This document shows positions 1 through 64,000 of a stretch of 64,000 nt of DNA, in pieces. Below the pieces are notes generated by a model that had not been told where the DNA came from, searched no databases, and saw nothing but the letters and a program-made list of their open reading frames with translations. Origin of the DNA: Rosistilla carotiformis (GTDB lineage: Bacteria > Planctomycetota > Planctomycetia > Pirellulales > Pirellulaceae); assembly GCF_007753095.1 (NCBI RefSeq), contig NZ_CP036348.1:3968001-4032000 (forward strand), in the 5' to 3' direction. Within the stretch, counting starts at the first letter, position 1, and each line of letters opens with the position of its first letter. The position numbers were made by a program, and so were the translations under genes.

Positions 1-138
1 CTTGCCACTGATGGTCGTTGTTGCATCCGCGGATCCGGGCGTACCGGTGGTTTGCAGCTGTGCCTGCAGGGCGGAACTGCTCGAAAGAAGTACTAAGAGC
101 AGTAGGGCCCTTAAGGATTCGCGTAATCGATGATTCAT
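1..138 (-). CDS. Sulfatase, N-terminal fragment cut by window edge
   Basis: A 46-codon open frame begins at the ATG whose first base is 138 and runs off the left edge. It opens with a basic MNHRLRES stretch, a Leu-rich hydrophobic core and a likely cleavage site near SSALQA, so it is a secreted protein. The mature start (TTGTPGSADATTTISGK) resembles the leader segment seen before the catalytic domain in many planctomycete arylsulfatases; that is family knowledge, since the catalytic C/S-x-P-x-R motif lies outside the window. It follows the DUF1254 run in the same direction after about 340 bases, so it may be cotranscribed with it. The family call rests on a short segment only. Confidence 0.5.
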   Translation of the reverse strand, partial: MNHRLRESLRALLLLVLLSSSSALQAQLQTTGTPGSADATTTISGK

Positions 139-478
139 GAATTTGAGTGACGTTGGGAGTTCGATGATTGAGAGGGATGTAGGAATACCGCTGCTGAACG
201 CTTGGGCCAACTCGTATGCTTAGGACAACGGAATTCAATCGCGAAGATCTAATTGATCGCTCCCTCCGAGAAGGCCGCGCTCGACGATTAGCCTGTTTAG
301 CACTTAGTTCTCGCTCGGACGTCAGATTTTGTCGAGCCATGGTCGCTGCGGTCCGTCCACGCTCCTGGCGCGATGCTTCTGTCACGGCGCGTCACCCGAG
401 GGACCAGGCTTGTGAGAGGCAAAAAAAAACGCGGATCGACTCGTGAGAGCCAATCCGCGAGGGTTCACAACAGTAGGC

Positions 479-2050
479 TTATTTAATCGCCTTCTCGAGT
501 TTCTCTTCCAGCTCCTCGATCAGGCCGCCTTCGCCGACCGGCTTGTTCACCAGCTCGACCTCTCCAGGCCGCCAGGTTTTCTCGATCCATGGTTCAAGTG
601 GGCCGTACATCCGAAGGATGCAGAACCAGCTTTTCCCGGGATTGGTGGCAAGCCAGTTGCCTTCCTTGCCCTCGGGGGCCTTCGGCGCGAAATAGACGTC
701 GTAAGAGCCGTCCTCATTCTTCTCGATTCCCTTGTCCAGGCTGCCGACGGTGGGGAACAGCTGGCTGGTCTGCAGTTGGCAACGCGTCTGGGTGTCGTAG
801 AGGGTGACGGCCCAGAAGTTGTTGACTGGCACGTTCGGTGGCAGGTGCAGCTTGTAGGTCTTCGAACCATCAAATGGCTGTTCGTTTTGATCCAGGAATG
901 CCAATGCGTAGTCGGAGCCGGCTCCCACATGAGGCGTTGCCATAGCGGGAGTCACGCCGCCGGCGTTGTAGTAGAACAGCACCCGCGCATCGAGGCCCAT
1001 GATTCCGTCGGCTTCGAACGATGTGTTCTTGTTCGCGTAAGCCGTCACCCACTGGCTCTTCGTGTCGGGATAGAACTTCACTCCATCGATGCGAGGATCG
1101 TAGGTGATCGAGCGTCCTGCGGCATTGCCGAGCGTTGCCGCTTCGATGAGCAGCTTCTTCATCCGCTCATCGGGATTGAACGGCTTGCCTTTGACGATGC
1201 CGATCGCCGACATGTACCCACGCACTTCCGGGTTGACCGCATCGATCGGCTCCGCCTGGACGATGTTGTTCAAGATCTCGAAATACTCCAGGTTGCTCGG
1301 GAAGATCGTGCTGAACGTGCGACCCGACATGTTGACGAGTTCCGTCGGCGCTGGATTGGCGGCATCCTTCAACGGATAGACTTTGAGGCCCGTCTTGAAA
1401 TTCTCGACCGCCGCTTTGAGACCATTCTTCACCGAGCCCCGCAGGAACAGAAAGTTCCGGTTCGTCAGCGGCTTCAAGATGAAATATCCGTCGGGGATTT
1501 CCCCGGTGTAGCCTGGCGGAATCAGCAGGTATTTGCCTCCCTTCCCTTTGTCTGGACCTGTCACACCCATGTTGCCGACGAAGCGTTGCCAAGCATCGTC
1601 AAGGAATCCCAGCATGCCGGGTGGAATCTCGATGACGGTCGGGCCATCTTTCGCCAGATCGGTGGGAGCGTAGGCATACATCGTGGAGGTATTTGATGTG
1701 ATCACCGGCGTGCGGGAATCCATCATCTGTTCCCAGATGGCGATCTTGTTTGGGGCGTCGGCCCCCTGTTCCGCCATGCCGGCCAGGACGCTATAGATCG
1801 AGACCGCCCCAACATTGTCCAGGTAGACCCCGAGAGCGCGCGAGCGGGTCAGGTAGTCATAGACAAGGTCGTTGGTGTTGCCGATCGGCACGCCATCGAA
1901 ATATTTCAGTTCACCGGCGACCGTCTGGACTTTGTCCGGGATCGACGCCGCTTTTGTTTTCGCAGCTTCACGGGCAGGATCGTCTTGTCCGTAAGCTGTT
2001 CCCACGGCGAGCGTTGCGGTGAGCGTGAGGGTGATGATGTTGAGTTTCAT
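479..2050 (-). CDS. Secreted DUF1254/DUF1214 protein (paralogue 1)
   Basis: A 523-residue protein with a Sec signal peptide (MKLNIITLTLTATLAVGTAYGQ). The frame extends 81 codons further upstream, but the signal peptide fixes the start at 2050. The first half matches the DUF1254 type (TSNTSTMYAY, PPGMLGFLDDAWQRF, GPDKGKGGKYL) and the last 120 residues match DUF1214 (YKLHLPPNVPVNNFWAVTLYDTQTR, then the end segment GKSWFCILRMYGPLEPW). The biochemical role of this family is not established. It is highly similar over its whole length to the protein at 4808-6325, so the two arose by duplication. It is the last of four related genes in one orientation, 79 bases after the preceding one. No clear ribosome-binding site is visible. 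Confidence 0.9.
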   Translation of the reverse strand: MKLNIITLTLTATLAVGTAYGQDDPAREAAKTKAASIPDKVQTVAGELKYFDGVPIGNTNDLVYDYLTRSRALGVYLDNVGAVSIYSVLAGMAEQGADAPNKIAIWEQMMDSRTPVITSNTSTMYAYAPTDLAKDGPTVIEIPPGMLGFLDDAWQRFVGNMGVTGPDKGKGGKYLLIPPGYTGEIPDGYFILKPLTNRNFLFLRGSVKNGLKAAVENFKTGLKVYPLKDAANPAPTELVNMSGRTFSTIFPSNLEYFEILNNIVQAEPIDAVNPEVRGYMSAIGIVKGKPFNPDERMKKLLIEAATLGNAAGRSITYDPRIDGVKFYPDTKSQWVTAYANKNTSFEADGIMGLDARVLFYYNAGGVTPAMATPHVGAGSDYALAFLDQNEQPFDGSKTYKLHLPPNVPVNNFWAVTLYDTQTRCQLQTSQLFPTVGSLDKGIEKNEDGSYDVYFAPKAPEGKEGNWLATNPGKSWFCILRMYGPLEPWIEKTWRPGEVELVNKPVGEGGLIEELEEKLEKAIK

Positions 2051-2129
2051 GGAATCCAGTGTGTTAAGAGTCGTGAGAAGGTGACATGTAAAGGTCAAGC
2101 CGATTTCATTCTGTTGGAAACAAATGGAA

Positions 2130-3161
2130 TCACTTGTTTCGTTTGGTCGGCGGGCCCGGGAATGTCCAGCTGCCGTCGATGATCGCTTGGCTCGGTTCAT
2201 ACATGCGGACGGCGTAGTTCCAGCCTTCCATGATTGGAAGACAGTTCTCGGTCGTATCGGGATCTCCGCCGAAGCGGATGGTGTAGGAACCATCGCTGTT
2301 TGGCTTGGCGGTCAGGCTATTGAGACTGTAGGCGTTGTACTTGTTCTGTTGGAAGTAGCCCGCTTCGTTGTAGAGGCTGATCGACCAAAAGCCTTTGACC
2401 GGAACATCCTTGACAACGATTTCGTATTCACCGACCGGCAGGTTCGGTTGGACGTTGATGTACTGAGCCGCCTTGTCCGGCAGGCCTCCCCAAGCCGATG
2501 CGGTGCCGATCATGAAGTGAACCGGGTTGACTTCGGCTTTGGAACCAAATGTCTGGGTGTATCGTTTCAGCCCCTTGGCCAATTCAAGGATCGCGTCGAG
2601 AGTCGCCTTGTAGCTGGCTTTGTCGTAATTCGGCAGAACAAACGGTTCGTCCGATCCGGCATCGATCTGAATCTTGTCCTGCAGCTTGTGGGCGATCGCC
2701 AGATCGGAAGGATCTTCCGGGTTCGCAAGGGTACGAATCACCACGCCGACGTAAGGAGTTTGAAACTTCTCCAACGTCAATTCGTGTGAGCCGCCGCCGT
2801 AATAGACATCGTTCACATATCCGTCATTGTTGATAACCATCAACGACATGTAACGCTTGCCGCTATCTGGAAGCGTTACCGTCGCACCTTTGGAAATGTT
2901 GATCACGCCGATACTGTAAAGCGTGTCGCGGTTCATTCGAATCACATTTTGCTTGTCGATTGGCGTCGGCGTCCGGTTGCTGTGAACCTGGTTGATGCCC
3001 GACATCTTGAGGATTCCTTCGAACTCAAAGTCGGTCTGCGCTTTGTTAAAATTATCGACATTGACAACGATTGATGCGGCAGCATCGGATTGCGCGTTGG
3101 CGGTCGCCGCGGTGAGCGCTCCGGTAAGTGTTAATGTGATGGCGAGGATGTTTGTCTTCAT
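2130..3161 (-). CDS. Secreted DUF1254/DUF1214 protein, short form (paralogue 2)
   Basis: A 343-residue protein with signal peptide MKTNILAITLTLTGALTAATANAQ; I take the ATG at 3161 rather than the in-frame ATG 11 codons upstream because the signal peptide begins there. It is about 150 residues shorter than its neighbours. It keeps an N-terminal segment with VIRMNRDTLYS, corresponding to the region where the longer copies read NTSTLYA, and a C-terminal DUF1214-like part (VPVKGFWSISLYNEAGYF, and CLPIMEGWNYAVRMYEPSQ near the end), but lacks much of the middle. It sits 99 bases after paralogue 3 and 79 bases before paralogue 1, so the four probably form one transcription unit. Catalytic activity is unknown for the family. 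Confidence 0.88.
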   Translation of the reverse strand: MKTNILAITLTLTGALTAATANAQSDAAASIVVNVDNFNKAQTDFEFEGILKMSGINQVHSNRTPTPIDKQNVIRMNRDTLYSIGVINISKGATVTLPDSGKRYMSLMVINNDGYVNDVYYGGGSHELTLEKFQTPYVGVVIRTLANPEDPSDLAIAHKLQDKIQIDAGSDEPFVLPNYDKASYKATLDAILELAKGLKRYTQTFGSKAEVNPVHFMIGTASAWGGLPDKAAQYINVQPNLPVGEYEIVVKDVPVKGFWSISLYNEAGYFQQNKYNAYSLNSLTAKPNSDGSYTIRFGGDPDTTENCLPIMEGWNYAVRMYEPSQAIIDGSWTFPGPPTKRNK

Positions 3162-3260
3162 GGTCACTGGATGGAATGAAGGTTGCATTGTCATGGGTTG
3201 CTTAAGTGAGCGGGTTGGACTGGAAATGTCCGGCCCGCCTGGATCAGAATCAAAAGGCGA

Positions 3261-4703
3261 TCACTTCGCCTTCACGATGCCTGGTGGCTTCCAACTGCCT
3301 TTGCCGGGCGGAAGGACCGACGGTGCTTCGGTCGTTGGCCAGTAGAGCCGCATCACCAAATAGACTGTGTCATTTGGTGCCGGTAACCAGTTGGCTTCCA
3401 GATCGCCGCCGGGATTGTCTTTCTGAATGTACAGGGTGAGAGATCCATCGTCCCCCTTCTTCATGTTCGGAATCATCGGTGAATTGATCAGGTAGCGGTT
3501 GATCGGGTTCTCGATCAGATACTGGGACTTGCCGTCGTACATCGTCACCGACCAAAACGCATTCACCGGCGGGTACTGCCCCGCAGGGAAGGTGATCGTG
3601 TAGTTGTTTTTGCTGCAGTCGAGCGTCTCGCCATTGCCATCCACGCGAGTCAGCGGGTAAACGGCCTCCGCGGCGCTGTTGCCATAAAGTCCGGCTTTTG
3701 CGGTCCCTGAACGCATCAACCAGTCGCCGTTGTAGTGAGCTTCGTCACCCGGTAGCGATCCGATCTGCCAACCATTGACGTTGGTCATACCGGAAGCCAG
3801 GTAGGTGCTGATTTTTTCGTCCCCCGCCTTCATCCCATCGATGATCGCTTTTTTGTGCTCCGGCGAAAGTTCTTTCATCTCGAATGTTTTGTTTGGGCCG
3901 ATGCCGATCGTCGCCAGCTTGGTGCGGATCTCCTTGTCCATCTCCGTCTCGGGAACATATTGAAGCGCCGCATCCAGATAGCTCCAGAAGTTCTCCTTGA
4001 TACCGGCGGTTGTCGCCGGAATGAAGTCGATCGCCGGGGCGGCCTCAGGTGCGGGCTGGCTGAGGAAGGCGGAAAGCGGCTCCACCTTGTAACCATCCTG
4101 GACCTTGATCACGTTTGGCATGTCTGCGGGATCGAACAACTGGGTCCGATACGCGACGAGCGAAAACGGTGTGGTGGATGTGAAGACTTCGTTGATACCT
4201 TCGGGCTTTTCGCCTTTCCAATCGGGACCGACGACCATGTAGCTGCCGGCATCGTTGCCGGTGGCACGGCTGCCAATGTAGCCGTAGTTGTAGGTATTTC
4301 CGTCGCACATCATGACGGCGTAATAGCGTTCCTTCTCGACAGCCGGGACTGTCAGCACGATCGGCTCGGCTCGCAGGTCGAGCCATGTGAAGGAATAGGG
4401 CGTGTCGCTGTTGGGGGTGATAACCGCGGTGTCCTTGTAGGTGTAAACACGCGGCTCATTCTTCAACTGGTTGAACGGGGCCTTGAACTGGCTGCCCCCT
4501 TTGTCGACAGCGTATTCATACATCACGGCATAATTCATCACGATCGGCAGCCCGTAGATGAACCCTTCCTCGGCGAGCGCTTTCGTTTCCGTAGGAGAAG
4601 GAACCGTCGGCGCGTCAGCCGCGCCGACGTCGTGTCGGCCACTTGCGATGAATGTGACCGCGACGGCTGTGACAGCCGCGTAGGCGATCGAATAGGTTTT
4701 CAT
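3261..4703 (-). CDS. Secreted DUF1254/DUF1214 protein (paralogue 3)
   Basis: A 480-residue protein with an N-terminal hydrophobic leader (MKTYSIAYAAVTAVAVTFIASG). The DUF1254 part carries EEGFIYGLPIVMNYAVMYEY and VITPNSDTPYSFTWLDLRAE, a closer match to the classical family than the neighbouring copies. The C-terminal DUF1214 part shows YPPVNAFWSVTMYDGKSQYL, NRYLINS and, close to the C-terminus, WLPAPNDTVYLVMRLYWP. It is clearly more diverged from paralogues 1 and 4 than those are from each other, so the cluster mixes an old and a recent duplication. It lies 104 bases after the gene at 4808-6325 and 99 before the short copy. No function can be assigned beyond a secreted family member. Confidence 0.9.
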   Translation of the reverse strand: MKTYSIAYAAVTAVAVTFIASGRHDVGAADAPTVPSPTETKALAEEGFIYGLPIVMNYAVMYEYAVDKGGSQFKAPFNQLKNEPRVYTYKDTAVITPNSDTPYSFTWLDLRAEPIVLTVPAVEKERYYAVMMCDGNTYNYGYIGSRATGNDAGSYMVVGPDWKGEKPEGINEVFTSTTPFSLVAYRTQLFDPADMPNVIKVQDGYKVEPLSAFLSQPAPEAAPAIDFIPATTAGIKENFWSYLDAALQYVPETEMDKEIRTKLATIGIGPNKTFEMKELSPEHKKAIIDGMKAGDEKISTYLASGMTNVNGWQIGSLPGDEAHYNGDWLMRSGTAKAGLYGNSAAEAVYPLTRVDGNGETLDCSKNNYTITFPAGQYPPVNAFWSVTMYDGKSQYLIENPINRYLINSPMIPNMKKGDDGSLTLYIQKDNPGGDLEANWLPAPNDTVYLVMRLYWPTTEAPSVLPPGKGSWKPPGIVKAK

Positions 4704-4807
4704 GGGATTCGCTATCGGGACTAAAGGGTGAAAAGACTGTATTTGATTCTCAATCGAGGGCGTTTGGCAACGCCGCGGTTTGCGTGTTCAAAAATCGAAT
4801 CGCCGAA

Positions 4808-6325
4808 CTATTCGACGAGCTCAATCTCTCCAGGCCGCCAGGTCTTTTCGATCCATGCTTCCAGGGGACCGTACATCCGCAGGATCGTAAACCAACTCTT
4901 GCCTGGGATGGTTTCGAGCCAATTGCTCTCCTTGCCTACAGGAGCTTTCGGACCGAAATAGACATCGTAGGAACCGTCTTCGTTTTTCTGGAAGCCTTCG
5001 CTCTGGCTGCCGACGGTCGGAAAGGTCTGGCTGGTTTGCAGCAGTGACCGCGTCTGCGTGTCGTAAATCGTGACCGCCCAGAAATTGTTGATTGGCACAC
5101 TGGGCGGCAGGTGAAGCTTGTACGTTTTCGCGCCGTCGAACGCATTTTTGTCGGCGTCCAAATATGCCAAGGCATAGTCGGATCCTGCTCCGGCGTGGCT
5201 GGTCGCCATGGCGGGCGTGACGCCGGTCGCGTTGAAGTAGAACAGCGGTCGTGCATCGAGCCCCATCGCGCCGTCCGCCTCGAACGACGTGTTCTTGTTG
5301 GCGTATGCCGATGTCCAGGCGCTGTTGGTGTCGGGGTAGATGAAGACACCGTCGATACGCGGTTGGTAGGTGATCGCACGCGCGGTGGCGTTGCCGAGCG
5401 TAGCAGCTTCGTTCAATAGCTTTTTCATCCGGTCATCGGGTTCAAAAGGTTTCCCCTTGACGATCCCGATCGCCGCCAGTTGGCCTCGCATCTCCGGTCC
5501 GATGGCATCGATCGGCTCGGCCTGGACCAATTCGTTGAGGTCTTCAAAGAAGCTGATGTCGCGAGAGACGATGGTGCTGTAACTGGTGCCGGAAAAGTTA
5601 ATGAACTCGGTGGCGGGAGGATCGTCCGCTTTGGCGAGTGGATAGATCCGCAGCTTCGACTTGATGTTCTCCACCGCAGGTTTCAAGCCCTTCGCGATCG
5701 AGCCGCGCAGAAACATCAGGTTGTTGTACGTGGGAAGCTTGACGATGAAAAAGCCCTCGGGCTCGGCGCCGCTGTAGTCCGGGGGAAGCAGCAAATATTT
5801 GCCCCCCTTGCCTCGGTCCGGACCGATCACGCCAAGGTTTTCGACGAAGCGAAACCAGGCGTCGTCCAGGAACCCCAACATGCCCGGCGGAAGCTCGACC
5901 ACCAACGGTCCGTCGGTCTTCAGATCGAGATAGGTGAGGGCGTATAGAGTCGAGGTGTTCCCCGTGAGGTAGAGCGACTCCGGTTTCAGCAGCTGCTCGG
6001 TAATCGTGACCTTGTTGGAAGCGTCCGCACCGATCCCTGCATTTCCTTTCCACATCGCATTTAACGACGCGGCACCCTGGTTGTTGAGGTAGACCTCGAC
6101 AGCCCGCATCCGGTCAAGATTGTCGTAAAGCTTATCAATGGTCGCGTTGTTGGGAACGCCGTCAAAAAACTCCAGATTGCCAATCGGCGTCTCGACAGCG
6201 TCGGGGATGCCAATCGCTCGCAGCGTTTCCTGAGAGACTTGAGCCAACGCGGAACCACTGCCGGCTAGGGCCATCGCGCCGAAGATGGCGCATGTCCGGA
6301 GCCCTTGATTAAAAGAAGATTTCAT
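4808..6325 (-). CDS. Secreted DUF1254/DUF1214 protein (paralogue 4), first of the run
   Basis: A 505-residue protein beginning MKSSFNQGLRTCAIFGAMALAGSG with cleavage likely after SALAQ. The DUF1254 half contains LTGNTSTLYAL, PPGMLGFLDDAWFRF and GPDRGKGGKYLLLPPDYSG; the DUF1214 half contains LHLPPSVPINNFWAVTIYD and the terminal GKSWFTILRMYGPLEAW. These blocks are nearly the same as in the gene at 479-2050, which points to a tandem duplication later separated by two other copies. It is the 5'-most gene of the minus-strand run, so the promoter should lie in the 868-base gap at 6326-7193, although I see no convincing -35/-10 pair there. Confidence 0.9.
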   Translation of the reverse strand: MKSSFNQGLRTCAIFGAMALAGSGSALAQVSQETLRAIGIPDAVETPIGNLEFFDGVPNNATIDKLYDNLDRMRAVEVYLNNQGAASLNAMWKGNAGIGADASNKVTITEQLLKPESLYLTGNTSTLYALTYLDLKTDGPLVVELPPGMLGFLDDAWFRFVENLGVIGPDRGKGGKYLLLPPDYSGAEPEGFFIVKLPTYNNLMFLRGSIAKGLKPAVENIKSKLRIYPLAKADDPPATEFINFSGTSYSTIVSRDISFFEDLNELVQAEPIDAIGPEMRGQLAAIGIVKGKPFEPDDRMKKLLNEAATLGNATARAITYQPRIDGVFIYPDTNSAWTSAYANKNTSFEADGAMGLDARPLFYFNATGVTPAMATSHAGAGSDYALAYLDADKNAFDGAKTYKLHLPPSVPINNFWAVTIYDTQTRSLLQTSQTFPTVGSQSEGFQKNEDGSYDVYFGPKAPVGKESNWLETIPGKSWFTILRMYGPLEAWIEKTWRPGEIELVE

Positions 6326-7193
6326 TGAAGTCGTATTCAGAGGATGACGGATTGAGATTTCGCCGCGGAATGATGCGGTTGCGTGTGAGGACCGCAGTTG
6401 GATTTGCCCGTTGGGAAAAGTGTGCCCACACCGAGTCTATGGAGACTGTGTCCTATGTTGGAAAGCGAGGCCTCAAAAATACTTACGATTTCCATCACAA
6501 AGCCCAACCATCCGAAGTGTCACGACGGATCCAAAAGCGATTAGGTCTCGGATTCTATAATTTCTGACTATCCATATCCAGCAAATTTGTTTTGCAAACC
6601 CGCCATTCGAACCACTCGTCCACTGCGCATCAGAAGTGAAACTCAACGAAACGCCAGCCCCATTCAGCATATCCTTGGCGCGTGCGGCACTGAAAATGGC
6701 AAGCTAGAAATCCACCAACCGTCGGAGCTGGGTGTGTCCACCTCGAACCACTACACAGTAAACCAAGGGATACGGGGCCTGCGAAACCAACGGTTGAATT
6801 CATTTAAACTTCACGTCGGCAGATGGGCAAACCACGCGATGGGAGTCATCGTTCCCCTACTCCGGTGTTCGCGCGCATTCCTTCCTTCTGTTGCGAGATC
6901 CATGTCACAACGCCGACGGAACGTTTGTTTTTGAAACGTTCGGAAACCGTCCGCAAAATGAAGGAGAGCGATTCTAAAAGAGGGACACTAGGCTATTGCC
7001 AAATCGGCCAATCCCGAGATTTGCGTGTTGGCAACCACAAGGTTATGAATATATTCAGGTGCACGACGACTCGCTGTGAATTTACGAAGTAGCCTCAATC
7101 AGGGCTTCCGGCATGCTCTCGGCTTTTTACGGACTGGCCGATCCATTCTGGATGCATCGGATAACTAACGGAAGTTAAAGGTATTGATCAAAA
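6326..7193. other. Long gap between divergent genes, no gene seen
   Basis: This 868-base stretch separates the minus-strand DUF1254 run from the plus-strand small secreted protein. Open frames in it (for example 6587-6934) have no ribosome-binding site, no signal peptide and an amino-acid mix typical of chance frames. It must hold the promoters of both flanking units, but I cannot point to one. No hairpin with a T-run and no repeat was noticed. Confidence 0.4.
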
Positions 7194-7481
7194 ATGAACG
7201 TGAATCGATTGTTCGCCTTCCTCTTCATCGTTTCGGCTTTTCAAGTGTCGCTGAACGCGGAATCACCAACCGGCTGGAGTCCCGTGATTCTGCCAACGGG
7301 AGCGTATCGCGCCCAAATCCAAGCGATGCCGATTCACGAACGCCCGGGGCGACCGTTTCACATCTATGGGAACACGATCCGATTGATTCACCAATCCAAT
7401 CGTTCGCAACCGCCGACTCGACCTTTACGGCAGATCGTTTTCGGAACTCCCGTTTGGATCGGACCGCCTGCCCTCCGTTAA
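7194..7481 (+). CDS. Small secreted protein of unknown function
   Basis: A 95-residue protein with a convincing signal peptide (MNVNRLFAFLFIVSAFQVSLNAE). The mature part is short, basic and rich in Pro and Arg, with the segment RPFHIYGNTIRLIHQSNR. Small secreted proteins with a YGNTxR-type segment are, to my recollection, common in Pirellulales, but I cannot name a family. An AAAGG sequence lies about ten bases before the ATG. The gene stands alone, convergent with the SDR at 7765-8784, with 283 bases between the stops. A weak inverted repeat (7492-7497 with 7517-7522) just past the stop could help termination. Confidence 0.5.
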   Translation: MNVNRLFAFLFIVSAFQVSLNAESPTGWSPVILPTGAYRAQIQAMPIHERPGRPFHIYGNTIRLIHQSNRSQPPTRPLRQIVFGTPVWIGPPALR

Positions 7482-7764
7482 ATCCCTCCCCCTCGCCAGC
7501 CAGCCTTTGATGTATTGGCGAGCGTGTAAAGCGAGGACGGTCTAAATTTGCGAGATGTTCTCGCGCAGGACGAGTGCTTAGTGCATGGAATGACGCGATG
7601 CACTCACAGCCCGATCGAGATAAGTCTTTCCAGGCCATCGCTTGGAATCGCCGCTGGTTGAACCAGCCGCCCGAGACGTTTCGGTTCGCGAATCGGATCG
7701 CAGAGCGTCGCCATTGTCTGGCCGACACAGGGCTGCACATTTGGATTCGGTAGAAACCAACAAC

Positions 7765-8784
7765 TTAAAACTGGTTGTTCATCGCCGCGGCTCGTTGCGT
7801 GAGTGTTGTAAGAACCGATGGAGACCAACTGGACTGGCTCGCGTGCCCCTTGGCAGAATCCCGGCCAATGCCTCCCATTTTGGGAAGAACCGACGCGGCC
7901 AACGCGAGTATTTCTTGCGTCAGTTCGGGGCAAAGGCTTTGCAGTGCGATCGTCATATTCCATGGGCTGTGGATGAAGACCTCACCAAGTCCTTGCTGGC
8001 ATGCGACCAGAATTTGAGAAGCTGCCGCTTCCGCATCCATCGACATCAACGGCAGTGAATCGCCAATGCTGAACCAAGCGTATTCTTCACGATGCTGGCC
8101 TTTGAAGTTCGCGTTCCGTGGACTCCCGGTTCGCATCAAGCCGGGACATGCGGTGGTAACAAAAATGTTCTCCTGTTTCAGTTCCGCCCGCATTCCATTA
8201 GAAAGCCCTACGAGTGCGAACTTGCTGGCAGCGTAAGGAAGCATATGCGGAACGGCTCGCTTGCCACCGAGTGAAGCGATGTTGACGATCCTTCCCCAGC
8301 CAGCGGCTCGCATGTGCGGGAGCACCGCCTTGGACGTGTGCAGCGCCCCCCAACAATTGGTGTTCATCGAGTCGGCGAAGTCATCGAACTCCATCGCTTC
8401 GAGGGGGCCCACCGTGATGATCCCGGCGACGTTGATCAGGACATCGACGCCTCCCAACCGATCGACCACTTGGTCGATAAAGCGAGTTACCTGTTCCGGC
8501 TTGCGGACATCGCACGCCACTGACATCACCTGGGCGCCGCGATCGCGCAATTGCTCAGCCGCAACGGCAAGATCCTCTTCACCTCGAGCGGTGATCGCGA
8601 TCCGAGCACCTTGGTCGGCCAGCTGTCGCGCGATGACCAGACCAAGCCCACGGGAACCGCCGGTGATAACGACCCGTTTGTCTTTCCAGTCGAAGATTCG
8701 CTTACGGCGAGCGACAGCTCGGGTGATTCTTAATCCCGTATATCCGAGGGCAGCGGAGAGCGCGAGTTTGGAAAAGGTATTCAT
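7765..8784 (-). CDS. Short-chain dehydrogenase/reductase with N-terminal hydrophobic segment
   Basis: A 339-residue SDR. I place the start at the ATG at 8784 (MNTFSKLALSAALGYTGL), because the 18 codons upstream look non-coding. After a hydrophobic N-terminus that may anchor it in the membrane comes the Rossmann motif TGGSRGLG (about residue 40), NVAG, the catalytic Ser in VNIASLGG and the YAASK motif. Together these are the classical SDR cofactor site and catalytic Ser-Tyr-Lys. The length exceeds a minimal SDR by about 80 residues, from the leader and a C-terminal extension. Substrate cannot be told. It lies 141 bases downstream of the TolC-like gene on the same strand and may be read with the export operon. 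Confidence 0.9.
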   Translation of the reverse strand: MNTFSKLALSAALGYTGLRITRAVARRKRIFDWKDKRVVITGGSRGLGLVIARQLADQGARIAITARGEEDLAVAAEQLRDRGAQVMSVACDVRKPEQVTRFIDQVVDRLGGVDVLINVAGIITVGPLEAMEFDDFADSMNTNCWGALHTSKAVLPHMRAAGWGRIVNIASLGGKRAVPHMLPYAASKFALVGLSNGMRAELKQENIFVTTACPGLMRTGSPRNANFKGQHREEYAWFSIGDSLPLMSMDAEAAASQILVACQQGLGEVFIHSPWNMTIALQSLCPELTQEILALAASVLPKMGGIGRDSAKGHASQSSWSPSVLTTLTQRAAAMNNQF

Positions 8785-8925
8785 CGAGTTCGTGTTGGGG
8801 ATGTGTGGTGTGAAGGGTTCACATCCACCACCGAGCAATCGACGTGCCGAACACAGAACTCACGCTAGTAACGCCGCAACGAGGATGCCGCAGTCAACGC
8901 ATCGGGCGTTAAAGCCGTGTGTCGG

Positions 8926-10734
8926 TCATTGAGGCCAGTCGACCGCCATCGCCGCGTCGTAATCCGCTCTGGCGATGTAGTATTCCAGCTTGGCATCGAT
9001 CTCGTAGATCGCCGCTTCGATCGCGTATTGTTCACGCAATACCACGGCCAACAGGTCGCTTTCGCCCAGGTTGAATTTACGACGTTCGACGTCGGCAATG
9101 TAGTCCGACAACCGCGTCGCCTCTTCCGCCTGTTGAAGTCGTTTGTACGCAGCGTCCAAAGCGATGAAGGCCGATTCCAATTCGGCGCGCACCTTGTCGG
9201 ACGTGTACTGCCGTTTGGCAGCGATCTGCGTCAGCTTGGCGCGTGCCGCTTGCATTTTTCCAGCCGCTTTGCGCCGCTGGGCCGGCGCCTCCACATAAAG
9301 TCCCGCCTCCAATTCGAAGGGAGATTTATCTCGTTTGCTACTAGTCGGCGCACCAACATCTTGCGATCCGACCAATTGGGCATCGATCGCCGGCAGCCCC
9401 TCATTGCGTCCCTCCGACAAATCGACCCTCGCGCGACGGGATTGCAAATCCAAAGCGGCGAATTCCGGCCTCTCAAGCAACGCTTGAGCGACGTCGGTTT
9501 CGAACCGTTCACGTACGACGGCAGTGGGGGAAGGAAACGAGACTTCGATCGCCTCGTCAACAACAATCGGTATTCCCTCGGGCGTCCGATAGAACATCGA
9601 CAACTTGACGGCGGTCTGCTGTTGCTTGCGTTGCAGGTCAATCAGCTTGGCTTCTCGCTGCGCGATCGCTCGCAGATTGTCTTGCAGCACCGGCGGATCG
9701 ATATCGCCCAACTCGACCTTCCGCTGCAATTGTTGGTTCCGCGTCGTCGCGAGTTCGAGGGCTTGTTCGCCGATTTTGTATTGCTGCGTCGCAGCGACCC
9801 AGCTCCAGTACGTGACGCTGCCGTCCCGGACAAATTGAATCAGCTGGGATCGGATCTCGGGGAGTGCCAATTGGCGATCGTAGGTGGCACGCCACAATTC
9901 CGCCCGACGCGCGTCGATCTGTCGATCCTTCAGCAACGGCATGTTAAAGCCCGCCTTAAACTCACCGCCGTCGTTCGTCTGACGTTCCAGATACCAAGGT
10001 TGAAATTCACCGCGACCGATGCGGTACCCACCAAACACTTCGCCACCGCGATAAACGGGCGTCTCAAACCCAGCGCCCTGCCGATAGGTTTCGTAATAAC
10101 CCAGCGGCCCGTTCTCGCTTGATGCCTTTAGTTTTGTATCGAAAGCGCCCCACGCTGCAACCTGCTTGCCCGCGGCGATTTGGTAGTCCTGATAGGCGAC
10201 TTCCAACAGCGGGAACGTCGCGTGGATCGACGTAACGACTTCGCTAAGCGACACCGCGACGGCCGAATCGGGAGCGGGAGTCGGCAACGGCTCGGCAAGC
10301 GTCTCGTCCACTTTGTCGGATGTCGGCCGATCCGTTTCCACGTCGCTGCCGTCGGATGTATCAAACGTCAAACGAAAAGGGAGCGTTTCATGAAGATTTG
10401 CTCCGCGAGATTCCGCACCACCGTTGGCGATGGTCTCTTCGTCGGACGCACGAGCGATGGGTTCGCCGACAGATTGCCGCGGGTGCGGTTGGGGCGTGTG
10501 AGATGCCAACGAAAACGATGTCGAATCGTCATCGGGGGTTTCTGCGGGCGATTTGGAACTGGCAAGCGTCGCCGTGTCGGTGGAATGGGCGAGCGTCGGA
10601 ACCGCCGCGAAATTGCTGGATGCATTCGAATCGTCCTTGCCAGCTTTGCAGCCAACAAACACGAATACAATCGACGTGGCACACACCAATGTGATCAACG
10701 AGGCTCGTTGTCGATGGGTATCTTGACGAGTCAC
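8926..10734 (-). CDS. TolC-family outer-membrane lipoprotein
   Basis: Outer-membrane channel component of a tripartite exporter. Shortly after a possible GTG start at 10734 there is a hydrophobic stretch ending in VFVGC, a plausible lipoprotein cleavage site, followed by a low-complexity linker and then the long helical repeats typical of TolC/OEP proteins (for example ALELATTRNQQLQRKVELGD and a matching helical pair near the C-terminus, LQQAEEATRLSDYIADVERR). The open frame goes on to an ATG at 10857, but that extra segment has no signal-peptide character; the true start is uncertain. It is the third gene of the ABC-HlyD-TolC set, 176 bases after the HlyD-like gene. The coupling suggests a dedicated secretion or efflux system. 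Confidence 0.82.
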   Translation of the reverse strand: MTRQDTHRQRASLITLVCATSIVFVFVGCKAGKDDSNASSNFAAVPTLAHSTDTATLASSKSPAETPDDDSTSFSLASHTPQPHPRQSVGEPIARASDEETIANGGAESRGANLHETLPFRLTFDTSDGSDVETDRPTSDKVDETLAEPLPTPAPDSAVAVSLSEVVTSIHATFPLLEVAYQDYQIAAGKQVAAWGAFDTKLKASSENGPLGYYETYRQGAGFETPVYRGGEVFGGYRIGRGEFQPWYLERQTNDGGEFKAGFNMPLLKDRQIDARRAELWRATYDRQLALPEIRSQLIQFVRDGSVTYWSWVAATQQYKIGEQALELATTRNQQLQRKVELGDIDPPVLQDNLRAIAQREAKLIDLQRKQQQTAVKLSMFYRTPEGIPIVVDEAIEVSFPSPTAVVRERFETDVAQALLERPEFAALDLQSRRARVDLSEGRNEGLPAIDAQLVGSQDVGAPTSSKRDKSPFELEAGLYVEAPAQRRKAAGKMQAARAKLTQIAAKRQYTSDKVRAELESAFIALDAAYKRLQQAEEATRLSDYIADVERRKFNLGESDLLAVVLREQYAIEAAIYEIDAKLEYYIARADYDAAMAVDWPQ

Positions 10735-10910
10735 TGAAAACCATCCAAACCGCAACTTGCAATGAAACCAATTAGTTCGCACTACAGTCACAATCGGTAC
10801 GCATGGATTTGCAGGCCCAGCCGAGGACGCGTTTTGCCGGTTGTGCCAGCATGGCAAAGCTTAACGCCCGGTTCTGGGCGACTTCGCCTGAATGCTGGCA
10901 CCCGGTCACG

Positions 10911-12389
10911 CTAAGGCTTCGGCAGCTTAGGGGGCTTGCTGTTCTTCGGCTCTTCGGTCGAGACAACCGGTGGGAAGCCGTTCATATTCCGCCAGATCTC
11001 GTACCACAACGGCACGCGTTCCAGCAGCACCCAGCCGTTGGTACGTACACCTTGACGCAGGAAACGGTCGCTGGGCCACTGCTGCCCCGACTCCTCCGGT
11101 TGAACGAGAATCCGGAACTTTCCTTTGCCATCATCGGTGGCATCGACCGAGACCACCTGGCCGCCGAAGGTGCCCACGGCGACCGCGGGCCATCCAGAAA
11201 ATTGGATCGCCGGCCAACCTTCGAATTGCAATCGCACGTGCCGTCCCGCCTCGACCAACGGCGCGTCGTTGCCATCGAGCCAGATTTGCACCGCGCGGTC
11301 GGTGGTATCGGGGACGATCGTGCAGATCACGTCCCCTTCCTTAAGCACTTGGCTGTTTTGATTGGCGGTGATTCGCGTCAAGAATCCGTCGAAAGGAGCC
11401 AAGATCTCCTGACGCCGCTGCCGCGCGACCTTCGTCTCGCTGTCGAGCAGGTCCTTTTGGGATTTCGTCAGATCGGATTCCGCCTTCGCGACTTCGCTTT
11501 CCGATTTGGCGATGTCCGCGGTCGCCTTGCGGAGCGCTGCGGTGGCGTAATCGATGTCGACCTGGGCCTTCTGTTCCTTCGCTTGCCGATCGCTCTGCTT
11601 GCTCTCCAGATCGCTTTCAGCCGACCGAACATAGGCTTTCGATTTCTCGACCTTCGCTTCGGCCTCCTTCAGCTTTCGTTGCGCCGCTTGGAACTTGGAT
11701 TGAGATGCAATCTTTTCGTCATACAAAACGCGCTGCCGTTCAAAGTCGGCTTGTACCTGCGCAAGGGCCGCCTGATGTTCGGCCAGCTGCTGTTGTTCCG
11801 CCTGGATCTTATTCCGCGCCGATTCGATATCCGCTTCCGCCGCCGCAACGACCTGCTTTTTGACTAGCTCATACGCTTTGACTTGCGCTTCGATCGAACT
11901 GACGACCATTTTTGCAGCGTCTCGGTTGCGTTCGCTCGCTCGCCACAATGTCTCCGCCGCGGCGACCTGACGTTGCGATGCTTCCATCTGACTCTCAAGT
12001 CGGACGAGGTATTCTGGATCGATGTCGGCAACCTCGACGATCAAATCCCCCTTTTGCACATAACCGTTCTCGACGATGTTGTCTCCCAACCGCACGATCC
12101 GCCCTTTGATGGGTGTCTGGATCGTTTGTTGCCGTTCGAACGGCGCATAGGCGATTACAGTGCCAGACCCTTTGATCGATTGTTGCCACGGCGCGATCGC
12201 CACCACAAACGTGGCGACGATCAACACGACCAACAACACCTTTCCGATACGCCGCGCCAAACGCGACGATCTCGCCAGTCGCAGCGACGGAAAGGCGGAT
12301 TCGCTGTATGCCGCCGGCGCCAACATCCGGCGGGGTCGGCGTGACAGAAGCGCTTGCGGCGTCGTCGGTTCTTCTGCAGCTATTTTCAT
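10911..12389 (-). CDS. HlyD-family membrane fusion protein
   Basis: A 492-residue periplasmic adaptor. A cytoplasmic basic N-terminus of about 45 residues precedes one membrane helix (IGKVLLVVLIVATFVVAIAP), then the first half of a lipoyl-like domain (PIKGRIVRLGDNIVENGYVQ), a very long coiled coil from roughly residue 150 to 350 rich in Ala, Glu, Lys and Gln, the second lipoyl half (ILAPFDGFLTRI) and a beta-barrel part. This is the standard architecture of type I secretion adaptors. Its ATG overlaps the stop of the ABC transporter gene by four bases (12386-12389), so translation is coupled and the two products very likely work together, with the TolC-like protein as the outer-membrane part. 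Confidence 0.9.
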   Translation of the reverse strand: MKIAAEEPTTPQALLSRRPRRMLAPAAYSESAFPSLRLARSSRLARRIGKVLLVVLIVATFVVAIAPWQQSIKGSGTVIAYAPFERQQTIQTPIKGRIVRLGDNIVENGYVQKGDLIVEVADIDPEYLVRLESQMEASQRQVAAAETLWRASERNRDAAKMVVSSIEAQVKAYELVKKQVVAAAEADIESARNKIQAEQQQLAEHQAALAQVQADFERQRVLYDEKIASQSKFQAAQRKLKEAEAKVEKSKAYVRSAESDLESKQSDRQAKEQKAQVDIDYATAALRKATADIAKSESEVAKAESDLTKSQKDLLDSETKVARQRRQEILAPFDGFLTRITANQNSQVLKEGDVICTIVPDTTDRAVQIWLDGNDAPLVEAGRHVRLQFEGWPAIQFSGWPAVAVGTFGGQVVSVDATDDGKGKFRILVQPEESGQQWPSDRFLRQGVRTNGWVLLERVPLWYEIWRNMNGFPPVVSTEEPKNSKPPKLPKP

Positions 12390-14539
12390 CGTGCTACTCC
12401 GCCTTGAAAATCGTTGTCCGCAGCGGTCGGGATCCCCAAATCAATCGTTCGTGTAAACCGCGCCGCAATGTCTTCCCGACAGGTCGCGACAATTAACGTC
12501 CATGATTGGTGCGGTGCCATCAAATACTCGAGACATTGGTCAAGTTCCGTTCCACCCAAACCATCCAAGACCCCGTCGACTAACAGGAGCCCCGGCTGTC
12601 CGATCGTGGCTCGCGCGAGCGTCAGGATCCGCGACTGATTCGTCGATAGCGGAGCGCCATCGCTGGCCAGTACGGTATCGCACCCATCCTTTAATCGTAG
12701 CACCGGGTCCAACAGCCCCAAGGAACGCAACACATCGCGAACCTCGGTCGCCGTCACATCGTCACGGCGTAGGTCGACATTCTCTTCGACCGAAGCATGA
12801 AAAACTTCAGGACGAGCCATCGCCACTCGGGACCGCAATACGTCGGGACGCAAATCGCGTGGATCGGTGCCATCGATGGTCAAGAAGCCGGCCGACGGAC
12901 TTCGAAGCCCAAAGATCAAATCCAACAACGTGCTCTTCCCGCTCCCGGAACCGCCATGGATCGCGATCCGTTCGCCTCCTTCGACCGATGCCTCTAACGA
13001 ATCCAGGATCGCCACGGCGCCATCCCATTTGTAGGTCAACGCGTGCAATTCAAGACTGGCGGGGTGTGTCCCATCCCAAGTCAGCATGCCGTCGTCGCGC
13101 TGCGTCTGTAAATCGAACAGCACACCCAACTTGTCGACCGACGCCAACAAGTCATAGAAACTTTCCATGTGCTTTCCAAACTTAGCGAAAGATCCAACGA
13201 TAACGGTCACGATCAGCTCCGCCGCCACCAGCTGGCCTAGGGTCAATTCTCCCGCCACCACCAACCACCCGCCCAAGCCGAGCAGGACGGTGCTGGAGAC
13301 CGCTTGAAGGCCCAAAGCGAACAACACCTGTCGCATCACGATCGCAAAATGGCTGCTGCGCGCGGTCAGGTATTGAGCGACCATGCGGTCGGCCCGCACC
13401 ATCGCAAAATCAGCCCCGCCATCGCTACGAAATGCCGTCGGGCACCGGGCGATGTCTTCCAGCCACCCAGCCATATAATATTTGTGCTTCGATTCCTTGA
13501 TCGCGCTATCGACGGCACCGCGTCCGAGAACGAACACGATGATTGCAATCGCAGCGACCAGGAAAAGGTCGAACCCAAGCAGCCAGGGATGATAGAAGGC
13601 CAGAACCGCCATTCCGATAACGGTGTTAAGGATCAACCCGACGCCATCCAACAGCAATTGCGCGGCGACCTTTTGGATCGTCGTCACATCGAAGAAGCGG
13701 TTGACCACCTCGGGAAGGTACTCGCCATCGATCGGCTCGGTTTCCACGCGAGGTAATCGGAAGGCCAAGTCGCCGGCAACGCGAGCGAACAGCCGACGTT
13801 GGATGATCTCGACCACGTAGGTCTGCAACGCGCGAATCGCACCTTGGAAACTAAGAAACGTCAACAGGATCGCAGACAGGATCACGATCGGTTGCAAGAA
13901 GCGTCCAAACGCCACCGTGTTGACCAACGCCTCCACTGCCATCGGCGAAGCCAGCATCAACAACGAAACGACAAACGCAAACAGTACCACCAACCAAATG
14001 TCGGACGATTCCGGTCGCAGCAATTTCCACAAACGCTGGTTCGGCTCTAACTTCTTCCCGGGACCGCTCGCTTCCATCGAAAGCGACTTGTCCGATTGAA
14101 CCACGACGCAACGAAGATTCCCATCCTTGGCATAATTGCGAAGCATTTTACGCAAGCCCCGTGGAGAGACGCTGTGCGTCTCATCGGAGTCTTCCGTTGC
14201 CACCACGACTTGAAACCTCTTACGGTTTGCCCCAACGACTCCAAGCCATTCGGCCTTCCCGTCGTTGGCTTGTTCGCGATAGCAGATCAGTGGCGCTCGT
14301 AACGCTGCCAATCGGCAAACTTCCGCGACGGTACCATCGATCGTTTTTGTTCGCAGGCCCAGACTAATCGTCGCCTCGCTGAACCATTTCCACCACAAAC
14401 GATGGGGATCACCGGGCCACGCCTCAACGACTTCGAACATTGCTCGGCGCGGCGCATCGCGTTCAAGCACGGGGTTTGCGCTGGCCAATTTCTCCAAAAT
14501 GGAAATAGCGCCGGTACATTGTGATTTGTGTTGTTTCAT
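12386..14539 (-). CDS. ABC transporter, fused membrane and ATPase domains, degenerate ATP site
   Basis: A 717-residue half-transporter: an N-terminal C39-like region of about 160 residues without an obvious catalytic Cys, six membrane segments (about residues 180-470) and a C-terminal nucleotide-binding domain. Walker A is intact (GGSGSGKST, near 12930-12955). The other ATPase elements are altered: the Q-loop region reads VAMARPEVF with no Gln, the signature is LSTNQ instead of LSGGQ, Walker B is LLLVDG with Gly where the catalytic Glu belongs, and the switch His is Cys (LIVATCRED). Such a domain may bind ATP but should hydrolyse it poorly or not at all. Gene order with HlyD and TolC types indicates type I export. 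The substrate is unknown. Confidence 0.85.
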   Translation of the reverse strand: MKQHKSQCTGAISILEKLASANPVLERDAPRRAMFEVVEAWPGDPHRLWWKWFSEATISLGLRTKTIDGTVAEVCRLAALRAPLICYREQANDGKAEWLGVVGANRKRFQVVVATEDSDETHSVSPRGLRKMLRNYAKDGNLRCVVVQSDKSLSMEASGPGKKLEPNQRLWKLLRPESSDIWLVVLFAFVVSLLMLASPMAVEALVNTVAFGRFLQPIVILSAILLTFLSFQGAIRALQTYVVEIIQRRLFARVAGDLAFRLPRVETEPIDGEYLPEVVNRFFDVTTIQKVAAQLLLDGVGLILNTVIGMAVLAFYHPWLLGFDLFLVAAIAIIVFVLGRGAVDSAIKESKHKYYMAGWLEDIARCPTAFRSDGGADFAMVRADRMVAQYLTARSSHFAIVMRQVLFALGLQAVSSTVLLGLGGWLVVAGELTLGQLVAAELIVTVIVGSFAKFGKHMESFYDLLASVDKLGVLFDLQTQRDDGMLTWDGTHPASLELHALTYKWDGAVAILDSLEASVEGGERIAIHGGSGSGKSTLLDLIFGLRSPSAGFLTIDGTDPRDLRPDVLRSRVAMARPEVFHASVEENVDLRRDDVTATEVRDVLRSLGLLDPVLRLKDGCDTVLASDGAPLSTNQSRILTLARATIGQPGLLLVDGVLDGLGGTELDQCLEYLMAPHQSWTLIVATCREDIAARFTRTIDLGIPTAADNDFQGGVAR

Positions 14540-14692
14540 AAGATGGTGAAAAGTCGTTTCAAAAAGTTCAGCGCCGTCGCCGGACGATCGTCTGCAATCC
14601 GCTCCCGAAATTACAATCGATCTCCGGCATCTTCCCTCGTCAAAGCGCTCTCTTTTCTAAGACAGCGTCGCCGATCGTTTTTGCTCCTTCGC

Positions 14693-17443
14693 TTAGCCGC
14701 TGGTCCGCAACCCCGCGGCGATTCCGTTGACGGTCAAGCGAAGCAGGATCTGTTGCTTGTCGCCCGAGGCCGCGTCGGGATCCGATTGCCGCCGACGCCG
14801 CAACAATTCCACCTGCAACAGATTTAAAGGGTCGATGAATCGATTGCGAACGCGAATCGATTCCTTCAGCCACGGCGTCCCATCCAACAATTCGCTCCCG
14901 CCGCTCAAGGCCAGGATCTGTTGGCGACTGGTTTCATATTCCTGTTGAATCCGGTCGGCGATCCACTTTTCGCCCTCGCTGCCGTCCGTCAAACGCATGT
15001 AGTGCTGGAAGACTTGCATGTCCGATTTGGCGAGCGCCAGTTCGGCGTTGTCGACCAGATCGCGGAAGTACCACCACTGCTGATACATCTCACGAGCCAC
15101 GTCCGGCGCGTCGGCGTTCAATTTCGCCAATGCCGTTCCCACTCCGTACCAAGCCGGCAACAGGCAGCGTGCTTGGGTCCAGGAGAAGACCCACGGAATC
15201 GCTCGCAGATCGGACAAGCCTCCCTGCGGCTTACGACGCGAGGGACGCGATCCGATCGGCAGTTGTTCGATCTCGGTCAGCGGAGTCGTGTCGCGGAAGA
15301 AGGCGACGAATTCATCCGCCTCCAAAAGTTCGCGGTAGTGAGCCAACGAGACGATTGCCGCACTGTCCAGGCACTCGATCCATGCCGGTTCGGGTGAGCG
15401 TTGTGCGTGATCAGCCGCCAACAGCGACGACCAGACAACCTGCTCCAAATGGCGATGCGCAATCGCTTGATCGTCGTACCGGTCGGCGAGCACTTCCCCC
15501 TGTTCGGTCAATCGCAACGTGCCATCGAACGTTCCATGTGGTAGCGACAGAATGCTGCGCGCCGCAGGTCCGCCGCCGCGGCCTAGTGAACCACCGCGGC
15601 CATGGAAGAACGTAAGCCGCACATCGTGTTCTTTGGCGACCGAGGCCAGCGTTTGTTGAGCCTTGTAGAGATCCCAACTGGCCGCCAGATAACCGCCGTC
15701 TTTCGTGCTGTCCGAATAGCCGAGCATGATCCATTGGCGATCATCATGCGCCGCCAAAGCCTCGCGATAGGAACGGCATCGCAGCAGGCTCTCCATGATT
15801 TCGGGCGCGGCTTGCAGATCGCTGATCGTCTCAAACAACGGAACCAACGGCGGGACTTTGTAACCAACCGACGGCTTCGACGTATGCCGCCACAACCACA
15901 ACAAAGTCAGGATGTCGCTGGCCGTCGAGGTCATGCTGACGATCAGCGCCCCGATCCCGGTCTGACCATATCGGGTCGAAACGCGATGCAAAACATCAAA
16001 CGTCGCCAGCACTTCTTGACTGGTTTCGGAGATCTCTTGAATCGGCAACTGCAGTTGAGGCGAGAGTGTCTTTTCCAATAACGCCATGCGGTCCGCTTCG
16101 GTCAAATTTTGCGGAGCGTCGCACAAACCGGTAGCGACCAACAATTCGTCGAGTGTTTCGCGGTGGACTTTCGAATTCTGACGAACATCCAACCGAGCCA
16201 GATAAAATCCGAAGGTGCGGATCTGCGTCACCCAAGTTCGCAGGTCTTCGCTGAGGTACTTCGCCGCCACCGTCTGACCAATCGCATCGGCAAGCAGCGA
16301 GACATCGGCGAGCAGACCCTCTGCATTGGCATACGCGCCGCGGACTCCGGTGCCGCTAGCCAGCGACATCTTTTCGGTCTGCTTCAACCGCCAACCAATC
16401 GTATTGAGCCACAATCGACAGAGTTCGGTCGAAGGAAGGAAGGCTAAATGCGCTTCCAATTCGGGATACTGCTGCGTCGCTTCGTCGATCGCCGCGCGAA
16501 GCGTTGGCGGCAAGGGGAGCTGCGTTTCGGAAACGCTCAAGGAGTACGAAAATTGCTCGCAGGTCCGCGAGTGAAAGGCGAGTGCCTCGCGTCGCAACCA
16601 CTCAAAAGTCGATTCGGTCACTGGAGAGGTGACGCCGGGGTGCCCGTCGCGATCCCCTCCGATCCATGTGCCGAAAGTGATCAATGGCTTTGTCGCGGAA
16701 ACCTCCGGGCCGAACTGCTGAGCAAGCGATTGGTTCAACTCTTCGGTGATCCGCGGGATCTCGCGCCACAGAACGGGTTTAAAGGAAAGTCCCCGAGCGA
16801 CTTCTTCCAGTACGGTTGGTCGCCGCGATCGCGTCAGATCGGTTTGCCAAGCCAAGGCGATTTGGCGAAGCAGTTGTTCTTCCAATCGCGATTTTTGTTG
16901 CGGGTCCGCCTCGTGATCGATCGACGTCATCAGAGTCCGCAGCAGCGAGAGATGCGTCCGCTGCGATCGTCGCTTCGCTTCGGTCGGATGGGCGGTGAAT
17001 ACCAGTTCGACATGCAATTGATCCACGATCGTTTGCATCGCTTGGGCATCGCGCCCTCCCGATCGCAGCGTTTCGACCGCACTGCCGATCGACTCGGGAA
17101 CCGGTTTGGGCCACAGCTTGGCCGAACGCTCTTTAAGCACGCGAACCCGAGCGCGATCCTCGACCACGTTCATCAGATCCAGGAACAAACTGAACGCTCG
17201 GATCACGACCGCCGATTGGTGTTCATCCAGCTGAGCGATCCGATTGAGCATCTCCTGCTCTGCCGACTCGCTCCCCTCGCGGCGCTCCCACGCCAGCCGC
17301 CGTAGCTCTTCCACCAGCTCGAACGCGTCCTGCCCTTCGAAATCCTGAATGATCTCCCCCAGCATCGCACCGAGGTAACTGATCTCATCGCGCAGCTGCG
17401 TATCTTTTACATTGTCTATCGATGGGTTCATTCGAAGCTTCAA
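14693..17443 (-). CDS. ppc: Phosphoenolpyruvate carboxylase
   Basis: A 916-residue enzyme, normal length for bacterial PEP carboxylase, which makes oxaloacetate from PEP and bicarbonate to refill the TCA cycle. Diagnostic motifs are all present: VFTAHPTEAKRRS with the catalytic His at about residue 152, GGDRDGHPGVT, FHGRGGSLGRGGGP, MLGYSDSTKDGGYLAASW and RAIPWVFSWTQAR. The C-terminus ends GIAAGLRTSG where most family members end RNTG; the terminal Gly is kept. An alternative ATG four codons in (17431) is possible. The gene lies 114 bases after the SOUL-type gene on the same strand and 153 bases before the ABC transporter; these look like separate units. Confidence 0.97.
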   Translation of the reverse strand: MKLRMNPSIDNVKDTQLRDEISYLGAMLGEIIQDFEGQDAFELVEELRRLAWERREGSESAEQEMLNRIAQLDEHQSAVVIRAFSLFLDLMNVVEDRARVRVLKERSAKLWPKPVPESIGSAVETLRSGGRDAQAMQTIVDQLHVELVFTAHPTEAKRRSQRTHLSLLRTLMTSIDHEADPQQKSRLEEQLLRQIALAWQTDLTRSRRPTVLEEVARGLSFKPVLWREIPRITEELNQSLAQQFGPEVSATKPLITFGTWIGGDRDGHPGVTSPVTESTFEWLRREALAFHSRTCEQFSYSLSVSETQLPLPPTLRAAIDEATQQYPELEAHLAFLPSTELCRLWLNTIGWRLKQTEKMSLASGTGVRGAYANAEGLLADVSLLADAIGQTVAAKYLSEDLRTWVTQIRTFGFYLARLDVRQNSKVHRETLDELLVATGLCDAPQNLTEADRMALLEKTLSPQLQLPIQEISETSQEVLATFDVLHRVSTRYGQTGIGALIVSMTSTASDILTLLWLWRHTSKPSVGYKVPPLVPLFETISDLQAAPEIMESLLRCRSYREALAAHDDRQWIMLGYSDSTKDGGYLAASWDLYKAQQTLASVAKEHDVRLTFFHGRGGSLGRGGGPAARSILSLPHGTFDGTLRLTEQGEVLADRYDDQAIAHRHLEQVVWSSLLAADHAQRSPEPAWIECLDSAAIVSLAHYRELLEADEFVAFFRDTTPLTEIEQLPIGSRPSRRKPQGGLSDLRAIPWVFSWTQARCLLPAWYGVGTALAKLNADAPDVAREMYQQWWYFRDLVDNAELALAKSDMQVFQHYMRLTDGSEGEKWIADRIQQEYETSRQQILALSGGSELLDGTPWLKESIRVRNRFIDPLNLLQVELLRRRRQSDPDAASGDKQQILLRLTVNGIAAGLRTSG

Positions 17444-17557
17444 CTGGTTTTCTTAAGGTCTATCAAAAAGGCAAGCCAATCCAATTCTGGCTTTGGTAAG
17501 TCGAGATCCATCGAGTGTCCGCCCTCTCGATAATTTCCCATCTCTTTTCTTCTGCGT

Positions 17558-18175
17558 TTATGGCGACGGTTCTTGAACCGTTTCGGTCGCCACTTTATCC
17601 GATTGCAATCGCAAGAAGACTTCGTTTCGACGCAGCGGAGCCGGGGTGAAAGGGGGATCGTAACTGGCATATTCCATCGAATCGCCAGCTTTCAACCCCT
17701 TCGCTTCGATCCAACCGCGAAGTTTCTGTTCCGCTTCCTCTCGCATCGTGTCGTTCATTCGACCGGCGAATCGAATCACCGCGAAACGCCCTGCAGGTCG
17801 CTTGGTTATGTTCACATCCTGCCGCGAAGGTGCGGGGGTTCCGTCCTCGGCGACCTGCTTCGGAACGACAAAACTCATCATTCCAGCGTCTTGTTCTACC
17901 GACGGTTGCATGAATACAGGGGTTGTCATCGAAACCTTCTGTTTTGCTTGATTCGATCCACTGATGTAGCCAAACAACCGCATGAAGCTTCCGTTGCCTC
18001 CAGAAGCCCCCATCGCCGTGCTCGCCAAGACAAGCTCGGGGTAGTCGCGAATCTCAAATTCGCCCTCTTTCTCGACAACATCATACGCAGCCGTTTCGTA
18101 GTCGGCGCGCCCTTTCCCCGCTAAAAACAATGCCGCCAGTAGTACGGCCAGGCCGATCCCGCTCACTTTTCTCAT
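17558..18175 (-). CDS. SOUL-family haem-binding protein, secreted
   Basis: A 205-residue protein with signal peptide MRKVSGIGLAVLLAALFLAG. I chose the ATG at 18175 because an AAGGA sits seven bases upstream, whereas the in-frame ATG at 18190 has none. The mature part starts ADYETAAYDVVEKEGEFEIR, followed by YPELVLAST, the hallmark of the SOUL/HBP family, and later has VSMTTPVFMQ and NITKRPAGRFAVIRFAGR. Family members bind haem or related tetrapyrroles; the export signal suggests a periplasmic role here. No partner gene is evident; PEP carboxylase follows on the same strand after 114 bases. Confidence 0.9.
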   Translation of the reverse strand: MRKVSGIGLAVLLAALFLAGKGRADYETAAYDVVEKEGEFEIRDYPELVLASTAMGASGGNGSFMRLFGYISGSNQAKQKVSMTTPVFMQPSVEQDAGMMSFVVPKQVAEDGTPAPSRQDVNITKRPAGRFAVIRFAGRMNDTMREEAEQKLRGWIEAKGLKAGDSMEYASYDPPFTPAPLRRNEVFLRLQSDKVATETVQEPSP

Positions 18176-18537
18176 TTCAAAATCCTTCATCGCACACGAA
18201 TCGTCGGACGCCCCTGCCCACTTCACCCGGCGTGAAGCATGCAGATGATTCCCCTCGCCAGGATCATAGACGCGACTCAGACGTTGACCAGCGTTTCTTG
18301 GCATCGTTCACTACGGAAACCAACACCACTTTGCGGCTCGGATTAAGTGGAAGAATCCCACTTGCGCAAAATTGCTTGCGTGTCGGTACGCCTCGTCGAA
18401 CGATGCGTTCGAAAGCCAGGACGACACCACGTCATCGCGATGATTGCTACGTGGGGGGCCAATAACCGATCGCCAGCCACTCTTCTGGTGACCACAGAAC
18501 CACCGTCCAGTCTCGTGTCAAATCAAGCAGAAAAAAA

Positions 18538-18553
18538 TTTGCCGGCCGGCAAA
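18538..18553. repeat. 16-base perfect palindrome in an A/T-flanked setting
   Basis: TTTGCCGGCCGGCAAA reads the same on both strands and is flanked by A-runs on both sides. It lies in the non-coding space between the SOUL gene and the PQQ/esterase gene. It could be an operator for a dimeric regulator, but there is no second copy nearby and no regulator gene next to it. Confidence 0.35.
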
Positions 18554-18867
18554 AATAATCCACCACTTAGGGTCGGAACGCGCCCCCGACGTGCGAACAG
18601 AACGGCTTAGCAGGGAGCGCCCCTTCGCCACGCTCAACAGCCGTGTTGCGACAAGACGCAAAACCAAAACCTTCGTCACAGAGCCGCAAGGGCTCCTGAG
18701 TCTCAACGCGTCGAAGCGATTGCTGCGCGGCTCAGCCAACCATTGCGACGAATGCCCCTCCGAGTCGAACGCTTGAAGCATCCGACGGCCAACGCGTGAT
18801 GCAATTCAAACCACGTGTCGCTGGGAAATTAGGCCCTCGGCCTGGTCGCCGACACATCGACGTCGGA

Positions 18868-18897
18868 TTGACACTGCCCTGCTGACACATAAACAAT
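18868..18897 (+). promoter_or_regulatory. Possible sigma-70 type promoter for the PQQ/esterase gene
   Basis: A perfect TTGACA at 18868-18873 is followed after 18 bases by AACAAT, which matches four of six positions of TATAAT. It points toward the gene starting at 18992, giving a leader of roughly 90 bases. The -10 match is only fair and planctomycete promoters are poorly defined, so this is a suggestion. Confidence 0.3.
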
Positions 18898-18991
18898 GGA
18901 CACGTCAACGAATCACGACGTGGTGCCGGTCCGGTTTTGCATCGGTTGGTTCACACCAATTTCTACTCATCTTACCCACTGGCCGCTGCTC

Positions 18992-21412
18992 ATGATCCCC
19001 GACACAAGTCAGCTAATACGTCCCTGCCTAGTTGGATTCTTCGCATGCGGGCTGTTTGTCGTTGCGAGCATCGCAGCCGACTGGCCTTCGATTCGCGGGC
19101 CCCATCACGATGGTTCCGCGGCAATCGACGATACCGAACTCGCCAGTGGACCGCTGCAATTGAAGGTGGTTTGGAAACAGCCGGTTGGCAGTGGCTATTC
19201 CGGTGTCGTGAAATCGGGTGGCCTGCTGGTGTCTGCGATGGCAGATGTAGAAGCCGACCAGGAATACGTCTTTGCGATGTCAGCCGAAACGGGGGAGACG
19301 CTCTGGAAAGCGCCGACCGGGAAAGTCATGATCGGGGCGAACGGATCGTTTGACGGTCCGGTGGCGACGCCTGCCGCAGATGATGTTCGCGCGTATCACC
19401 TTTCGCCTCACGGCATCCTGGCGGCGTATGCATTGGAAGATGGGAGCGTGGTTTGGCAGCACGACTTGAAGAAGGAATATTCCGCGGCATCAAACGTCTA
19501 CGGATTTGGTGCGTCGCCGATCGTGCATGCTGGCATGCTGATCCTCCCCGTCGGATCCGACGACAGCGCGGTGATGGGATTCGACACGGCAACGGGCGAA
19601 GTCAAATGGAAAGCGGGCAAAGATGGCGTCGCGTTCCAGTCCGCTGTGCCGGTTCCGTTCGATGGAGAATCGGTGATTTTCGTCGCAGGGAACACGACGC
19701 TGTTCGCCATCGAACCAACCGAAGGAAAAGTCATTTGGTCCCGACCGCACGGCGGAGCCTCGGCTGTGCTTCCGGTTCCGCTGCCTGGTTCAGGACTCTT
19801 TATTAATGACATGCGAGATGGCTCCACCAGCCTGAACCTTCAATCCAACGGGGCCACCGAGCGCTGGTCGGGACGCAATATTCGCAACTCCTACTGTGTG
19901 CCGGTCATGTCAGGCGGGCTGCTCTGTTCGTATTCCTCCCGTTTCCTCGTCGCCGTCGATCCCGAAACAGGGGACCAACAGTGGCGAACCCGTTCGCCCA
20001 GCAACGGTTTCCTCGCGACCGTCGCCGGAAGGTTAGTTGTTGCCACGATCGATGGCTCGCTGCACATCGGCGACGTTTCCGAAGATGGCTACGATGAAGT
20101 GACGAAGGTGCAAGTCTTTGAAAAGGGTGACGATGGAACCGATGGACTGATGTGGGCCTTACCTTCGATCGCGGGGCGTTCGATCTATCTGCGCAGCCTC
20201 GGCGCGATCGCTCGGATCGATATCCAACCGGGAACGCGGGCCGAATCGGTCGCCACCGAAGGGTCGCAGCTGTCGCCTGGTTTCGCATCGTTCTTGAAAA
20301 CCGTCGACGCATCGGACAACAAACAAGCGGTCATCGACAGCTATTTGAAAGGCAAGTCGCTGCCGCTGATCGACGGCGATTTCGTCCACTTCATCCTGCA
20401 AGGCGACTACACCGACGTTGCCGTGGCCAGCGAACTGTTTGGAATGCGGCAAGAACGGGTGATGCAACGCGTCGATGGAACCAAGTTGTTCTATTTTGGA
20501 GTCCGCATCCCCGACGCAACGCGGCTTTCGTACGTCTTTTATGCCGACTACCAACCGGTACTCGATCCGGTGTCGGATCGTCACGTCACCAGCAGTCTGG
20601 TCGCGGGCGAGATGGAGCCGATCTTCCGGAAGGCCAAATCGTCGCTTGAACTTTCCTGGTTCGACAAAGGGAACGTCGTCGATGACGAATCGACCGACGT
20701 CGATGCCCCGAGCGACAAACTCGCTGGCTCGATCGATGAGACACCATTGCAAAGCGACGAACTGAACCAGACGGTCGACCTCTCGATCTATCTGCCCCCC
20801 AACTATTCGCAATCCGAAGACCGCTACCCCGTCGTCTTTGTTCACGATGGCAAATCCGCCATACAAAGTGGCAACCAAGTGGCGATCATCGATCGCTTGA
20901 TTCAATCGAAAACGGTTCGTCCGGCCGTCGTTGTCTTCATCGACTGGCGGTTCTATCCGATGCAAGGAGCGAAGGGCTATGCCGAGTTCTTTGCCAAAGA
21001 GCTGATTCCGATGATCGATCGCGAATACCGCACCTCCGCTGACCGAAAGGACCGCGCGAGCCTGAGCGGCGGATTTGGTGCGTCGCTCGCGCTGATGGCC
21101 ACGCTTCCGGTAAGCGATCAGATCGGGGCGGTGGGCTGCCATTCCCTGTTCGCGTTTGAAATGATGCACCCGATGTTCCAGCAACTCGCCCAATTGCCGA
21201 ACGAGCGATGCGAGGTTCTTGTGCAAAGAAGCCGGTATGAATTCCGCAATCCTTCGGAGAACTGGAACATGGGCCTCCAGGCTGTGAATGTCGCAAAGAT
21301 CCTCGCCGACAGCGGGCACGACGTCACGACCGAAGCCACCGCCACCGGTAGCGACTGGGTCAGTTGGCGGACGCAATCGCCGCGGATGTGGAAGTTCTTG
21401 CTGGAACAATGA
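18992..21412 (+). CDS. Secreted PQQ-like beta-propeller fused to esterase-like domain lacking catalytic residues
   Basis: An 806-residue protein. The ATG at 18992 starts a signal peptide (MIPDTSQLIRPCLVGFFACG) ending before ADWPSIRGPHHDGSA, the usual opening of planctomycete PQQ-like propellers. Propeller repeats (GETLWKAPTG, GSVVWQHDL, GEVKWKAG, GKVIWSRPHG, GDQQWRT) fill residues to about 420. A middle beta-sandwich like the N-terminal part of enterochelin esterase follows, then an alpha/beta-hydrolase fold (VVFVHDGKSA, FAKELIPMIDREYRT). In the nucleophile elbow the expected GxSxGG reads SGGFGA, putting Gly694 where Ser should be, and the expected GGHDW near the C-terminus reads TGSDW, with Ser787 for His. 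The domain looks non-catalytic and may bind a ligand instead. Confidence 0.85.
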   Translation: MIPDTSQLIRPCLVGFFACGLFVVASIAADWPSIRGPHHDGSAAIDDTELASGPLQLKVVWKQPVGSGYSGVVKSGGLLVSAMADVEADQEYVFAMSAETGETLWKAPTGKVMIGANGSFDGPVATPAADDVRAYHLSPHGILAAYALEDGSVVWQHDLKKEYSAASNVYGFGASPIVHAGMLILPVGSDDSAVMGFDTATGEVKWKAGKDGVAFQSAVPVPFDGESVIFVAGNTTLFAIEPTEGKVIWSRPHGGASAVLPVPLPGSGLFINDMRDGSTSLNLQSNGATERWSGRNIRNSYCVPVMSGGLLCSYSSRFLVAVDPETGDQQWRTRSPSNGFLATVAGRLVVATIDGSLHIGDVSEDGYDEVTKVQVFEKGDDGTDGLMWALPSIAGRSIYLRSLGAIARIDIQPGTRAESVATEGSQLSPGFASFLKTVDASDNKQAVIDSYLKGKSLPLIDGDFVHFILQGDYTDVAVASELFGMRQERVMQRVDGTKLFYFGVRIPDATRLSYVFYADYQPVLDPVSDRHVTSSLVAGEMEPIFRKAKSSLELSWFDKGNVVDDESTDVDAPSDKLAGSIDETPLQSDELNQTVDLSIYLPPNYSQSEDRYPVVFVHDGKSAIQSGNQVAIIDRLIQSKTVRPAVVVFIDWRFYPMQGAKGYAEFFAKELIPMIDREYRTSADRKDRASLSGGFGASLALMATLPVSDQIGAVGCHSLFAFEMMHPMFQQLAQLPNERCEVLVQRSRYEFRNPSENWNMGLQAVNVAKILADSGHDVTTEATATGSDWVSWRTQSPRMWKFLLEQ

Positions 21413-21584
21413 TCGCAACGCCAACTGGCGGACCAATGGGCTTGCGGCTCTGTCTTGGTAGCGTGTCGTGAAAATATTTTTGCAGCGACGCTTCATCTCA
21501 ACTTCAGGTACGCCGTTCTAAGATGACCTGAAACGATGCCACGGAGGCTCGACCAGAACAAACCTCATCGCGTTGGGTGATCCC

Positions 21585-22301
21585 ATGAACAAATCGTATC
21601 GAAAGCCAGCGACAGCCCTTTTGCTGGTCGCCATTGCCACGACCGTCCTTTGGACGACTGGGGCCAGTTTGGCACAGCGTGGCGAAGGTCGCCGCCCACC
21701 TCGGCCCGGCGGAGGCGAAAAACCGGAGATCGAAGACACGCTGCGACTGAACGTCTACGCAGACAATTGGTTCTCGCTTTACATCAATGGCGAACTGGTC
21801 GCTGTCGATTCGATCCGGTTCATGCCGCACAACGTGATTTCAGTCGACGTCTTCCCAAAGTACCCGATGACCCTGGCGGTGATCGCAAAAGACAACGCCG
21901 ATGCCAAGACAGGGATGGAATACAACAACACGCAGATCGGCGATGGCGGGTTCATTCTGAAGCTGGCCGACGGCACGGTGACCGGACCGCATTGGAAGGC
22001 GAAGTCGGTCTCTTACGGACCGATCGACCGAGACACCCGCAATCCGCGAGTCGTCCACGAAGAGCTCCCCGAGAGCTGGTTCGCTATCGATTTCGATGAC
22101 TCTTCGTGGCAGGCGGCTAAAGCGTACGACGAACAGACAGTAAGGCCCAAGCGTCCCTTCTACCAATACGATTTCGAAGGGGCGAAGTTCATTTGGGCCG
22201 ACGATCTGGAACTCGATAACACCGTTCTCTTTCGGTTGACAGTCGATTCACCTCCCGACGGAAGCCAACCGAAGCGGTTTCCCATCCTTGAATCGAACTG
22301 A
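21585..22301 (+). CDS. Secreted protein of unknown function upstream of the YHYH gene
   Basis: A 238-residue protein from the ATG at 21585 (a TTG four codons earlier is a weaker start). The N-terminus MNKSYRKPATALLLVAIATT with SLAQ is a signal peptide. The mature part begins with a Pro/Arg/Gly-rich linker (RRPPRPGGGE) and then a beta-rich domain with NVYADNWFSLYINGELV and WFAIDFDDSSWQAAKAYDE. That pattern resembles galactose-binding-like jelly-roll domains in which a small ligand or ion sits in loops, but I cannot name a family. It lies 107 bases before the YHYH gene and may start the unit that ends with the two-component system. Confidence 0.7.
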   Translation: MNKSYRKPATALLLVAIATTVLWTTGASLAQRGEGRRPPRPGGGEKPEIEDTLRLNVYADNWFSLYINGELVAVDSIRFMPHNVISVDVFPKYPMTLAVIAKDNADAKTGMEYNNTQIGDGGFILKLADGTVTGPHWKAKSVSYGPIDRDTRNPRVVHEELPESWFAIDFDDSSWQAAKAYDEQTVRPKRPFYQYDFEGAKFIWADDLELDNTVLFRLTVDSPPDGSQPKRFPILESN

Positions 22302-22408
22302 TTTGATCTCAACCACAACGTTCCGCCGCGCGTGAACCGAACACTCGGCAACGCTTGCCGCGCGCAAAGAACCATTGAACTCGCCCTCGATAAGTAAGAG
22401 AACTCAAC

Positions 22409-23569
22409 ATGATATCGACGTTTCGATTATCGCTTGGTCTGGCGTTCGCGATGCTTGTGCCACTCTCCGTGCCGGCGCACGAATGGCATCAGCACCACAG
22501 TCACCAACATTCAACGGACCAGCATTCGCACGCTTCCGACAACCATTCCGATCAACGCGATCATTCCCAGACTCCCCAGCCCAAGGTTCAACAGGCGATC
22601 GAACAAATCAATACATCGCCTCAATACATTCTGATCGGGACGACATTGGTGAGCACCCAAAACGACGAGCCAGCAATTGCCCAACACTTTAAGAAATTTA
22701 ACGACCTGAAGGTTCGCTGGGATGCCAACACCCTGTTTGTCGAATCCAATGGCTTACCGGACCACCGAATGATGGTTGGGATCCGATCGTGGCAACAACA
22801 AGTGCCACTGCCGCAACCTTTCACCGGCAACAACGCCTGGCAGATTCCTCTGCAACCCAAGTTGGCAGATAAACCGATCTCCGCGAAAGACAATCTCTAT
22901 CGAGGTGCGATCGCGCTGGCGGTCAACGGAGTCCCGATCTTCAATGCACTCAACAACCGCGGCGACGATGCCTTTCTCGCCGGCGAGCTGGATGAATTTG
23001 GCGGCCACTGCGGCAGAGGCGACGACTACCACTATCACGTCGCTCCGGTTCATCTCCAGAAAATTGTGGGCCCCGGCAATCCGATCGCCTTCGCCTTGGA
23101 TGGCTTTCCGATCTACGGATTGACCGAGGCCGATGGTTCTCCCGTCGGCAAGCTGGACGAGTTCAATGGCCAATTTGATCCCCAGGGGCGATATCATTAT
23201 CATGCCACGACAACGTATCCTTATATCAACGGCGGGATGCGAGGTGTCGTGACGGTTCGCGGCGATCAGATCGAACCACAGCCGCGTGACTCACCGCTAC
23301 GTCCCGCTTTGCAACCGTTGCGTGGCGCGACGATCACCGATTTTAAGACGTCAAAAGAACAATCCGTGTTGACGTATCGGCTGCGGGGCCAAACCGGAAC
23401 GGTTACCTATTCGCCCGTCGATGCGGAGACCTGGAAGTTCATCTACAAGGAACCCGATGGCAACACGCGAACGGAAACGTACAAGCGACGTCCCCGCCAA
23501 GACGATCGCCGCGGCGGAGGGCCGCCACCACCGCGGCCCAACGACCGTCGGCCTCCACGCCGGGGTTGA
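22409..23569 (+). CDS. Secreted YHYH-domain protein with His-rich N-terminus
   Basis: A 386-residue protein. The signal peptide (MISTFRLSLGLAFAMLVPLS) is followed at once by a His-rich stretch, HEWHQHHSHQHSTDQHSH and more, likely to bind divalent metal. The core has the family motifs GGHCGRGDDYHYHVAP and GRYHYHATTTYP, plus FALDGFPIYG, all typical of the YHYH family. The C-terminus ends in a basic Arg/Pro-rich tail (RRGGGPPPPRPNDRRPP). The stop is immediately followed by the response-regulator gene, whose ATG lies three bases on, so the secreted protein and the two-component system are cotranscribed. This suggests the signal sensed relates to what the YHYH protein binds; that is inference. Confidence 0.9.
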   Translation: MISTFRLSLGLAFAMLVPLSVPAHEWHQHHSHQHSTDQHSHASDNHSDQRDHSQTPQPKVQQAIEQINTSPQYILIGTTLVSTQNDEPAIAQHFKKFNDLKVRWDANTLFVESNGLPDHRMMVGIRSWQQQVPLPQPFTGNNAWQIPLQPKLADKPISAKDNLYRGAIALAVNGVPIFNALNNRGDDAFLAGELDEFGGHCGRGDDYHYHVAPVHLQKIVGPGNPIAFALDGFPIYGLTEADGSPVGKLDEFNGQFDPQGRYHYHATTTYPYINGGMRGVVTVRGDQIEPQPRDSPLRPALQPLRGATITDFKTSKEQSVLTYRLRGQTGTVTYSPVDAETWKFIYKEPDGNTRTETYKRRPRQDDRRGGGPPPPRPNDRRPPRRG

Positions 23570-23572
23570 TTG

Positions 23573-24226
23573 ATGCGAGTCCTAGTCGTCGAAGATGAGC
23601 CCGGTCTACGAGACGCCGTTGCGATGTCGCTGCGAGAAGAACACTACGCCGTCGACGAAGCCGCCGACGGACGGACCGGTCTGCAGAAGGCGAGGCAGTG
23701 GAGCTACGATGCGATCGTGCTCGACTTGATGCTGCCGGAGTTCGACGGTTGGGAACTGCTCGCCCAACTGCGGAAGACGCACGCCACGCCGGTGCTCATC
23801 CTTACCGCCCGCGATACGGTGGAGGACCGCGTGCGGGGGCTCGATCGCGGGGCCGACGACTATTTGTGCAAACCCTTTTCGCTCTCCGAACTATCGGCTC
23901 GCGTTCGAGCTCTGATCCGGCGAAGTCACGGTCAAGCGAAGGCCGAAATCGTCATCGGTTCGGTCGTCATCAACACGGCCAATCGAACGGTTGAAAAAGA
24001 GGGACGCCCCGTCGACCTGACGGCTCGGGAATACACACTCGTTGAACTACTGGCCCTCAATCGAGGTGAACTCGTGTCGCGCAGCACCGTTTATGATCAT
24101 GTCTTCGATGAGAACGAAGACTCGCTCTCGAACCTTGTCGACGTGCACATCTACAACATTCGCAAGAAGCTTGGCAAGAACTTCGTGACCACACGTCGAG
24201 GACATGGCTATATCATCGAAACCTAA
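23573..24226 (+). CDS. OmpR/PhoB-type response regulator
   Basis: A 217-residue two-domain regulator. The receiver domain shows VVEDEPGLRD, the phosphoacceptor Asp at about residue 51 (IVLDLMLPEFDGWELL), a Thr in LILTARD and the conserved Lys in DDYLCKPFS. The C-terminal winged helix carries LTAREYTLVELLALNRGELV and VDVHIYNIRKKLG, then RRGHGYIIE. The ATG at 23573 is preferred over an in-frame TTG at 23570. The end overlaps the histidine kinase start by 23 bases, and the start is three bases from the stop of the YHYH gene. It should act as the DNA-binding output of the kinase encoded next; its target may include this same operon. Confidence 0.96.
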   Translation: MRVLVVEDEPGLRDAVAMSLREEHYAVDEAADGRTGLQKARQWSYDAIVLDLMLPEFDGWELLAQLRKTHATPVLILTARDTVEDRVRGLDRGADDYLCKPFSLSELSARVRALIRRSHGQAKAEIVIGSVVINTANRTVEKEGRPVDLTAREYTLVELLALNRGELVSRSTVYDHVFDENEDSLSNLVDVHIYNIRKKLGKNFVTTRRGHGYIIET

Positions 24227-25742
24227 CCTCCCCCGCGATCTCTCCGTCGACGGTCGCCCACAGCCAGCCCACGATTCCCCCAGACGTTCGTTGACCCAAT
24301 CGATCGCCTGGCGTCTGCAGATGTGGCATGCCGCGATCTTGGTTAGCGTCGTCGTGGGACTTTGCACGGCGTGGTTTCTCCAAGCGCGTCGCGCGCGGCT
24401 GAATGAAATCGATGCCGAACTCACCTCCGCAGCGCGCGTGCTCGACGGCAGCCTACGCGGTTTCGATCTGCGGGGCTTCGATACAACCGAGCGCCCGATC
24501 AGCGAGCTTCTTGCGGCCGACGACCATCTGCGGCTCTCCCTTCCCCGGGAGCTTGCGGACCGACGCGACAACCAACCGGAACCCTACTTCGGCATCTGGC
24601 TGGAAGATGGTCGGGAACTGAAATCGGAGCGGTTGCCGGAACGCTTTTCGCTGGAATCGAGTGAAACGCAGCTCGAAGCGCCCGCGCGACACGGGCCAAA
24701 CGCGATCCTTCGCGAAGTCCGAATCGTCGGACCGGCGGGATCGCTGATCCTTGTCGGACGAGACATCGGCAGAGAGATAGCCGAGCTCAATCGACTCGCG
24801 ATGCGGATCGCTGCGTTTGCAATGCTGATCCTCGCGGCGGGGCTGTGCGGAGGATGGTGGCTGGCGCGGTCGGTGCTTCGTCCGATCGCGGCGATGTCCG
24901 ATGCCGCCTCCCGTTTTTCCGCAGCCGACATGTCGCCGAGGATCAATGTCGTGGAGACCGAGTCGGAGCTAGGTCAACTGGCGACGATCCTCAACGAAGC
25001 CTTCGATCGCGTGGAACGATCGTTTGATCAACAACGTCAGTTCGCCGCCGATGCGTCGCACGAATTGCGTACGCCCTTGGCGGTGATCCAGTCTCAAATC
25101 GAACTCGCACTGAAACGGGAGCGGACCTCCGAAGAATACGTCAAGACGCTGACAACCTGTAGCTCCGCAAGCAAACGGCTGTCCGATCTCGTCGAATCGC
25201 TGCTCACCTTGGCTCGCCTCGACTTTTCGAGCCAGCCGACCGAACACACGTCGATACGAGTCGATCTTGTCGCCGCGCGGTGCATCGACCTGATGCGTCC
25301 CGTGGCACAGCAGGCGGAGGTGAATCTTCGCAGCGAACTTGTGCCCGCCATCGTTGTGGGCGATCCAAAGCAAATCGAACGCGTCATCTTCAATCTACTG
25401 AAGAACAGCGTCGCCTATAACCGTCCCCATGGGGAGGTGCTGCTTTCCGTAGCCGTTGTTGGACCGTCGGTCGAATTGATCCTGCAGGACAACGGAATTG
25501 GGATCAGCGAATCCGACCTCGCTCACGTCGCAGAACGCTTCTATCGAGCCGACAAAGCGCGGTCGCGGGTGCACGGCGGCAGCGGACTCGGCTTATCCAT
25601 CGCTCAAGGAATCATCGCCAACCACGGCGGCACGATGCAGATCGCATCAAAACTGGATCGAGGAACCACGGTCACCGTCCATCTCCCGCTCGCCAGCAAT
25701 CGCCCCCGCGATCCTGTAAAGGAACCCGTCGATCTAATTTAG
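24204..25742 (+). CDS. Membrane sensor histidine kinase
   Basis: A 512-residue kinase paired with the preceding regulator (23-base overlap). Order: cytoplasmic N-terminus of about 40 residues, first membrane helix (ILVSVVVGLCTAWFL), a periplasmic sensor of about 130 residues with no recognised fold, second helix (FAMLILAAGLCGGWWLA), HAMP linker, HisKA with the phospho-His at about residue 286 (ASHELRTPLAVIQS), and a HATPase domain with N-box KNSVAYN, G1 DNGIGI and G2 GGSGLGLSIA. This layout is that of heavy-metal-type (CusS-like) and related kinases. With the His-rich YHYH protein upstream, metal sensing is a reasonable idea but is not shown by sequence. Confidence 0.95.
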   Translation: MAISSKPNLPRDLSVDGRPQPAHDSPRRSLTQSIAWRLQMWHAAILVSVVVGLCTAWFLQARRARLNEIDAELTSAARVLDGSLRGFDLRGFDTTERPISELLAADDHLRLSLPRELADRRDNQPEPYFGIWLEDGRELKSERLPERFSLESSETQLEAPARHGPNAILREVRIVGPAGSLILVGRDIGREIAELNRLAMRIAAFAMLILAAGLCGGWWLARSVLRPIAAMSDAASRFSAADMSPRINVVETESELGQLATILNEAFDRVERSFDQQRQFAADASHELRTPLAVIQSQIELALKRERTSEEYVKTLTTCSSASKRLSDLVESLLTLARLDFSSQPTEHTSIRVDLVAARCIDLMRPVAQQAEVNLRSELVPAIVVGDPKQIERVIFNLLKNSVAYNRPHGEVLLSVAVVGPSVELILQDNGIGISESDLAHVAERFYRADKARSRVHGGSGLGLSIAQGIIANHGGTMQIASKLDRGTTVTVHLPLASNRPRDPVKEPVDLI

Positions 25743-25851
25743 GACAAGCCAGAACCAGCGTGTAAAAACCACACCTCCCCGATGCGTCGTTGATCCGTGT
25801 GTTCGGTTCAATAAACACGCCATGGAGAGCGTCCGGCCTTGCAATACTCGC

Positions 25852-27060
25852 TTACCTCTCGCTTGCACCTAATGCCTTGGCGATCAGGAAGGCTTCCAAG
25901 GAGTCGTAGGGACTGTCGGCTTTGAAGTCGGGAGCGGTGACGATGCATTGCAGACCAAGCGGCTTCATCGCTTTCTGCAGCTCCAGTCCCAATCGCACGT
26001 GGTGCACCCAGACCGACGATTCGGTCTCGAGATTCACCGGAACGTTGGGACGGCTGTAGAACATGTAAACCGCGGCGGTGTCATCGTCGGAGAGGTGCGA
26101 AATCGGCGAGGCGTCTTTCATCAACGCGCGGATCTCGGGCTTGTCGAATTCCGAGTCGTCTTCGATTCCGACAAAGGCGGGTAGGGCAGGACCCGGCTGA
26201 AGATCGGGGAGCCCGAACCATTCGCGAAACAGGTGGATGTCGTACGCGGGTTGGCCGTTCATCGCTCCGGCCGCCACAATGCGCGTCGATTGCCGCGCGA
26301 CCGGATCGTCGCTGCTGGGGTCGGCTAGGTCGTCGTGGAAGGCCAGCCAGAGACTGATTCCCGCACCGGCCGAACCGCCGAAACAGACGACGCGCTGCGG
26401 ATCGATGTTCCATTGGTCGGCCCGATGCCGGATTGTTTGCAGGCCGCGAGCGGCGTCGTGCATCATGATCGGATAGGGGCCCGAATCGGACAGCCGGTAA
26501 TTCATCGCGGCAACGGCGACACCGGCATCGAGAAACTTGTCGATCGTGTCGGGGCGAATCAGCGATTTGTCGCCGCCGCGAAAACCACCGCCATGGATGA
26601 AGATCACCAGCGGCGTCGGTCCTTTGGCATCGGGGACCGGCCAGAGATCAAACCGCTGCAACGGATGATCGCCATAAGCGACATCGGGAACCGGGGCGAC
26701 AACCTTGGGGGCGCGACTGCGACGCGTCTGCGTTGACCGATTGGTCGCGTTGGCCGCTTGGTATTCCCGCACCTCCTCCCAGCTCAATTCACCATCTTTG
26801 TTCGCGTCGGCTTTGGGGAATCGCTTCAACATTTGCTTCAGTCGCTCTTTCCCCTCCGGTCCAGACCGCTGTTTCTGCAGGTGGGCGGCCAATTCGCGAG
26901 CCGACAGGACGCCATCCTTATTGGTATCGCTTTCAGGAAATCGTTTCAGCAAAGCCGCCCGGCGATCGGCAGACGCCCCCGCTGGCCTTTCTGACTCCTG
27001 ACAGAATCCAGCCGACGCGATCAATGAAGAACAAAGCAGTAGGGCGAAGTTGTATTTCAT
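25852..27060 (-). CDS. Secreted EF-hand / alpha-beta-hydrolase fusion (esterase)
   Basis: A 402-residue protein with a signal peptide (MKYNFALLLCSSLIASAGFC). Two EF-hand loops follow, DTNKDGVLSARE near residue 45 and DANKDGELSWEE near residue 88, so calcium binding is expected. The rest is a carboxylesterase/BD-FAE-type hydrolase: oxyanion-hole motif FIHGGGFRGGD, nucleophile elbow CFGGSAGAG, and a C-terminal part with an acidic segment and HHVRLGLELQ. The nucleophile Ser is present, unlike in the propeller fusion at 18992-21412. It diverges from the MarR/SIP pair across a 216-base gap containing that operon's palindromes, and converges on the histidine kinase gene. Confidence 0.88.
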   Translation of the reverse strand: MKYNFALLLCSSLIASAGFCQESERPAGASADRRAALLKRFPESDTNKDGVLSARELAAHLQKQRSGPEGKERLKQMLKRFPKADANKDGELSWEEVREYQAANATNRSTQTRRSRAPKVVAPVPDVAYGDHPLQRFDLWPVPDAKGPTPLVIFIHGGGFRGGDKSLIRPDTIDKFLDAGVAVAAMNYRLSDSGPYPIMMHDAARGLQTIRHRADQWNIDPQRVVCFGGSAGAGISLWLAFHDDLADPSSDDPVARQSTRIVAAGAMNGQPAYDIHLFREWFGLPDLQPGPALPAFVGIEDDSEFDKPEIRALMKDASPISHLSDDDTAAVYMFYSRPNVPVNLETESSVWVHHVRLGLELQKAMKPLGLQCIVTAPDFKADSPYDSLEAFLIAKALGASER

Positions 27061-27215
27061 ATTCCTATCAACACTCTAAGAAGGCGAATGTTTCGGTGGA
27101 AAACCGATTGTAGCACCTCCAATGTCGTGCGATCGAAAAGACGCCCAGTCCGGTAGTAACCACAACCGCGCACCATTTTTGCCGCGATCGCCGCCACGCA
27201 GGCAAGAACCCGATA

Positions 27216-27230
27216 GTTGACAAAGTCAAC
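27216..27230. promoter_or_regulatory. Perfect 15-base palindrome, first putative MarR operator
   Basis: GTTGACAAAGTCAAC is a perfect inverted repeat of GTTGAC around AAA. It also contains TTGACA, a consensus -35 box on the plus strand. It lies about 46 bases before the marR-type ATG at 27277. Binding of the regulator here would cover the -35 region, the usual mode of MarR autorepression. Confidence 0.65.
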
Positions 27231-27244
27231 CGTCATGCAACAAT

Positions 27245-27259
27245 GTTGACAGTGTCAAC
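27245..27259. promoter_or_regulatory. Perfect 15-base palindrome, second putative MarR operator
   Basis: GTTGACAGTGTCAAC has the same GTTGAC arms as the copy at 27216-27230, with a different centre (AGT). The centres are 29 bases apart, close to three helical turns, so two dimers could sit on roughly the same face of DNA. It ends 17 bases before the ATG of the regulator gene. Confidence 0.65.
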
Positions 27260-27276
27260 TATTCGTGGAGTCCAAG

Positions 27277-27738
27277 ATGACTGAACCCTCGCTCAGCGAT
27301 ACCCTGCACCGCTTGATGCATGCCTACAAACGGCAGCTCCGCGCAGGCATCGAATCGCAGCAAATTTCGCTTCCGATCACCCAACTCCGCGTCCTGAAAT
27401 GTATCGGCCGGATTCCCGAGTGTACGGCGAGTTCGATTGCCCAGCGAATGAACCAGGACAAAGGGCAACTGGCTCGCCTCCTCAACGAACTGACCGACGC
27501 CGCACTCATCGACAAGATGGCGAATCCGCAAGATCGCCGCAGCCACTTCCTGGTTCTAACATCCGCTGGGAAACAGATCCTTGCGAAACTCGAAGTGGTG
27601 GAGAAACAGGCGGCGGCGCAAATGACCCACGGTCTAAGTAGCAAAGAAATCAAAACCTTCATCCGCATCGCCGCCGCGATGATGGAGAATTCCGATGACG
27701 GCGGCACTTCCAAGAGAGGAACTCAACGCGATGGCTAA
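27277..27738 (+). CDS. MarR-family transcriptional regulator
   Basis: A 153-residue winged-helix regulator. The ATG at 27277 is preceded by GGAG with a six-base spacer, which favours it over the in-frame GTG at 27265. The fold signature is present: helix PITQLRVLKCIGRIPE, recognition region IAQRMNQDKGQLARLLNELT and the wing DKMANPQDRRSHFLVLTSAG, then a C-terminal dimer helix. Two perfect palindromes directly upstream are the expected kind of binding site. The gene overlaps the siderophore-interacting protein gene by eight bases, so the regulator and the flavoprotein form an operon, probably autoregulated. The inducer is unknown. Confidence 0.93.
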   Translation: MTEPSLSDTLHRLMHAYKRQLRAGIESQQISLPITQLRVLKCIGRIPECTASSIAQRMNQDKGQLARLLNELTDAALIDKMANPQDRRSHFLVLTSAGKQILAKLEVVEKQAAAQMTHGLSSKEIKTFIRIAAAMMENSDDGGTSKRGTQRDG

Positions 27739-28486
27739 ACCTACTCCAATCGAACTCGAAGTGATCCGCACGACTTCGCTCACCGAACATATGTTGCGGG
27801 TCACGTTTGGCGGCGACGCGCTTGCATCCTTTCCGGAGGATCAGGAGAGCGCCTATATCAAATTGATCTTTCCTCAAGGCGAGGGGAAACGTCCCATTCT
27901 GAGAACCTACACGATCCGACATCAACGTCCGACGGAGATCGATGTCGACTTTGCCATCCACGACGCAAAGGGGCCCGCCTTAACATGGGCGGTCAACGCG
28001 CAACCTGGAGACCGTATTCTGGTTGGTGGACCGGGGCCGAAGAAGTTGATCCAGCATCAGGCCGATTGGTTTCTGTTAGCAGGCGACATGTCGGCTCTTC
28101 CCGCAATCAGCGTCAACCTGAGCAAGCTGCCCGCCGACGCGGTCGGATACGCTGTGATCGAGGTGCCCAGCGAATCCGACATCCAATCGCTAGACCATCC
28201 CGAAAAGATGGAACTGCGATGGGAGATCAACCCGCATCCCGATCCCAACGGAGAGTTCCTGCCGTCGAAAGTCGAAGCGTTGCCATGGCTGGAAGGCACC
28301 CCCGCGGTTTGGGCCGCTTGCGAATTCAACAGCATGCGGAACCTGAGGCGGCTATTGAAACAGCGAGCCGACCTACCGAACTCCCATCTCTATCTGTCGA
28401 GCTACTGGAAGATCGGCCAAACCGAAGACGAACACAAAGTCGCTAAACGCAACGACAGCGAGCAGGACGCCGCTGCGGTTTCCTAG
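27731..28486 (+). CDS. Siderophore-interacting FAD-binding protein (SIP family)
   Basis: A 251-residue flavoprotein reductase of the SIP family, which releases iron from ferric siderophores by reduction in the cytoplasm. The ATG at 27731 overlaps the end of the MarR gene; the upstream AGAGGA supports it. The FAD motif RTYTIRHQRP, with VDFAIHDAKGPALTWAVNA and GDRILVGGPGPK after it, is characteristic, as is the C-terminal domain with LLAGDMSALPAIS and WAACEFNSMRNLRR. No siderophore receptor or biosynthesis gene is in the window, so the substrate is open. A strong hairpin at 28541-28574 follows the stop. Confidence 0.93.
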   Translation: MAKPTPIELEVIRTTSLTEHMLRVTFGGDALASFPEDQESAYIKLIFPQGEGKRPILRTYTIRHQRPTEIDVDFAIHDAKGPALTWAVNAQPGDRILVGGPGPKKLIQHQADWFLLAGDMSALPAISVNLSKLPADAVGYAVIEVPSESDIQSLDHPEKMELRWEINPHPDPNGEFLPSKVEALPWLEGTPAVWAACEFNSMRNLRRLLKQRADLPNSHLYLSSYWKIGQTEDEHKVAKRNDSEQDAAAVS

Positions 28487-28540
28487 ATCCCGTCGAAGGC
28501 TTTGCGGATACGAATCGATTCGCTTCCCACAACCACACCT

Positions 28541-28574
28541 CGACGGGCCGTCGCGCATCAGCGGCGGCCCGTCG
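28541..28574. terminator. Hairpin between convergent genes, likely bidirectional terminator
   Basis: CGACGGGCCG (28541-28550) pairs perfectly with CGGCCCGTCG (28565-28574); four further pairs, one of them G-T, close the stem down to a six-base loop. It sits 55 bases after the SIP stop and 33 bases past the stop of the opposing permease gene. There is no T-run, so it may act as a pause or a Rho-assisted terminator. Confidence 0.55.
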
Positions 28575-28606
28575 GTGAATTCGCCAAAAGAAGGCTCGAC
28601 TCCAAC

Positions 28607-31402
28607 TCAAGCGAAATCGCCGCCGGCTTGCAGCAGGGTCATCGGCCGGGTTCGGCGAATCGTGATCGCGGGCCAAGCGGCGGTCAGGAGGCCCAACACC
28701 TGGACGATCAACACGCCAATGACGATTGGGAACCAGGGGATGACCATCGGTGGATGCAGTCCGCCGAAGAAGCTGACGTACTGCGCCAACGCGGCGCCGC
28801 ACCATCCGCTGAGGATGCCGAAGCCGATACTCAAGACGCCGGCGACCAAGGCGATCATCAACCCTTCGACAAGGATCGCGCGGGCCAGTTCGCTGCTGGT
28901 GAAGCCGATCGAACGCAGGACGCCAAACTCCCATCGCCGCGCACGGACCGATGCCAGGATCACGTTCAAGACGCCGATGCAGGCGATCAGCAACGTGACC
29001 AGTGGCAGCACGCTGATCATCCACAACCAGCGTCGAGCACCGTTGAGCAGTCGGGCGCGGATGCTTTCGATCGATACAACGCGCGCACTGATTTCTTCGT
29101 CTCCGGTTCGGTCAATCTCCAACGCGTCGACCATCCCCGAGATCGCGCGTTCGATAGCTTCCACATCCGCTTCGCCACGGGTGTAAGAAAACCAGACGTG
29201 CGAAGCGACCGGCAAGTCAAAGTCGTCGGCAACCGAATCGTAGTCGGCAAAAATGAGCGCCGCGGCGCGATGGGTTCGCGGTCTCAAGCCGGTCAGTTTG
29301 GTTTGCCAATGCCAGCCGGGTAACCGCACGGCACCGGCGATCGTATAGACCGCGGTCGCGCCGGCATTGCGAGGGGGATCAACCGCCAAAGTGTCGCCGA
29401 CCTTCAAACCGGTTTCTTTAAGGAAGTGGTCGGGGACGATACATGCATGCCCCTGCTTCATCCTCGCCACAGCCTGATCTGGATTTCCTGCGACCCAATC
29501 GAGTTGCAGCAGCGGGTTTTCGCCGGCAAACGCGCCTTCGGGATCCAAGCCCACGATGATGACATTATCCTGCCGAATCACCGACGGTCGGTCGGCGCTG
29601 CCGGTGAGGTCGTCGACCAACCGCGGTTGCTCGACGACCAGCGGCAAGCACCGGTTGGCGTCGACATCGGCCAAGGCGGCGATTTTATCGACCTGATCGA
29701 CCGGCAACCCTGGCTTGATCACCGCGATGGCGTCGGGCGTCCAGTCGCCGGGGACAAAGGCTTCCAGCATCGTAAAGCCCCAGACTTGAATCCCGACAAA
29801 CAGACCTAGCCCAAACGCCATCGAGACCGATGCGCCGACGGTCCGCCAAATATTGTTGGTGACTTGGCTGGCCAAGAGCTTCGTATCGATAGCGAAGATC
29901 CGTGCCAGCAGCGGACCGAGCAAACGGTCGACGAAGACGACGATCGACGGGGCGAGGACCACAAATCCGATCGCGATGCTGGCGAAACTTGCCGCCATCG
30001 CCAACCAGATCCTGCTTTCGCTCGGCGGAAAGACAAACGCAATCAACGGTCCGATCGCCAACAGCACCGATCCCATCACAAGACTTGGTAACGTCACCGC
30101 CGAGGCGTCGGTCGACGATTGCCGCGGTGCCATCGCGTCGACTGGTTTGACGCGCGTCGCGTTATAGGCCGGGATGATCGACGCCAACAACGCCCCGCCG
30201 ATCGCTGCGACCGCCGCCAGGGTCAGACTGCTCGTCCCAAAACCAACGCCGTGATACAGCAAACTGCTGAACAGGCTTTCGACGACCTTCAACAGTCCCC
30301 AACCCAAAGCGATGCCCGCGACCAGCCCGATGCTGCCCAACACAAACGCTTCGATCACGATCAGCAGACCGACCTGCCCGCGCGTCAGCACGACAGCTCG
30401 CAAGATCGCGTACTGGCGAATTCGTTCGGTCACCCCCATGCTCAGCGAGCAAAAGATAACCAGCATCGCAACCAACATCGCGACGCCGGTCGCCGCGTAC
30501 GATTGCATGCGGACGTTTTGAGCGGCCGATGCTTGGTCCAAAGCCTCTTCGATCTCGAACGCTTGCTGGAACTGCAGCGGCACCAAATGGTCGCTCAACC
30601 GCGGCCCCCAGCTGAAGCGGAACTTCGTGATGTCCGCCTCGGGATCGACGGCGACGCCCAACAAGCTGATTTGAAACGGCTCACCGGTGACGCGTTCCAC
30701 AAGGGGGACCGAGAGGAATGCTTGCCCCGAGCTAGGCGTTAACATCGGGATGCCCGCCGAGCCAGCGCCGAAGAGCGTCGGCGCGTTGACGATCCCACCG
30801 ACGCGAACCGGTAGCGTCGTTTCTCCCGCTTGGTTTGGTCGCGGCAGTTCGAGCGTCAGGCGATCGTCGACGGCAATCCCATGCCGCTTTGCGACATCGG
30901 CGCGAACAACGATGCTGGGCAGTTCACCGCTCGCATCCTCTGCCGTCAAATCGCTCCATTCGCCTTGCAGCATCTCGAACGGCGGTTCGGGAGCATCGGT
31001 GGCGAGAAACATCAGCGACGGCAGAGGGCTGTTCGATCCCGAACCCGAACCGCCGCCACCGCCCGGCTGGTCGCCTGGGAGCGGCTGGTCTTTTAGTTCC
31101 AGCACCGAGATCCGTCCGGCCCACATCGCATCGACAGCAAGGACGGCAGGGTCATCCAACAGCGGAGCGATCGATTCGGGAGAAACGAAATCGGTCGGTT
31201 CACCACTGATCGGCGCGATCGCCAGTTCGTAGCGACCGAGCGCCAGGTTGGCGTATTCATCGTAGGTTTTGTGAAGTGCTTCGTAGCTGCTGGTGACCCA
31301 GATCACCATGCTGACCGCCGCAGCGGTTGCGATCGTGGTCAGGATCGTTCGGGCTTTGCGTTCGCGCAAGAAGGCGATGGCGAGTTGTAGGATCTTGTTC
31401 AT
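28607..31402 (-). CDS. FtsX/MacB-type ABC transporter permease, large two-module form
   Basis: A 931-residue permease; the ATG at 31402 (MNKILQLAIAFLRERKART) overlaps the stop of the ATPase gene by four bases. An N-terminal helix is followed by a periplasmic domain, three membrane helices of an FtsX domain (around residues 350-480, with MGVTERIRQYAILRAVVLTR), a second N-terminal-like helix and periplasmic domain, and a second FtsX domain at the C-terminus (RRWEFGVLRSIGFTSSELAR). This duplicated plan is like LolC/E-type and devR-type permeases. A Gly/Ser-rich stretch (PGGGGGSGSGSNS, near 31040-31075) interrupts the first periplasmic domain. Substrate is probably a lipoprotein, lipid or peptide; not determined. 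Confidence 0.9.
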   Translation of the reverse strand: MNKILQLAIAFLRERKARTILTTIATAAAVSMVIWVTSSYEALHKTYDEYANLALGRYELAIAPISGEPTDFVSPESIAPLLDDPAVLAVDAMWAGRISVLELKDQPLPGDQPGGGGGSGSGSNSPLPSLMFLATDAPEPPFEMLQGEWSDLTAEDASGELPSIVVRADVAKRHGIAVDDRLTLELPRPNQAGETTLPVRVGGIVNAPTLFGAGSAGIPMLTPSSGQAFLSVPLVERVTGEPFQISLLGVAVDPEADITKFRFSWGPRLSDHLVPLQFQQAFEIEEALDQASAAQNVRMQSYAATGVAMLVAMLVIFCSLSMGVTERIRQYAILRAVVLTRGQVGLLIVIEAFVLGSIGLVAGIALGWGLLKVVESLFSSLLYHGVGFGTSSLTLAAVAAIGGALLASIIPAYNATRVKPVDAMAPRQSSTDASAVTLPSLVMGSVLLAIGPLIAFVFPPSESRIWLAMAASFASIAIGFVVLAPSIVVFVDRLLGPLLARIFAIDTKLLASQVTNNIWRTVGASVSMAFGLGLFVGIQVWGFTMLEAFVPGDWTPDAIAVIKPGLPVDQVDKIAALADVDANRCLPLVVEQPRLVDDLTGSADRPSVIRQDNVIIVGLDPEGAFAGENPLLQLDWVAGNPDQAVARMKQGHACIVPDHFLKETGLKVGDTLAVDPPRNAGATAVYTIAGAVRLPGWHWQTKLTGLRPRTHRAAALIFADYDSVADDFDLPVASHVWFSYTRGEADVEAIERAISGMVDALEIDRTGDEEISARVVSIESIRARLLNGARRWLWMISVLPLVTLLIACIGVLNVILASVRARRWEFGVLRSIGFTSSELARAILVEGLMIALVAGVLSIGFGILSGWCGAALAQYVSFFGGLHPPMVIPWFPIVIGVLIVQVLGLLTAAWPAITIRRTRPMTLLQAGGDFA

Positions 31403-32172
31403 GCAACCGTCTCCGCACCGAGTGCCTCTTGGTACTGTCGAGCGACCGTCTGTGGATCGCGGCTGCCGTCGGTCTGCAGCTCGGCGAGGTTGGTTCCATC
31501 TTTGAGCACGCAGATTCGATCGGCCCACATCGCAACGTGCGGCTCGTGGGTGACCATCACGATCGAGCGGCCTTGGTTGTCGACCAAGTCGCGCAGCAAT
31601 TCACAAATCTGCGTACCGGTGACCGAATCGAGGCTGCCGGTCGGTTCGTCCGCCAACAGGATCGTTGGATTGCAGATCAGCGCCCGAGCGATCGCGATCC
31701 GTTGCTGCTCGCCCCCGGAGAGCGCTCCCGGTTTATGGTGCCGTCGCGCGGTCATCCCCAAGCGATCGAAGAGTTCATCGACGGTGGCGTCGAGCTGTTT
31801 GCCCAAGCTCTTTGGCGCTGGCAATCGAATGTTGTCCTCCGCCGAGAGGCTGGGGATCAAGTTGTAAGCCTGAAAGACGATCCCGAGGTTGTCGCGGCGG
31901 AACCGGGTCAGCGGACCATCGGCCAGCTGGGACAGGTCCTGGCCGGCGACCAGAACGCGCCCCGCATCGACGTCGATCAAACCGGCCATCGCATGCAGCA
32001 GCGTGCTTTTGCCCGAACCGCTTGCTCCCATGATCGCCACGAATTCACCGGGCTCGACGGATAAGCTGACACCGTCCAACGCATGCACGACGCTCCCTCC
32101 TTGTGGATACTTCTTGACAACTTGCTGGACGTCCAACGGGATGGCTTGGGAAGAGGATTTCGTTTGAAGCAC
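31399..32172 (-). CDS. ABC transporter ATP-binding protein (LolD/MacB type)
   Basis: A 257-residue ATPase with all motifs intact: Walker A GASGSGKST (about residue 49), signature LSGGEQQR, Walker B LLADEPTGSLD and the switch His in MVTHEPH. The LADEPTGSLD form and the YPQGG A-loop are typical of the LolD/MacB/FtsE group that works with FtsX-like permeases. It is coupled by an ATGA overlap to the permease at 28607-31402 and lies 613 bases from a second permease on the other strand, so one ATPase may serve both permeases. The tandem repeat at 32234-32450 lies in its upstream region. Confidence 0.95.
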   Translation of the reverse strand: MLQTKSSSQAIPLDVQQVVKKYPQGGSVVHALDGVSLSVEPGEFVAIMGASGSGKSTLLHAMAGLIDVDAGRVLVAGQDLSQLADGPLTRFRRDNLGIVFQAYNLIPSLSAEDNIRLPAPKSLGKQLDATVDELFDRLGMTARRHHKPGALSGGEQQRIAIARALICNPTILLADEPTGSLDSVTGTQICELLRDLVDNQGRSIVMVTHEPHVAMWADRICVLKDGTNLAELQTDGSRDPQTVARQYQEALGAETVA

Positions 32173-32233
32173 GTGTTTTCTTGAGGGGCTAAATGGGGAG
32201 AGGGAACAGCGGGAAGCGAAGGTTGAATCGCCA

Positions 32234-32450
32234 TGTTGGAGTCAAGCCTTTAGGCGACCTCAGCGCAAATTGTACAGTCGTGTTGGAGTCAAGCCTTCAG
32301 GCGACCTCCGCGCAAATTGGACAGTCGTGTTGGAGTCGAGCCTTCAGGCGATCTCCGCGCAAATTGGATTGTCGTGTTGGAGTCGAGCCTTCAGGCGATC
32401 TCCGCGCAAATTGGATTGTTGTGTTGAAGTCGAACCTTCAGGCGACCTCC
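32234..32450. repeat. 47-base tandem repeat, about 4.6 copies
   Basis: Units begin at 32234, 32281, 32328, 32375 and 32422, each starting TGTTGGAGTC (TGTTGAAGTC in the last) and containing GCCTTCAGGCGA and CGCAAATTG. Copies differ by a few substitutions and the fifth stops after about 29 bases. The period of 47 is not a multiple of three, so the open frames reading through it are accidental. GCCT and AGGC inside each unit could form a tiny hairpin. It sits between the divergent ATPase and second permease genes and could influence their expression. Confidence 0.9.
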
Positions 32451-32785
32451 CCGATGAAAGATCCGCCACGCGCGGCGGAAATTCCGTCGCGGCCCACGGT
32501 CGGGCAACCGGCAGTTTAAACACGATTTTCCACCCCCAGACAGTCGCCAGCGTTGGGGATGGATGACAAAACGGAATGTCGCCAAGGGGACGGCATTACT
32601 GTGGAGACGCCAAGTAGCAAAAGGCAGGCCACCAATGGAATTTTGTCGGCCTGGTTCGACTTTCCGTCGCGGTGGCCGCAAAAAACGATCAGCCATCGGT
32701 GTTGGGCACGCGATGTGCAAGACGAGCTTGCCCTGGTGCTTCTGCCCCCACCTGAAATGATCCCATCTGCAAACGATTGCCCCCC

Positions 32786-35779
32786 ATGACCAATCTCCGT
32801 TTCCTCTTCAAACTCGTCTCGTCCCAACTGCGTCGCCATCCGGGTCGCGCCGTCATCACGACGCTCGGCGTGATCGCTTCGACATGTGCCGTCGTCTGGG
32901 TCGCAAGCGGTTACGACGCGTTGGTCAGCCAGTTCGATGAGAATGCCGGAAAGTATCTTGGTCGTTACGACGTGTTGGTGATGGCCAAACCGGCTGGGCC
33001 TCCCGGTGCATCGGCGCCAGCGGTTCCGCCGGCGCTGATCGACGAACTGGAACAGGACGCGGGCGTTCTGGAGGTCAACCCGACCAGCAATTATCGCGTC
33101 ACGGCGACGCGCGTCGCCAAGGCTTCGGACGACGAAGTGGATACGACGCCGTTGGGGCTGTTGATCGGCAGCCGACCGCCGGTCAATGGAGCCCCGCCGA
33201 TCGGTCCCAAATTGGTCAGCACTCCGGCGGCCGAAGCACCTTATGAAATGGTCGACGGCGTTTGGCTCGATGGTGAAAACGAGGCGAACACGGTGGTGGT
33301 GGCCGAACAGGTTGCCAAGGAATTAGAAGTTGCGGTGGGAGACGAGATCCTGGTCACCAGCTTTGGTAATCAAGTCAACCTGAGCGTCATCGGGATCGTT
33401 GAACAAGTCGACTTGGCACCTTCATTGAATGCTCCAGGCGGGCGCGGCAAACGCGGTGGACCCAGCCGCGGTGAGAAGGTGGAAGGCGGTCCCGGTCGCG
33501 GCGGTGATATATCGGCAAAACCGCCAGGCGGCAAAGCGAACGGACCGGCAGGCTCTGGCGGACGGGTCGCGAATCCGACGCAAACGTCCGATGGATCGCA
33601 AATCCAGTTGCCGACCGGTTTCGGATCGGGAATTGCAACCGATGCTCTTTATGTTCGCCCGACGGTTGCCGCCAAGGTCAACGGTTATGAAGCGAAACCG
33701 GAGGTGCTTCAGGTCGCGCTGCGCGACACCGTCACGGTCGATCAGTTTCGCGAAGCTTGGCAGACGCGATTTGCCTCCCACCGACCGGCGATGCAACTGA
33801 TCGATTTCGAAGCGGTCCGCGGCGGGATGGAATCGAGTCGCAGCGTCTCGGGACAGCAATCGCAAGCTTGGGCCGCGACCGGGATGGCTTCACTTGCCGC
33901 GATCTTCATCATCTTTTCGACGCTCAGTATGGGCGTGAGCGAGCGGGCCCGAGAGTTTGCGATGCTGCGTGCCGTCGCGCTAACGCGGTCTCAGATCGCT
34001 GGGATCATCGCGATCGAAAGCGTTGTCCTGGCGATGGTCGGATGGGGCGGAGGTTTGTTGGCGGGGTGGCTGATGGTGTTGGTGGGCAGCCGCCTGCTTC
34101 CCGGCCTGTTCAGCTCCGGCGCCGTGTTGGGGTGGGGCTGCGTCTTATTGACGGGAGTGACCGTGTTGGTCGGAGCGCTGGGAGCCGCGATCGTGCCAGC
34201 TTGGCGTGCGATGCGGATTCAACCGTTGGACGCGATGTCGCCGCGCACCGCGTCGCCTCGCTTCTCTTGGTGGCTCGCGTTGGGAGTTCTCGGTTTGGTG
34301 ATGGTCACCGCGACTCCGATCACCGTCTTCGCGATGCCGCTGTCGGATGAGGCGCGCAAATGGTGTTACTCGTTTGTTACCTACCCTCTGCTGTTGATTG
34401 GCATGATCCTGTTGGCCCCAGCGGTCGTTGTGTTGTGCGAACGGATCTTTGCGCCCCTGGTCACGCGTCTGTTGCGATTGGACCAACGGATGATGAAGAC
34501 TCAATTGGCCAGCAACCTGTGGCGCGGCGTTGGTGCGACGTTGGCGCTGTCGGTCGGATTGGGGCTGTTCGCGTCGACTCAGACTTGGGGCTATTCGATG
34601 CTGGTCCCGTTCACGCCGGGCGATTGGATGCCCGACGCGTTGGTGGCGTTTCATCCGGTAGGGCTGTCCGAGCAAGAGGAATCGCGGGTCGCGGAGGTCG
34701 ACGGTGTGAAAGCGGACCAGGTGATGCCGCTGGCGATCGAGCAGGCGAAGTTCGATTGGGGCGACGTGGGACCGCCGAAGCGGCTGCGCATGGGAGGTGA
34801 CAACGGGATCGTCTTTGGACTCGATCCGCGAGCCGCCTTTGCCGGAGAGCATCCGATCGCCGACGTCGAATTTGTCGCGGGGGACCGCGATTCTGCGATC
34901 GAACTGCTGGCCGACGGCGGGCACTGTGTGATCCCGGAAGACTTTGCGATGGCTTCGGGGCTGGGGATCGGCGACACCGTGACTCTGATTCCACCCGCCG
35001 CCGAAAAGGAGCGTGTCCGCTACGAGATCGCTGGGATCGTCTCGTTGCCTGGATGGCAATGGATGACCAAGTTTTCGGGCGTCCGTCGACATTTTGTCCG
35101 TACCGGCACCCTCTTGTTTACCGACCGATCCGCTGTCAAAACCGACTTTCACCTGCCGCGGACCGAATTCTTCTGGGTGAACTTTGAATCGGGGCAGGAT
35201 CTGAAAACGATGGAAGCGCGATTCCAAGCGATCGCCGAGGAACAGGCGGGGGAAACGTTTCAGGCGACCGGTGTGGGAGAAGTGAAAGCGTACCGGCCGT
35301 TCGCTCGGATGACGGCAACGGAAACGGTCCGCAAGGCCATCAGAAAACATGCCGACGGAATGATCTGGGGGATGAGCTACATGCCGTTGATCACCCTGGT
35401 GGTGATGTCGCTGGCGGTGGTCAACACGATCATCGCTTCGGTTCGATCGCGAACGTGGGAGTTTGGCGTGATGCGTTCGATCGGTGTGACCCGCGGTCAA
35501 TTGATTCGGCTGGTCTTTGCCGAAACGCTGCTAATCGCCCTGGCCGCCTGCCTGCTCAGCCTGACCTTTGGCCTGGTCGCCGGTTGGTGTGGCGTTGGGA
35601 TGGCACAGTTTGGCGGCTGGTTCGCCGGGCCCCCTTCGTTCCGCATCCCCTGGAGCCAACTCAGCTTCGGCTTCGCCTTGACCTTGATCCTCTGCCTGCT
35701 GGCCGGCCTATGGCCCGCGATGCGAACCGGCCGCGCCGAACCGTTGGCCCTGCTTCAAGCGGGAAGGGCGACGCAGTAG
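32786..35779 (+). CDS. FtsX/MacB-type ABC transporter permease with Gly-rich insert
   Basis: A 997-residue permease, divergent from the ATPase/permease pair and paralogous to 28607-31402 (shared blocks such as MGVSERAREFAMLRAVALTR and RTWEFGVMRSIGVTRGQLIR, and an N-terminus RRHPGRAVITTLG). The start is the ATG at 32786; three codons upstream also open the frame but lack support. Two FtsX modules are present. In the first periplasmic domain, roughly 33430-33600, a low-complexity Gly/Pro/Lys segment (GGRGKRGGPSRGEK, GGPGRGG, PPGGKANGPAG) has been inserted. No ATPase follows it, so it probably shares the one at 31399-32172. Confidence 0.9.
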   Translation: MTNLRFLFKLVSSQLRRHPGRAVITTLGVIASTCAVVWVASGYDALVSQFDENAGKYLGRYDVLVMAKPAGPPGASAPAVPPALIDELEQDAGVLEVNPTSNYRVTATRVAKASDDEVDTTPLGLLIGSRPPVNGAPPIGPKLVSTPAAEAPYEMVDGVWLDGENEANTVVVAEQVAKELEVAVGDEILVTSFGNQVNLSVIGIVEQVDLAPSLNAPGGRGKRGGPSRGEKVEGGPGRGGDISAKPPGGKANGPAGSGGRVANPTQTSDGSQIQLPTGFGSGIATDALYVRPTVAAKVNGYEAKPEVLQVALRDTVTVDQFREAWQTRFASHRPAMQLIDFEAVRGGMESSRSVSGQQSQAWAATGMASLAAIFIIFSTLSMGVSERAREFAMLRAVALTRSQIAGIIAIESVVLAMVGWGGGLLAGWLMVLVGSRLLPGLFSSGAVLGWGCVLLTGVTVLVGALGAAIVPAWRAMRIQPLDAMSPRTASPRFSWWLALGVLGLVMVTATPITVFAMPLSDEARKWCYSFVTYPLLLIGMILLAPAVVVLCERIFAPLVTRLLRLDQRMMKTQLASNLWRGVGATLALSVGLGLFASTQTWGYSMLVPFTPGDWMPDALVAFHPVGLSEQEESRVAEVDGVKADQVMPLAIEQAKFDWGDVGPPKRLRMGGDNGIVFGLDPRAAFAGEHPIADVEFVAGDRDSAIELLADGGHCVIPEDFAMASGLGIGDTVTLIPPAAEKERVRYEIAGIVSLPGWQWMTKFSGVRRHFVRTGTLLFTDRSAVKTDFHLPRTEFFWVNFESGQDLKTMEARFQAIAEEQAGETFQATGVGEVKAYRPFARMTATETVRKAIRKHADGMIWGMSYMPLITLVVMSLAVVNTIIASVRSRTWEFGVMRSIGVTRGQLIRLVFAETLLIALAACLLSLTFGLVAGWCGVGMAQFGGWFAGPPSFRIPWSQLSFGFALTLILCLLAGLWPAMRTGRAEPLALLQAGRATQ

Positions 35780-35786
35780 GCGGACG

Positions 35787-35979
35787 TCAGCGAGAAACGT
35801 CAACTTTCGGCAAACCATGTGAAACAAACCGCATGTCCGCGTAGAGAAGCAGAGAATCAACCAATGCCCGATGCGAGACAGTCGTGAAAAAAGACTCCTA
35901 GACCCGCCCGGATTTGGTTGTAAAAATCGGCTCCCCGTTCAAGATCGTGTTCGGCCCCCCTGGTGATCCGAATCTTCAT
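35787..35979 (-). pseudogene. RelE/ParE-family toxin, frameshifted and shortened
   Basis: Directly after the antitoxin, an ATG at 35979 overlaps its stop by four bases. The frame reads MKIRITRGAEHDLERGADFY, then an Asn-Gln-Ile-Arg-Ala turn and GLGVFFHDCLASGIG, before a stop; this is the typical first half of a RelE/ParE toxin. In the next frame the sequence continues VDSLLLYADMRFVSHGLPK and ends at 35787. DSLLLYA is the conserved next block of the family, so a one- or two-base change has split the gene, and the final segment that normally completes the toxin is missing. The toxin is therefore probably inactive. It is too short to appear in a simple length-filtered gene list. Confidence 0.65.
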
Positions 35980-36194
35980 TGCAAGCGGTCGGCGAGGCGT
36001 TTCTTTACATCGGCCCAGTCGCTAAGCGATTCCGTGCCGTCTTGCAGCCCCGCGACACGTTCGGCGACGATGTCACGGTGCCATGTCGGTGGCGCGGTGT
36101 TGTCTGGGCCTTGTGAAAGCCGTTTCCAGAGCATTTCCATCGCGATGATTTGCTGATCGCGGGAAAGCCCGTCAATAATGGTTTCAAGGTTCAT
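35976..36194 (-). CDS. Antitoxin, addiction-module component family
   Basis: A 72-residue acidic protein starting at the ATG at 36194 (MNLETIIDGLSRDQQ); the longer frame upstream is not protein-like. The segments AMEMLWKRLSQ, PPTWHRDIVAERVAGLQDG and WADVKKRLADRL match the small antitoxin family often annotated as 'putative addiction module component', where a PxWH...ER...G pattern precedes a short toxin-binding tail. Its stop overlaps the start of a RelE/ParE-like reading frame by four bases, the standard antitoxin-toxin order. Since that toxin frame is broken, the antitoxin may now be an orphan. A GGAGGAA-like sequence lies just upstream of its ATG. Confidence 0.8.
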   Translation of the reverse strand: MNLETIIDGLSRDQQIIAMEMLWKRLSQGPDNTAPPTWHRDIVAERVAGLQDGTESLSDWADVKKRLADRLQ

Positions 36195-36407
36195 GGCGTT
36201 CCTCCGGGAAGATTGTAACAGCAGGTTGAACAACCTTCCATTCCAAGCCTCGCTGGCCACGCCATTGCCGGACGACGCTCGACCAGCCACGTTCAGTCGT
36301 GCCGCGTTCCCCAAACAGCGTCACCTTCGCCGAGTCAGTCGATAGCGGCGTTTTCTTAGAATCGCTGCGTGGCCCGGACGAAATCGTCGTTGCACGGCTT
36401 CTGATGC

Positions 36408-36938
36408 TCACACTTGCTTAAAGCGATACGGATGTTCGGGCAATTGGATCGTGGGGTTCGCCTCTTTTAATGCGTCATAGAGCGCTCGGCGACTGTAGCT
36501 GTAGTTTGGAGTGAGTTGGATCGTTTCCCCCGTATTCAAATACATCACGGTCGTCGTGTAGTTCGTGTGATTTCGATATGTTTGGCGGATCCCTTCAATC
36601 TCACTCACCGGCACCGAAAACGAATAGGTCTTCGAAATCGGGTCGTCGATCGTGAATCGATTCCTGTCGACCGACATTCGGAATCTGCCATTGTTCATCC
36701 AAAAGTAGATGGCCAAAAGCAATAAACAAACTTCGACCACGGGGACCGCGATGTTGATCCAATAAAACAGCTGATCCCTTGCTTCGCCCGGTTCGATCCA
36801 TTTGTGAGCGGCACCATACATTGCGAACAGGACCACCATATTGAACAACAAAACCAATGCGGTATGTCGCTGTTTCCGCTCGTAAAGATACAGCTGCATC
36901 GGCTCGGAATCTGACGGATTCGGGGCGGTCTGTCTCAT
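36408..36938 (-). CDS. Small two-helix membrane protein with PH-like C-terminal domain
   Basis: A 176-residue protein of unknown function. An N-terminal cytoplasmic segment rich in polar residues leads to two membrane helices (ALVLLFNMVVLFAMYGAA and IAVPVVEVCLLLLAIYF), then a beta-rich C-terminal domain of about 80 residues (RFRMSVDRNRFTIDD, GETIQLTPNYSYSRR) resembling the PH-like domains attached to many small bacterial membrane proteins. The start could also be an internal ATG 13 codons later. It lies upstream of the toxin-antitoxin pair on the same strand with a 213-base gap and about 100 bases after the thioredoxin gene. No family name is offered. Confidence 0.7.
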   Translation of the reverse strand: MRQTAPNPSDSEPMQLYLYERKQRHTALVLLFNMVVLFAMYGAAHKWIEPGEARDQLFYWINIAVPVVEVCLLLLAIYFWMNNGRFRMSVDRNRFTIDDPISKTYSFSVPVSEIEGIRQTYRNHTNYTTTVMYLNTGETIQLTPNYSYSRRALYDALKEANPTIQLPEHPYRFKQV

Positions 36939-37042
36939 GGAAGCTCAAATATCCTATCTGTTTGACATCGTTGAACGATGGTAATCGACTAGCACCAACC
37001 ATCCCAACAGCAATCGTTCGCGCAAAACCGCCGGGCCGCCAA

Positions 37043-37555
37043 CTAGCTGTCAGTGGAAGGTTTCTCCCCAACAAGCAAATCCAAGAAATCGGCTTTGGAG
37101 ATGCCTCCCTGCTTCCACTGCAGCACATTCCCGTTCGAGTCGGTAACGACCGTAACCGGAGTCGCTTTCACGCGGTATCGATCGATCGTCGCAGCCGCTT
37201 GAGTATCGTGAACGTCGATCGTCACAGGGATCAGCGATTCATTGACGACCGCCGAAACCTGGTCGTCCGCCCAGACGGTCCGTTTCATGATCCGACACGG
37301 AACGCACCACTGGCTCGTGAAAAAGAGAACCATCGGTTTGCCTTCGGCGACCGCTTGTTGTTGCGCCGTATCAAAATCGTCGGCCCAAGCGACGCGGTTT
37401 GTCGGAACGTAGAAACAGTACCAAGCGTAGCCGAGTGAAATGACAAGAAACGCCAGCCAGAAGCACCGCCAAAAGTGGAAGAACCTTTTTCTGGAGGCGT
37501 TTGTCGGAGCATCGGTTAGAGACGAAGCGTTACTCACGGAATCATCAGGGGTCAT
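37043..37555 (-). CDS. Membrane-anchored thioredoxin-fold protein
   Basis: A 170-residue protein; I start it at the ATG at 37555 (MTPDDSVSNASS) because the upstream codons look non-coding. A short cytoplasmic part and one membrane helix (CFWLAFLVISLGYAWYCF) anchor a periplasmic thioredoxin domain. The active site is WCVPC (in FTSQWCVPCRIMKRTVW), and the cis-Pro loop is KATPVTVV, so a redox-active disulfide is expected. The DsbD-C/thioredoxin_7-like layout suggests disulfide reduction or exchange in the periplasm. It stands 104 bases upstream of the small membrane protein on the same strand; no partner is evident. Confidence 0.88.
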   Translation of the reverse strand: MTPDDSVSNASSLTDAPTNASRKRFFHFWRCFWLAFLVISLGYAWYCFYVPTNRVAWADDFDTAQQQAVAEGKPMVLFFTSQWCVPCRIMKRTVWADDQVSAVVNESLIPVTIDVHDTQAAATIDRYRVKATPVTVVTDSNGNVLQWKQGGISKADFLDLLVGEKPSTDS

Positions 37556-37859
37556 CGGGTGCGCTTGTAGGAAAGTTGTGCGACGCGACACGCACCAGCC
37601 TGTGCTGGCGGCGACGTCCAGCAGATCTGGGACAGTCCTAAGGCACAAACCGGAACCGATGAGGGCGCAGTTTTTTTGAAAAACCGCAGCCGAGCTGACG
37701 AACGCGAGAGCTGTGGGCGAGGCGATCGGTATCGCCAGCCGCCACTAAATGAGCCACCTCAGCCCTGCCGATATCGATCGGCACTCATCGCGACAGGGGA
37801 AGTGGCGTGGCGATTTACAGGCAACGCAAGTTGCTGCTAACGAGAAGAGTCAGAACGAA

Positions 37860-38726
37860 TCAGCTGGCGACAAGACCGTCCCAGACTTTGCGATTCTCGT
37901 GCATCGCAGCAACGATGTCGTTGGGAACTTTCCCGTCTTCCAACAGGGTCCAGCCCGTGAACTTCGCCTGCTTTAACATTGCGAAGAGCTGTTCCCACGG
38001 GTAGATATCGGATCGCAGATCGTGGATGTGGACGACGTTGATCTTTTCTTTGACCAAGTCGAAGTTGTGCTGCAGGCCTTGGCCGGAATGATCGGAGTTG
38101 TTGCAGTTCCAGCAGACAACCGCGTTGGGGTGATCGGCGACCTCGATCATCCGATGGATGTTGGGCAGCTCCGCAGAGCCGTCGCGTCCGTGCACCTCCA
38201 ACCGAATCACGACGCCATGTTCGGCCCCAAATTTTGCGACCTCACGCAACGACATTCCGATCTGATTCAACGTCTTTTCGATGGGAACATTTTTCGGAAT
38301 CCCATTGGGACGCACTTTGACTCCGCTGCCGCCAACGTCGGCGCACAACTTGATGAACTGCTTCGTTTCATCGATGTTCTTTTTCACGATCGCTGGATCG
38401 GGGGAGTGATATTCGCAAGCGCTTCCCAGTCCGACCAATTCGACGTCCGAATCGGCGAAACGTTTGGCGACTTCGCTGCGCTGCCCCGCGTCCAGCGAGA
38501 TTTCAACGCCATGCTTGTGCGTGCTGCGCAATTCGATGCCGCGAAATCCGGTCTCCTCGCAATTGCGAATCAACGTCGGAACGTCCCAGTCGCGTCCCCA
38601 ATTGTAGGTCACCAGGCCAAGTTTCATTCCGTCGGTCTTCTCGTCCGCTGTGGCAAGTCGCGGCTGCGATGCAAGCAAGCCTGCGGAGGCAATCGTCGTT
38701 GTAGCTAAAAAATCTCTTCTTTTCAT
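37860..38726 (-). CDS. Secreted sugar phosphate isomerase/epimerase-like TIM barrel
   Basis: A 288-residue protein starting at the ATG at 38726 with a twin-arginine signal (MKRRDFLATTTIASAGLLAS), so it is exported folded. The mature part is an AP-endonuclease-2-like TIM barrel of the IolE/xylose-isomerase type: KLGLVTYNWGRDWD, GFRGIELRST, then metal-ligand candidates RLEVHGRDG, VVCWNCNNSDHSG and VVHIHDLRSD, and a final Glu in WTLLEDGK. Planctomycetes have many such Tat-exported copies. It heads a region of carbohydrate-type genes but is separated by 583 bases from the next, so a functional link is only suggested. Confidence 0.9.
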   Translation of the reverse strand: MKRRDFLATTTIASAGLLASQPRLATADEKTDGMKLGLVTYNWGRDWDVPTLIRNCEETGFRGIELRSTHKHGVEISLDAGQRSEVAKRFADSDVELVGLGSACEYHSPDPAIVKKNIDETKQFIKLCADVGGSGVKVRPNGIPKNVPIEKTLNQIGMSLREVAKFGAEHGVVIRLEVHGRDGSAELPNIHRMIEVADHPNAVVCWNCNNSDHSGQGLQHNFDLVKEKINVVHIHDLRSDIYPWEQLFAMLKQAKFTGWTLLEDGKVPNDIVAAMHENRKVWDGLVAS

Positions 38727-39309
38727 CGTTCTGTCGCTCTTGTGGAGAGATGGGGTGACGTTGCCAACATCGTTTGATGTGGGCATCTAGAGGAACAACC
38801 GCCGCCATCGTGAAGCAGCAATTGTCGCTGTGACCGTTTCACCGATCGGAAGGAATCCATAGGTGGGGCTGCTCATCTTAGCACGAATCAACACGTTGCG
38901 GTTAAGTATCGTGCTCGGGCAAACAGGGCTATTCAGTGTTTCAATTAGAGGTATTAGCCGGCACGCGTTAGCGGCCGGTTTACCTGGAGAACCGGACGGT
39001 AGCGGTCTGTCGGTTTAATCACAACCAGCTTCCTTACATTAGCCGTTTGGGCGTTAGCCCCGGTTGGGTGGCGGCGGAACCGGGGCTAACGCCCAAACGG
39101 CTCATTAAAACGACAAGCCGCTAGCGCGAGGCGGCTAAATTGCCTAAGCACAAACACTGATCAGCCCTGCTCGGGCAAATTTTCGGCCACGCGCCCCTGC
39201 TGCGTTGTTCAAGAGAACCGGAGGCTATCGCGCGGCGCAGGCTGCCTCAAAACGGAACCAACGACTTGGCTTGCGCGTTGACGATGAGAGCCGTTGTTCG
39301 CGGGCTGGA
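38727..39309. other. Non-coding region rich in GC-type inverted repeats
   Basis: No gene is seen in this 583-base gap. It contains the 25-base perfect inverted repeat at 39041-39102 and, on both sides, related fragments such as TTAGCGGCCGGTTTAC near 38965 and AGCCGCTAGCGCGAGGCGGC near 39116. These look like members of a dispersed, hairpin-forming intergenic repeat family rather than regulatory sites of the flanking genes. Confidence 0.5.
39041..39102. repeat. 25-base perfect inverted repeat with 12-base loop
   Basis: The left arm at 39041-39065 (starting AGCCGTTTGGGCGTTAGCCC) is exactly complementary to the right arm at 39078-39102; the loop GGGTGGCGGCGG spans 39066-39077. It lies about 200 bases past the stop of the SDR gene at 39310-40104, read on the minus strand, so it could end that transcript. 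The length and perfection are unusual for a simple terminator and there is no T-run. Confidence 0.85.
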
Positions 39310-40104
39310 CTACCAAGCGGTCCAGCCACCATCGACCGTGAGGTTTTGGCCGGTGATGTAGCTGCCTGCATCGCTCGCCAACAGCAGCAAGGCCCCTTTG
39401 ACTTCGTGGGGCAAGCCCATCCGGTTCATCGGCGACTTGGTCTTCAGCCGCTCGACCATTTCCGGCGGCGCCTTTTGCGTCGGGAAGGGACCGGGACTGA
39501 GACAATTAACGCGGACACCGTCGCGGGCCCAATAGACGGCAAGGTGCCGCGTCAATTGGATGATGCCTCCCTTGAGCGTATGGTACGACGCGGGACTGGC
39601 CGGGCAGATCCCTTCGTATGTATCGGGGTAGGAACCGACGAGTCCATACATCGATCCGATGTTAACGATGCTGCCGGAGGCACCACGCCCGACCAAATGG
39701 TCTCGCAGCAATCGCGACAGCAAAAAGTAGCCGGTGACATTCCGCATCACACGATTGAACTGTTCGGCCGTGACGTCGGTCAAATCGTGGCTGTCCGCCG
39801 CATTGCCGTTGTTGATCAGGATATCGACGCCACCAGCCAATGAGACCGCGTCGGCAAACCCTCGTTCGATCGAATCGTCATCCAGTTGATCCATCACGAC
39901 GCAGTGATGTTGCGTGCCGTCGGCGCATGGCAGCGACGCAGCGGCGGCCATGCCGTTGTCTCGATCGCGGCTCGCGACGATCACCGAAGCCCCCGCTTCG
40001 GCAAGGGCTCGCGCCATCGCGCTGCCAAGCCAACCGGTCGCTCCGCTGAGCAACGCGACTCGGCCGGAGAGATCAAAAAGGTTTTGAATCGTTGGATCGT
40101 TCAT
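39310..40104 (-). CDS. Short-chain dehydrogenase/reductase
   Basis: A 264-residue SDR. The ATG at 40104 overlaps the TGA of the preceding Gfo/Idh/MocA gene by one base (TGATG), which both fixes the start and shows translational coupling. The cofactor site reads GATGWLGSAMARAL, a variant of the usual TGxxxGxG; the second motif is NNGNA instead of NNAG. The catalytic residues are present: Ser in VNIGSMYG and Tyr/Lys in SYHTLKGG. The C-terminal PMNRMGLPHEVKGALLLLAS and GQNLTVDGGWTAW are typical of sugar or sugar-acid dehydrogenases such as gluconate 5-dehydrogenase. The operon partner is another NAD(P)-dependent sugar-type enzyme. Confidence 0.93.
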   Translation of the reverse strand: MNDPTIQNLFDLSGRVALLSGATGWLGSAMARALAEAGASVIVASRDRDNGMAAAASLPCADGTQHHCVVMDQLDDDSIERGFADAVSLAGGVDILINNGNAADSHDLTDVTAEQFNRVMRNVTGYFLLSRLLRDHLVGRGASGSIVNIGSMYGLVGSYPDTYEGICPASPASYHTLKGGIIQLTRHLAVYWARDGVRVNCLSPGPFPTQKAPPEMVERLKTKSPMNRMGLPHEVKGALLLLASDAGSYITGQNLTVDGGWTAW

Positions 40105-41114
40105 CAAATGTTTACCGGCTGTACCGTTTCCCAGCTGCCTGTTTTGCGTGATTTCAAAATCGCCAGCGTCGACATCAGCGTGCTGATACCATCGTCCAAC
40201 GAGCACAACGGATCGGCCCGACCGTCGAGCAGGTCCAAGAACGCCTCGGCTTGCCGAATGTAATAGTCATCACGCTCATGCACAAACGATTCCATCTCGG
40301 TCCAATCGCCGCCGATCTCCCGTGCGGCGAGCCAACGCTGGCCGTTTAACTCCCAGCGAACAGCCCCTTCAGTACACAACACCGTGATCACAAACTCATT
40401 GACATATTGGTGTTGGTTGACGCTGATGCTGGACATCACGCTGCCATGCCGGGCGATCAGGTTCAGCGTGTCTTCCACCTCTACGCCATCGAGCACTTCG
40501 TGCGATGCATCGACGACAACCTTTGTGGCAGGCCCCGCAAACCATTCGACGGCGTTCAATTGATGGGGCAAGCTGTCTTGGATCAATCCGCCACCTTGCG
40601 CCGGATCGGCATAATAGATGTCTCGATAGGCAGGCCGGTAGAACGGAAAGTTTTGGCCGGAAGTGACTTGGACTTGCACGATCCGGCCGAACTGCCCCGA
40701 CTGAACCGCTGCCCGCATGTTTTGCAAAGCGGGTAGGACGCGGTAGACGAACCCGACGCCAACGCGCAACTTTTTCTGGCGGACCGTTTCGAGCAACTCG
40801 GCGATGCCGTCAGGTTTCAAGCTGAGCGGTTTTTCGATCAACAGATCGAGTCCGCGATCGGCCAATCCGCGGGCCATCGGGATGTGCATCGGAGCAGGCG
40901 ACGCAATCACGGCTGCCGAGAACGGTTCGTTCTCCAACGCTTGCTCCCACGACGGGTAACCGTTGACCCCATAACGCGCGGACACCTCCCGACGTCGGTC
41001 GTCCATCGGTTCGCAGACGGCCATTTTACAGCGGCCCGTCGATTGGAAACAACGCAGGTGGCGTTCTCCGATGGAGCCGGCACCGATCACAAGAATGCTT
41101 GGGTTTTCTGTCAT
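40104..41114 (-). CDS. Gfo/Idh/MocA-family oxidoreductase
   Basis: A 336-residue NAD(P)-dependent oxidoreductase. The Rossmann motif is VIGAGSIGERHLRCF at the N-terminus and the conserved EKPLSLKPD marks the family; the C-terminal beta-sheet domain has LPHQLNAVEWFAGP with a His in the usual active-site area. Substrates of this family are mostly sugars and inositols. It is cotranscribed and coupled with the SDR at 39310-40104. The gene starts about 240 bases from the divergent amidohydrolase, suggesting a shared control region for a small catabolic set. Confidence 0.93.
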   Translation of the reverse strand: MTENPSILVIGAGSIGERHLRCFQSTGRCKMAVCEPMDDRRREVSARYGVNGYPSWEQALENEPFSAAVIASPAPMHIPMARGLADRGLDLLIEKPLSLKPDGIAELLETVRQKKLRVGVGFVYRVLPALQNMRAAVQSGQFGRIVQVQVTSGQNFPFYRPAYRDIYYADPAQGGGLIQDSLPHQLNAVEWFAGPATKVVVDASHEVLDGVEVEDTLNLIARHGSVMSSISVNQHQYVNEFVITVLCTEGAVRWELNGQRWLAAREIGGDWTEMESFVHERDDYYIRQAEAFLDLLDGRADPLCSLDDGISTLMSTLAILKSRKTGSWETVQPVNI

Positions 41115-41168
41115 AATCGCAGATTGTACTCGATCGTTTCACCACGCACGGGGCGGCAGCCCCTATAA

Positions 41169-41348
41169 ATAAACCGATTTGAAAAAGAGAGCGAGACGCC
41201 CCGCTTCGGCTCGTTCAAACAACTCTTTGACGCTCGTCGAGGACCGCCCGCTGGATGGTTCGACGCGCTGTCGACCGACCTGCGGCGACAACAGAACGCG
41301 GCCGAAGTCGTCCCGGTTCTTCGTGTTGCTGTTACCCGCCGTGAATAA
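41169..41348 (+). pseudogene. Protein-like open segment without start codon, possible gene remnant
   Basis: Between the divergent Gfo/Idh/MocA and amidohydrolase genes, the frame from 41169 to the TAA at 41346-41348 reads like real protein: ETPRFGSFKQLFDARRGPPA, then GWFDALSTDLRRQQNAAEVV, ending VLRVAVTRRE. A stop directly precedes it (41166-41168) and there is no ATG, GTG or TTG in the frame before the protein-like part. It may be the 3' end of a lost gene or a small protein begun from an unusual codon. It ends ten bases before the amidohydrolase ATG. I do not recognise it. Confidence 0.25.
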
Positions 41349-41357
41349 GGAAATCCC

Positions 41358-42203
41358 ATGATCACCGACATCCACAGCCATACCTGGCCCTTCCCCGATG
41401 CGTTTGACGACGAGTTCATGCGGCAAGCTTCGGCAGCAAAGGCGGGAGCCGTTGTCGATCTGACGATTCGATTGGAAGACTACCGCAACACAGCACCGCA
41501 GGGAACGCGGACCGTTGTGTTCGGCGGCAAAGCTCGCTTGAGCGGTCTGTGGGTCGACGACAACTATGTCGCGCAGTATGTGGCCACAGATCCCGAACAT
41601 CTTCGCGGCTTCCTTTCGATCGACCCAACGCAATCGGACTGGGAACGCGAAATGCGGCACGGTCACGAGGAGCTGGGGCTTTGCGGCGTCAAGCTGCTGC
41701 CGATGTATGCCGGGTTTGGCGTCGACGACGAGCGTTTGGAACCGCTGTGGAAATATGTTCAACAGAAATCGTTGCCGGTGCTGTTGCATACCGGGACCAC
41801 GTTTATCCGCCAGGCACCGCTGAAGTACACCCTGCCCCGATTGATCGATCCGGTGGCAACCCGATATCCGGAGATCCGGTTTGTGTTGGCTCACCTGAGT
41901 CATCCCTACGAGGGAGAGTGCGTGGCGACGATTCGCAAACATCCCAACGTCTATTCCGACATCAGTGCGTTGCACTATCGCCCGTGGCAGCTCTACAACA
42001 GCCTGATGCTGGTGCAGGAGTATGGCGTTTGGGACAAGCTGCTGTTCGGTTCGGACTACCCCTTCACGACCGTGAACGATTCGATCGCGGGATTGCAGAA
42101 GTTGAACACGATGGTCGAAGGGACCAACTTGCCTCGTTTGGACGATCAAAAGATCGAACAACTGATCCATCGAGACGGCTTTGAGATTTTGGGGATCCGT
42201 TAA
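41358..42203 (+). CDS. Metal-dependent amidohydrolase (COG2159-like)
   Basis: A 281-residue hydrolase with an AAGGAA ribosome-binding site just before the ATG. The fold signature of the amidohydrolase superfamily is clear: N-terminal DIHSHTWPF (HxH metal ligands), LPVLLHTGTTF, a third His region FVLAHLSHPYEGE, and the catalytic Asp in LLFGSDYPF. Relatives decarboxylate or hydrolyse small aromatic or sugar-derived acids and lactones. It is divergent from the Gfo/Idh/MocA-SDR pair and convergent with the HpcH-type aldolase, which fits a catabolic route for a carboxylic acid or sugar acid. A hairpin repeat (42226-42294) follows the stop. Confidence 0.9.
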   Translation: MITDIHSHTWPFPDAFDDEFMRQASAAKAGAVVDLTIRLEDYRNTAPQGTRTVVFGGKARLSGLWVDDNYVAQYVATDPEHLRGFLSIDPTQSDWEREMRHGHEELGLCGVKLLPMYAGFGVDDERLEPLWKYVQQKSLPVLLHTGTTFIRQAPLKYTLPRLIDPVATRYPEIRFVLAHLSHPYEGECVATIRKHPNVYSDISALHYRPWQLYNSLMLVQEYGVWDKLLFGSDYPFTTVNDSIAGLQKLNTMVEGTNLPRLDDQKIEQLIHRDGFEILGIR

Positions 42204-42225
42204 ACACAATACCGTTTAACGAAGC

Positions 42226-42294
42226 GTAGTGGACGAGGTTACGAGTCCTTTTGCATCAGACCAAATCGCTGGGACTCGTAACCTCGTCCACTAC
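42226..42294. repeat. Single copy of the 117-base hairpin element
   Basis: Arms of 23 bases (42226-42248 and 42272-42294, starting GTAGTGGACGAGG) pair perfectly around a 23-base loop. The surrounding sequence from about 42212 to 42332, including ACGGTACGAGGCTCC, matches the unit repeated four times at 62370-62844, so this is a dispersed element. Here it lies between the convergent amidohydrolase and aldolase genes, 23 bases after the first stop, where it may act as a terminator. Confidence 0.85.
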
Positions 42295-42397
42295 ATCCCG
42301 CCGCTTGTTCCTTCGACGGTACGAGGCTCCTTCGTTGAGCCGCATTGCCATTAAACAAGCCGCGCCCGAAATTTAGCCAACAAGCGACAGGTGTTGC

Positions 42398-43159
42398 TTA
42401 GGTCAGATCGTTGAACCGCTGACCGTCTTGGGCAAGCGCAGCGGACCAGCTCTGGAATTCGCTGCTGTTGACCAGCAGTTGCGCTCCCTGGTCCTTCCGC
42501 TTTTGCATCTCAGCGGTCGGCAGCGTCGGACCGCCAAACGCCTTGCCATGTTTGCGGCAGGCAGCTGCAACAATTTCCCACGCCTGGTCAAGCGTCATCT
42601 CTCCGCTCTGACGCAATCGCAGTCCGAGATCACCGGGGCCCACGAAGATCATGTCGACCCCTTCGATCGCAGCGATCTCTTCCACATTGCGAACCCCTTC
42701 GGGCGTTTCAACTTGCACGCACAAGAACGTTTCGCGATTCGCCCAGGCGACATATTCATCGGCATCGTGGATATAGAAGTCGGCATCCAGGCCAGCGTTG
42801 TCGATTCCGCGATCACCGATCGGCGGGAACTTGACCGCATCGACCAGCATCTTCGCCTTTTCCGCTGTCGAGACGTGAGGGATCAGCAACCCAGCGGCGC
42901 CATCTTCGAGATACCGACACAGCCCGGTTTTCTCCAGTGTCGGAGGGCGGATCATCAAGTCGATGTCGTATAGATGGGAAAAGGCGAGGAGCGCTTCGAC
43001 CTCGCGTGTCGTCATCGCCCGATGTTCCAAGTCGATCCAAATGCAATCGTACCCCGCCCGCGCCGCGTGGCAGACATAAGCCGGCACATAGTGGCCGATA
43101 ACACATGTCTTGATCACTTCGCCTTGGCGTATTTTTGCGAGCGTTTTACTTTTTCTCAT
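42398..43159 (-). CDS. HpcH/HpaI-family aldolase
   Basis: A 253-residue class II aldolase of the group that includes 2-keto-3-deoxy-L-rhamnonate aldolase and 4-hydroxy-2-oxoheptanedioate aldolase; these cleave 2-keto acids to pyruvate and an aldehyde. The family marks are IWIDLEHRAMTTREVE, the metal-binding Glu in CVQVETPEGVRNVEEI and Asp in MIFVGPGDLGLRL. The usual active-site Arg segment reads LMIRPPT. It is followed 60 bases downstream on the other side by the symporter gene start region and lies in a set of sugar-acid type genes, so a substrate of that kind is likely but unproven. Confidence 0.94.
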   Translation of the reverse strand: MRKSKTLAKIRQGEVIKTCVIGHYVPAYVCHAARAGYDCIWIDLEHRAMTTREVEALLAFSHLYDIDLMIRPPTLEKTGLCRYLEDGAAGLLIPHVSTAEKAKMLVDAVKFPPIGDRGIDNAGLDADFYIHDADEYVAWANRETFLCVQVETPEGVRNVEEIAAIEGVDMIFVGPGDLGLRLRQSGEMTLDQAWEIVAAACRKHGKAFGGPTLPTAEMQKRKDQGAQLLVNSSEFQSWSAALAQDGQRFNDLT

Positions 43160-43219
43160 CGTCCGTGTCGCTTCTATTGGTTGTTATAAAAAGAGGTGCC
43201 GATTCTGCGTTGCCGAAGA

Positions 43220-44731
43220 CTAACTGTCGTTGCTTTTTGAGGGATACAGAGGTGCACAAAGTAGGCAGGCCGTCGTGCCCACTGTTAAGCCTGCCAGTAG
43301 AGACGCTGGCGCGATCCACTGGAAGCTGATCGGATCCAATCCCGTGTCGGGATCGGTTCCGAAGATCACTCCTGAAAATGCAATGGTCACTGCAACGCCG
43401 ACGCTTGCCACCGTGCCGATCCAAACGCCAAGTGCGTTTGAGAAAGGTACAAATAGGGCAAAGAAGAACAGTAACGCAATCGGGACTGACAGTAAGTTGA
43501 CGGTTTTGTTCGTCACCGCCATGAAGTTTCCGGGAATGTATTCCATGAAGGTGCTGATCAACACGACGGTGGTTCCAATGGCGACCGCCAACGATCGGGC
43601 ATACAGAAGATGTTTCTTCTCCGTCGCGGGTTTCCGGCCGAAGCGATCCAAATAATCAGTCATCACGACGGCGGTGATCGAATTGACACCCGAATCGATA
43701 CTGGACATCGCTGCGGCAAACAGTCCCGACACGACCAAACCGGTGACGACCGGCGGCAGATGCGAGGCGATGAAGTGTGGAAACAAACCGTCCGCTTGTG
43801 CTTTGAGCGACACGTCTTTGGGCATGAACTCAGGGTGCGCCTGGAAATATCCAAGCAACGCGATTCCCACGAGTCCCAGTGTGGCTCCGACCACCATGGC
43901 AACAATCAATTGGATCGCGATGGCTCGCCGCGCGGCCTTCACATCTTTGGTCGCCATAAACCGTTGCACAGAAACTTGATCGCCGGCCGATGTGCAGACC
44001 GTCCAAAGAAAGACCGAAAGGGCCGATCCGAACACGGTCACTCGGGTCGCTGGATCGAGACTGAAGATCGGTTGGGAATCCCAAGCATCACCGGGCCATT
44101 CCGATGGGAACCATCCGAGTCCGCCCATCTGGTAGGTGACCACGCCAAGTACCAATAGCGACCCGCCGTAAAGCAACAGCGTTTGCATCGTGTCGGTGAT
44201 CACCACCGCTTGCAGTCCGCCCAACGAAGTGTAGGTGACCGCAAAGATTCCGGTGACCAAAACGATCCAAGGGACCATGTCGTCGCCGCCCCCGATCATG
44301 ATCGCGATCGCTTTGGCGGTTAAAAAGACAAGTAACGACATCCATACAAGTCGCAGCAACACAAACATCGTTGCGCCAAGCAATCGGATGCTGAGCCCCA
44401 GTTGGTTCTCAAGCAATTCGTACGCACTGGTCACCCGTTGCCGCATGTAGACGGGCAGCAGAACCAACGCCACAAACAGATAGACAAACGGGTAGGCGAG
44501 ATAGTTGGTCAGATAGATCGGCCCTTTGCCGAGCACTTCGCCCGGTATCGCCAGATAGCTGATCGTGCTCAACAGCGTCGCAAACAACGAGATCCCGATC
44601 AGGATGGGGTTCATTTGCCCGGAGCCGACGAAATATTCGCTGGTATCCTCCTGCTTGCGACCGTAATACCAGCCGAGCCCGATCGTGGACGTGGCATAGA
44701 GAAACAAAATAATCCAGTCGATGATGGCCAT
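43220..44731 (-). CDS. Sodium/solute symporter (SSS family)
   Basis: A 503-residue integral membrane carrier with about 13 hydrophobic helices. Typical features are the N-terminal IGLGWYYGRKQEDTSEYFVG, GEVLGKGPIYLTNY, TSLGGLQAVVITDTMQTLLL and SSIDSGVNSITAVVMTDYLD, which carries the conserved small and polar residues of the sodium site. Family members import sugars, amino acids, carboxylates or iodide with sodium. It follows the aldolase in reverse order on the same strand (its stop is 60 bases upstream of the aldolase start codon, so the symporter is transcribed first), making uptake of the aldolase pathway substrate a natural hypothesis. Confidence 0.94.
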   Translation of the reverse strand: MAIIDWIILFLYATSTIGLGWYYGRKQEDTSEYFVGSGQMNPILIGISLFATLLSTISYLAIPGEVLGKGPIYLTNYLAYPFVYLFVALVLLPVYMRQRVTSAYELLENQLGLSIRLLGATMFVLLRLVWMSLLVFLTAKAIAIMIGGGDDMVPWIVLVTGIFAVTYTSLGGLQAVVITDTMQTLLLYGGSLLVLGVVTYQMGGLGWFPSEWPGDAWDSQPIFSLDPATRVTVFGSALSVFLWTVCTSAGDQVSVQRFMATKDVKAARRAIAIQLIVAMVVGATLGLVGIALLGYFQAHPEFMPKDVSLKAQADGLFPHFIASHLPPVVTGLVVSGLFAAAMSSIDSGVNSITAVVMTDYLDRFGRKPATEKKHLLYARSLAVAIGTTVVLISTFMEYIPGNFMAVTNKTVNLLSVPIALLFFFALFVPFSNALGVWIGTVASVGVAVTIAFSGVIFGTDPDTGLDPISFQWIAPASLLAGLTVGTTACLLCAPLYPSKSNDS

Positions 44732-44862
44732 TGTCTGTGGTGGGTTGAGAGAGGCGTGAAGAGATAGGTGGGGTGAGAGGGGGCGAGGGCCCCGATTCTA
44801 GTCGATGCGACACCGATCGTGAAATCGGGCGGATTGATCGCGACGACGCGTTGGCACTGCCG

Positions 44863-46155
44863 CTATGAAATTTTACGTTGGGCGTTGATACCTAAAGCGC
44901 ACAGGGCAGCGACCAGATAGCCCGCTGAAAAGAGATAAAACGCTTCGTGCCAGTCGCCGTTGTGATCCCACTTCTTTAACACGATGGGGACCAGTAGCGG
45001 CGTGACTGCGGCACCAAAGTTGCCCCACATGTTTCCCCAACCGAAGACGGCCGCCGTGTTTTTGCCTCCGACATCTTGCATGTAAGCCCAGACGGCGGGA
45101 ACGCTCATGTCGGTCATAAACGCCACGATTGAAGCGGCGATGACAAACGACCAAGCCGATTCCAAGTGCAGGCAAGAAAGGTAGGCGCACAGCGCGACCG
45201 TAGAACAACCGGCGATGGGGAGCGAGCGTCCCCATCGCGTCCCAAGCCGTTGCGTACAGATATCGGTCAGCGGACCGCCTAACAGCATGCCGCCGATTCC
45301 AGCAAACAAAACGATCGTTGACATCAAGCCGCCAATCGTCGCGTCGACCTGCTTCACATCCTGCAAATAGGTCGGCAGCCAAGTGACCAGGAAAACCCAT
45401 CCGATGTTGACCCCAAACTGCAAGGCGCACATCATCCACATCGTTCCGCTGCTGACGAGTGTCAGGATCGGCGGAAACGCAGCGCTGGAGCCGCCGTCGT
45501 CCGGACTGTCGAAGCGGGTGATCAATTCCCGTTCTTCGGCGTTGCAAGCGGGATGGTCCATCGGCGTTTCGCGAAAGATCCGCCAGAAATAGCCCGCCAC
45601 AAATAGCCCAGCCAATCCGTAAAGCGCCAGCACGATTTGCCAGCTCAAATAATCTTTCAACAGCCAGGCGGTCAGCAGCGGTGCGATCGCGCCACCGAGC
45701 CGGCCACCAAACGACACGATGCTACTGGCGGTCCCGCGACGTGGAAGTTCGATCCAACGTTTCACCAAACTGCCAGCGGTCGGATAACATCCCGCCTGGG
45801 AAAGTCCAAACAGCAGCCGCACCACCAACAGCATCACAAACCCATTGGCAAACCCGGTCAACAGCGTACAGATCGACCAGACTGCGATGTAGATCGGCAT
45901 CATGCGGCGGGCGCCAAAGCGGTCCGACAGCCAACCGGCGGGGACCTGTGCGAGCGCGTAGGAGAAGAAGAAGGCGGACATCACCATGCCAACCTGCTCG
46001 TCCGACAACTGGAGCGCCTGGCGAAAGTCTTGCAGTTTTGCAATCTCTGCGATGCAGATCCGGTCCAGATACAACATCACCGCAGCAAGCGTCGTCGCTC
46101 CGATCACGTGATAGCGAATGCGTGTGGGGGACTCGCGCTCGGATTCCATCGTCAT
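44863..46155 (-). CDS. MFS transporter, anion:cation symporter type
   Basis: A 430-residue, 12-helix major facilitator protein. The frame is open for another 115 codons upstream, but that part lacks protein character; I start at the ATG at 46155 (a second ATG at 46149 is also possible). The first helix has LYLDRICIAEIAK and the loop after helix 2 reads GWLSDRFGARRMMP, the classic MFS motif; LFGLSQAGCYPTAGSLVKRW and GTASSIVSFGGRLGG resemble the hexuronate/galactonate group (ACS family). It likely imports a sugar acid or related anion. It is transcribed just ahead of the SSS symporter. Confidence 0.93.
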   Translation of the reverse strand: MTMESERESPTRIRYHVIGATTLAAVMLYLDRICIAEIAKLQDFRQALQLSDEQVGMVMSAFFFSYALAQVPAGWLSDRFGARRMMPIYIAVWSICTLLTGFANGFVMLLVVRLLFGLSQAGCYPTAGSLVKRWIELPRRGTASSIVSFGGRLGGAIAPLLTAWLLKDYLSWQIVLALYGLAGLFVAGYFWRIFRETPMDHPACNAEERELITRFDSPDDGGSSAAFPPILTLVSSGTMWMMCALQFGVNIGWVFLVTWLPTYLQDVKQVDATIGGLMSTIVLFAGIGGMLLGGPLTDICTQRLGTRWGRSLPIAGCSTVALCAYLSCLHLESAWSFVIAASIVAFMTDMSVPAVWAYMQDVGGKNTAAVFGWGNMWGNFGAAVTPLLVPIVLKKWDHNGDWHEAFYLFSAGYLVAALCALGINAQRKIS

Positions 46156-46366
46156 AGATTCGCGCTCGTGGGAAAGGTCGCTGCGACGGTTGTGAATGGA
46201 GCCTGGTTGGAAAAGGAGGGGAGCCAGGTGGCGGTTCCCAAACCAGGAAGCGGCAGGAGGAAACCGACCAATGCGATTGGTCGGCCGAAGGTCGATCCAA
46301 TGGACCGACCGAGCATTTTTCATTTTTTCATTTGTTGCGGCATCGTCTGCCGGCAGCAAACATTCG

Positions 46367-46804
46367 TTAGAGGATTTCGAAAACCGCTTCGACTTCGACC
46401 GCGACACCGGTTGGCAAGGCGGCAAAACCGAGGGCGCTGCGGGCGTGATACCCATCGCCATCCTTGCCGTACAGTTCGTGGAACAGATCCGACGCACCAT
46501 TGATTACCAAGTGTTGATCGGTGAAATCAGGAGCCGAATAAACGCAGCCCAGCAGCTTGACGACCTTCAAACCGTCCAGTGTTCCATGCGTGTTGCGGAC
46601 CGAACGAAGGATCTTTTCGGCGCACTCACGGGCAGCTTTGTAACCCTCTTCGACCGACAGACCGCCGCCGAGAATTCCCTTGATGTCGCTGACGTGCCCC
46701 GAAGTGATCAACTGGTTGCCACTTTTGATGCAGAGATTCAGATAGCCGTTGGGCTGATCGCTGAGGTCGATTCCGAGGTCGGTTGCTTTCTGCTGGGCTG
46801 ACAT
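46367..46804 (-). CDS. RidA/YjgF-family reactive intermediate deaminase
   Basis: A 145-residue protein. The ATG at 46804 (MSAQQKATDLG) is preceded by a purine-rich GAAAGAAG; the longer frame upstream is not protein-like. The RidA core is visible: GNQLITSGHVSDIKG, YKAARECAEKILRSVRNTHG and a C-terminal LPTGVAVEVEAVFEI. Many RidA members have a key Arg near CxxR to hold the imine; here the corresponding region is RSALGFAALPTG, somewhat different from Escherichia coli RidA, so this is the COG0251-like branch of uncertain substrate. It is 211 bases upstream of the MFS gene in the same direction and could be part of its unit. Confidence 0.92.
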   Translation of the reverse strand: MSAQQKATDLGIDLSDQPNGYLNLCIKSGNQLITSGHVSDIKGILGGGLSVEEGYKAARECAEKILRSVRNTHGTLDGLKVVKLLGCVYSAPDFTDQHLVINGASDLFHELYGKDGDGYHARSALGFAALPTGVAVEVEAVFEIL

Positions 46805-47356
46805 AAAGAGACTTCTTTCATGAAGTAGGATGGAGGGATTGGAACTACGAGGCCGCATTTCCGCGGAGGACTTGTCCGAAGAGGATACCGCCCCAGCTAT
46901 CATTTGCCAATCCAAGCACTGCGTCCGCCCTGCTTCGAAACCCATGACAATAGGCCCGCGGAACAAGCCGCACGAACGGCGGCGTGATGGGAAACGCCAT
47001 TGCGGCACGCCAGGTGTTGGATGATCTTCCCTACGTTTGCCCTTCGCGCTGGCCGCACCCTCTAAATACCTGATGCGAGTCGGAGTTGTCGTTCCGGTAA
47101 ACCGATCGCGCGCCGCCTCGGACAACTCCTTCCAGCAGATCTTGCCTCATAATCGAAGGCAACGCCAAGCGACAACTCGGGCGTTTCGCGCTCGAGGGCT
47201 GGTGACAGATCGAAGCATGCGTTCCCGCGCTGCGGCACCACCATGCTTTCCAAGTTCCCAAATTCAAACCGTCGACCGGCCACCGAGTTCGTCGTCGGAT
47301 ACTGCTGCCCGCAAGTCGCCGCCGCAATTACCCGAGTGCGCGTTGTAGAATCCGCG
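46805..47356. other. Gap without a recognisable gene
   Basis: A 552-base stretch between the RidA and TPR genes. Short open frames exist on both strands (for example 47062-47283 minus) but none has a ribosome-binding site or recognisable motif, and two overlapping minus frames share protein-like pieces, which might reflect a decayed gene. No repeat or hairpin was found. Confidence 0.3.
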
Positions 47357-47896
47357 CTACCGTGCCGAAGCGGCCGTGTCGAGCGCCGCCAAGAGAGTTT
47401 CGGTTTGCGCGTCCGGCGGTGCAGACTGCATCGCTTGTTGCAAATGCGCCCTGGCGGAGTCGACGTTTCCGGCGTCGATCTCTAAGACCGCGAGGTTGTG
47501 ATGGGCTGCCGATTCACCGAGTGCCTCGGAAAAATGTCGCAGCGCCGCCGCGGAGTCCCCCTTGCGATAATGGATCATCGCAAGCGTTGATTGAAGGCGG
47601 CGGTTACCGGTGTCGTTTTGCAGTCCGCGTGTCGCTTCGGCGATCGCTTGATCGAAACGCCCCGATTCCATCAGCGTCCAGGCAAAGTTGTTGGACAGCT
47701 CGCTGTCGTCGGGCGAGCGCTGGACGATCCGATTATAGCGCTGAATCGCTGCATCGTGGTTGCCAAGATCGGCGTACAGCGGAGCCAATTCGGCATCGAG
47801 CGGTTCGCCGATCGGATCGAGCTGCTCGACGTGTTCGTACAGTTTGACCGCTTCTGCGGCGTGTCCTTTGGAGGCGACCGTTTTCGCGGTCTGCAT
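47357..47896 (-). CDS. TPR-repeat protein, possibly 5'-truncated
   Basis: A 179-residue protein made of tandem tetratricopeptide repeats: GHAAEAVKLYEHVEQLDP, GNHDAAIQRYNRIVQRSP, GRFDQAIAEATRGLQNDT, GDSAAALRHFSEALGES and GNVDSARAHLQQAMQSAPPD. No signal peptide or catalytic domain is present. An in-frame stop lies just upstream of the ATG, while a second frame from about 47976 reads MESKIEAAYRLQSDGRWDEA, itself TPR-like. The gene may therefore have lost its N-terminal part through a frameshift. TPR arrays mediate protein contacts; the partner is unknown. It sits at the edge of the accessory stretch that includes the large NTPase gene. Confidence 0.65.
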   Translation of the reverse strand: MQTAKTVASKGHAAEAVKLYEHVEQLDPIGEPLDAELAPLYADLGNHDAAIQRYNRIVQRSPDDSELSNNFAWTLMESGRFDQAIAEATRGLQNDTGNRRLQSTLAMIHYRKGDSAAALRHFSEALGESAAHHNLAVLEIDAGNVDSARAHLQQAMQSAPPDAQTETLLAALDTAASAR

Positions 47897-48684
47897 GCAG
47901 AGCGAGCGTTCGCCGCTGATGCTTCATCCCATCGGCCATCGCTCTGCAACCGGTAAGCCGCTTCGATTTTGCTTTCCATTGCCCAGCATACCATCCTTGG
48001 AGCAACGTTTTCTGACGCCGCGTCAGAATTGTATTGGAGGCAATAAGAACGCACTATGAGATGGCGGAAAGCTCGCGCATTACCCCGCCTGCCCGCGACG
48101 AGTGTTTAATCAACCACTGGGCCGTTTCTGGTCGATTGGGCAGCGTAACGTCTTGCCCTCGCGAGCAAGTCAGCCATAACTGATCTCGCCCACTTCTGAC
48201 GGAAACGAGTCACTATCGTTTTCTGACCCAAATTTCACCGACTGCGACATCCGATTTAGATCGTCAAAATCAAGACAGCTTTCTGGATGATCCTACATGC
48301 TGCGGCCGAAGAATCTGCTCAACGACTCTAATCTCTCTCTGGCTGCTCCGGTGTCGCGCACTGGAGCAAGCTATTGGCGCGCCGCTCAGGAACAGCTCCC
48401 TTCAACGACAGGGAGTCAAATCTGTGCCGCTTTTCTTTAATCAATTACATAGTCATGCGATAGGCGAAGCGGATTGCGAAGCAATATTGGCAAATCTTCA
48501 CATACGCAAATTGAAATGCGGCAAGTTCGCCGTGGACGGTCCAATCAAAAATACATATCTGGCGTCATCCAGCATCAGTTCAGTAGCGGTCTGTGGCCGG
48601 CAATCGCTACAATCCCCTGTATCGCTAAGGTTACAACCTCACGTTGTGGCTTGCAGTATCGTGCCTTGGAAAGGAATTGCCGGA
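47897..48684. other. Region upstream of the large NTPase gene
   Basis: About 790 bases. The first 80 hold the TPR-like piece in another frame. The rest shows no gene I can support. The long open frame of the NTPase gene extends back to 48424, but residues before the ATG at 48685 lack protein character. I see no integrase, tRNA or direct repeat that would mark an insertion boundary. Confidence 0.35.
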
Positions 48685-51600
48685 ATGTCGAACGTAGGCG
48701 GATCAGCGAACATCAACGGAATCCTATACCAAGTCCTTGGAACACTTGACAGGGCTGTGAATCCTTCAATCACATATGCGAAATGTACTGGCGACGATAT
48801 TACCCAAGCTCAACTGATCATCGAGCCTGCTGGTGGCGGTGGCGATCTGGAAATAGTCGATGAGTCTTGCCGAGTCGTGCAACAGTGGAAAGCGAAGGCT
48901 CGTGGAGGAACTTGGGCTCTAAAGAAAATCATCGAAGACGTGCTGACTGATTTATATATGGCCGTTCGAGTGGACGATCTCGAATCAAACACCAAATACC
49001 AGTTTGTCACGGAAGGCAAGATCGGTGACTGGCGTGACACGATGGAATTCTTTAAGTCACTGCCGTTGCATCCCTCGGAAGGAATCGCTGCTAGCCTTAC
49101 GGACATTACGAAACGTCACAAAATCGGGAAATACACGTACAACGACGATGAACTCTTCAACTACATAGTTGCCAAAGTTTCGAAACGCGAACCCGCAACG
49201 AGTGAGCCTGAAGGCGTCGTAAAAAGCAAGCTGTTTCATTTGCTGGCACGTTTTGAGATCGTAGAATCGCAGAACCATGAACTTTTGGCGGTTCGGATAA
49301 ATGCATTCCTAGGTCATCACGTCGATTACTCTGAAGATGTGGATGCGAAACGTCGTCAGCTCTGTGGGCTCCTTCTCGAAATCGCATCCCAGGGCATGCA
49401 ATCTGTTTCGGCCGAGTCACTCTTGCGGCGGTGTAGTATTCCAGTGCACTCGTTCCTAAACTGGCATCGACTGCTTGCGAGGATGAAGCAGCGACTAGTC
49501 GAGCAACTAAGCAAGGAACAGTATGACAAAACTTACGATCCTCGGGACAAGCTTAATTTGGAGCGAACGATAACAGCTATCCGAGGCGAGAGCGGGCAAG
49601 GGAAAACTTGGCGTCTAGCAGGGCTGGCGACCGATGTGGCCGCCTCTAACTGCCTCGTCATATGGGTCCCAAGCGCTCGCGAACCTGCGGATGTCTCCGC
49701 GTATGTTGCGAAGGAAATCTGGAACTATGGTCTCGAACGAGACGCTGTGCTAACACTCGAAAGTGTTGCAAGCCGACGCGCGCAGTCAACTCCTGACATT
49801 GAGACTCCTTGGGCACTCATTTGCGTTGACGATGTCAGATCGAATGAAGATGTAAAGAAGCTTCTTCAGCTTGATTGGGCCCGCTGGGGCGTCAGGCTAG
49901 CCTTCAACACAAGCCCGATCATTGGTCGGCAAATTGCAATCGAGAACAACCAACTGTGTGTTTCAGCCAACGACTTCGACCACAGTGAACTACGCGAATA
50001 CCTTAAACGAAGAGGTGTGTCATGGGGCACAATTCCGAATGACGTGCGTCAACTCATTCGTCGGCCGATCTTTGCAAAGATTTATGCTGACGTCGTTGAC
50101 GAACAGTCGACATTCAGGCCTCGTAATGAATATGACTTGATGGAGGCAGCCTGGCGTCGGCTAATCAACAACGTCGAAGTCGGGTTGATTCGCAAGATTG
50201 CAGGGACGATCAAAGATGATTCAAACGCATATCCCTGGCTAGCGGAAACGCTACTGGACACAGGCTTTAGCCCTGAAATGATTGAGAGACTCGTAAACCG
50301 TGGCTTTTTACACGATCTCGGTAATGGCCGCATCGCAATCTGGCATCAACGTTTCCTGTGTTGGGCATTAGCTAAACACCTTGTAGCGCTGTTTGAATCG
50401 GGCGTCCTAACGCTCGACGGCTTAATCGAGGCTACGGTGAAATGTCATAGAGTGCCTGATTCCCGACGCATACAACTGGGCTACGTTCCGATGGACGTGC
50501 TTTGGTTACTACTCGATCCAGAGGTTCCGAACAAGGAACGAAAGTTTCTCTGGAAACTGGTTTCTGCATTAGAAGCATCTAATGGCTTCGGACACGACGA
50601 CATGTCGTTGTATTCGCATCTACTGGCAAGCCTTGGGACTCGCGTAATTCCACTTCTGTTGGATCGAGTTCGTTCGATTGAGGACGCAGAACGTAGTGGA
50701 ATTATTAACAGGGTAGCACACGCGCTAAGGATAATCGGTCGTGACGACGGCGAACGCATGTCAGTCGTGGCGCGGGAATGTGTTGCGGATGGAAATGAAG
50801 CGTTGAAGGAACTCGGATTGCAGCTGGCCGTTTTTTTCCCAAAATTAGTGGATATTGATCGAGTCTGGGAGGAGTATCGGCGTTGCATCGTGGACGATAA
50901 GGAAAGTCGTAGGCATTTTATTCGTCGAGACAGGGCGTCAACGGCATTTGCTTCCGTTGCCGCGAGAAATCTAGCTTGGGTTGAACAGCAACTGCAAGTT
51001 GGTGATGCAAGCGACCCTTGCTTTACGTCGCTGGTCTTCACATTGTCGAACATGCCGGGTAGCGCTCCCAAAAAAATTTGGGAAGAGGCAAAGGACCATC
51101 TTATTGCCGCAATTGCGTCCGAGAATCGTCGGTGCTTGGTGTCCTGTATCGTCTGCTTTGGTGACGTTGACGAATATGGACGGCTCGAGGAGTGGGCTTC
51201 ATCGGAACACGAATTTGTTGGAGCGGTATCCGCACGGGGACTTGCATATCGTGATCCGCCCCGAGCAATCCAGCTCTTACCAAATATTTCGGCGAAGCGA
51301 CTCTGGGGCGTGGCCGGTGCAATTGGTACCGCATTGTTTGTGTCGCACCCGCTCGCGACGTGTTCTGCCGTTGAATCGCTGGTTCGGAATGGAGACAATC
51401 CAGAGCATTATTTTGACTTGGTTGCAAATAACGGCGACCGCCTCACTCCGACTCTGGTTGAGGAACTGCTTGATTGGCTAAACAATGTCTTGGAACGACA
51501 TCTATCTACGGACGATGATTCCACACAGCCACACCCAAGGTATCCACTGGGTTTGATCGAAGGACTGCACGGCGAAACGGTCCTAGCCGGATTAAGGTCT

Positions 51601-53241
51601 AGGCAAGGCAGCAAGTTGGAAGGCAATCTAGTAACGTTCGCTACATCTCGGATCAAAAAGATTTCAACTTACGTTGATCACGAATTTGGGCACGCGATAG
51701 AATTATTGAAGCGTATTGCGGGCGATGGATTTACTTCACTAACAAACGAACTCATACGAGCGGAACATCAGCAACTGAGGATGGAAGGCTGCGAACTTGC
51801 GGTAATGCGTCCGAGCGCAGAAACGCGACGCCTGCTTGCAGATGCTGCGGTCAGCGATGAGTTATGGGAGCCCGATTCTTCTAGACTCAATTTGGCCCAG
51901 ATGCGAGCGATCGATAGCCTTTCTGCCCTGGGGGAAAACGCGGGAGTCGTCAACGGAATTCTCAAGTGGGGATTAAGCGTTTCACCTGATATCGGTGCTC
52001 TACGTGCAGACCTGCCCCAAATGAATGATGATGAACTTGCGCCAGCAATCGCGTTGCTAAAATCCCCAGACAACAAAGAATTCCCGCACGCAATCCTAGC
52101 TATCGGACTGAGCGGCAGGCAAGACCTTCGTCGCGAGGTGGAAAATGTGCTGTTGGCGTGTGCTTACGATTCCGAGTTAGCGAATTATTGCCTGATCGCG
52201 CTTCAAGACCTGCCAAGTAACTGCATCCGAATTTTCGATCGTCTTGTGGCACAGTACCAGTCAGGTCACCACAAATTTGCTGTACTCAAGGCTTTGTCGG
52301 GATGCGAAACGGCCAAGGAAAACTACCTAAGGCTACTGCCGACGGAAGGACAACTAGACGACATGGACCAACGTGTCGTTGAGTTCCTAGCTGCTGACGA
52401 AGCAACGCGACCGCTAGTGCGATCACACGTTGAACAACTTTTGGAAACTGGTGGCCGTCACATGTGCAACACAGTCGCTCTTCTTGATCCGGAGCTAGAG
52501 CCCGATCGGAAATTATTGTGGGAAACGACGCTACAGAGTGATAATGGAATGCACTTTGGTGGATCGCGAGCGAGAGCCTTGCGATCACTTGGAAAAATTT
52601 CTCCAGATGCCGCATTTGAAATTGGTTTGGAAACACTAACGAGTGATCGACGTGATCGCGATACTGTTCCCCAGGTACTGCTGGAACTCGATCCAGAGAG
52701 AGCCTTGGCTAACCTTTTGCGTGTCGCATGCGAATCAAACGACAAGTTCGTATGCTGTTCGGTTGCACGTGCGTTAAGAGGTTCAGGAGAAGTTTCCGGC
52801 CTCAGGCGGGCAACTGATGATTTTCTGAATCATGATAGCTGGAGTGTTAGGCGTGCCGCAGCGTTCATGGCTGGGTATTTTCCTAGCGGTGTCGCTGACA
52901 CTGAACTGCGTCGAGTCGCTTTCAATGACCCCAAGTGGGGAGTTTGTGCAGTAGCACAGTCTGCGTTGCGAATGCGTCAGCGTGAAGCCGAAGCGTGCAA
53001 ACTCGTTACGACACTAAGCTCCTTGAAATTATTTCAAGTTTGGGGAACGCTTGATTGTGTTGTTCGCTTAGTTGATCCAGGTGTCGCTACCGCGAAGGGT
53101 GATCCCATCGGGTTGGTGAAAGCGGTAGGTGCGCTGCCGCCTATAGTGGGAGAATACGTTTCAAAAGCTTTGAAGAAGAGAACGAAGCAGCACGAAGACG
53201 ATCTGAACTCGCTTCACGGAAAATGGAAAGATCAAGACTGA
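48685..53241 (+). CDS. Nuclease / STAND-like NTPase / HEAT-like repeat protein, probable antiphage (Avs-like)
   Basis: A 1518-residue protein. The ATG at 48685 has AAGGAA eight bases upstream. Residues 1-100 look like a PD-(D/E)xK nuclease of the Cap4/DUF4297 or Mrr kind: GGSANINGILYQVLGTLDRA, then IIEPAGGGGDLEI with Glu47 and Asp54, then QQWKAK with Gln67 and Lys69. A P-loop NTPase follows: Walker A GESGQGKT at 301-308, Walker B ALICVDD at 377-383, LAFNTSP as a sensor-like strand. The remaining 900 or so residues are helical repeats with HEAT-like units, for example DSWSVRRAAAFMAGYFPSG. Nuclease, STAND ATPase and repeat sensor in this order is the plan of Avs proteins. GC is visibly lower than in neighbours, which suggests transfer. 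Confidence 0.8.
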   Translation: MSNVGGSANINGILYQVLGTLDRAVNPSITYAKCTGDDITQAQLIIEPAGGGGDLEIVDESCRVVQQWKAKARGGTWALKKIIEDVLTDLYMAVRVDDLESNTKYQFVTEGKIGDWRDTMEFFKSLPLHPSEGIAASLTDITKRHKIGKYTYNDDELFNYIVAKVSKREPATSEPEGVVKSKLFHLLARFEIVESQNHELLAVRINAFLGHHVDYSEDVDAKRRQLCGLLLEIASQGMQSVSAESLLRRCSIPVHSFLNWHRLLARMKQRLVEQLSKEQYDKTYDPRDKLNLERTITAIRGESGQGKTWRLAGLATDVAASNCLVIWVPSAREPADVSAYVAKEIWNYGLERDAVLTLESVASRRAQSTPDIETPWALICVDDVRSNEDVKKLLQLDWARWGVRLAFNTSPIIGRQIAIENNQLCVSANDFDHSELREYLKRRGVSWGTIPNDVRQLIRRPIFAKIYADVVDEQSTFRPRNEYDLMEAAWRRLINNVEVGLIRKIAGTIKDDSNAYPWLAETLLDTGFSPEMIERLVNRGFLHDLGNGRIAIWHQRFLCWALAKHLVALFESGVLTLDGLIEATVKCHRVPDSRRIQLGYVPMDVLWLLLDPEVPNKERKFLWKLVSALEASNGFGHDDMSLYSHLLASLGTRVIPLLLDRVRSIEDAERSGIINRVAHALRIIGRDDGERMSVVARECVADGNEALKELGLQLAVFFPKLVDIDRVWEEYRRCIVDDKESRRHFIRRDRASTAFASVAARNLAWVEQQLQVGDASDPCFTSLVFTLSNMPGSAPKKIWEEAKDHLIAAIASENRRCLVSCIVCFGDVDEYGRLEEWASSEHEFVGAVSARGLAYRDPPRAIQLLPNISAKRLWGVAGAIGTALFVSHPLATCSAVESLVRNGDNPEHYFDLVANNGDRLTPTLVEELLDWLNNVLERHLSTDDDSTQPHPRYPLGLIEGLHGETVLAGLRSRQGSKLEGNLVTFATSRIKKISTYVDHEFGHAIELLKRIAGDGFTSLTNELIRAEHQQLRMEGCELAVMRPSAETRRLLADAAVSDELWEPDSSRLNLAQMRAIDSLSALGENAGVVNGILKWGLSVSPDIGALRADLPQMNDDELAPAIALLKSPDNKEFPHAILAIGLSGRQDLRREVENVLLACAYDSELANYCLIALQDLPSNCIRIFDRLVAQYQSGHHKFAVLKALSGCETAKENYLRLLPTEGQLDDMDQRVVEFLAADEATRPLVRSHVEQLLETGGRHMCNTVALLDPELEPDRKLLWETTLQSDNGMHFGGSRARALRSLGKISPDAAFEIGLETLTSDRRDRDTVPQVLLELDPERALANLLRVACESNDKFVCCSVARALRGSGEVSGLRRATDDFLNHDSWSVRRAAAFMAGYFPSGVADTELRRVAFNDPKWGVCAVAQSALRMRQREAEACKLVTTLSSLKLFQVWGTLDCVVRLVDPGVATAKGDPIGLVKAVGALPPIVGEYVSKALKKRTKQHEDDLNSLHGKWKDQD

Positions 53242-54504
53242 AATGCATTGAAGCCGACTGCGGATGTCGAGACGAAACCGGTCTCCGTACCCTTGATCCT
53301 GGCTCGGTTGATGACTGCTACGGCGGGCACTGAAACTGCCCCGGTGGTCGAGACGCCGTGGCTGTTTTCGGGGTTTCCTGGCCTGGCACTGATTTCATCG
53401 ATTGGAGCATCTCACGGTATCTCCAAAGTGCCAGTGGAAGGGCGGGCCGGGCGCGATAACCCTGTTGCGTGGCCACTCGCTATTACGAGAGCCGGCATAC
53501 GGCAGGCCTCATTCAGGTTTGACATCGTGTCATAACGGTTCGCCCGGCAACAACGCACTATGGGACGGCTCCGTGCAGGTTTGCTATCACACTGTGCACG
53601 AAGGACACTGCATCGAGCAACAGGCTACGCTGGAAGTTAGGTGGACGCCCCGCTCTCATCGGCGTTGTCATTTCGCTTGCGTTGCAGGCTGCGTCCCACC
53701 GTGAGTAGGACTTCTCTAATCAGCGGAGGGCAGGTTGTTCTAAATTGTTGTTAATTCGGCTGTGTCGGGATCACTTTCTGCAAGCCTGTTCCCATAGGTG
53801 TTCCCACCACTACCGGTTTCGTTAGCATTTCCTAGCGAATCCGAACCGAGTTCGACTCCCCTACGGAGTCCTCTTCCAATCAGGTCTTGGGGCCGCGCGA
53901 TCCAGGCGTCTTGAATATCAGCTGGTTCAAAATAGAATTGCCTCAGTTCCCCAGTCGTTGGTTCGGCGAGGTCGCTCGCTCGAATCGATTGGAACGCTTC
54001 GACATGTTTGTTTCTCCCTTTGTTGGAAAAACGAGTTGAGAAATTGTAGGTGCCGCGTGACCAGTTCTTCACGCAGCAGCGACCGGAAAAACTGCGTGGA
54101 GCCGAATCTCGCTGGACAACCTTGCACCGCAACCGACCGCAGTCGGCTGGCGAGGCTCGATCATCGACGAACTCTCGGGAGTGTCTCGAGTTGATGAGGA
54201 ATCAATGCCCTCCTGCAAATGCCCAATCACGCTCTGCGTAAGCATTGCGATATCGGGCTCGCAGCAAATTTCAAAAGCGCCCCACCGCGCAGACGAGACC
54301 GATCGGGTTTGGTCGGACCGTATGACCGAACACGCCGCGCGCGGCGGGACATAGTGTCATGGCACCCATGCAAAGTCGTGGTGCGCGCAAGGCGAGCCCA
54401 GTTAATCCAATTGGGATAGAATCATCGTGGGATCGGCTTCCAAGCAGACACGCTCGCGCGAACCGAGGTAGACACCTCAAGTCGCCCGAAGACGATGGGA
54501 GCGA
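53242..54504. other. Accessory non-coding stretch after the NTPase gene
   Basis: About 1260 bases with no confident gene. Short plus-strand frames at 53248-53535 and 53402-53704 have chance-like composition. A minus-strand frame at 53740-54132 has a protein-like C-terminal part (AEPTTGELRQFYFEPADIQ) but a non-protein-like start and no recognised motif; it may be a remnant. The low gene density beside a lower-GC gene fits a decayed accessory region. Confidence 0.35.
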
Positions 54505-54918
54505 TCAGGCCGCAGCAGGCGGTCCACGGGGTTGGGCAATTGCGATCGAAGCGTCGATCGGCAATGGGGTCGCAAGTTCGTAGGCTGGCTCGCATGCATA
54601 TTCAGGTGCAAGCAGCTGCAGATCGAGCGAAACAGGACCACAGGAGTTGGCTAGCGACTGGCAGATCACGCAGGTATCGGAATCGTGATCTTGAGCCGGT
54701 GCCGATGAAGGAGAGTCGGCGGAGTTGTCCGTCGATTCGTGGGCGACAACGTGATGATCGCAGCCGTGCGAACAAACCGAACGGGCTTGAACAATCGCCG
54801 CGTCCACGACCTTGCAATCGCCGTCGCATGTGGCCACGTGCATCCATGCCGGTGTGTGCCCAAAGGCAATCACGCAGCAGAGCATGCTCGATAAGAAAGG
54901 CCGGACCGACGAATACAT
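54505..54918 (-). CDS. Small secreted Cys/His-rich protein, DUF2946-like
   Basis: A 137-residue protein starting at the ATG at 54918 (MYSSVRPFLSSMLCCVIAFG), a signal peptide or membrane anchor. The mature part is rich in Cys, His and Asp: CDGDCK, CSHGCDHHVVAHE and DSDTCVICQSLA, and it ends in PRGPPAAA. The CxxC-Q segment and the terminal RGPP resemble the DUF2946 family, small proteins often near metal transport genes. It is related to the divergent protein at 55267-55770, which shares HDSDxCxxCQS and the RGPP end. Metal binding is probable from composition; the actual role is unknown. Confidence 0.7.
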   Translation of the reverse strand: MYSSVRPFLSSMLCCVIAFGHTPAWMHVATCDGDCKVVDAAIVQARSVCSHGCDHHVVAHESTDNSADSPSSAPAQDHDSDTCVICQSLANSCGPVSLDLQLLAPEYACEPAYELATPLPIDASIAIAQPRGPPAAA

Positions 54919-55266
54919 CGTGGACGTTTCGTTTTCTAGAGTGAGGTGAGTTGCAAAATGGTCCGACCAAAGACTGTTGCGTTTCCTACGATGAACCAAC
55001 AATACGGGTTCGTCAAGTCGACGAAAAAGTTTTTGGGACGATAGCGGTGGCAAGCAACCGACGTGAACGCTTCGGATCCGCGACTCGCCACCGCAGGCTC
55101 GCCGGAAAACATCAAGGTCAAATTGGATGTCGACGGCTTCACCTGCGCACGTTGGAAGACTTCACCAAGTGTGGGGACGGAGACTCGTATTGCGATGCAA
55201 AAATTTCGATGAAGCTGTCATGAAACCGTCGCGGATCCGAACCGTGTTGCCTGACAAGCCGTATGT
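54919..55266. other. Intergenic region between the divergent Cys/His-rich genes
   Basis: A 348-base gap that must contain the two divergent promoters. I see no palindrome and no clear -35/-10 pair. A minus-strand frame at 54936-55142 has no supporting features. Confidence 0.35.
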
Positions 55267-55770
55267 TTGATAAACAATCACAACATCCTTGGTCGGACCG
55301 TTGAACAACATTTGCGCGACGTCGTGTCTGGCGTCCGCTGTTTCTTAATCATCGATGGTTTACCCACCTTGGCTTCTCGGCGGATCCTGACGACTTACGC
55401 TCTGCTCGCGGCGCTGCTGCTGAGCAATGTCGCCGGTTGGTTGCACGTCGGCTGCTGTCATCCATCGGATCTTGCCTCCGCAGATCCCGCCGCCGCGGCA
55501 ACGCATGCTTGCGGTTGCCAGCATCATTGCCATTCCGGTCCAACCGACGAAGAATCCGATCCAGATTCCGATGCGACCCCCGAACACGATTCGGATCGCT
55601 GCAGTGTCTGCCAAAGCTTCTTCGCATCGCGTTTTGCCGCGATCGCAAACGCCGATACGATCGTTTGGACGCCGCTGGCAACCGAACGTCTTCGTTTTCG
55701 CCGCGACGTGGTGTCGATCGAATCGCTTTCTTTGAACGGACTTTCTGTCCGAGGACCTCCGAGCGCGTGA
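55267..55770 (+). CDS. Small secreted Cys/His-rich protein, DUF2946-like (paralogue)
   Basis: A 167-residue open frame from a TTG at 55267; a second TTG at 55369 gives a neater signal peptide (MASRRILTTYALLAALLLSN), so the start is uncertain and the true protein may be about 133 residues. The mature part has GCCHPSD, HACGCQHHCHSGPTDE, an acidic run and HDSDRCSVCQSFFAS, and ends SVRGPPSA. The shared HDSDxCxxCQS block and RGPP end tie it to the protein at 54505-54918 on the opposite strand. The composition suggests a metal-binding exported protein. It precedes the DUF58 operon by about 100 bases, in the same direction. Confidence 0.68.
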   Translation: MINNHNILGRTVEQHLRDVVSGVRCFLIIDGLPTLASRRILTTYALLAALLLSNVAGWLHVGCCHPSDLASADPAAAATHACGCQHHCHSGPTDEESDPDSDATPEHDSDRCSVCQSFFASRFAAIANADTIVWTPLATERLRFRRDVVSIESLSLNGLSVRGPPSA

Positions 55771-55873
55771 ACGTGCGCAGCCATTGTTTTGGCTGATGTG
55801 CGAATGCTCGTGTCGGCTTATTCCAAGCTGACAATCCGCTCTGAATGATCCTCGTACCGAAGGTGCGTACGTC

Positions 55874-57088
55874 ATGTCGTTTGACCTTGTTGTGTCCCAA
55901 GAACCCAGTCGGCTGTCGCGATTGCTGACGACCGACTTCTGTCCTTGGGCGAATCGATATCTGTATTGGTTGAAGGAACCGGTGGGCTGGTTTGCGCTCG
56001 CCACCGCGATCAGCGTGATCGTTGGAATCTACCTCGCTCCCATCGGATGGACTCTCGCCGCGGCGCTCGCTGCAGTGATTGTTGTCGGGATGGCCTGGCC
56101 AGCGGTTGCCGTCCGCGCGGTCGAAAGCTCGCTGAAGCCGAGCCAATCGCAAGTCCATGAAGGGGATCCCTGCGAACTGCAACTGGCCGTACGGAACCGG
56201 TTGCCGATTCCTGTCTGGGGCTTAGCGGTCGAAGGCTTCTTGGATCGGCGATGCGACAGCGACGCCGAAGCGGCAGTTCCCACCGTCGCCCTCGCGTTTG
56301 TTCGCGGCCTGGCGATCTCGACCTATCGGTTTTCGATCCGCCCAGAACTGCGAGGCCGCTATCCCAACGAAGACGCCCTGCTGACATGTTCCTTTCCCTT
56401 CGGGATTTGGACCGCCAAGCGGAAGCTGAAAAACGTATCGCCCGTCACCGTCTGGCCCAAGGTCTATCCGGTTGCCGGAAGCACGGCGATGACGGGACGC
56501 CGCGCTGCCGAATCGGGGGACGGCAACCGCAGTGGTCGCAGCGGTGATTTCCTGGGTGTTCGCGAATACCGTCACGGCGATAGCGCACGACAGGTCAATT
56601 GGGTCGCGACGGCGCGGTCGGGAGATCTTGTTGTCACCGAACGCAGCGGTCCGCAGTGCCCAAGTGTCGACGTGATCGTCGACGTCGGGCGATCGGCACG
56701 CGAGCCATTGGCCGATCGGATTCGCGTCGCTGCCAGTCTACTTGCGAACCTGCACCAATCGGCCGTCCCGTTGCGCGTTCACATCGGCAAGAATTCGGTT
56801 CAGGTGCGGCGCGGCTGGGATGGGTTCGTGCAAATTATGGACGCGTTGGCGGAGGTCCCCGCCGAAGGAGAGCGCGACGCTCCCATGCATTATCCATCGC
56901 GGAACCGAGCGACGATTGCGATCGCTTCGAGTCGCGATGCGGAGATTACCGTTTGTGTTTCCGATCCGGCGGTCAATCCCCGTTCCGCCGACGGTCACTC
57001 GCACCGCATGATTCATCGCGATCGCGGCTTGGCGAAGCAGTTGCTTTCGTTCTGGACGGAGGTGCGCGATGTCAACTTGGTCGCGTAG
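55874..57088 (+). CDS. DUF58-domain membrane protein
   Basis: A 404-residue protein. Two adjacent membrane helices near the N-terminus (ALATAISVIVGIYLAPIGW and AALAAVIVVGMAWPAVAV) precede a beta-rich domain and the DUF58 core, recognised by GDFLGVREYRHGDSARQVNW followed by a vWA-like segment starting VDVIVDVGRSAREPL. DUF58 proteins occur with MoxR ATPases and transglutaminase-like proteins, as here, and such sets are thought to act in envelope protein maturation or chaperoning. The end overlaps the next gene by 20 bases, so the operon is tightly coupled. Confidence 0.94.
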   Translation: MSFDLVVSQEPSRLSRLLTTDFCPWANRYLYWLKEPVGWFALATAISVIVGIYLAPIGWTLAAALAAVIVVGMAWPAVAVRAVESSLKPSQSQVHEGDPCELQLAVRNRLPIPVWGLAVEGFLDRRCDSDAEAAVPTVALAFVRGLAISTYRFSIRPELRGRYPNEDALLTCSFPFGIWTAKRKLKNVSPVTVWPKVYPVAGSTAMTGRRAAESGDGNRSGRSGDFLGVREYRHGDSARQVNWVATARSGDLVVTERSGPQCPSVDVIVDVGRSAREPLADRIRVAASLLANLHQSAVPLRVHIGKNSVQVRRGWDGFVQIMDALAEVPAEGERDAPMHYPSRNRATIAIASSRDAEITVCVSDPAVNPRSADGHSHRMIHRDRGLAKQLLSFWTEVRDVNLVA

Positions 57089-59303
57089 ACGCACCGAGAC
57101 GATCGCTTTGGCGGTGTTAGCAATCAGTTCGGTCGTTCCTCTGCGCTGCTACGTGGAATCGGCGGCGTGGTTCCCAGCGGAGATGGCAGCGCTAGCGATC
57201 GCCTTTCTGGTCGCTGAAGGCGTGCGCGCTTTCGGTGGCAACGGGATAAGAGCGCGACGATCGATCGATACCGCCACCGTCGCGTTGGGCGTCCTACCGG
57301 TGGTCTTCGCAATCGTCGGCCGCATGATCGGTTCGCCGATCGCGTTTGAGATGTCCGCCTTAACAACATTTGGCGCGGTTTCGCTCGCAATGGCGATTGC
57401 GGCCCGCACGAATCAAACGCGTTCGCTGTCGCTGATCCTCAGTGGATTCCTGGTCTTGTTCAGCGCATCGATCTCGGATTCCGATTATGCCGTCGCCTTG
57501 CCGTTGCTGTGGATGCTCGCCTGTGTTTGGCACTTGATCGCCAACCATTGGGAACGACTCGACCTGGCGATGCCCGATTCGGTTCAGCGGACCTGGTCGC
57601 TGCGTCCAAAGATCATGATCGTCACGTTGTTGGTGTTGGCTGTCGGAGCGTATCTGGTCAAGGACAGTAGCGCGGGACTGCAGCGGCTGACGCTCGGTCT
57701 GATGCCGACAAGTGGCGGCAGCGAATGGTCCGACCCCGCAGCACGTGGCGGCGTGGGAACAGGCGATGCGGCGATCGCTGCCAAAGATCATGCCGAATCG
57801 TTTGGTGCCGTCGACAGCGACATCATGCTCGAATCGACCGAATCGTCGCTGTTCGACATGTTCAACGACATGATCGGCGAGCCAAAGAAGAAAAACAAAA
57901 AGCAGGAACGGGCCCAGGCGATGGGGCCCGACAACTTCATCCAGTCGCATGAACGCAATGCTAAGAGCGAGCAGGGTGGCGGGACCTTCTCGACTGATCG
58001 GCTGCCCCCAAAAAAGCATCATCATTTCAAAGATGCCAAAGACGCCAGCGTGGTCCAATGGGACGGTCCCACTGGCATCCGATTGGCGATGCATCGCTAT
58101 GACACCTTCGACGGCCGCGATTGGTCTCAGACGGCCGATTTGAAAAACGAAAAGTTGACGCCTGTCGTAATCGACGAGGCGACCTGGTTCTTCGATCCGG
58201 TGTTGCGAGGCGTGCTGTCGCGCGATCCCGACGCCGCTTCGGTTGGCTTGCTGAAGGTGATTCGTCTCGATTCGCTGCGTCTCCCCGTTCCCATGCTGAC
58301 TGCCGGAATCCACATCAAGGAGATCGATCGACAGGACTTCTTGGGACTCTCCGAGGATGGCTGTTTCTTCATGCCTGGCCGCGAGCGCGTTCCGCCACTG
58401 ACGGTTGTCCACGTGGCGAGCCTCGGATTGGTGGAGGATGAAATCCGAGACGGCCTTGAAGTGCGAGAACCGCCAGCCGCCGTGGTCCCCGAGATCGATC
58501 GGCTGGTTAAAAATATTGTCGGCGACGAAACCGACACGTACGAAAAGTTGCAGTTGATCGTATCGCACCTTCGCAGCGAATTCACCTACGCCCGCGATGG
58601 GGAATCGAGCGCAACATCGTTGTCGAATTTCCTCCAGTCGCGTCGCGGCGGCGATCACCTTTTTGCCACCACTGCGGCACTGCTGGCGCGACAGATCGGT
58701 ATGCAGACTCGCCTGGTCACCGGTTTCTACGTGCGTCCCGATGCGTTTGACATCTCTGCGGGTCATTCCTCCGTTCTGCCGCAAGATGTCCATGTTTGGG
58801 CGGAAGTGCAATTGGAGGACGGTCGGTGGTTTGAGATCGAACCGACCCCCGGTTTCCAACAACCTCACTATCGCCCTTCGTGGCGGCTAGTTGCCCAACG
58901 GTTTGCCGCGACCTATTGGACCACCTTCGTCGGCGGGGCGTTGGCGCTGGTGATCGGGTACCTTTCGCGATCCTATTGGGGCGACTGCCTGTTGACCGTG
59001 ATCTGGACGTTTGGTCGTTGGCTTCGTCCGCGCCATCGAACTCGTTTGGCGATTGGAATCATCGAAGCGCGGGCCCGGTTGGCCGGTAAGCGTCGACCGG
59101 TTGGAAGGTCTCAGCGAGCCTGGCTGGAGCAACTGACACGCACCGACGCAACGATCGCCCACGCGACAGAAAAGTTTTTTGATGCCGCCGACCGCTTGTT
59201 CTTCGGTCACGGCAACGAACCGACGGACCACGATGCGACCGGGTTGGTCGATCTTCTTCACGTCCGCACTATCACCGCATTATCCAAGGAGGCGACGTCA
59301 TGA
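57069..59303 (+). CDS. Transglutaminase-like membrane protein lacking the catalytic Cys
   Basis: A 744-residue protein of the TgpA/DUF3488 plan: about six N-terminal membrane helices to residue 200, a long extracytoplasmic part containing a charged low-complexity stretch (EPKKKNKKQERAQ), a transglutaminase-core domain at about 480-600, one helix near residue 630 and a C-terminal tail. The core aligns well, RRGGDHLFATTAALLARQIG against the usual RGxCExxA, but Asp529 takes the place of the catalytic Cys. His575 (VHVWAEV) is kept and the usual Asp is Glu591 (FEIEPTPGF). Peptidase or cross-linking chemistry is therefore unlikely. The stop overlaps the MoxR start by four bases. Confidence 0.9.
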   Translation: MSTWSRRRTETIALAVLAISSVVPLRCYVESAAWFPAEMAALAIAFLVAEGVRAFGGNGIRARRSIDTATVALGVLPVVFAIVGRMIGSPIAFEMSALTTFGAVSLAMAIAARTNQTRSLSLILSGFLVLFSASISDSDYAVALPLLWMLACVWHLIANHWERLDLAMPDSVQRTWSLRPKIMIVTLLVLAVGAYLVKDSSAGLQRLTLGLMPTSGGSEWSDPAARGGVGTGDAAIAAKDHAESFGAVDSDIMLESTESSLFDMFNDMIGEPKKKNKKQERAQAMGPDNFIQSHERNAKSEQGGGTFSTDRLPPKKHHHFKDAKDASVVQWDGPTGIRLAMHRYDTFDGRDWSQTADLKNEKLTPVVIDEATWFFDPVLRGVLSRDPDAASVGLLKVIRLDSLRLPVPMLTAGIHIKEIDRQDFLGLSEDGCFFMPGRERVPPLTVVHVASLGLVEDEIRDGLEVREPPAAVVPEIDRLVKNIVGDETDTYEKLQLIVSHLRSEFTYARDGESSATSLSNFLQSRRGGDHLFATTAALLARQIGMQTRLVTGFYVRPDAFDISAGHSSVLPQDVHVWAEVQLEDGRWFEIEPTPGFQQPHYRPSWRLVAQRFAATYWTTFVGGALALVIGYLSRSYWGDCLLTVIWTFGRWLRPRHRTRLAIGIIEARARLAGKRRPVGRSQRAWLEQLTRTDATIAHATEKFFDAADRLFFGHGNEPTDHDATGLVDLLHVRTITALSKEATS

Positions 59304-60283
59304 ACGCGTCCGCCGATACGATTCCGTCCACGCAACCGTCCGATCCCGATTCGCCCCCCGACGTTGCGCCGCTACGCGATTACCTTCGCAGCGTTCTCTT
59401 AGGCAAAGAAGACCGGATCGATCTAGTCATTGCATGCCTGCTGTCGCGCGGGCACCTGCTGTTGGATGATCTTCCAGGAACGGGCAAAACCACGCTTGCC
59501 AAAGCGATCGCTGATGGGATTCACGGCCGTTTATCCCGTGTGCAATGCACACCCGACTTGATGCCCGCCGATATCACCGGCTTCAGTATGTTCAACCAGA
59601 AGTCGCGCGAGTTCGAATTCCATCCCGGCCCGGTGTTCGCCGACGTGATGTTGGCCGATGAGTTGAATCGGACGACTCCGCGTACGCAGAGTGCGCTGCT
59701 GGAAGCGATGGCGGAGCGGCAAGTCACGATCGACGGGAATCCGCATCCGCTGTCCCCCACCTTTATTGTGATCGCCACTCAGAATCCGATCGATTCCCAC
59801 GGTGCCTATCCATTGCCCGAAGCTCAGCTGGATCGGTTTGCGATCAAGCTGCGGATCGGATACCCCGACCGCGAGGCCCAGCGACAGATCCTGCAACGCG
59901 AGGTCCGCGATTCCAATGGAGCGAACAACGGCGAGGATCGCAAAGCAAGCTCGCCGCTTTCGCTGAACGATCTGCAACGGTTGCAGCAGAAGGCCCAATC
60001 GGTCGCCGTACATCCCCGCGTCGCCGACTACCTGATCGACCTGGTCGAAGCGAGTCGCGCGGACGAATCGGTCGAATTGGGCGTTAGCCCGCGTGGCATG
60101 ATGTGCTGGCAAGCGATCGCTCAAGCGTGGGCGATGTTAAAAGGACGCGACTTTGTCACCCCGACCGATGTCGCCGATGTCGCTCAGCCCGTTCTTTCGG
60201 TCCGTTTGCTCACCCGCGGCGAAACCGTCGACAACGCGATCGATCGGATCATGAATTCCGTCCCCGCTCCGGAGTATAAGTGA
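59300..60283 (+). CDS. MoxR-family AAA+ ATPase
   Basis: A 327-residue AAA+ protein. Walker A is LDDLPGTGKTTLAKA (about residue 60), Walker B is VMLADELNRTTPRTQSALLE, sensor 1 lies in FIVIATQNPID, and the arginine finger/sensor 2 regions (YPLPEAQLDRF and SPRGMMCW) are present, all typical of MoxR. These ATPases act as chaperone-like partners for DUF58/vWA proteins. It is joined to the transglutaminase-like gene by ATGA and to the lipoprotein gene by TGATG, so the five genes from 55874 to 62300 are one operon. Here the ATPase is third, whereas MoxR usually comes first in such sets. Confidence 0.96.
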   Translation: MNASADTIPSTQPSDPDSPPDVAPLRDYLRSVLLGKEDRIDLVIACLLSRGHLLLDDLPGTGKTTLAKAIADGIHGRLSRVQCTPDLMPADITGFSMFNQKSREFEFHPGPVFADVMLADELNRTTPRTQSALLEAMAERQVTIDGNPHPLSPTFIVIATQNPIDSHGAYPLPEAQLDRFAIKLRIGYPDREAQRQILQREVRDSNGANNGEDRKASSPLSLNDLQRLQQKAQSVAVHPRVADYLIDLVEASRADESVELGVSPRGMMCWQAIAQAWAMLKGRDFVTPTDVADVAQPVLSVRLLTRGETVDNAIDRIMNSVPAPEYK

Positions 60284-60735
60284 TGCGTTTCCAAACAATT
60301 TGCAACGGCATCGTCTTAACGGGACTCCTGTTGTTGGCGGGATGTGGCGACGAACAAACCGCCAAGACGTCGCTCTTTGAACACGACCACGAAGTGGCCG
60401 AACATTGGCCCGACGATTTTGCCGACGCTGCGGTCAAGCTGCGCCAGCGGCTCGACGCGTCCGCCGACGAAACGGCCGATGCGAAACAGGCGGAGGCTGA
60501 AATTGCGGATATCGTCAGCTGGGTTCCTGAGATTGCCGCCGATACGGATCTGCCGGAAAAGGACTGGATTCCGTTGGACAATGCAGCGGAATCGCTGATG
60601 GCGAATCTTCGATCCAGCGGCAACGAATTGACCGACGCCAATCGCAAGCAAACCGTTGCCTTTTGCGAACTCATCGAAGAAGCGATCGCAAAACTTCCCG
60701 CCCCCATCCCGTCGCCGCAAGGAGCCTCGCTATGA
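60283..60735 (+). CDS. Small lipoprotein of unknown function in the MoxR operon
   Basis: A 150-residue protein. The ATG at 60283 overlaps the MoxR stop (TGATG); a GTG one codon earlier is less likely. The N-terminus MRFQTICNGIVLTGLLLLAGC ends in a clean lipobox (LLAGC), so it is lipid-anchored. The rest is mostly helical and acidic (HDHEVAEHWPDDFADAAVKL, DETADAKQAEAEIADIV), with no recognised domain. Its place between MoxR and the permease, with overlaps on both sides, implies it works with them, perhaps as an accessory to the envelope complex. Confidence 0.85.
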   Translation: MRFQTICNGIVLTGLLLLAGCGDEQTAKTSLFEHDHEVAEHWPDDFADAAVKLRQRLDASADETADAKQAEAEIADIVSWVPEIAADTDLPEKDWIPLDNAAESLMANLRSSGNELTDANRKQTVAFCELIEEAIAKLPAPIPSPQGASL

Positions 60736-62300
60736 ATTCTCCCTCAGCAATGTTTGTCGGCGGACTGGTTCGTATCGCGCAAGGCTTCATCGCGGTCGCA
60801 CCGACCTTATTGGTTGGGTTGTTGATCGCGGGGATCCTTCGCTACTACCTAGGCCGCGATGGCACGCGGCGGCTGTTTGGCGGCGATTCGCTGCGCTCGC
60901 TTCCCCAATCGTGGTTGATCGGCATGTTGCTGCCGGTCTGTTCGATCGGCGTGTTGCCGATCCTGATCCAGATGCGTCGATCGGGAGTCAAACCGGGAGC
61001 GTTGTCCGCATTCGCTTTGTCCGCTCCGCTCTTTAATCCGTTGTCGTTGTTATACGGTCTGACGCTCAGTCGCCCGCTGGTGATTATCCTGTTTGCCGTC
61101 GGATCGTTGATCATCGTAACCGCGTTGGGGTTGTTGTGGGATGCCTTGGATCGACGCAAACATGCGGAGGAGGCAACGCCGGCCTCCGACAGCGGCGACC
61201 TCAGTTTGATTGGCCCGCGCCGTCTGGCGGCGATGGTCGTTCAGATGTCGCACGATGCCACCGGAATACCGATGGCATTGACGCTGTTGGCACTCTTGGG
61301 CCTTGGCCTGTTGGCCGTGGTGTTGCCCTACGGTGCGATGCAACACAGTGTCGAACGCGATGATCCCTTCGCACCGTTGACGATGTTGTTTGTCGCCGTT
61401 CCTGTTTACGCGACACCGATGCTGGCGATGAGCCAATTGGGGATGATGTTCCAACACGCCAACAGTCCCGGCGCCGCCTTTACGTTGCTGATACTCGGAA
61501 CCGGGATGAATCTGGCCACACCGTATTGGTTTGGCAAACATTACGGATGGAAGGCGGCCGCCACGTGGATGACCGGCTTGCTATTGATCGTTCTATGTAT
61601 CTCTTACGGAATCAACAAACCGCTCGTGCCGCCGGGAGTCGAACCGGCGGGGCATACCCATGCGTTTGATATTTACGCCAATCCCATTGCTCCCAATCAG
61701 GCCAACCTTTGGGCGAAGGCGAAGGAAGCGGTCGACAAACACTTGGATATCGCTGGCAGCATCGCCGTTGGCTTTGTCGCCCTGCTGGCGATGGTCGGAT
61801 TGATATTGCGGGGATTGGGGATCGATGAGGCACGTTTGGTGACGACCGCGCCCGAACCAACCGAAGCAGCTCCGCCGCGAGGATTCGACATCCTGGTGCC
61901 GCGAGGCGTCATCGGAGCGACGATGCTTGCCGGTTTGGTCGCTCTGAGCGTCGTCGCCTGTTACGCCTATTATCCCTCGCCCGAAGAATGTTTGGAGGAA
62001 ATCGCGTTGGCTCGCAGCGAGTGTTTGTCGGCAGCCAACAGCGGCGACAAAGATCATGCGTTGTTCTGGTTGCCGGTTTGGGAAGAATGGAGCCGGCGGC
62101 TCGAGGTGGGAGCGTTCCTGCGTCGCGGTGAACTTCGGCGATACCAGAGTATGCAGGGATACCTGATCCGCAAGAAGTTGGAGCTGCTGGAACACGAATT
62201 GGAGCATGATCCCTACGAGCCGGAAGAGGTGAAGGCGGTGGTGCGGGGAATTTTTGCGACCAATTCGCGTTGGGTGCAAAGCTTTCGCGATCCATCGTAG
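60732..62300 (+). CDS. ArsP-like predicted permease with C-terminal extension
   Basis: A 522-residue membrane protein. The ATG at 60732 overlaps the lipoprotein stop by four bases and has AAGGAG eight bases upstream, a good ribosome-binding site. The first 330 residues match the ArsP_1/DUF318 predicted-permease type: PTLLVGLLIAGILRYYLG, CSIGVLPILIQMRRSGVKPG, FALSAPLFNPLSLLYG and a second half with the same pseudo-repeat (TPMLAMSQLGMMFQH). After further helices a C-terminal part of about 100 residues with a charged helical character (EEIALARSECLSAANSG) follows, absent from standard ArsP. Relatives move arsenic compounds or other solutes. Its coupling to DUF58/MoxR genes is unusual. Confidence 0.85.
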   Translation: MNSPSAMFVGGLVRIAQGFIAVAPTLLVGLLIAGILRYYLGRDGTRRLFGGDSLRSLPQSWLIGMLLPVCSIGVLPILIQMRRSGVKPGALSAFALSAPLFNPLSLLYGLTLSRPLVIILFAVGSLIIVTALGLLWDALDRRKHAEEATPASDSGDLSLIGPRRLAAMVVQMSHDATGIPMALTLLALLGLGLLAVVLPYGAMQHSVERDDPFAPLTMLFVAVPVYATPMLAMSQLGMMFQHANSPGAAFTLLILGTGMNLATPYWFGKHYGWKAAATWMTGLLLIVLCISYGINKPLVPPGVEPAGHTHAFDIYANPIAPNQANLWAKAKEAVDKHLDIAGSIAVGFVALLAMVGLILRGLGIDEARLVTTAPEPTEAAPPRGFDILVPRGVIGATMLAGLVALSVVACYAYYPSPEECLEEIALARSECLSAANSGDKDHALFWLPVWEEWSRRLEVGAFLRRGELRRYQSMQGYLIRKKLELLEHELEHDPYEPEEVKAVVRGIFATNSRWVQSFRDPS

Positions 62301-62369
62301 GTTTTGCGAGGCGAGAAAGGTTTAGTGTTCCGGATGATTTCGTCGGATTATGCAGATCGTATTGGCTAT

Positions 62370-62844
62370 GCTCCGTTTCACAAAGCGTAGTAGACGAGGT
62401 TACGAGTCCTCTTGCATCAGACCCAATCGCTGGGACTCGTAACCTCGTCCACTACGTCCCGATGCTAATTCTTTCCACGGTCCGAGGCTCCGTTCTACAA
62501 AGCGTAGTGGACGAGGCTACGAGTCCTTTTGCATCAGACCAAATCGCTGGGACTCGTAACCTCGTCCACTACGTCCCGACGCTAATTCTTTCCACGGTCC
62601 GAGGCTCCGTTCATTGAAGCGTAGTGGACGAGGTTACGAGTCCTTTTGCAACAACCCTAATCGCTGGGACTCGTAACCTCGTCCACCACGTCCCAACGCT
62701 AATTCTAGCCACGGTCCGAGGCTCCGTTCTACAAAGCGTAGTGGACGAGGCTACGAGTCCTTTTGCATCAGCCCCAATCGCTGGGACTCGTAACCTCGTC
62801 CACTACGTCCCAACGCTAATTCTTTCCATGGTCCGAGGCTCCTT
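62370..62844. repeat. Four tandem 117-base hairpin elements
   Basis: Hairpins start at 62387, 62504, 62621 and 62738, exactly 117 bases apart, each with 23-base arms (GTAGTGGACGAGG...) around a 23-base loop, followed by ACGTCCC and a TTCCACGGTCCGAGGCTCC joiner. Each copy has one mismatch in the stem at a different or recurring place; the changes are not compensatory. Because 117 is a multiple of three, open frames run through the array, but the hairpin design points to a DNA or RNA element. The array follows the stop of the permease operon. A fifth, lone copy is at 42226-42294. Confidence 0.92.
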
Positions 62845-62997
62845 CTTTGAACGGTACTGCGGTTAAACTAGAAATCCACTTATTCGCTGCTTAAAACGCC
62901 GATATCTGCCGGTTTTGCCCACCGCCGCGATCGGTGAACAATATTGTTCTGCGGTCGGACCGGAATCCTTCTGCAAACGAAGCTCTGGACCAAATCT

Positions 62998-64000
62998 ATG
63001 AAAACGCCTCATACGCGCCTCGGCTTTACCCTCATCGAGCTGCTGGTTGTGATTTCGATCATCGGTATCTTGGTTGCCTTGCTGTTGCCAGCGGTGCAGG
63101 CTGCGCGGGAAGCGGCGCGGCGTACCGATTGTGCGAACCGCGTGCGGCAATTGGCCGTTGCGACGCACATGCACCACGATGTGTTCCGCTACTTTCCGCC
63201 GGCGCGTTATGAATCGCGTCCCGATGCCGCCCCATCGAATCAATGCGGTTTGGAAACGCCAACTTGGTTGGCCCGCGTGATGCCATTCATCGAACAAGTC
63301 TCGCTCGGCGATCAATGGGAGTTTTCCAAACCGTGGCACGAACACGACGAAAGTGTACGGACGGTTGTCCCCGACATTTTCTTATGTCCTTCGCGACGCT
63401 CCGGCACGCAACCGATCGGGACGCGGAACTTGCGGACGACGGTCGATGGAGGCGGCGGACGGTTGCCCTGCGGTTGCCCGATTCCGCCACGCACCAATGA
63501 TGTCGCCGTCGATGTTCCCGGAGCGCTCTGCGATTATGCAGGAAACCATGGCGACCTGACTCCCGGAGCCACCGGTGCTCCAACCGACTTCTATTACGGC
63601 GGCAATGGGACGGGAGTCATCATTAGCGTCCATCCGACTTGCAAAGATGGAAAAGCAATAGGTCCGTCGGATCGTATCCGCATGGCCTCGGTCAGCGATG
63701 GAACCTCAAGCACTTTCCTGTTTGGTGAGAAGTTTGTCCCACTCGACGGTCTCGCTCAGTTCCCCGAAGACTCTCCCGCTTACGATGGCGATCACCTGCC
63801 AGCTTCTTGCCGATTGGCGGGGCCGGGTCTGCGACTGGCCAGCGGTCCCCGCGACGTGCTGGCCGACATGTTTTCGTTTGGCAGCTGGCATCCCGCCGGC
63901 GTCCACTTCGCCCTCGTCGATGGCAGCGTGCGGATGTTCAGTCCAACGACCGACACGAAGACTCTCGGATCGTTGGCCAACCGCGGGGACGCACGCGTCG
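62998..64000 (+). CDS. DUF1559 secreted protein with prepilin-type N-terminus, cut by window edge
   Basis: At least 334 residues, open to the right edge. The ATG at 62998 begins [20 protein letters not shown], a type IV pilin-like leader (cleavage G before F, Glu at +5), followed by [17 protein letters not shown] and the DUF1559 domain: [51 protein letters not shown] and, near the edge, [19 protein letters not shown] with the H-x(9)-DG box of the family. These proteins occur in large numbers in planctomycetes and are predicted to be surface-exposed pseudopilins; their job is unknown. No stop is reached within the window, so little if any of the C-terminus is missing beyond the edge. Confidence 0.93.

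Follow-up and report, generated by a model that had tools for sequence, protein, structure and literature searches.

What is a single gene for a protein of 1,518 residues, joining a nuclease-like head, a STAND-type NTPase and a very long array of HEAT-like repeats, likely to do for its host, and does it belong to any defense system already catalogued? The gene lies at 48685..53241 (+) of the window, by which we mean the whole 64,000-nucleotide stretch of DNA that was analyzed, and its frame is open throughout. There is an alternative in-frame start upstream (GTG 48424). We favor ATG 48685 because it fits the N-termini of most relatives, the majority of which start shortly before a GG-x-A-x-I-x-G-x-L-Y-Q block (M-x-x-x-GG-x-A-A-I-x-G-F-L-Y-Q). 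Scans for promoters and terminators gave no more signals than shuffled sequence. Our answer, drawn from sequence, structural models and analogy with described systems, and which we regard as highly probable, is that the gene encodes an Avs/NLR-like STAND sensor, probably an antiphage abortive-infection protein, from an uncatalogued family that associates HEAT sensors with exchangeable effectors.

The first part of the protein (residues 1-110; 48685..49014, +) is a putative nuclease core of the PD-(D/E)xK type. In the structural model this head has the elements H6-25, E43-46, E55-58, E63-69, H79-92 and E103-109, with low pLDDT at residues 1-7 and 27-40. The succession alpha-beta-beta-beta-alpha-beta is that of the PD-(D/E)xK core, and we read the head as such a core because the model has this order and E47, D54, Q67 and K69 lie within the first three strands or next to them. 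The initial annotation had named these four residues as nuclease-like. They are where it placed them, the fold that it expected around them appears in the predicted structure, and they are unchanged in all 27 nuclease-bearing sequences compared, the window's included, from four phyla (the union of 24 N-termini, A12, 24/24, and 23 longer rows, A10, 23/23). We predict that they form the catalytic set. The order of the motifs (E, D, QxK) and their position ahead of the rest of the protein are those of the Cap4/DUF4297 and LmuA nucleases. The PADLOC model of LmuA matches the heads of two relatives (E 3.5e-5 and 7.4e-4), whereas the Pfam family Cap4_nuclease has no match at E<=1 in the five nuclease heads of the family that were scanned. 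When the head was aligned with hhalign to three Cap4 and six LmuA proteins, the probabilities were 7.3% and 13.4%, respectively, with the motifs in register.

The nuclease core is followed by a mixed helical linker (residues 111-255; 49015..49449, +) and then by a STAND NTPase core (residues 256-450; 49450..50034, +). The initial annotation had put a Walker A motif at residues 301-308 and a Walker B motif at residues 377-383, and both are correctly placed. In the first, GESGQGKT (49585..49608, +), residues G301, G304, G306 and K307 are invariant in the 26 NTPase segments compared. In the second, ALICVDD (49813..49833, +), D382 is kept in 25 of the 26 and is replaced by E in the other, and position 383 has D in 19 of them. 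Next comes a helical and winged-helix-like region (residues 451-575; 50035..50409, +), where P461 and R556 are invariant (26/26) and the model shows helices and a beta hairpin (E542-544/E549-552). The model of residues 1-600 has a mean pLDDT of 83.9 and, when compared as a whole with the PDB by Foldseek, its first match is the terminase-bound Avs3 (8dgc_A; E 9.2e-13, query TM-score 0.43, 728 alignment columns), followed by NLRC4, a chain of a HerA-DUF assembly (9c1m_G), APAF-1, NOD2 and NLRP3. The AlphaFold model and the matches to Avs3, NLRC4, APAF-1 and NLRP3 agree on an NTPase with helical and winged-helix regions after it, which is the fold of STAND/NLR proteins. Sequence comparisons of the PDB gave no immune STAND protein, either at a useful E-value in a profile search (the best match was KaiC, 0.0073) or with phmmer, and a search of viral folds gave general AAA/STAND matches only. 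When four Avs2 proteins, retrieved by means of the PADLOC model, were compared with the family by hhalign, they aligned with it at 94.0% (E 1.4e-7) in columns 287-569 only. On this profile evidence we take the NTPase core to be homologous to that of Avs2; the comparison, which among Avs proteins covered Avs2 only, joins that core only.

The rest of the protein is a HEAT-repeat solenoid and our proposed sensor (residues 576-1500; 50410..53184, +). In the model of residues 540-1518, helix accounts for 73% and strand for 0.8%, and 51 helices span 7 residues or more. The solenoid is a helical array of about 930 residues and roughly 25 helix pairs, close to the 900 or so residues of repeats that had been announced. 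Its best matches in the PDB are HEAT proteins (SF3B1-containing complexes, Kap121, mTORC1 and CAND1). The Pfam family HEAT_2 scores 22.5 bits in the window protein, under the cut-off of 27.7, and passes the cut-off in five of the nine other family members scanned.

These results bear on two other explanations. The window protein could be an ordinary or degenerate gene with no immune role, its motifs being a chance reading. The Pfam matches of the window protein are indeed all sub-threshold (HEAT_2, AAA_22, nSTAND_NTPase5 and NACHT), but 1,518 codons have remained open, the catalytic and Walker residues are kept across four phyla and the predicted fold is confident, which makes this account very improbable. 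The second explanation is that the protein is a divergent member of the catalogued Avs2, Avs3 or Avs4, sensing terminase or portal, whose solenoid has drifted to a HEAT-like look. The nearest solved structure is that of Avs3 with terminase, and the NTPase-winged-helix core aligns with Avs2. Yet this alignment ends at residue 569 and leaves the C-terminus unaligned, and the model of the solenoid matches SF3B1, Kap121 and CAND1. Furthermore, in the PADLOC part of the DefenseFinder/PADLOC check proposed in the initial annotation no family matched the window protein at E<=10, NCBIfam gave no family for it either, and the sole Avs match among five relatives was to Avs2, in one of them, over 40 residues around Walker A (E 0.0014). 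We consider such an origin unlikely and have rejected membership of the catalogued Avs families. The initial suggestion of an Avs-like or new STAND defense protein is retained, given the fold, the conserved residues and the sporadic homologues, as the best reading, that of an uncatalogued STAND sensor, and dropped insofar as it implied one of these catalogued families.

In some relatives the head has been exchanged. A second copy in the same genome (L008, G000:C1:2309658-2313746) is 67% identical to the window protein over residues 256-1518 of the latter, which comprise the NTPase and the HEAT solenoid. Its nuclease is replaced by a head of about 100 residues with two hydrophobic windows (Kyte-Doolittle 1.83 at position 30 and 2.19 at position 68), and none of the 29 other proteins scanned has a comparable window in its first 300 residues. 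This paralog carries a predicted head of two transmembrane helices in place of the nuclease. Another relative (L039) has a DUF4062 head (67.8 bits against a cut-off of 24.7), and a third (L026, whose start codon is provisional) has a head without a Pfam match. Each of these proteins is sister to a nuclease-bearing copy in the tree, with high ultrafast bootstrap and SH-aLRT values (L008 with the window protein, 100/100; L039 with L043, 100/100; L026 with L011, 100/99). In blocks of 60 residues, the identity falls from 0.51 in the block from residue 271 to about 0.25 in that from residue 211 between the window protein and its paralog, and from 0.73 to about 0.25 over the same blocks between L043 and L039. 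These two pairs, the closest ones, show the drop in identity at the same point (about residue 250-270 in the window protein), and the linker travels with the nuclease head, its end marking the exchange junction. By sequence, three different heads have replaced the nuclease on a conserved NTPase-HEAT body, giving proteins in the order effector, switch and sensor with exchangeable effectors. The exchange among nuclease, transmembrane and DUF4062 types fits effectors that stop the cell, and favors the reading of the family as immune sensors.

Members of the family occur sparsely in Planctomycetota, Pseudomonadota, Acidobacteriota and Nitrospinota, some of them in Mesorhizobium and Sphingomonas. 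A search of 98 related genomes identified the gene in its own genome, at two places, and a fragment in G077, and in neither of the two congeners. This fragment (L009, G077:C49:12430-13101) is 33% identical, has one stop and sits where a contig ends, next to an ORF resembling a tyrosine recombinase. Among 392 genomes of the phylum, five pass E<=0.001, i.e., the genome of the window, G443, G126 and two marginal ones, the matches being near full-length in 2 of the 391 other genomes (G443 and G126). We rejected the marginal ones, G271 and G274 (E 9.0e-4 and 7.7e-4), as family members, since they have short matches to the P-loop or HEAT parts. The same holds for 28 weak matches (E 6.2e-9 to 9.9e-4) among 398 genomes of Pseudomonadota, a set in which G485 was placed because it bears the gene and which gave three matches at E<1e-100. 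A first scan of species genomes with the window protein alone gave nothing; when 84,980 of them were scanned with one peptide pattern from a five-row alignment, we found at least 28 loci, among which are two pairs of near-duplicates and the G126 record itself. Relatives were present in 2 of 72,556 plasmid records and in none of 50,697 phage records, the pattern scan of viral contigs gave no relative, and E. coli has no near match at the DNA level. The homologues, several of which lie beside defense genes, are sporadic and not the universally conserved housekeeping genes that would have told against an immune role. One relative (L042:5974-7119 and 7254-9035) is shortened to 381 residues, with a DDE-transposase-like ORF directly after it, and is apparently a broken copy. 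Our tree, built from 26 NTPase-HEAT bodies, leaves out four truncated rows (L024, L034, L035 and L042), L028, which is cut at its 5' end, and L032 and L038 as near-duplicates. It places the Nitrospinota row within those of Pseudomonadota and scatters the planctomycete ones, with weak support for some inner branches, a pattern that fits horizontal transfer.

Do the relatives reside among defense genes, as expected from the initial annotation? We searched with PADLOC 16 hand-picked neighbors from 11 loci and found strong matches (E<1e-50) at 7 of the 11, which gives no rate since the neighbors were picked by hand. These include a type IIG system (L018), PglZ, BrxL and a PifA-like P-loop protein (L019), the methylase and the specificity subunit of a type I restriction-modification system (L020), PDC-M54A and PDC-M54B (L022), PDC-S06 (L030), Dsr1 (L033) and PD-Lambda-4_A (L042). 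The matches were weak at L023 (5.6e-16), L043 (4e-12) and L029 (7.6e-9), and there were none for the neighbors chosen at L031. Large candidate defense proteins of the PDC-M54A type adjoin two unrelated family members (L022:14627-21248 and L023:15509-20635). Another relative, on a Rhizobium plasmid (L014:5601-11741), comes after what looks by eye like an SOS cassette with imuA-imuB-like and DNA polymerase IV-like genes. We considered whether the gene could be a BREX accessory, and rejected this: BREX genes were found at only one of the inspected loci (L019), and Cap4, DUF4297 and NACHT do not appear in the available portion of the text of a BREX survey (PMC12839542). In an unselected comparison at E<=1e-10, the neighbors at a set of 11 loci (124 of 125, L014:2341-5754 having been dropped) matched 234 PADLOC models and 114 control proteins from 20 stretches of the same records matched 43, proteins of fewer than 120 residues being dropped from both. 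The models are redundant and the controls also hold defense genes (a type III methylase, HerA and a reverse transcriptase); the comparison points to an enrichment of defense genes near the relatives without measuring its size.

The surroundings of the window gene differ from this picture. Its 25 neighbors, counted together with those of its paralog, match five PADLOC models at generic-looking E-values (3.6e-33 to 7.8e-11), none of them clearly defense by context. Judging from these genes, the two copies lie outside any recognizable defense island, and the expected proximity to defense genes holds for the 7 of 11 relatives but not for the window and paralog sites. One could then suppose that the STAND protein regulates programmed cell death or a different kind of conflict (e.g., anti-plasmid, anti-gene-transfer-agent or kin recognition) and is not antiphage. 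Bacterial STAND/NLR-like proteins do control other events, such as LypB and the release of gene-transfer agents in the available part of PMC13236601, and two relatives are on plasmids. However, antiphage genes stand beside several relatives, and the exchange of nuclease, transmembrane and DUF4062 heads is in line with effectors that stop the cell. We find a role of this other sort unlikely and keep the antiphage reading.

The site of the window gene was compared with the congeners. The left flank (47104..47913) is common to the congener G002 at 94.6% identity, and the DNA from there to 53850 is not. At the right edge of the replaced segment lies a 154-bp stretch (53850..54003) that matches pilus-region DNA of G002 at 90.3% identity, and the positions 53995-56757 are again common to it (95.3%). 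Between these flanks, G002 has about 10.9 kb (L056 811-11672, reverse strand) and the window 5.9 kb. The genes of the G002 insert include one for a CpaF pilus ATPase (E 2.3e-115 against a solved CpaF) and others that look by eye like Tad/Flp pilus genes. CpaF is also present in the other congener, G001, where the right flank was located and the left one did not appear within the 32 kb examined. The window gene occupies the site of the pilus locus of at least one congener, since the flanks common to G002 surround its CpaF-bearing insert, and it stands beside a 154-bp remnant. The genome of the window seems to have lost a Tad/Flp-like pilus locus at this site.

The composition of the gene is also atypical. 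Its G+C content is 50.8%, whereas the 38 other ORF calls in the window average 57.9% (sd 2.3); at third positions it is 49.1% against 66.8% (sd 4.6), lower than in any of the 38. Hand counts had given 46% for the gene and 60% for its neighbors: the direction was right and the gap is smaller. Given its absence from both congeners searched, its low G+C and the pilus genes at its site in one of them, the gene looks accessory and was apparently transferred. A 21-nt direct repeat, 86% identical, flanks it (48045-48065 and 53549-53569) and may be due to chance. We did not retain the repeats as ends of a mobile unit, since short repeats in two copies frequently arise by chance and each flank occurs only once in the genome. 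Close by, a short ORF (53402-53704, +) ends in LWDGSVQ, which we take to resemble the C-terminus of planctomycete DUF1559 proteins, and could be what is left of a gene at the insertion site. Further downstream, two small Cys/His-rich proteins encoded in divergent orientation (54508-55053, -, and 55267-55767, +) are kept as a pair in both congeners; each starts with a hydrophobic stretch, and their C-termini resemble each other in ending with C-x-x-C-QS.

How could such a protein work? At rest, the solenoid of about 930 residues would keep the NTPase inactive. A phage protein, or a change in the host caused by the phage, would bind the solenoid, and the NTPase might then exchange nucleotide and oligomerize. 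This would bring together the N-terminal PD-(D/E)xK domains, which would cut phage and host DNA and stop the infection. We infer DNA cutting, oligomerization, the phage trigger and the protection of the host from the anatomy of the protein and from what the available parts of the reports on Avs (PMC12931631) and bNACHT (PMC12169576) describe.

A more specific formulation, on which we would place about even weight, is that the family is a separate lineage of Avs/NLR-like sensors, absent from PADLOC 2.0, NCBIfam and Pfam, with a giant importin-like HEAT sensor and a nuclease head that has been replaced, at a fixed junction (about residue 250-270), by membrane-inserting, TIR-like NADase and fourth-type heads. 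The two copies of this host would then have related sensors and different outputs, DNA cutting and membrane damage, and one class of infection signal may feed two different means of arresting the cell. The sister pairs formed by the window protein with L008 and by L043 with L039 are useful material to separate the part that sets the trigger from the part that sets the outcome, because they differ only in the head. More generally, the family would add a thinly spread group to the bacterial NLR-like sensors, with a sensor architecture unlike that of the Avs proteins compared.

How does the family relate to the systems already described? Full-text searching gave no description of a nuclease-STAND-HEAT family; subscription journals were mostly outside its scope and a printed description may exist elsewhere. 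According to the available part of PMC13092281, DefensePredictor led to 13 validated systems with PD-(D/E)XK domains and 7 with P-loop NTPases. Avs2 and Avs3 share with the window protein a nuclease head, a central STAND NTPase with a winged helix and a long C-terminal repeat sensor. They differ in that the HEAT solenoid does not align with the C-terminus of Avs2 and in that heads are exchanged within the window family. As far as the text available of PMC12931631 goes, Avs1-4 kill by cutting phage and host DNA upon recognizing terminase, portal or Ksap1. The bNACHT proteins (e.g., bNACHT25/32) are also described with a PD-(D/E)xK head, a STAND switch and a C-terminal sensor, and the D48A change in bNACHT25 abolishes defense; its C-terminus is, however, NCH1 and not a HEAT solenoid (PMC12169576, in part), and the Pfam NACHT score of the window protein is sub-threshold (12.1 bits against 26.7). 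The Cap4-type DUF4297 nucleases, to which the head was compared, require dimerization (available text of PMC11291478). Swarozyc has the DUF4062 domain, described in the accessible part of PMC13174449 as a TIR-like NADase in antiphage defense; in the window family this head type occurs in one relative only (L039), where it is fused to the STAND-HEAT body.

Finally, the initial annotation had seen in the HEAT-like repeats a possible new class of sensor. The repeats are indeed HEAT-like, but a HEAT-repeat sensor of phages is not new in itself: the available portion of PMC11263360 has DSR2 binding phage proteins through its HEAT domain and its C-terminal domain, a likeness to the HEAT sensor proposed here. 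DSR2 differs in having a SIR2 head, no STAND switch as there described and six repeats, against roughly 25 helix pairs in the window protein. The family would extend the HEAT-based sensing of phage proteins, known from DSR2, to STAND proteins.
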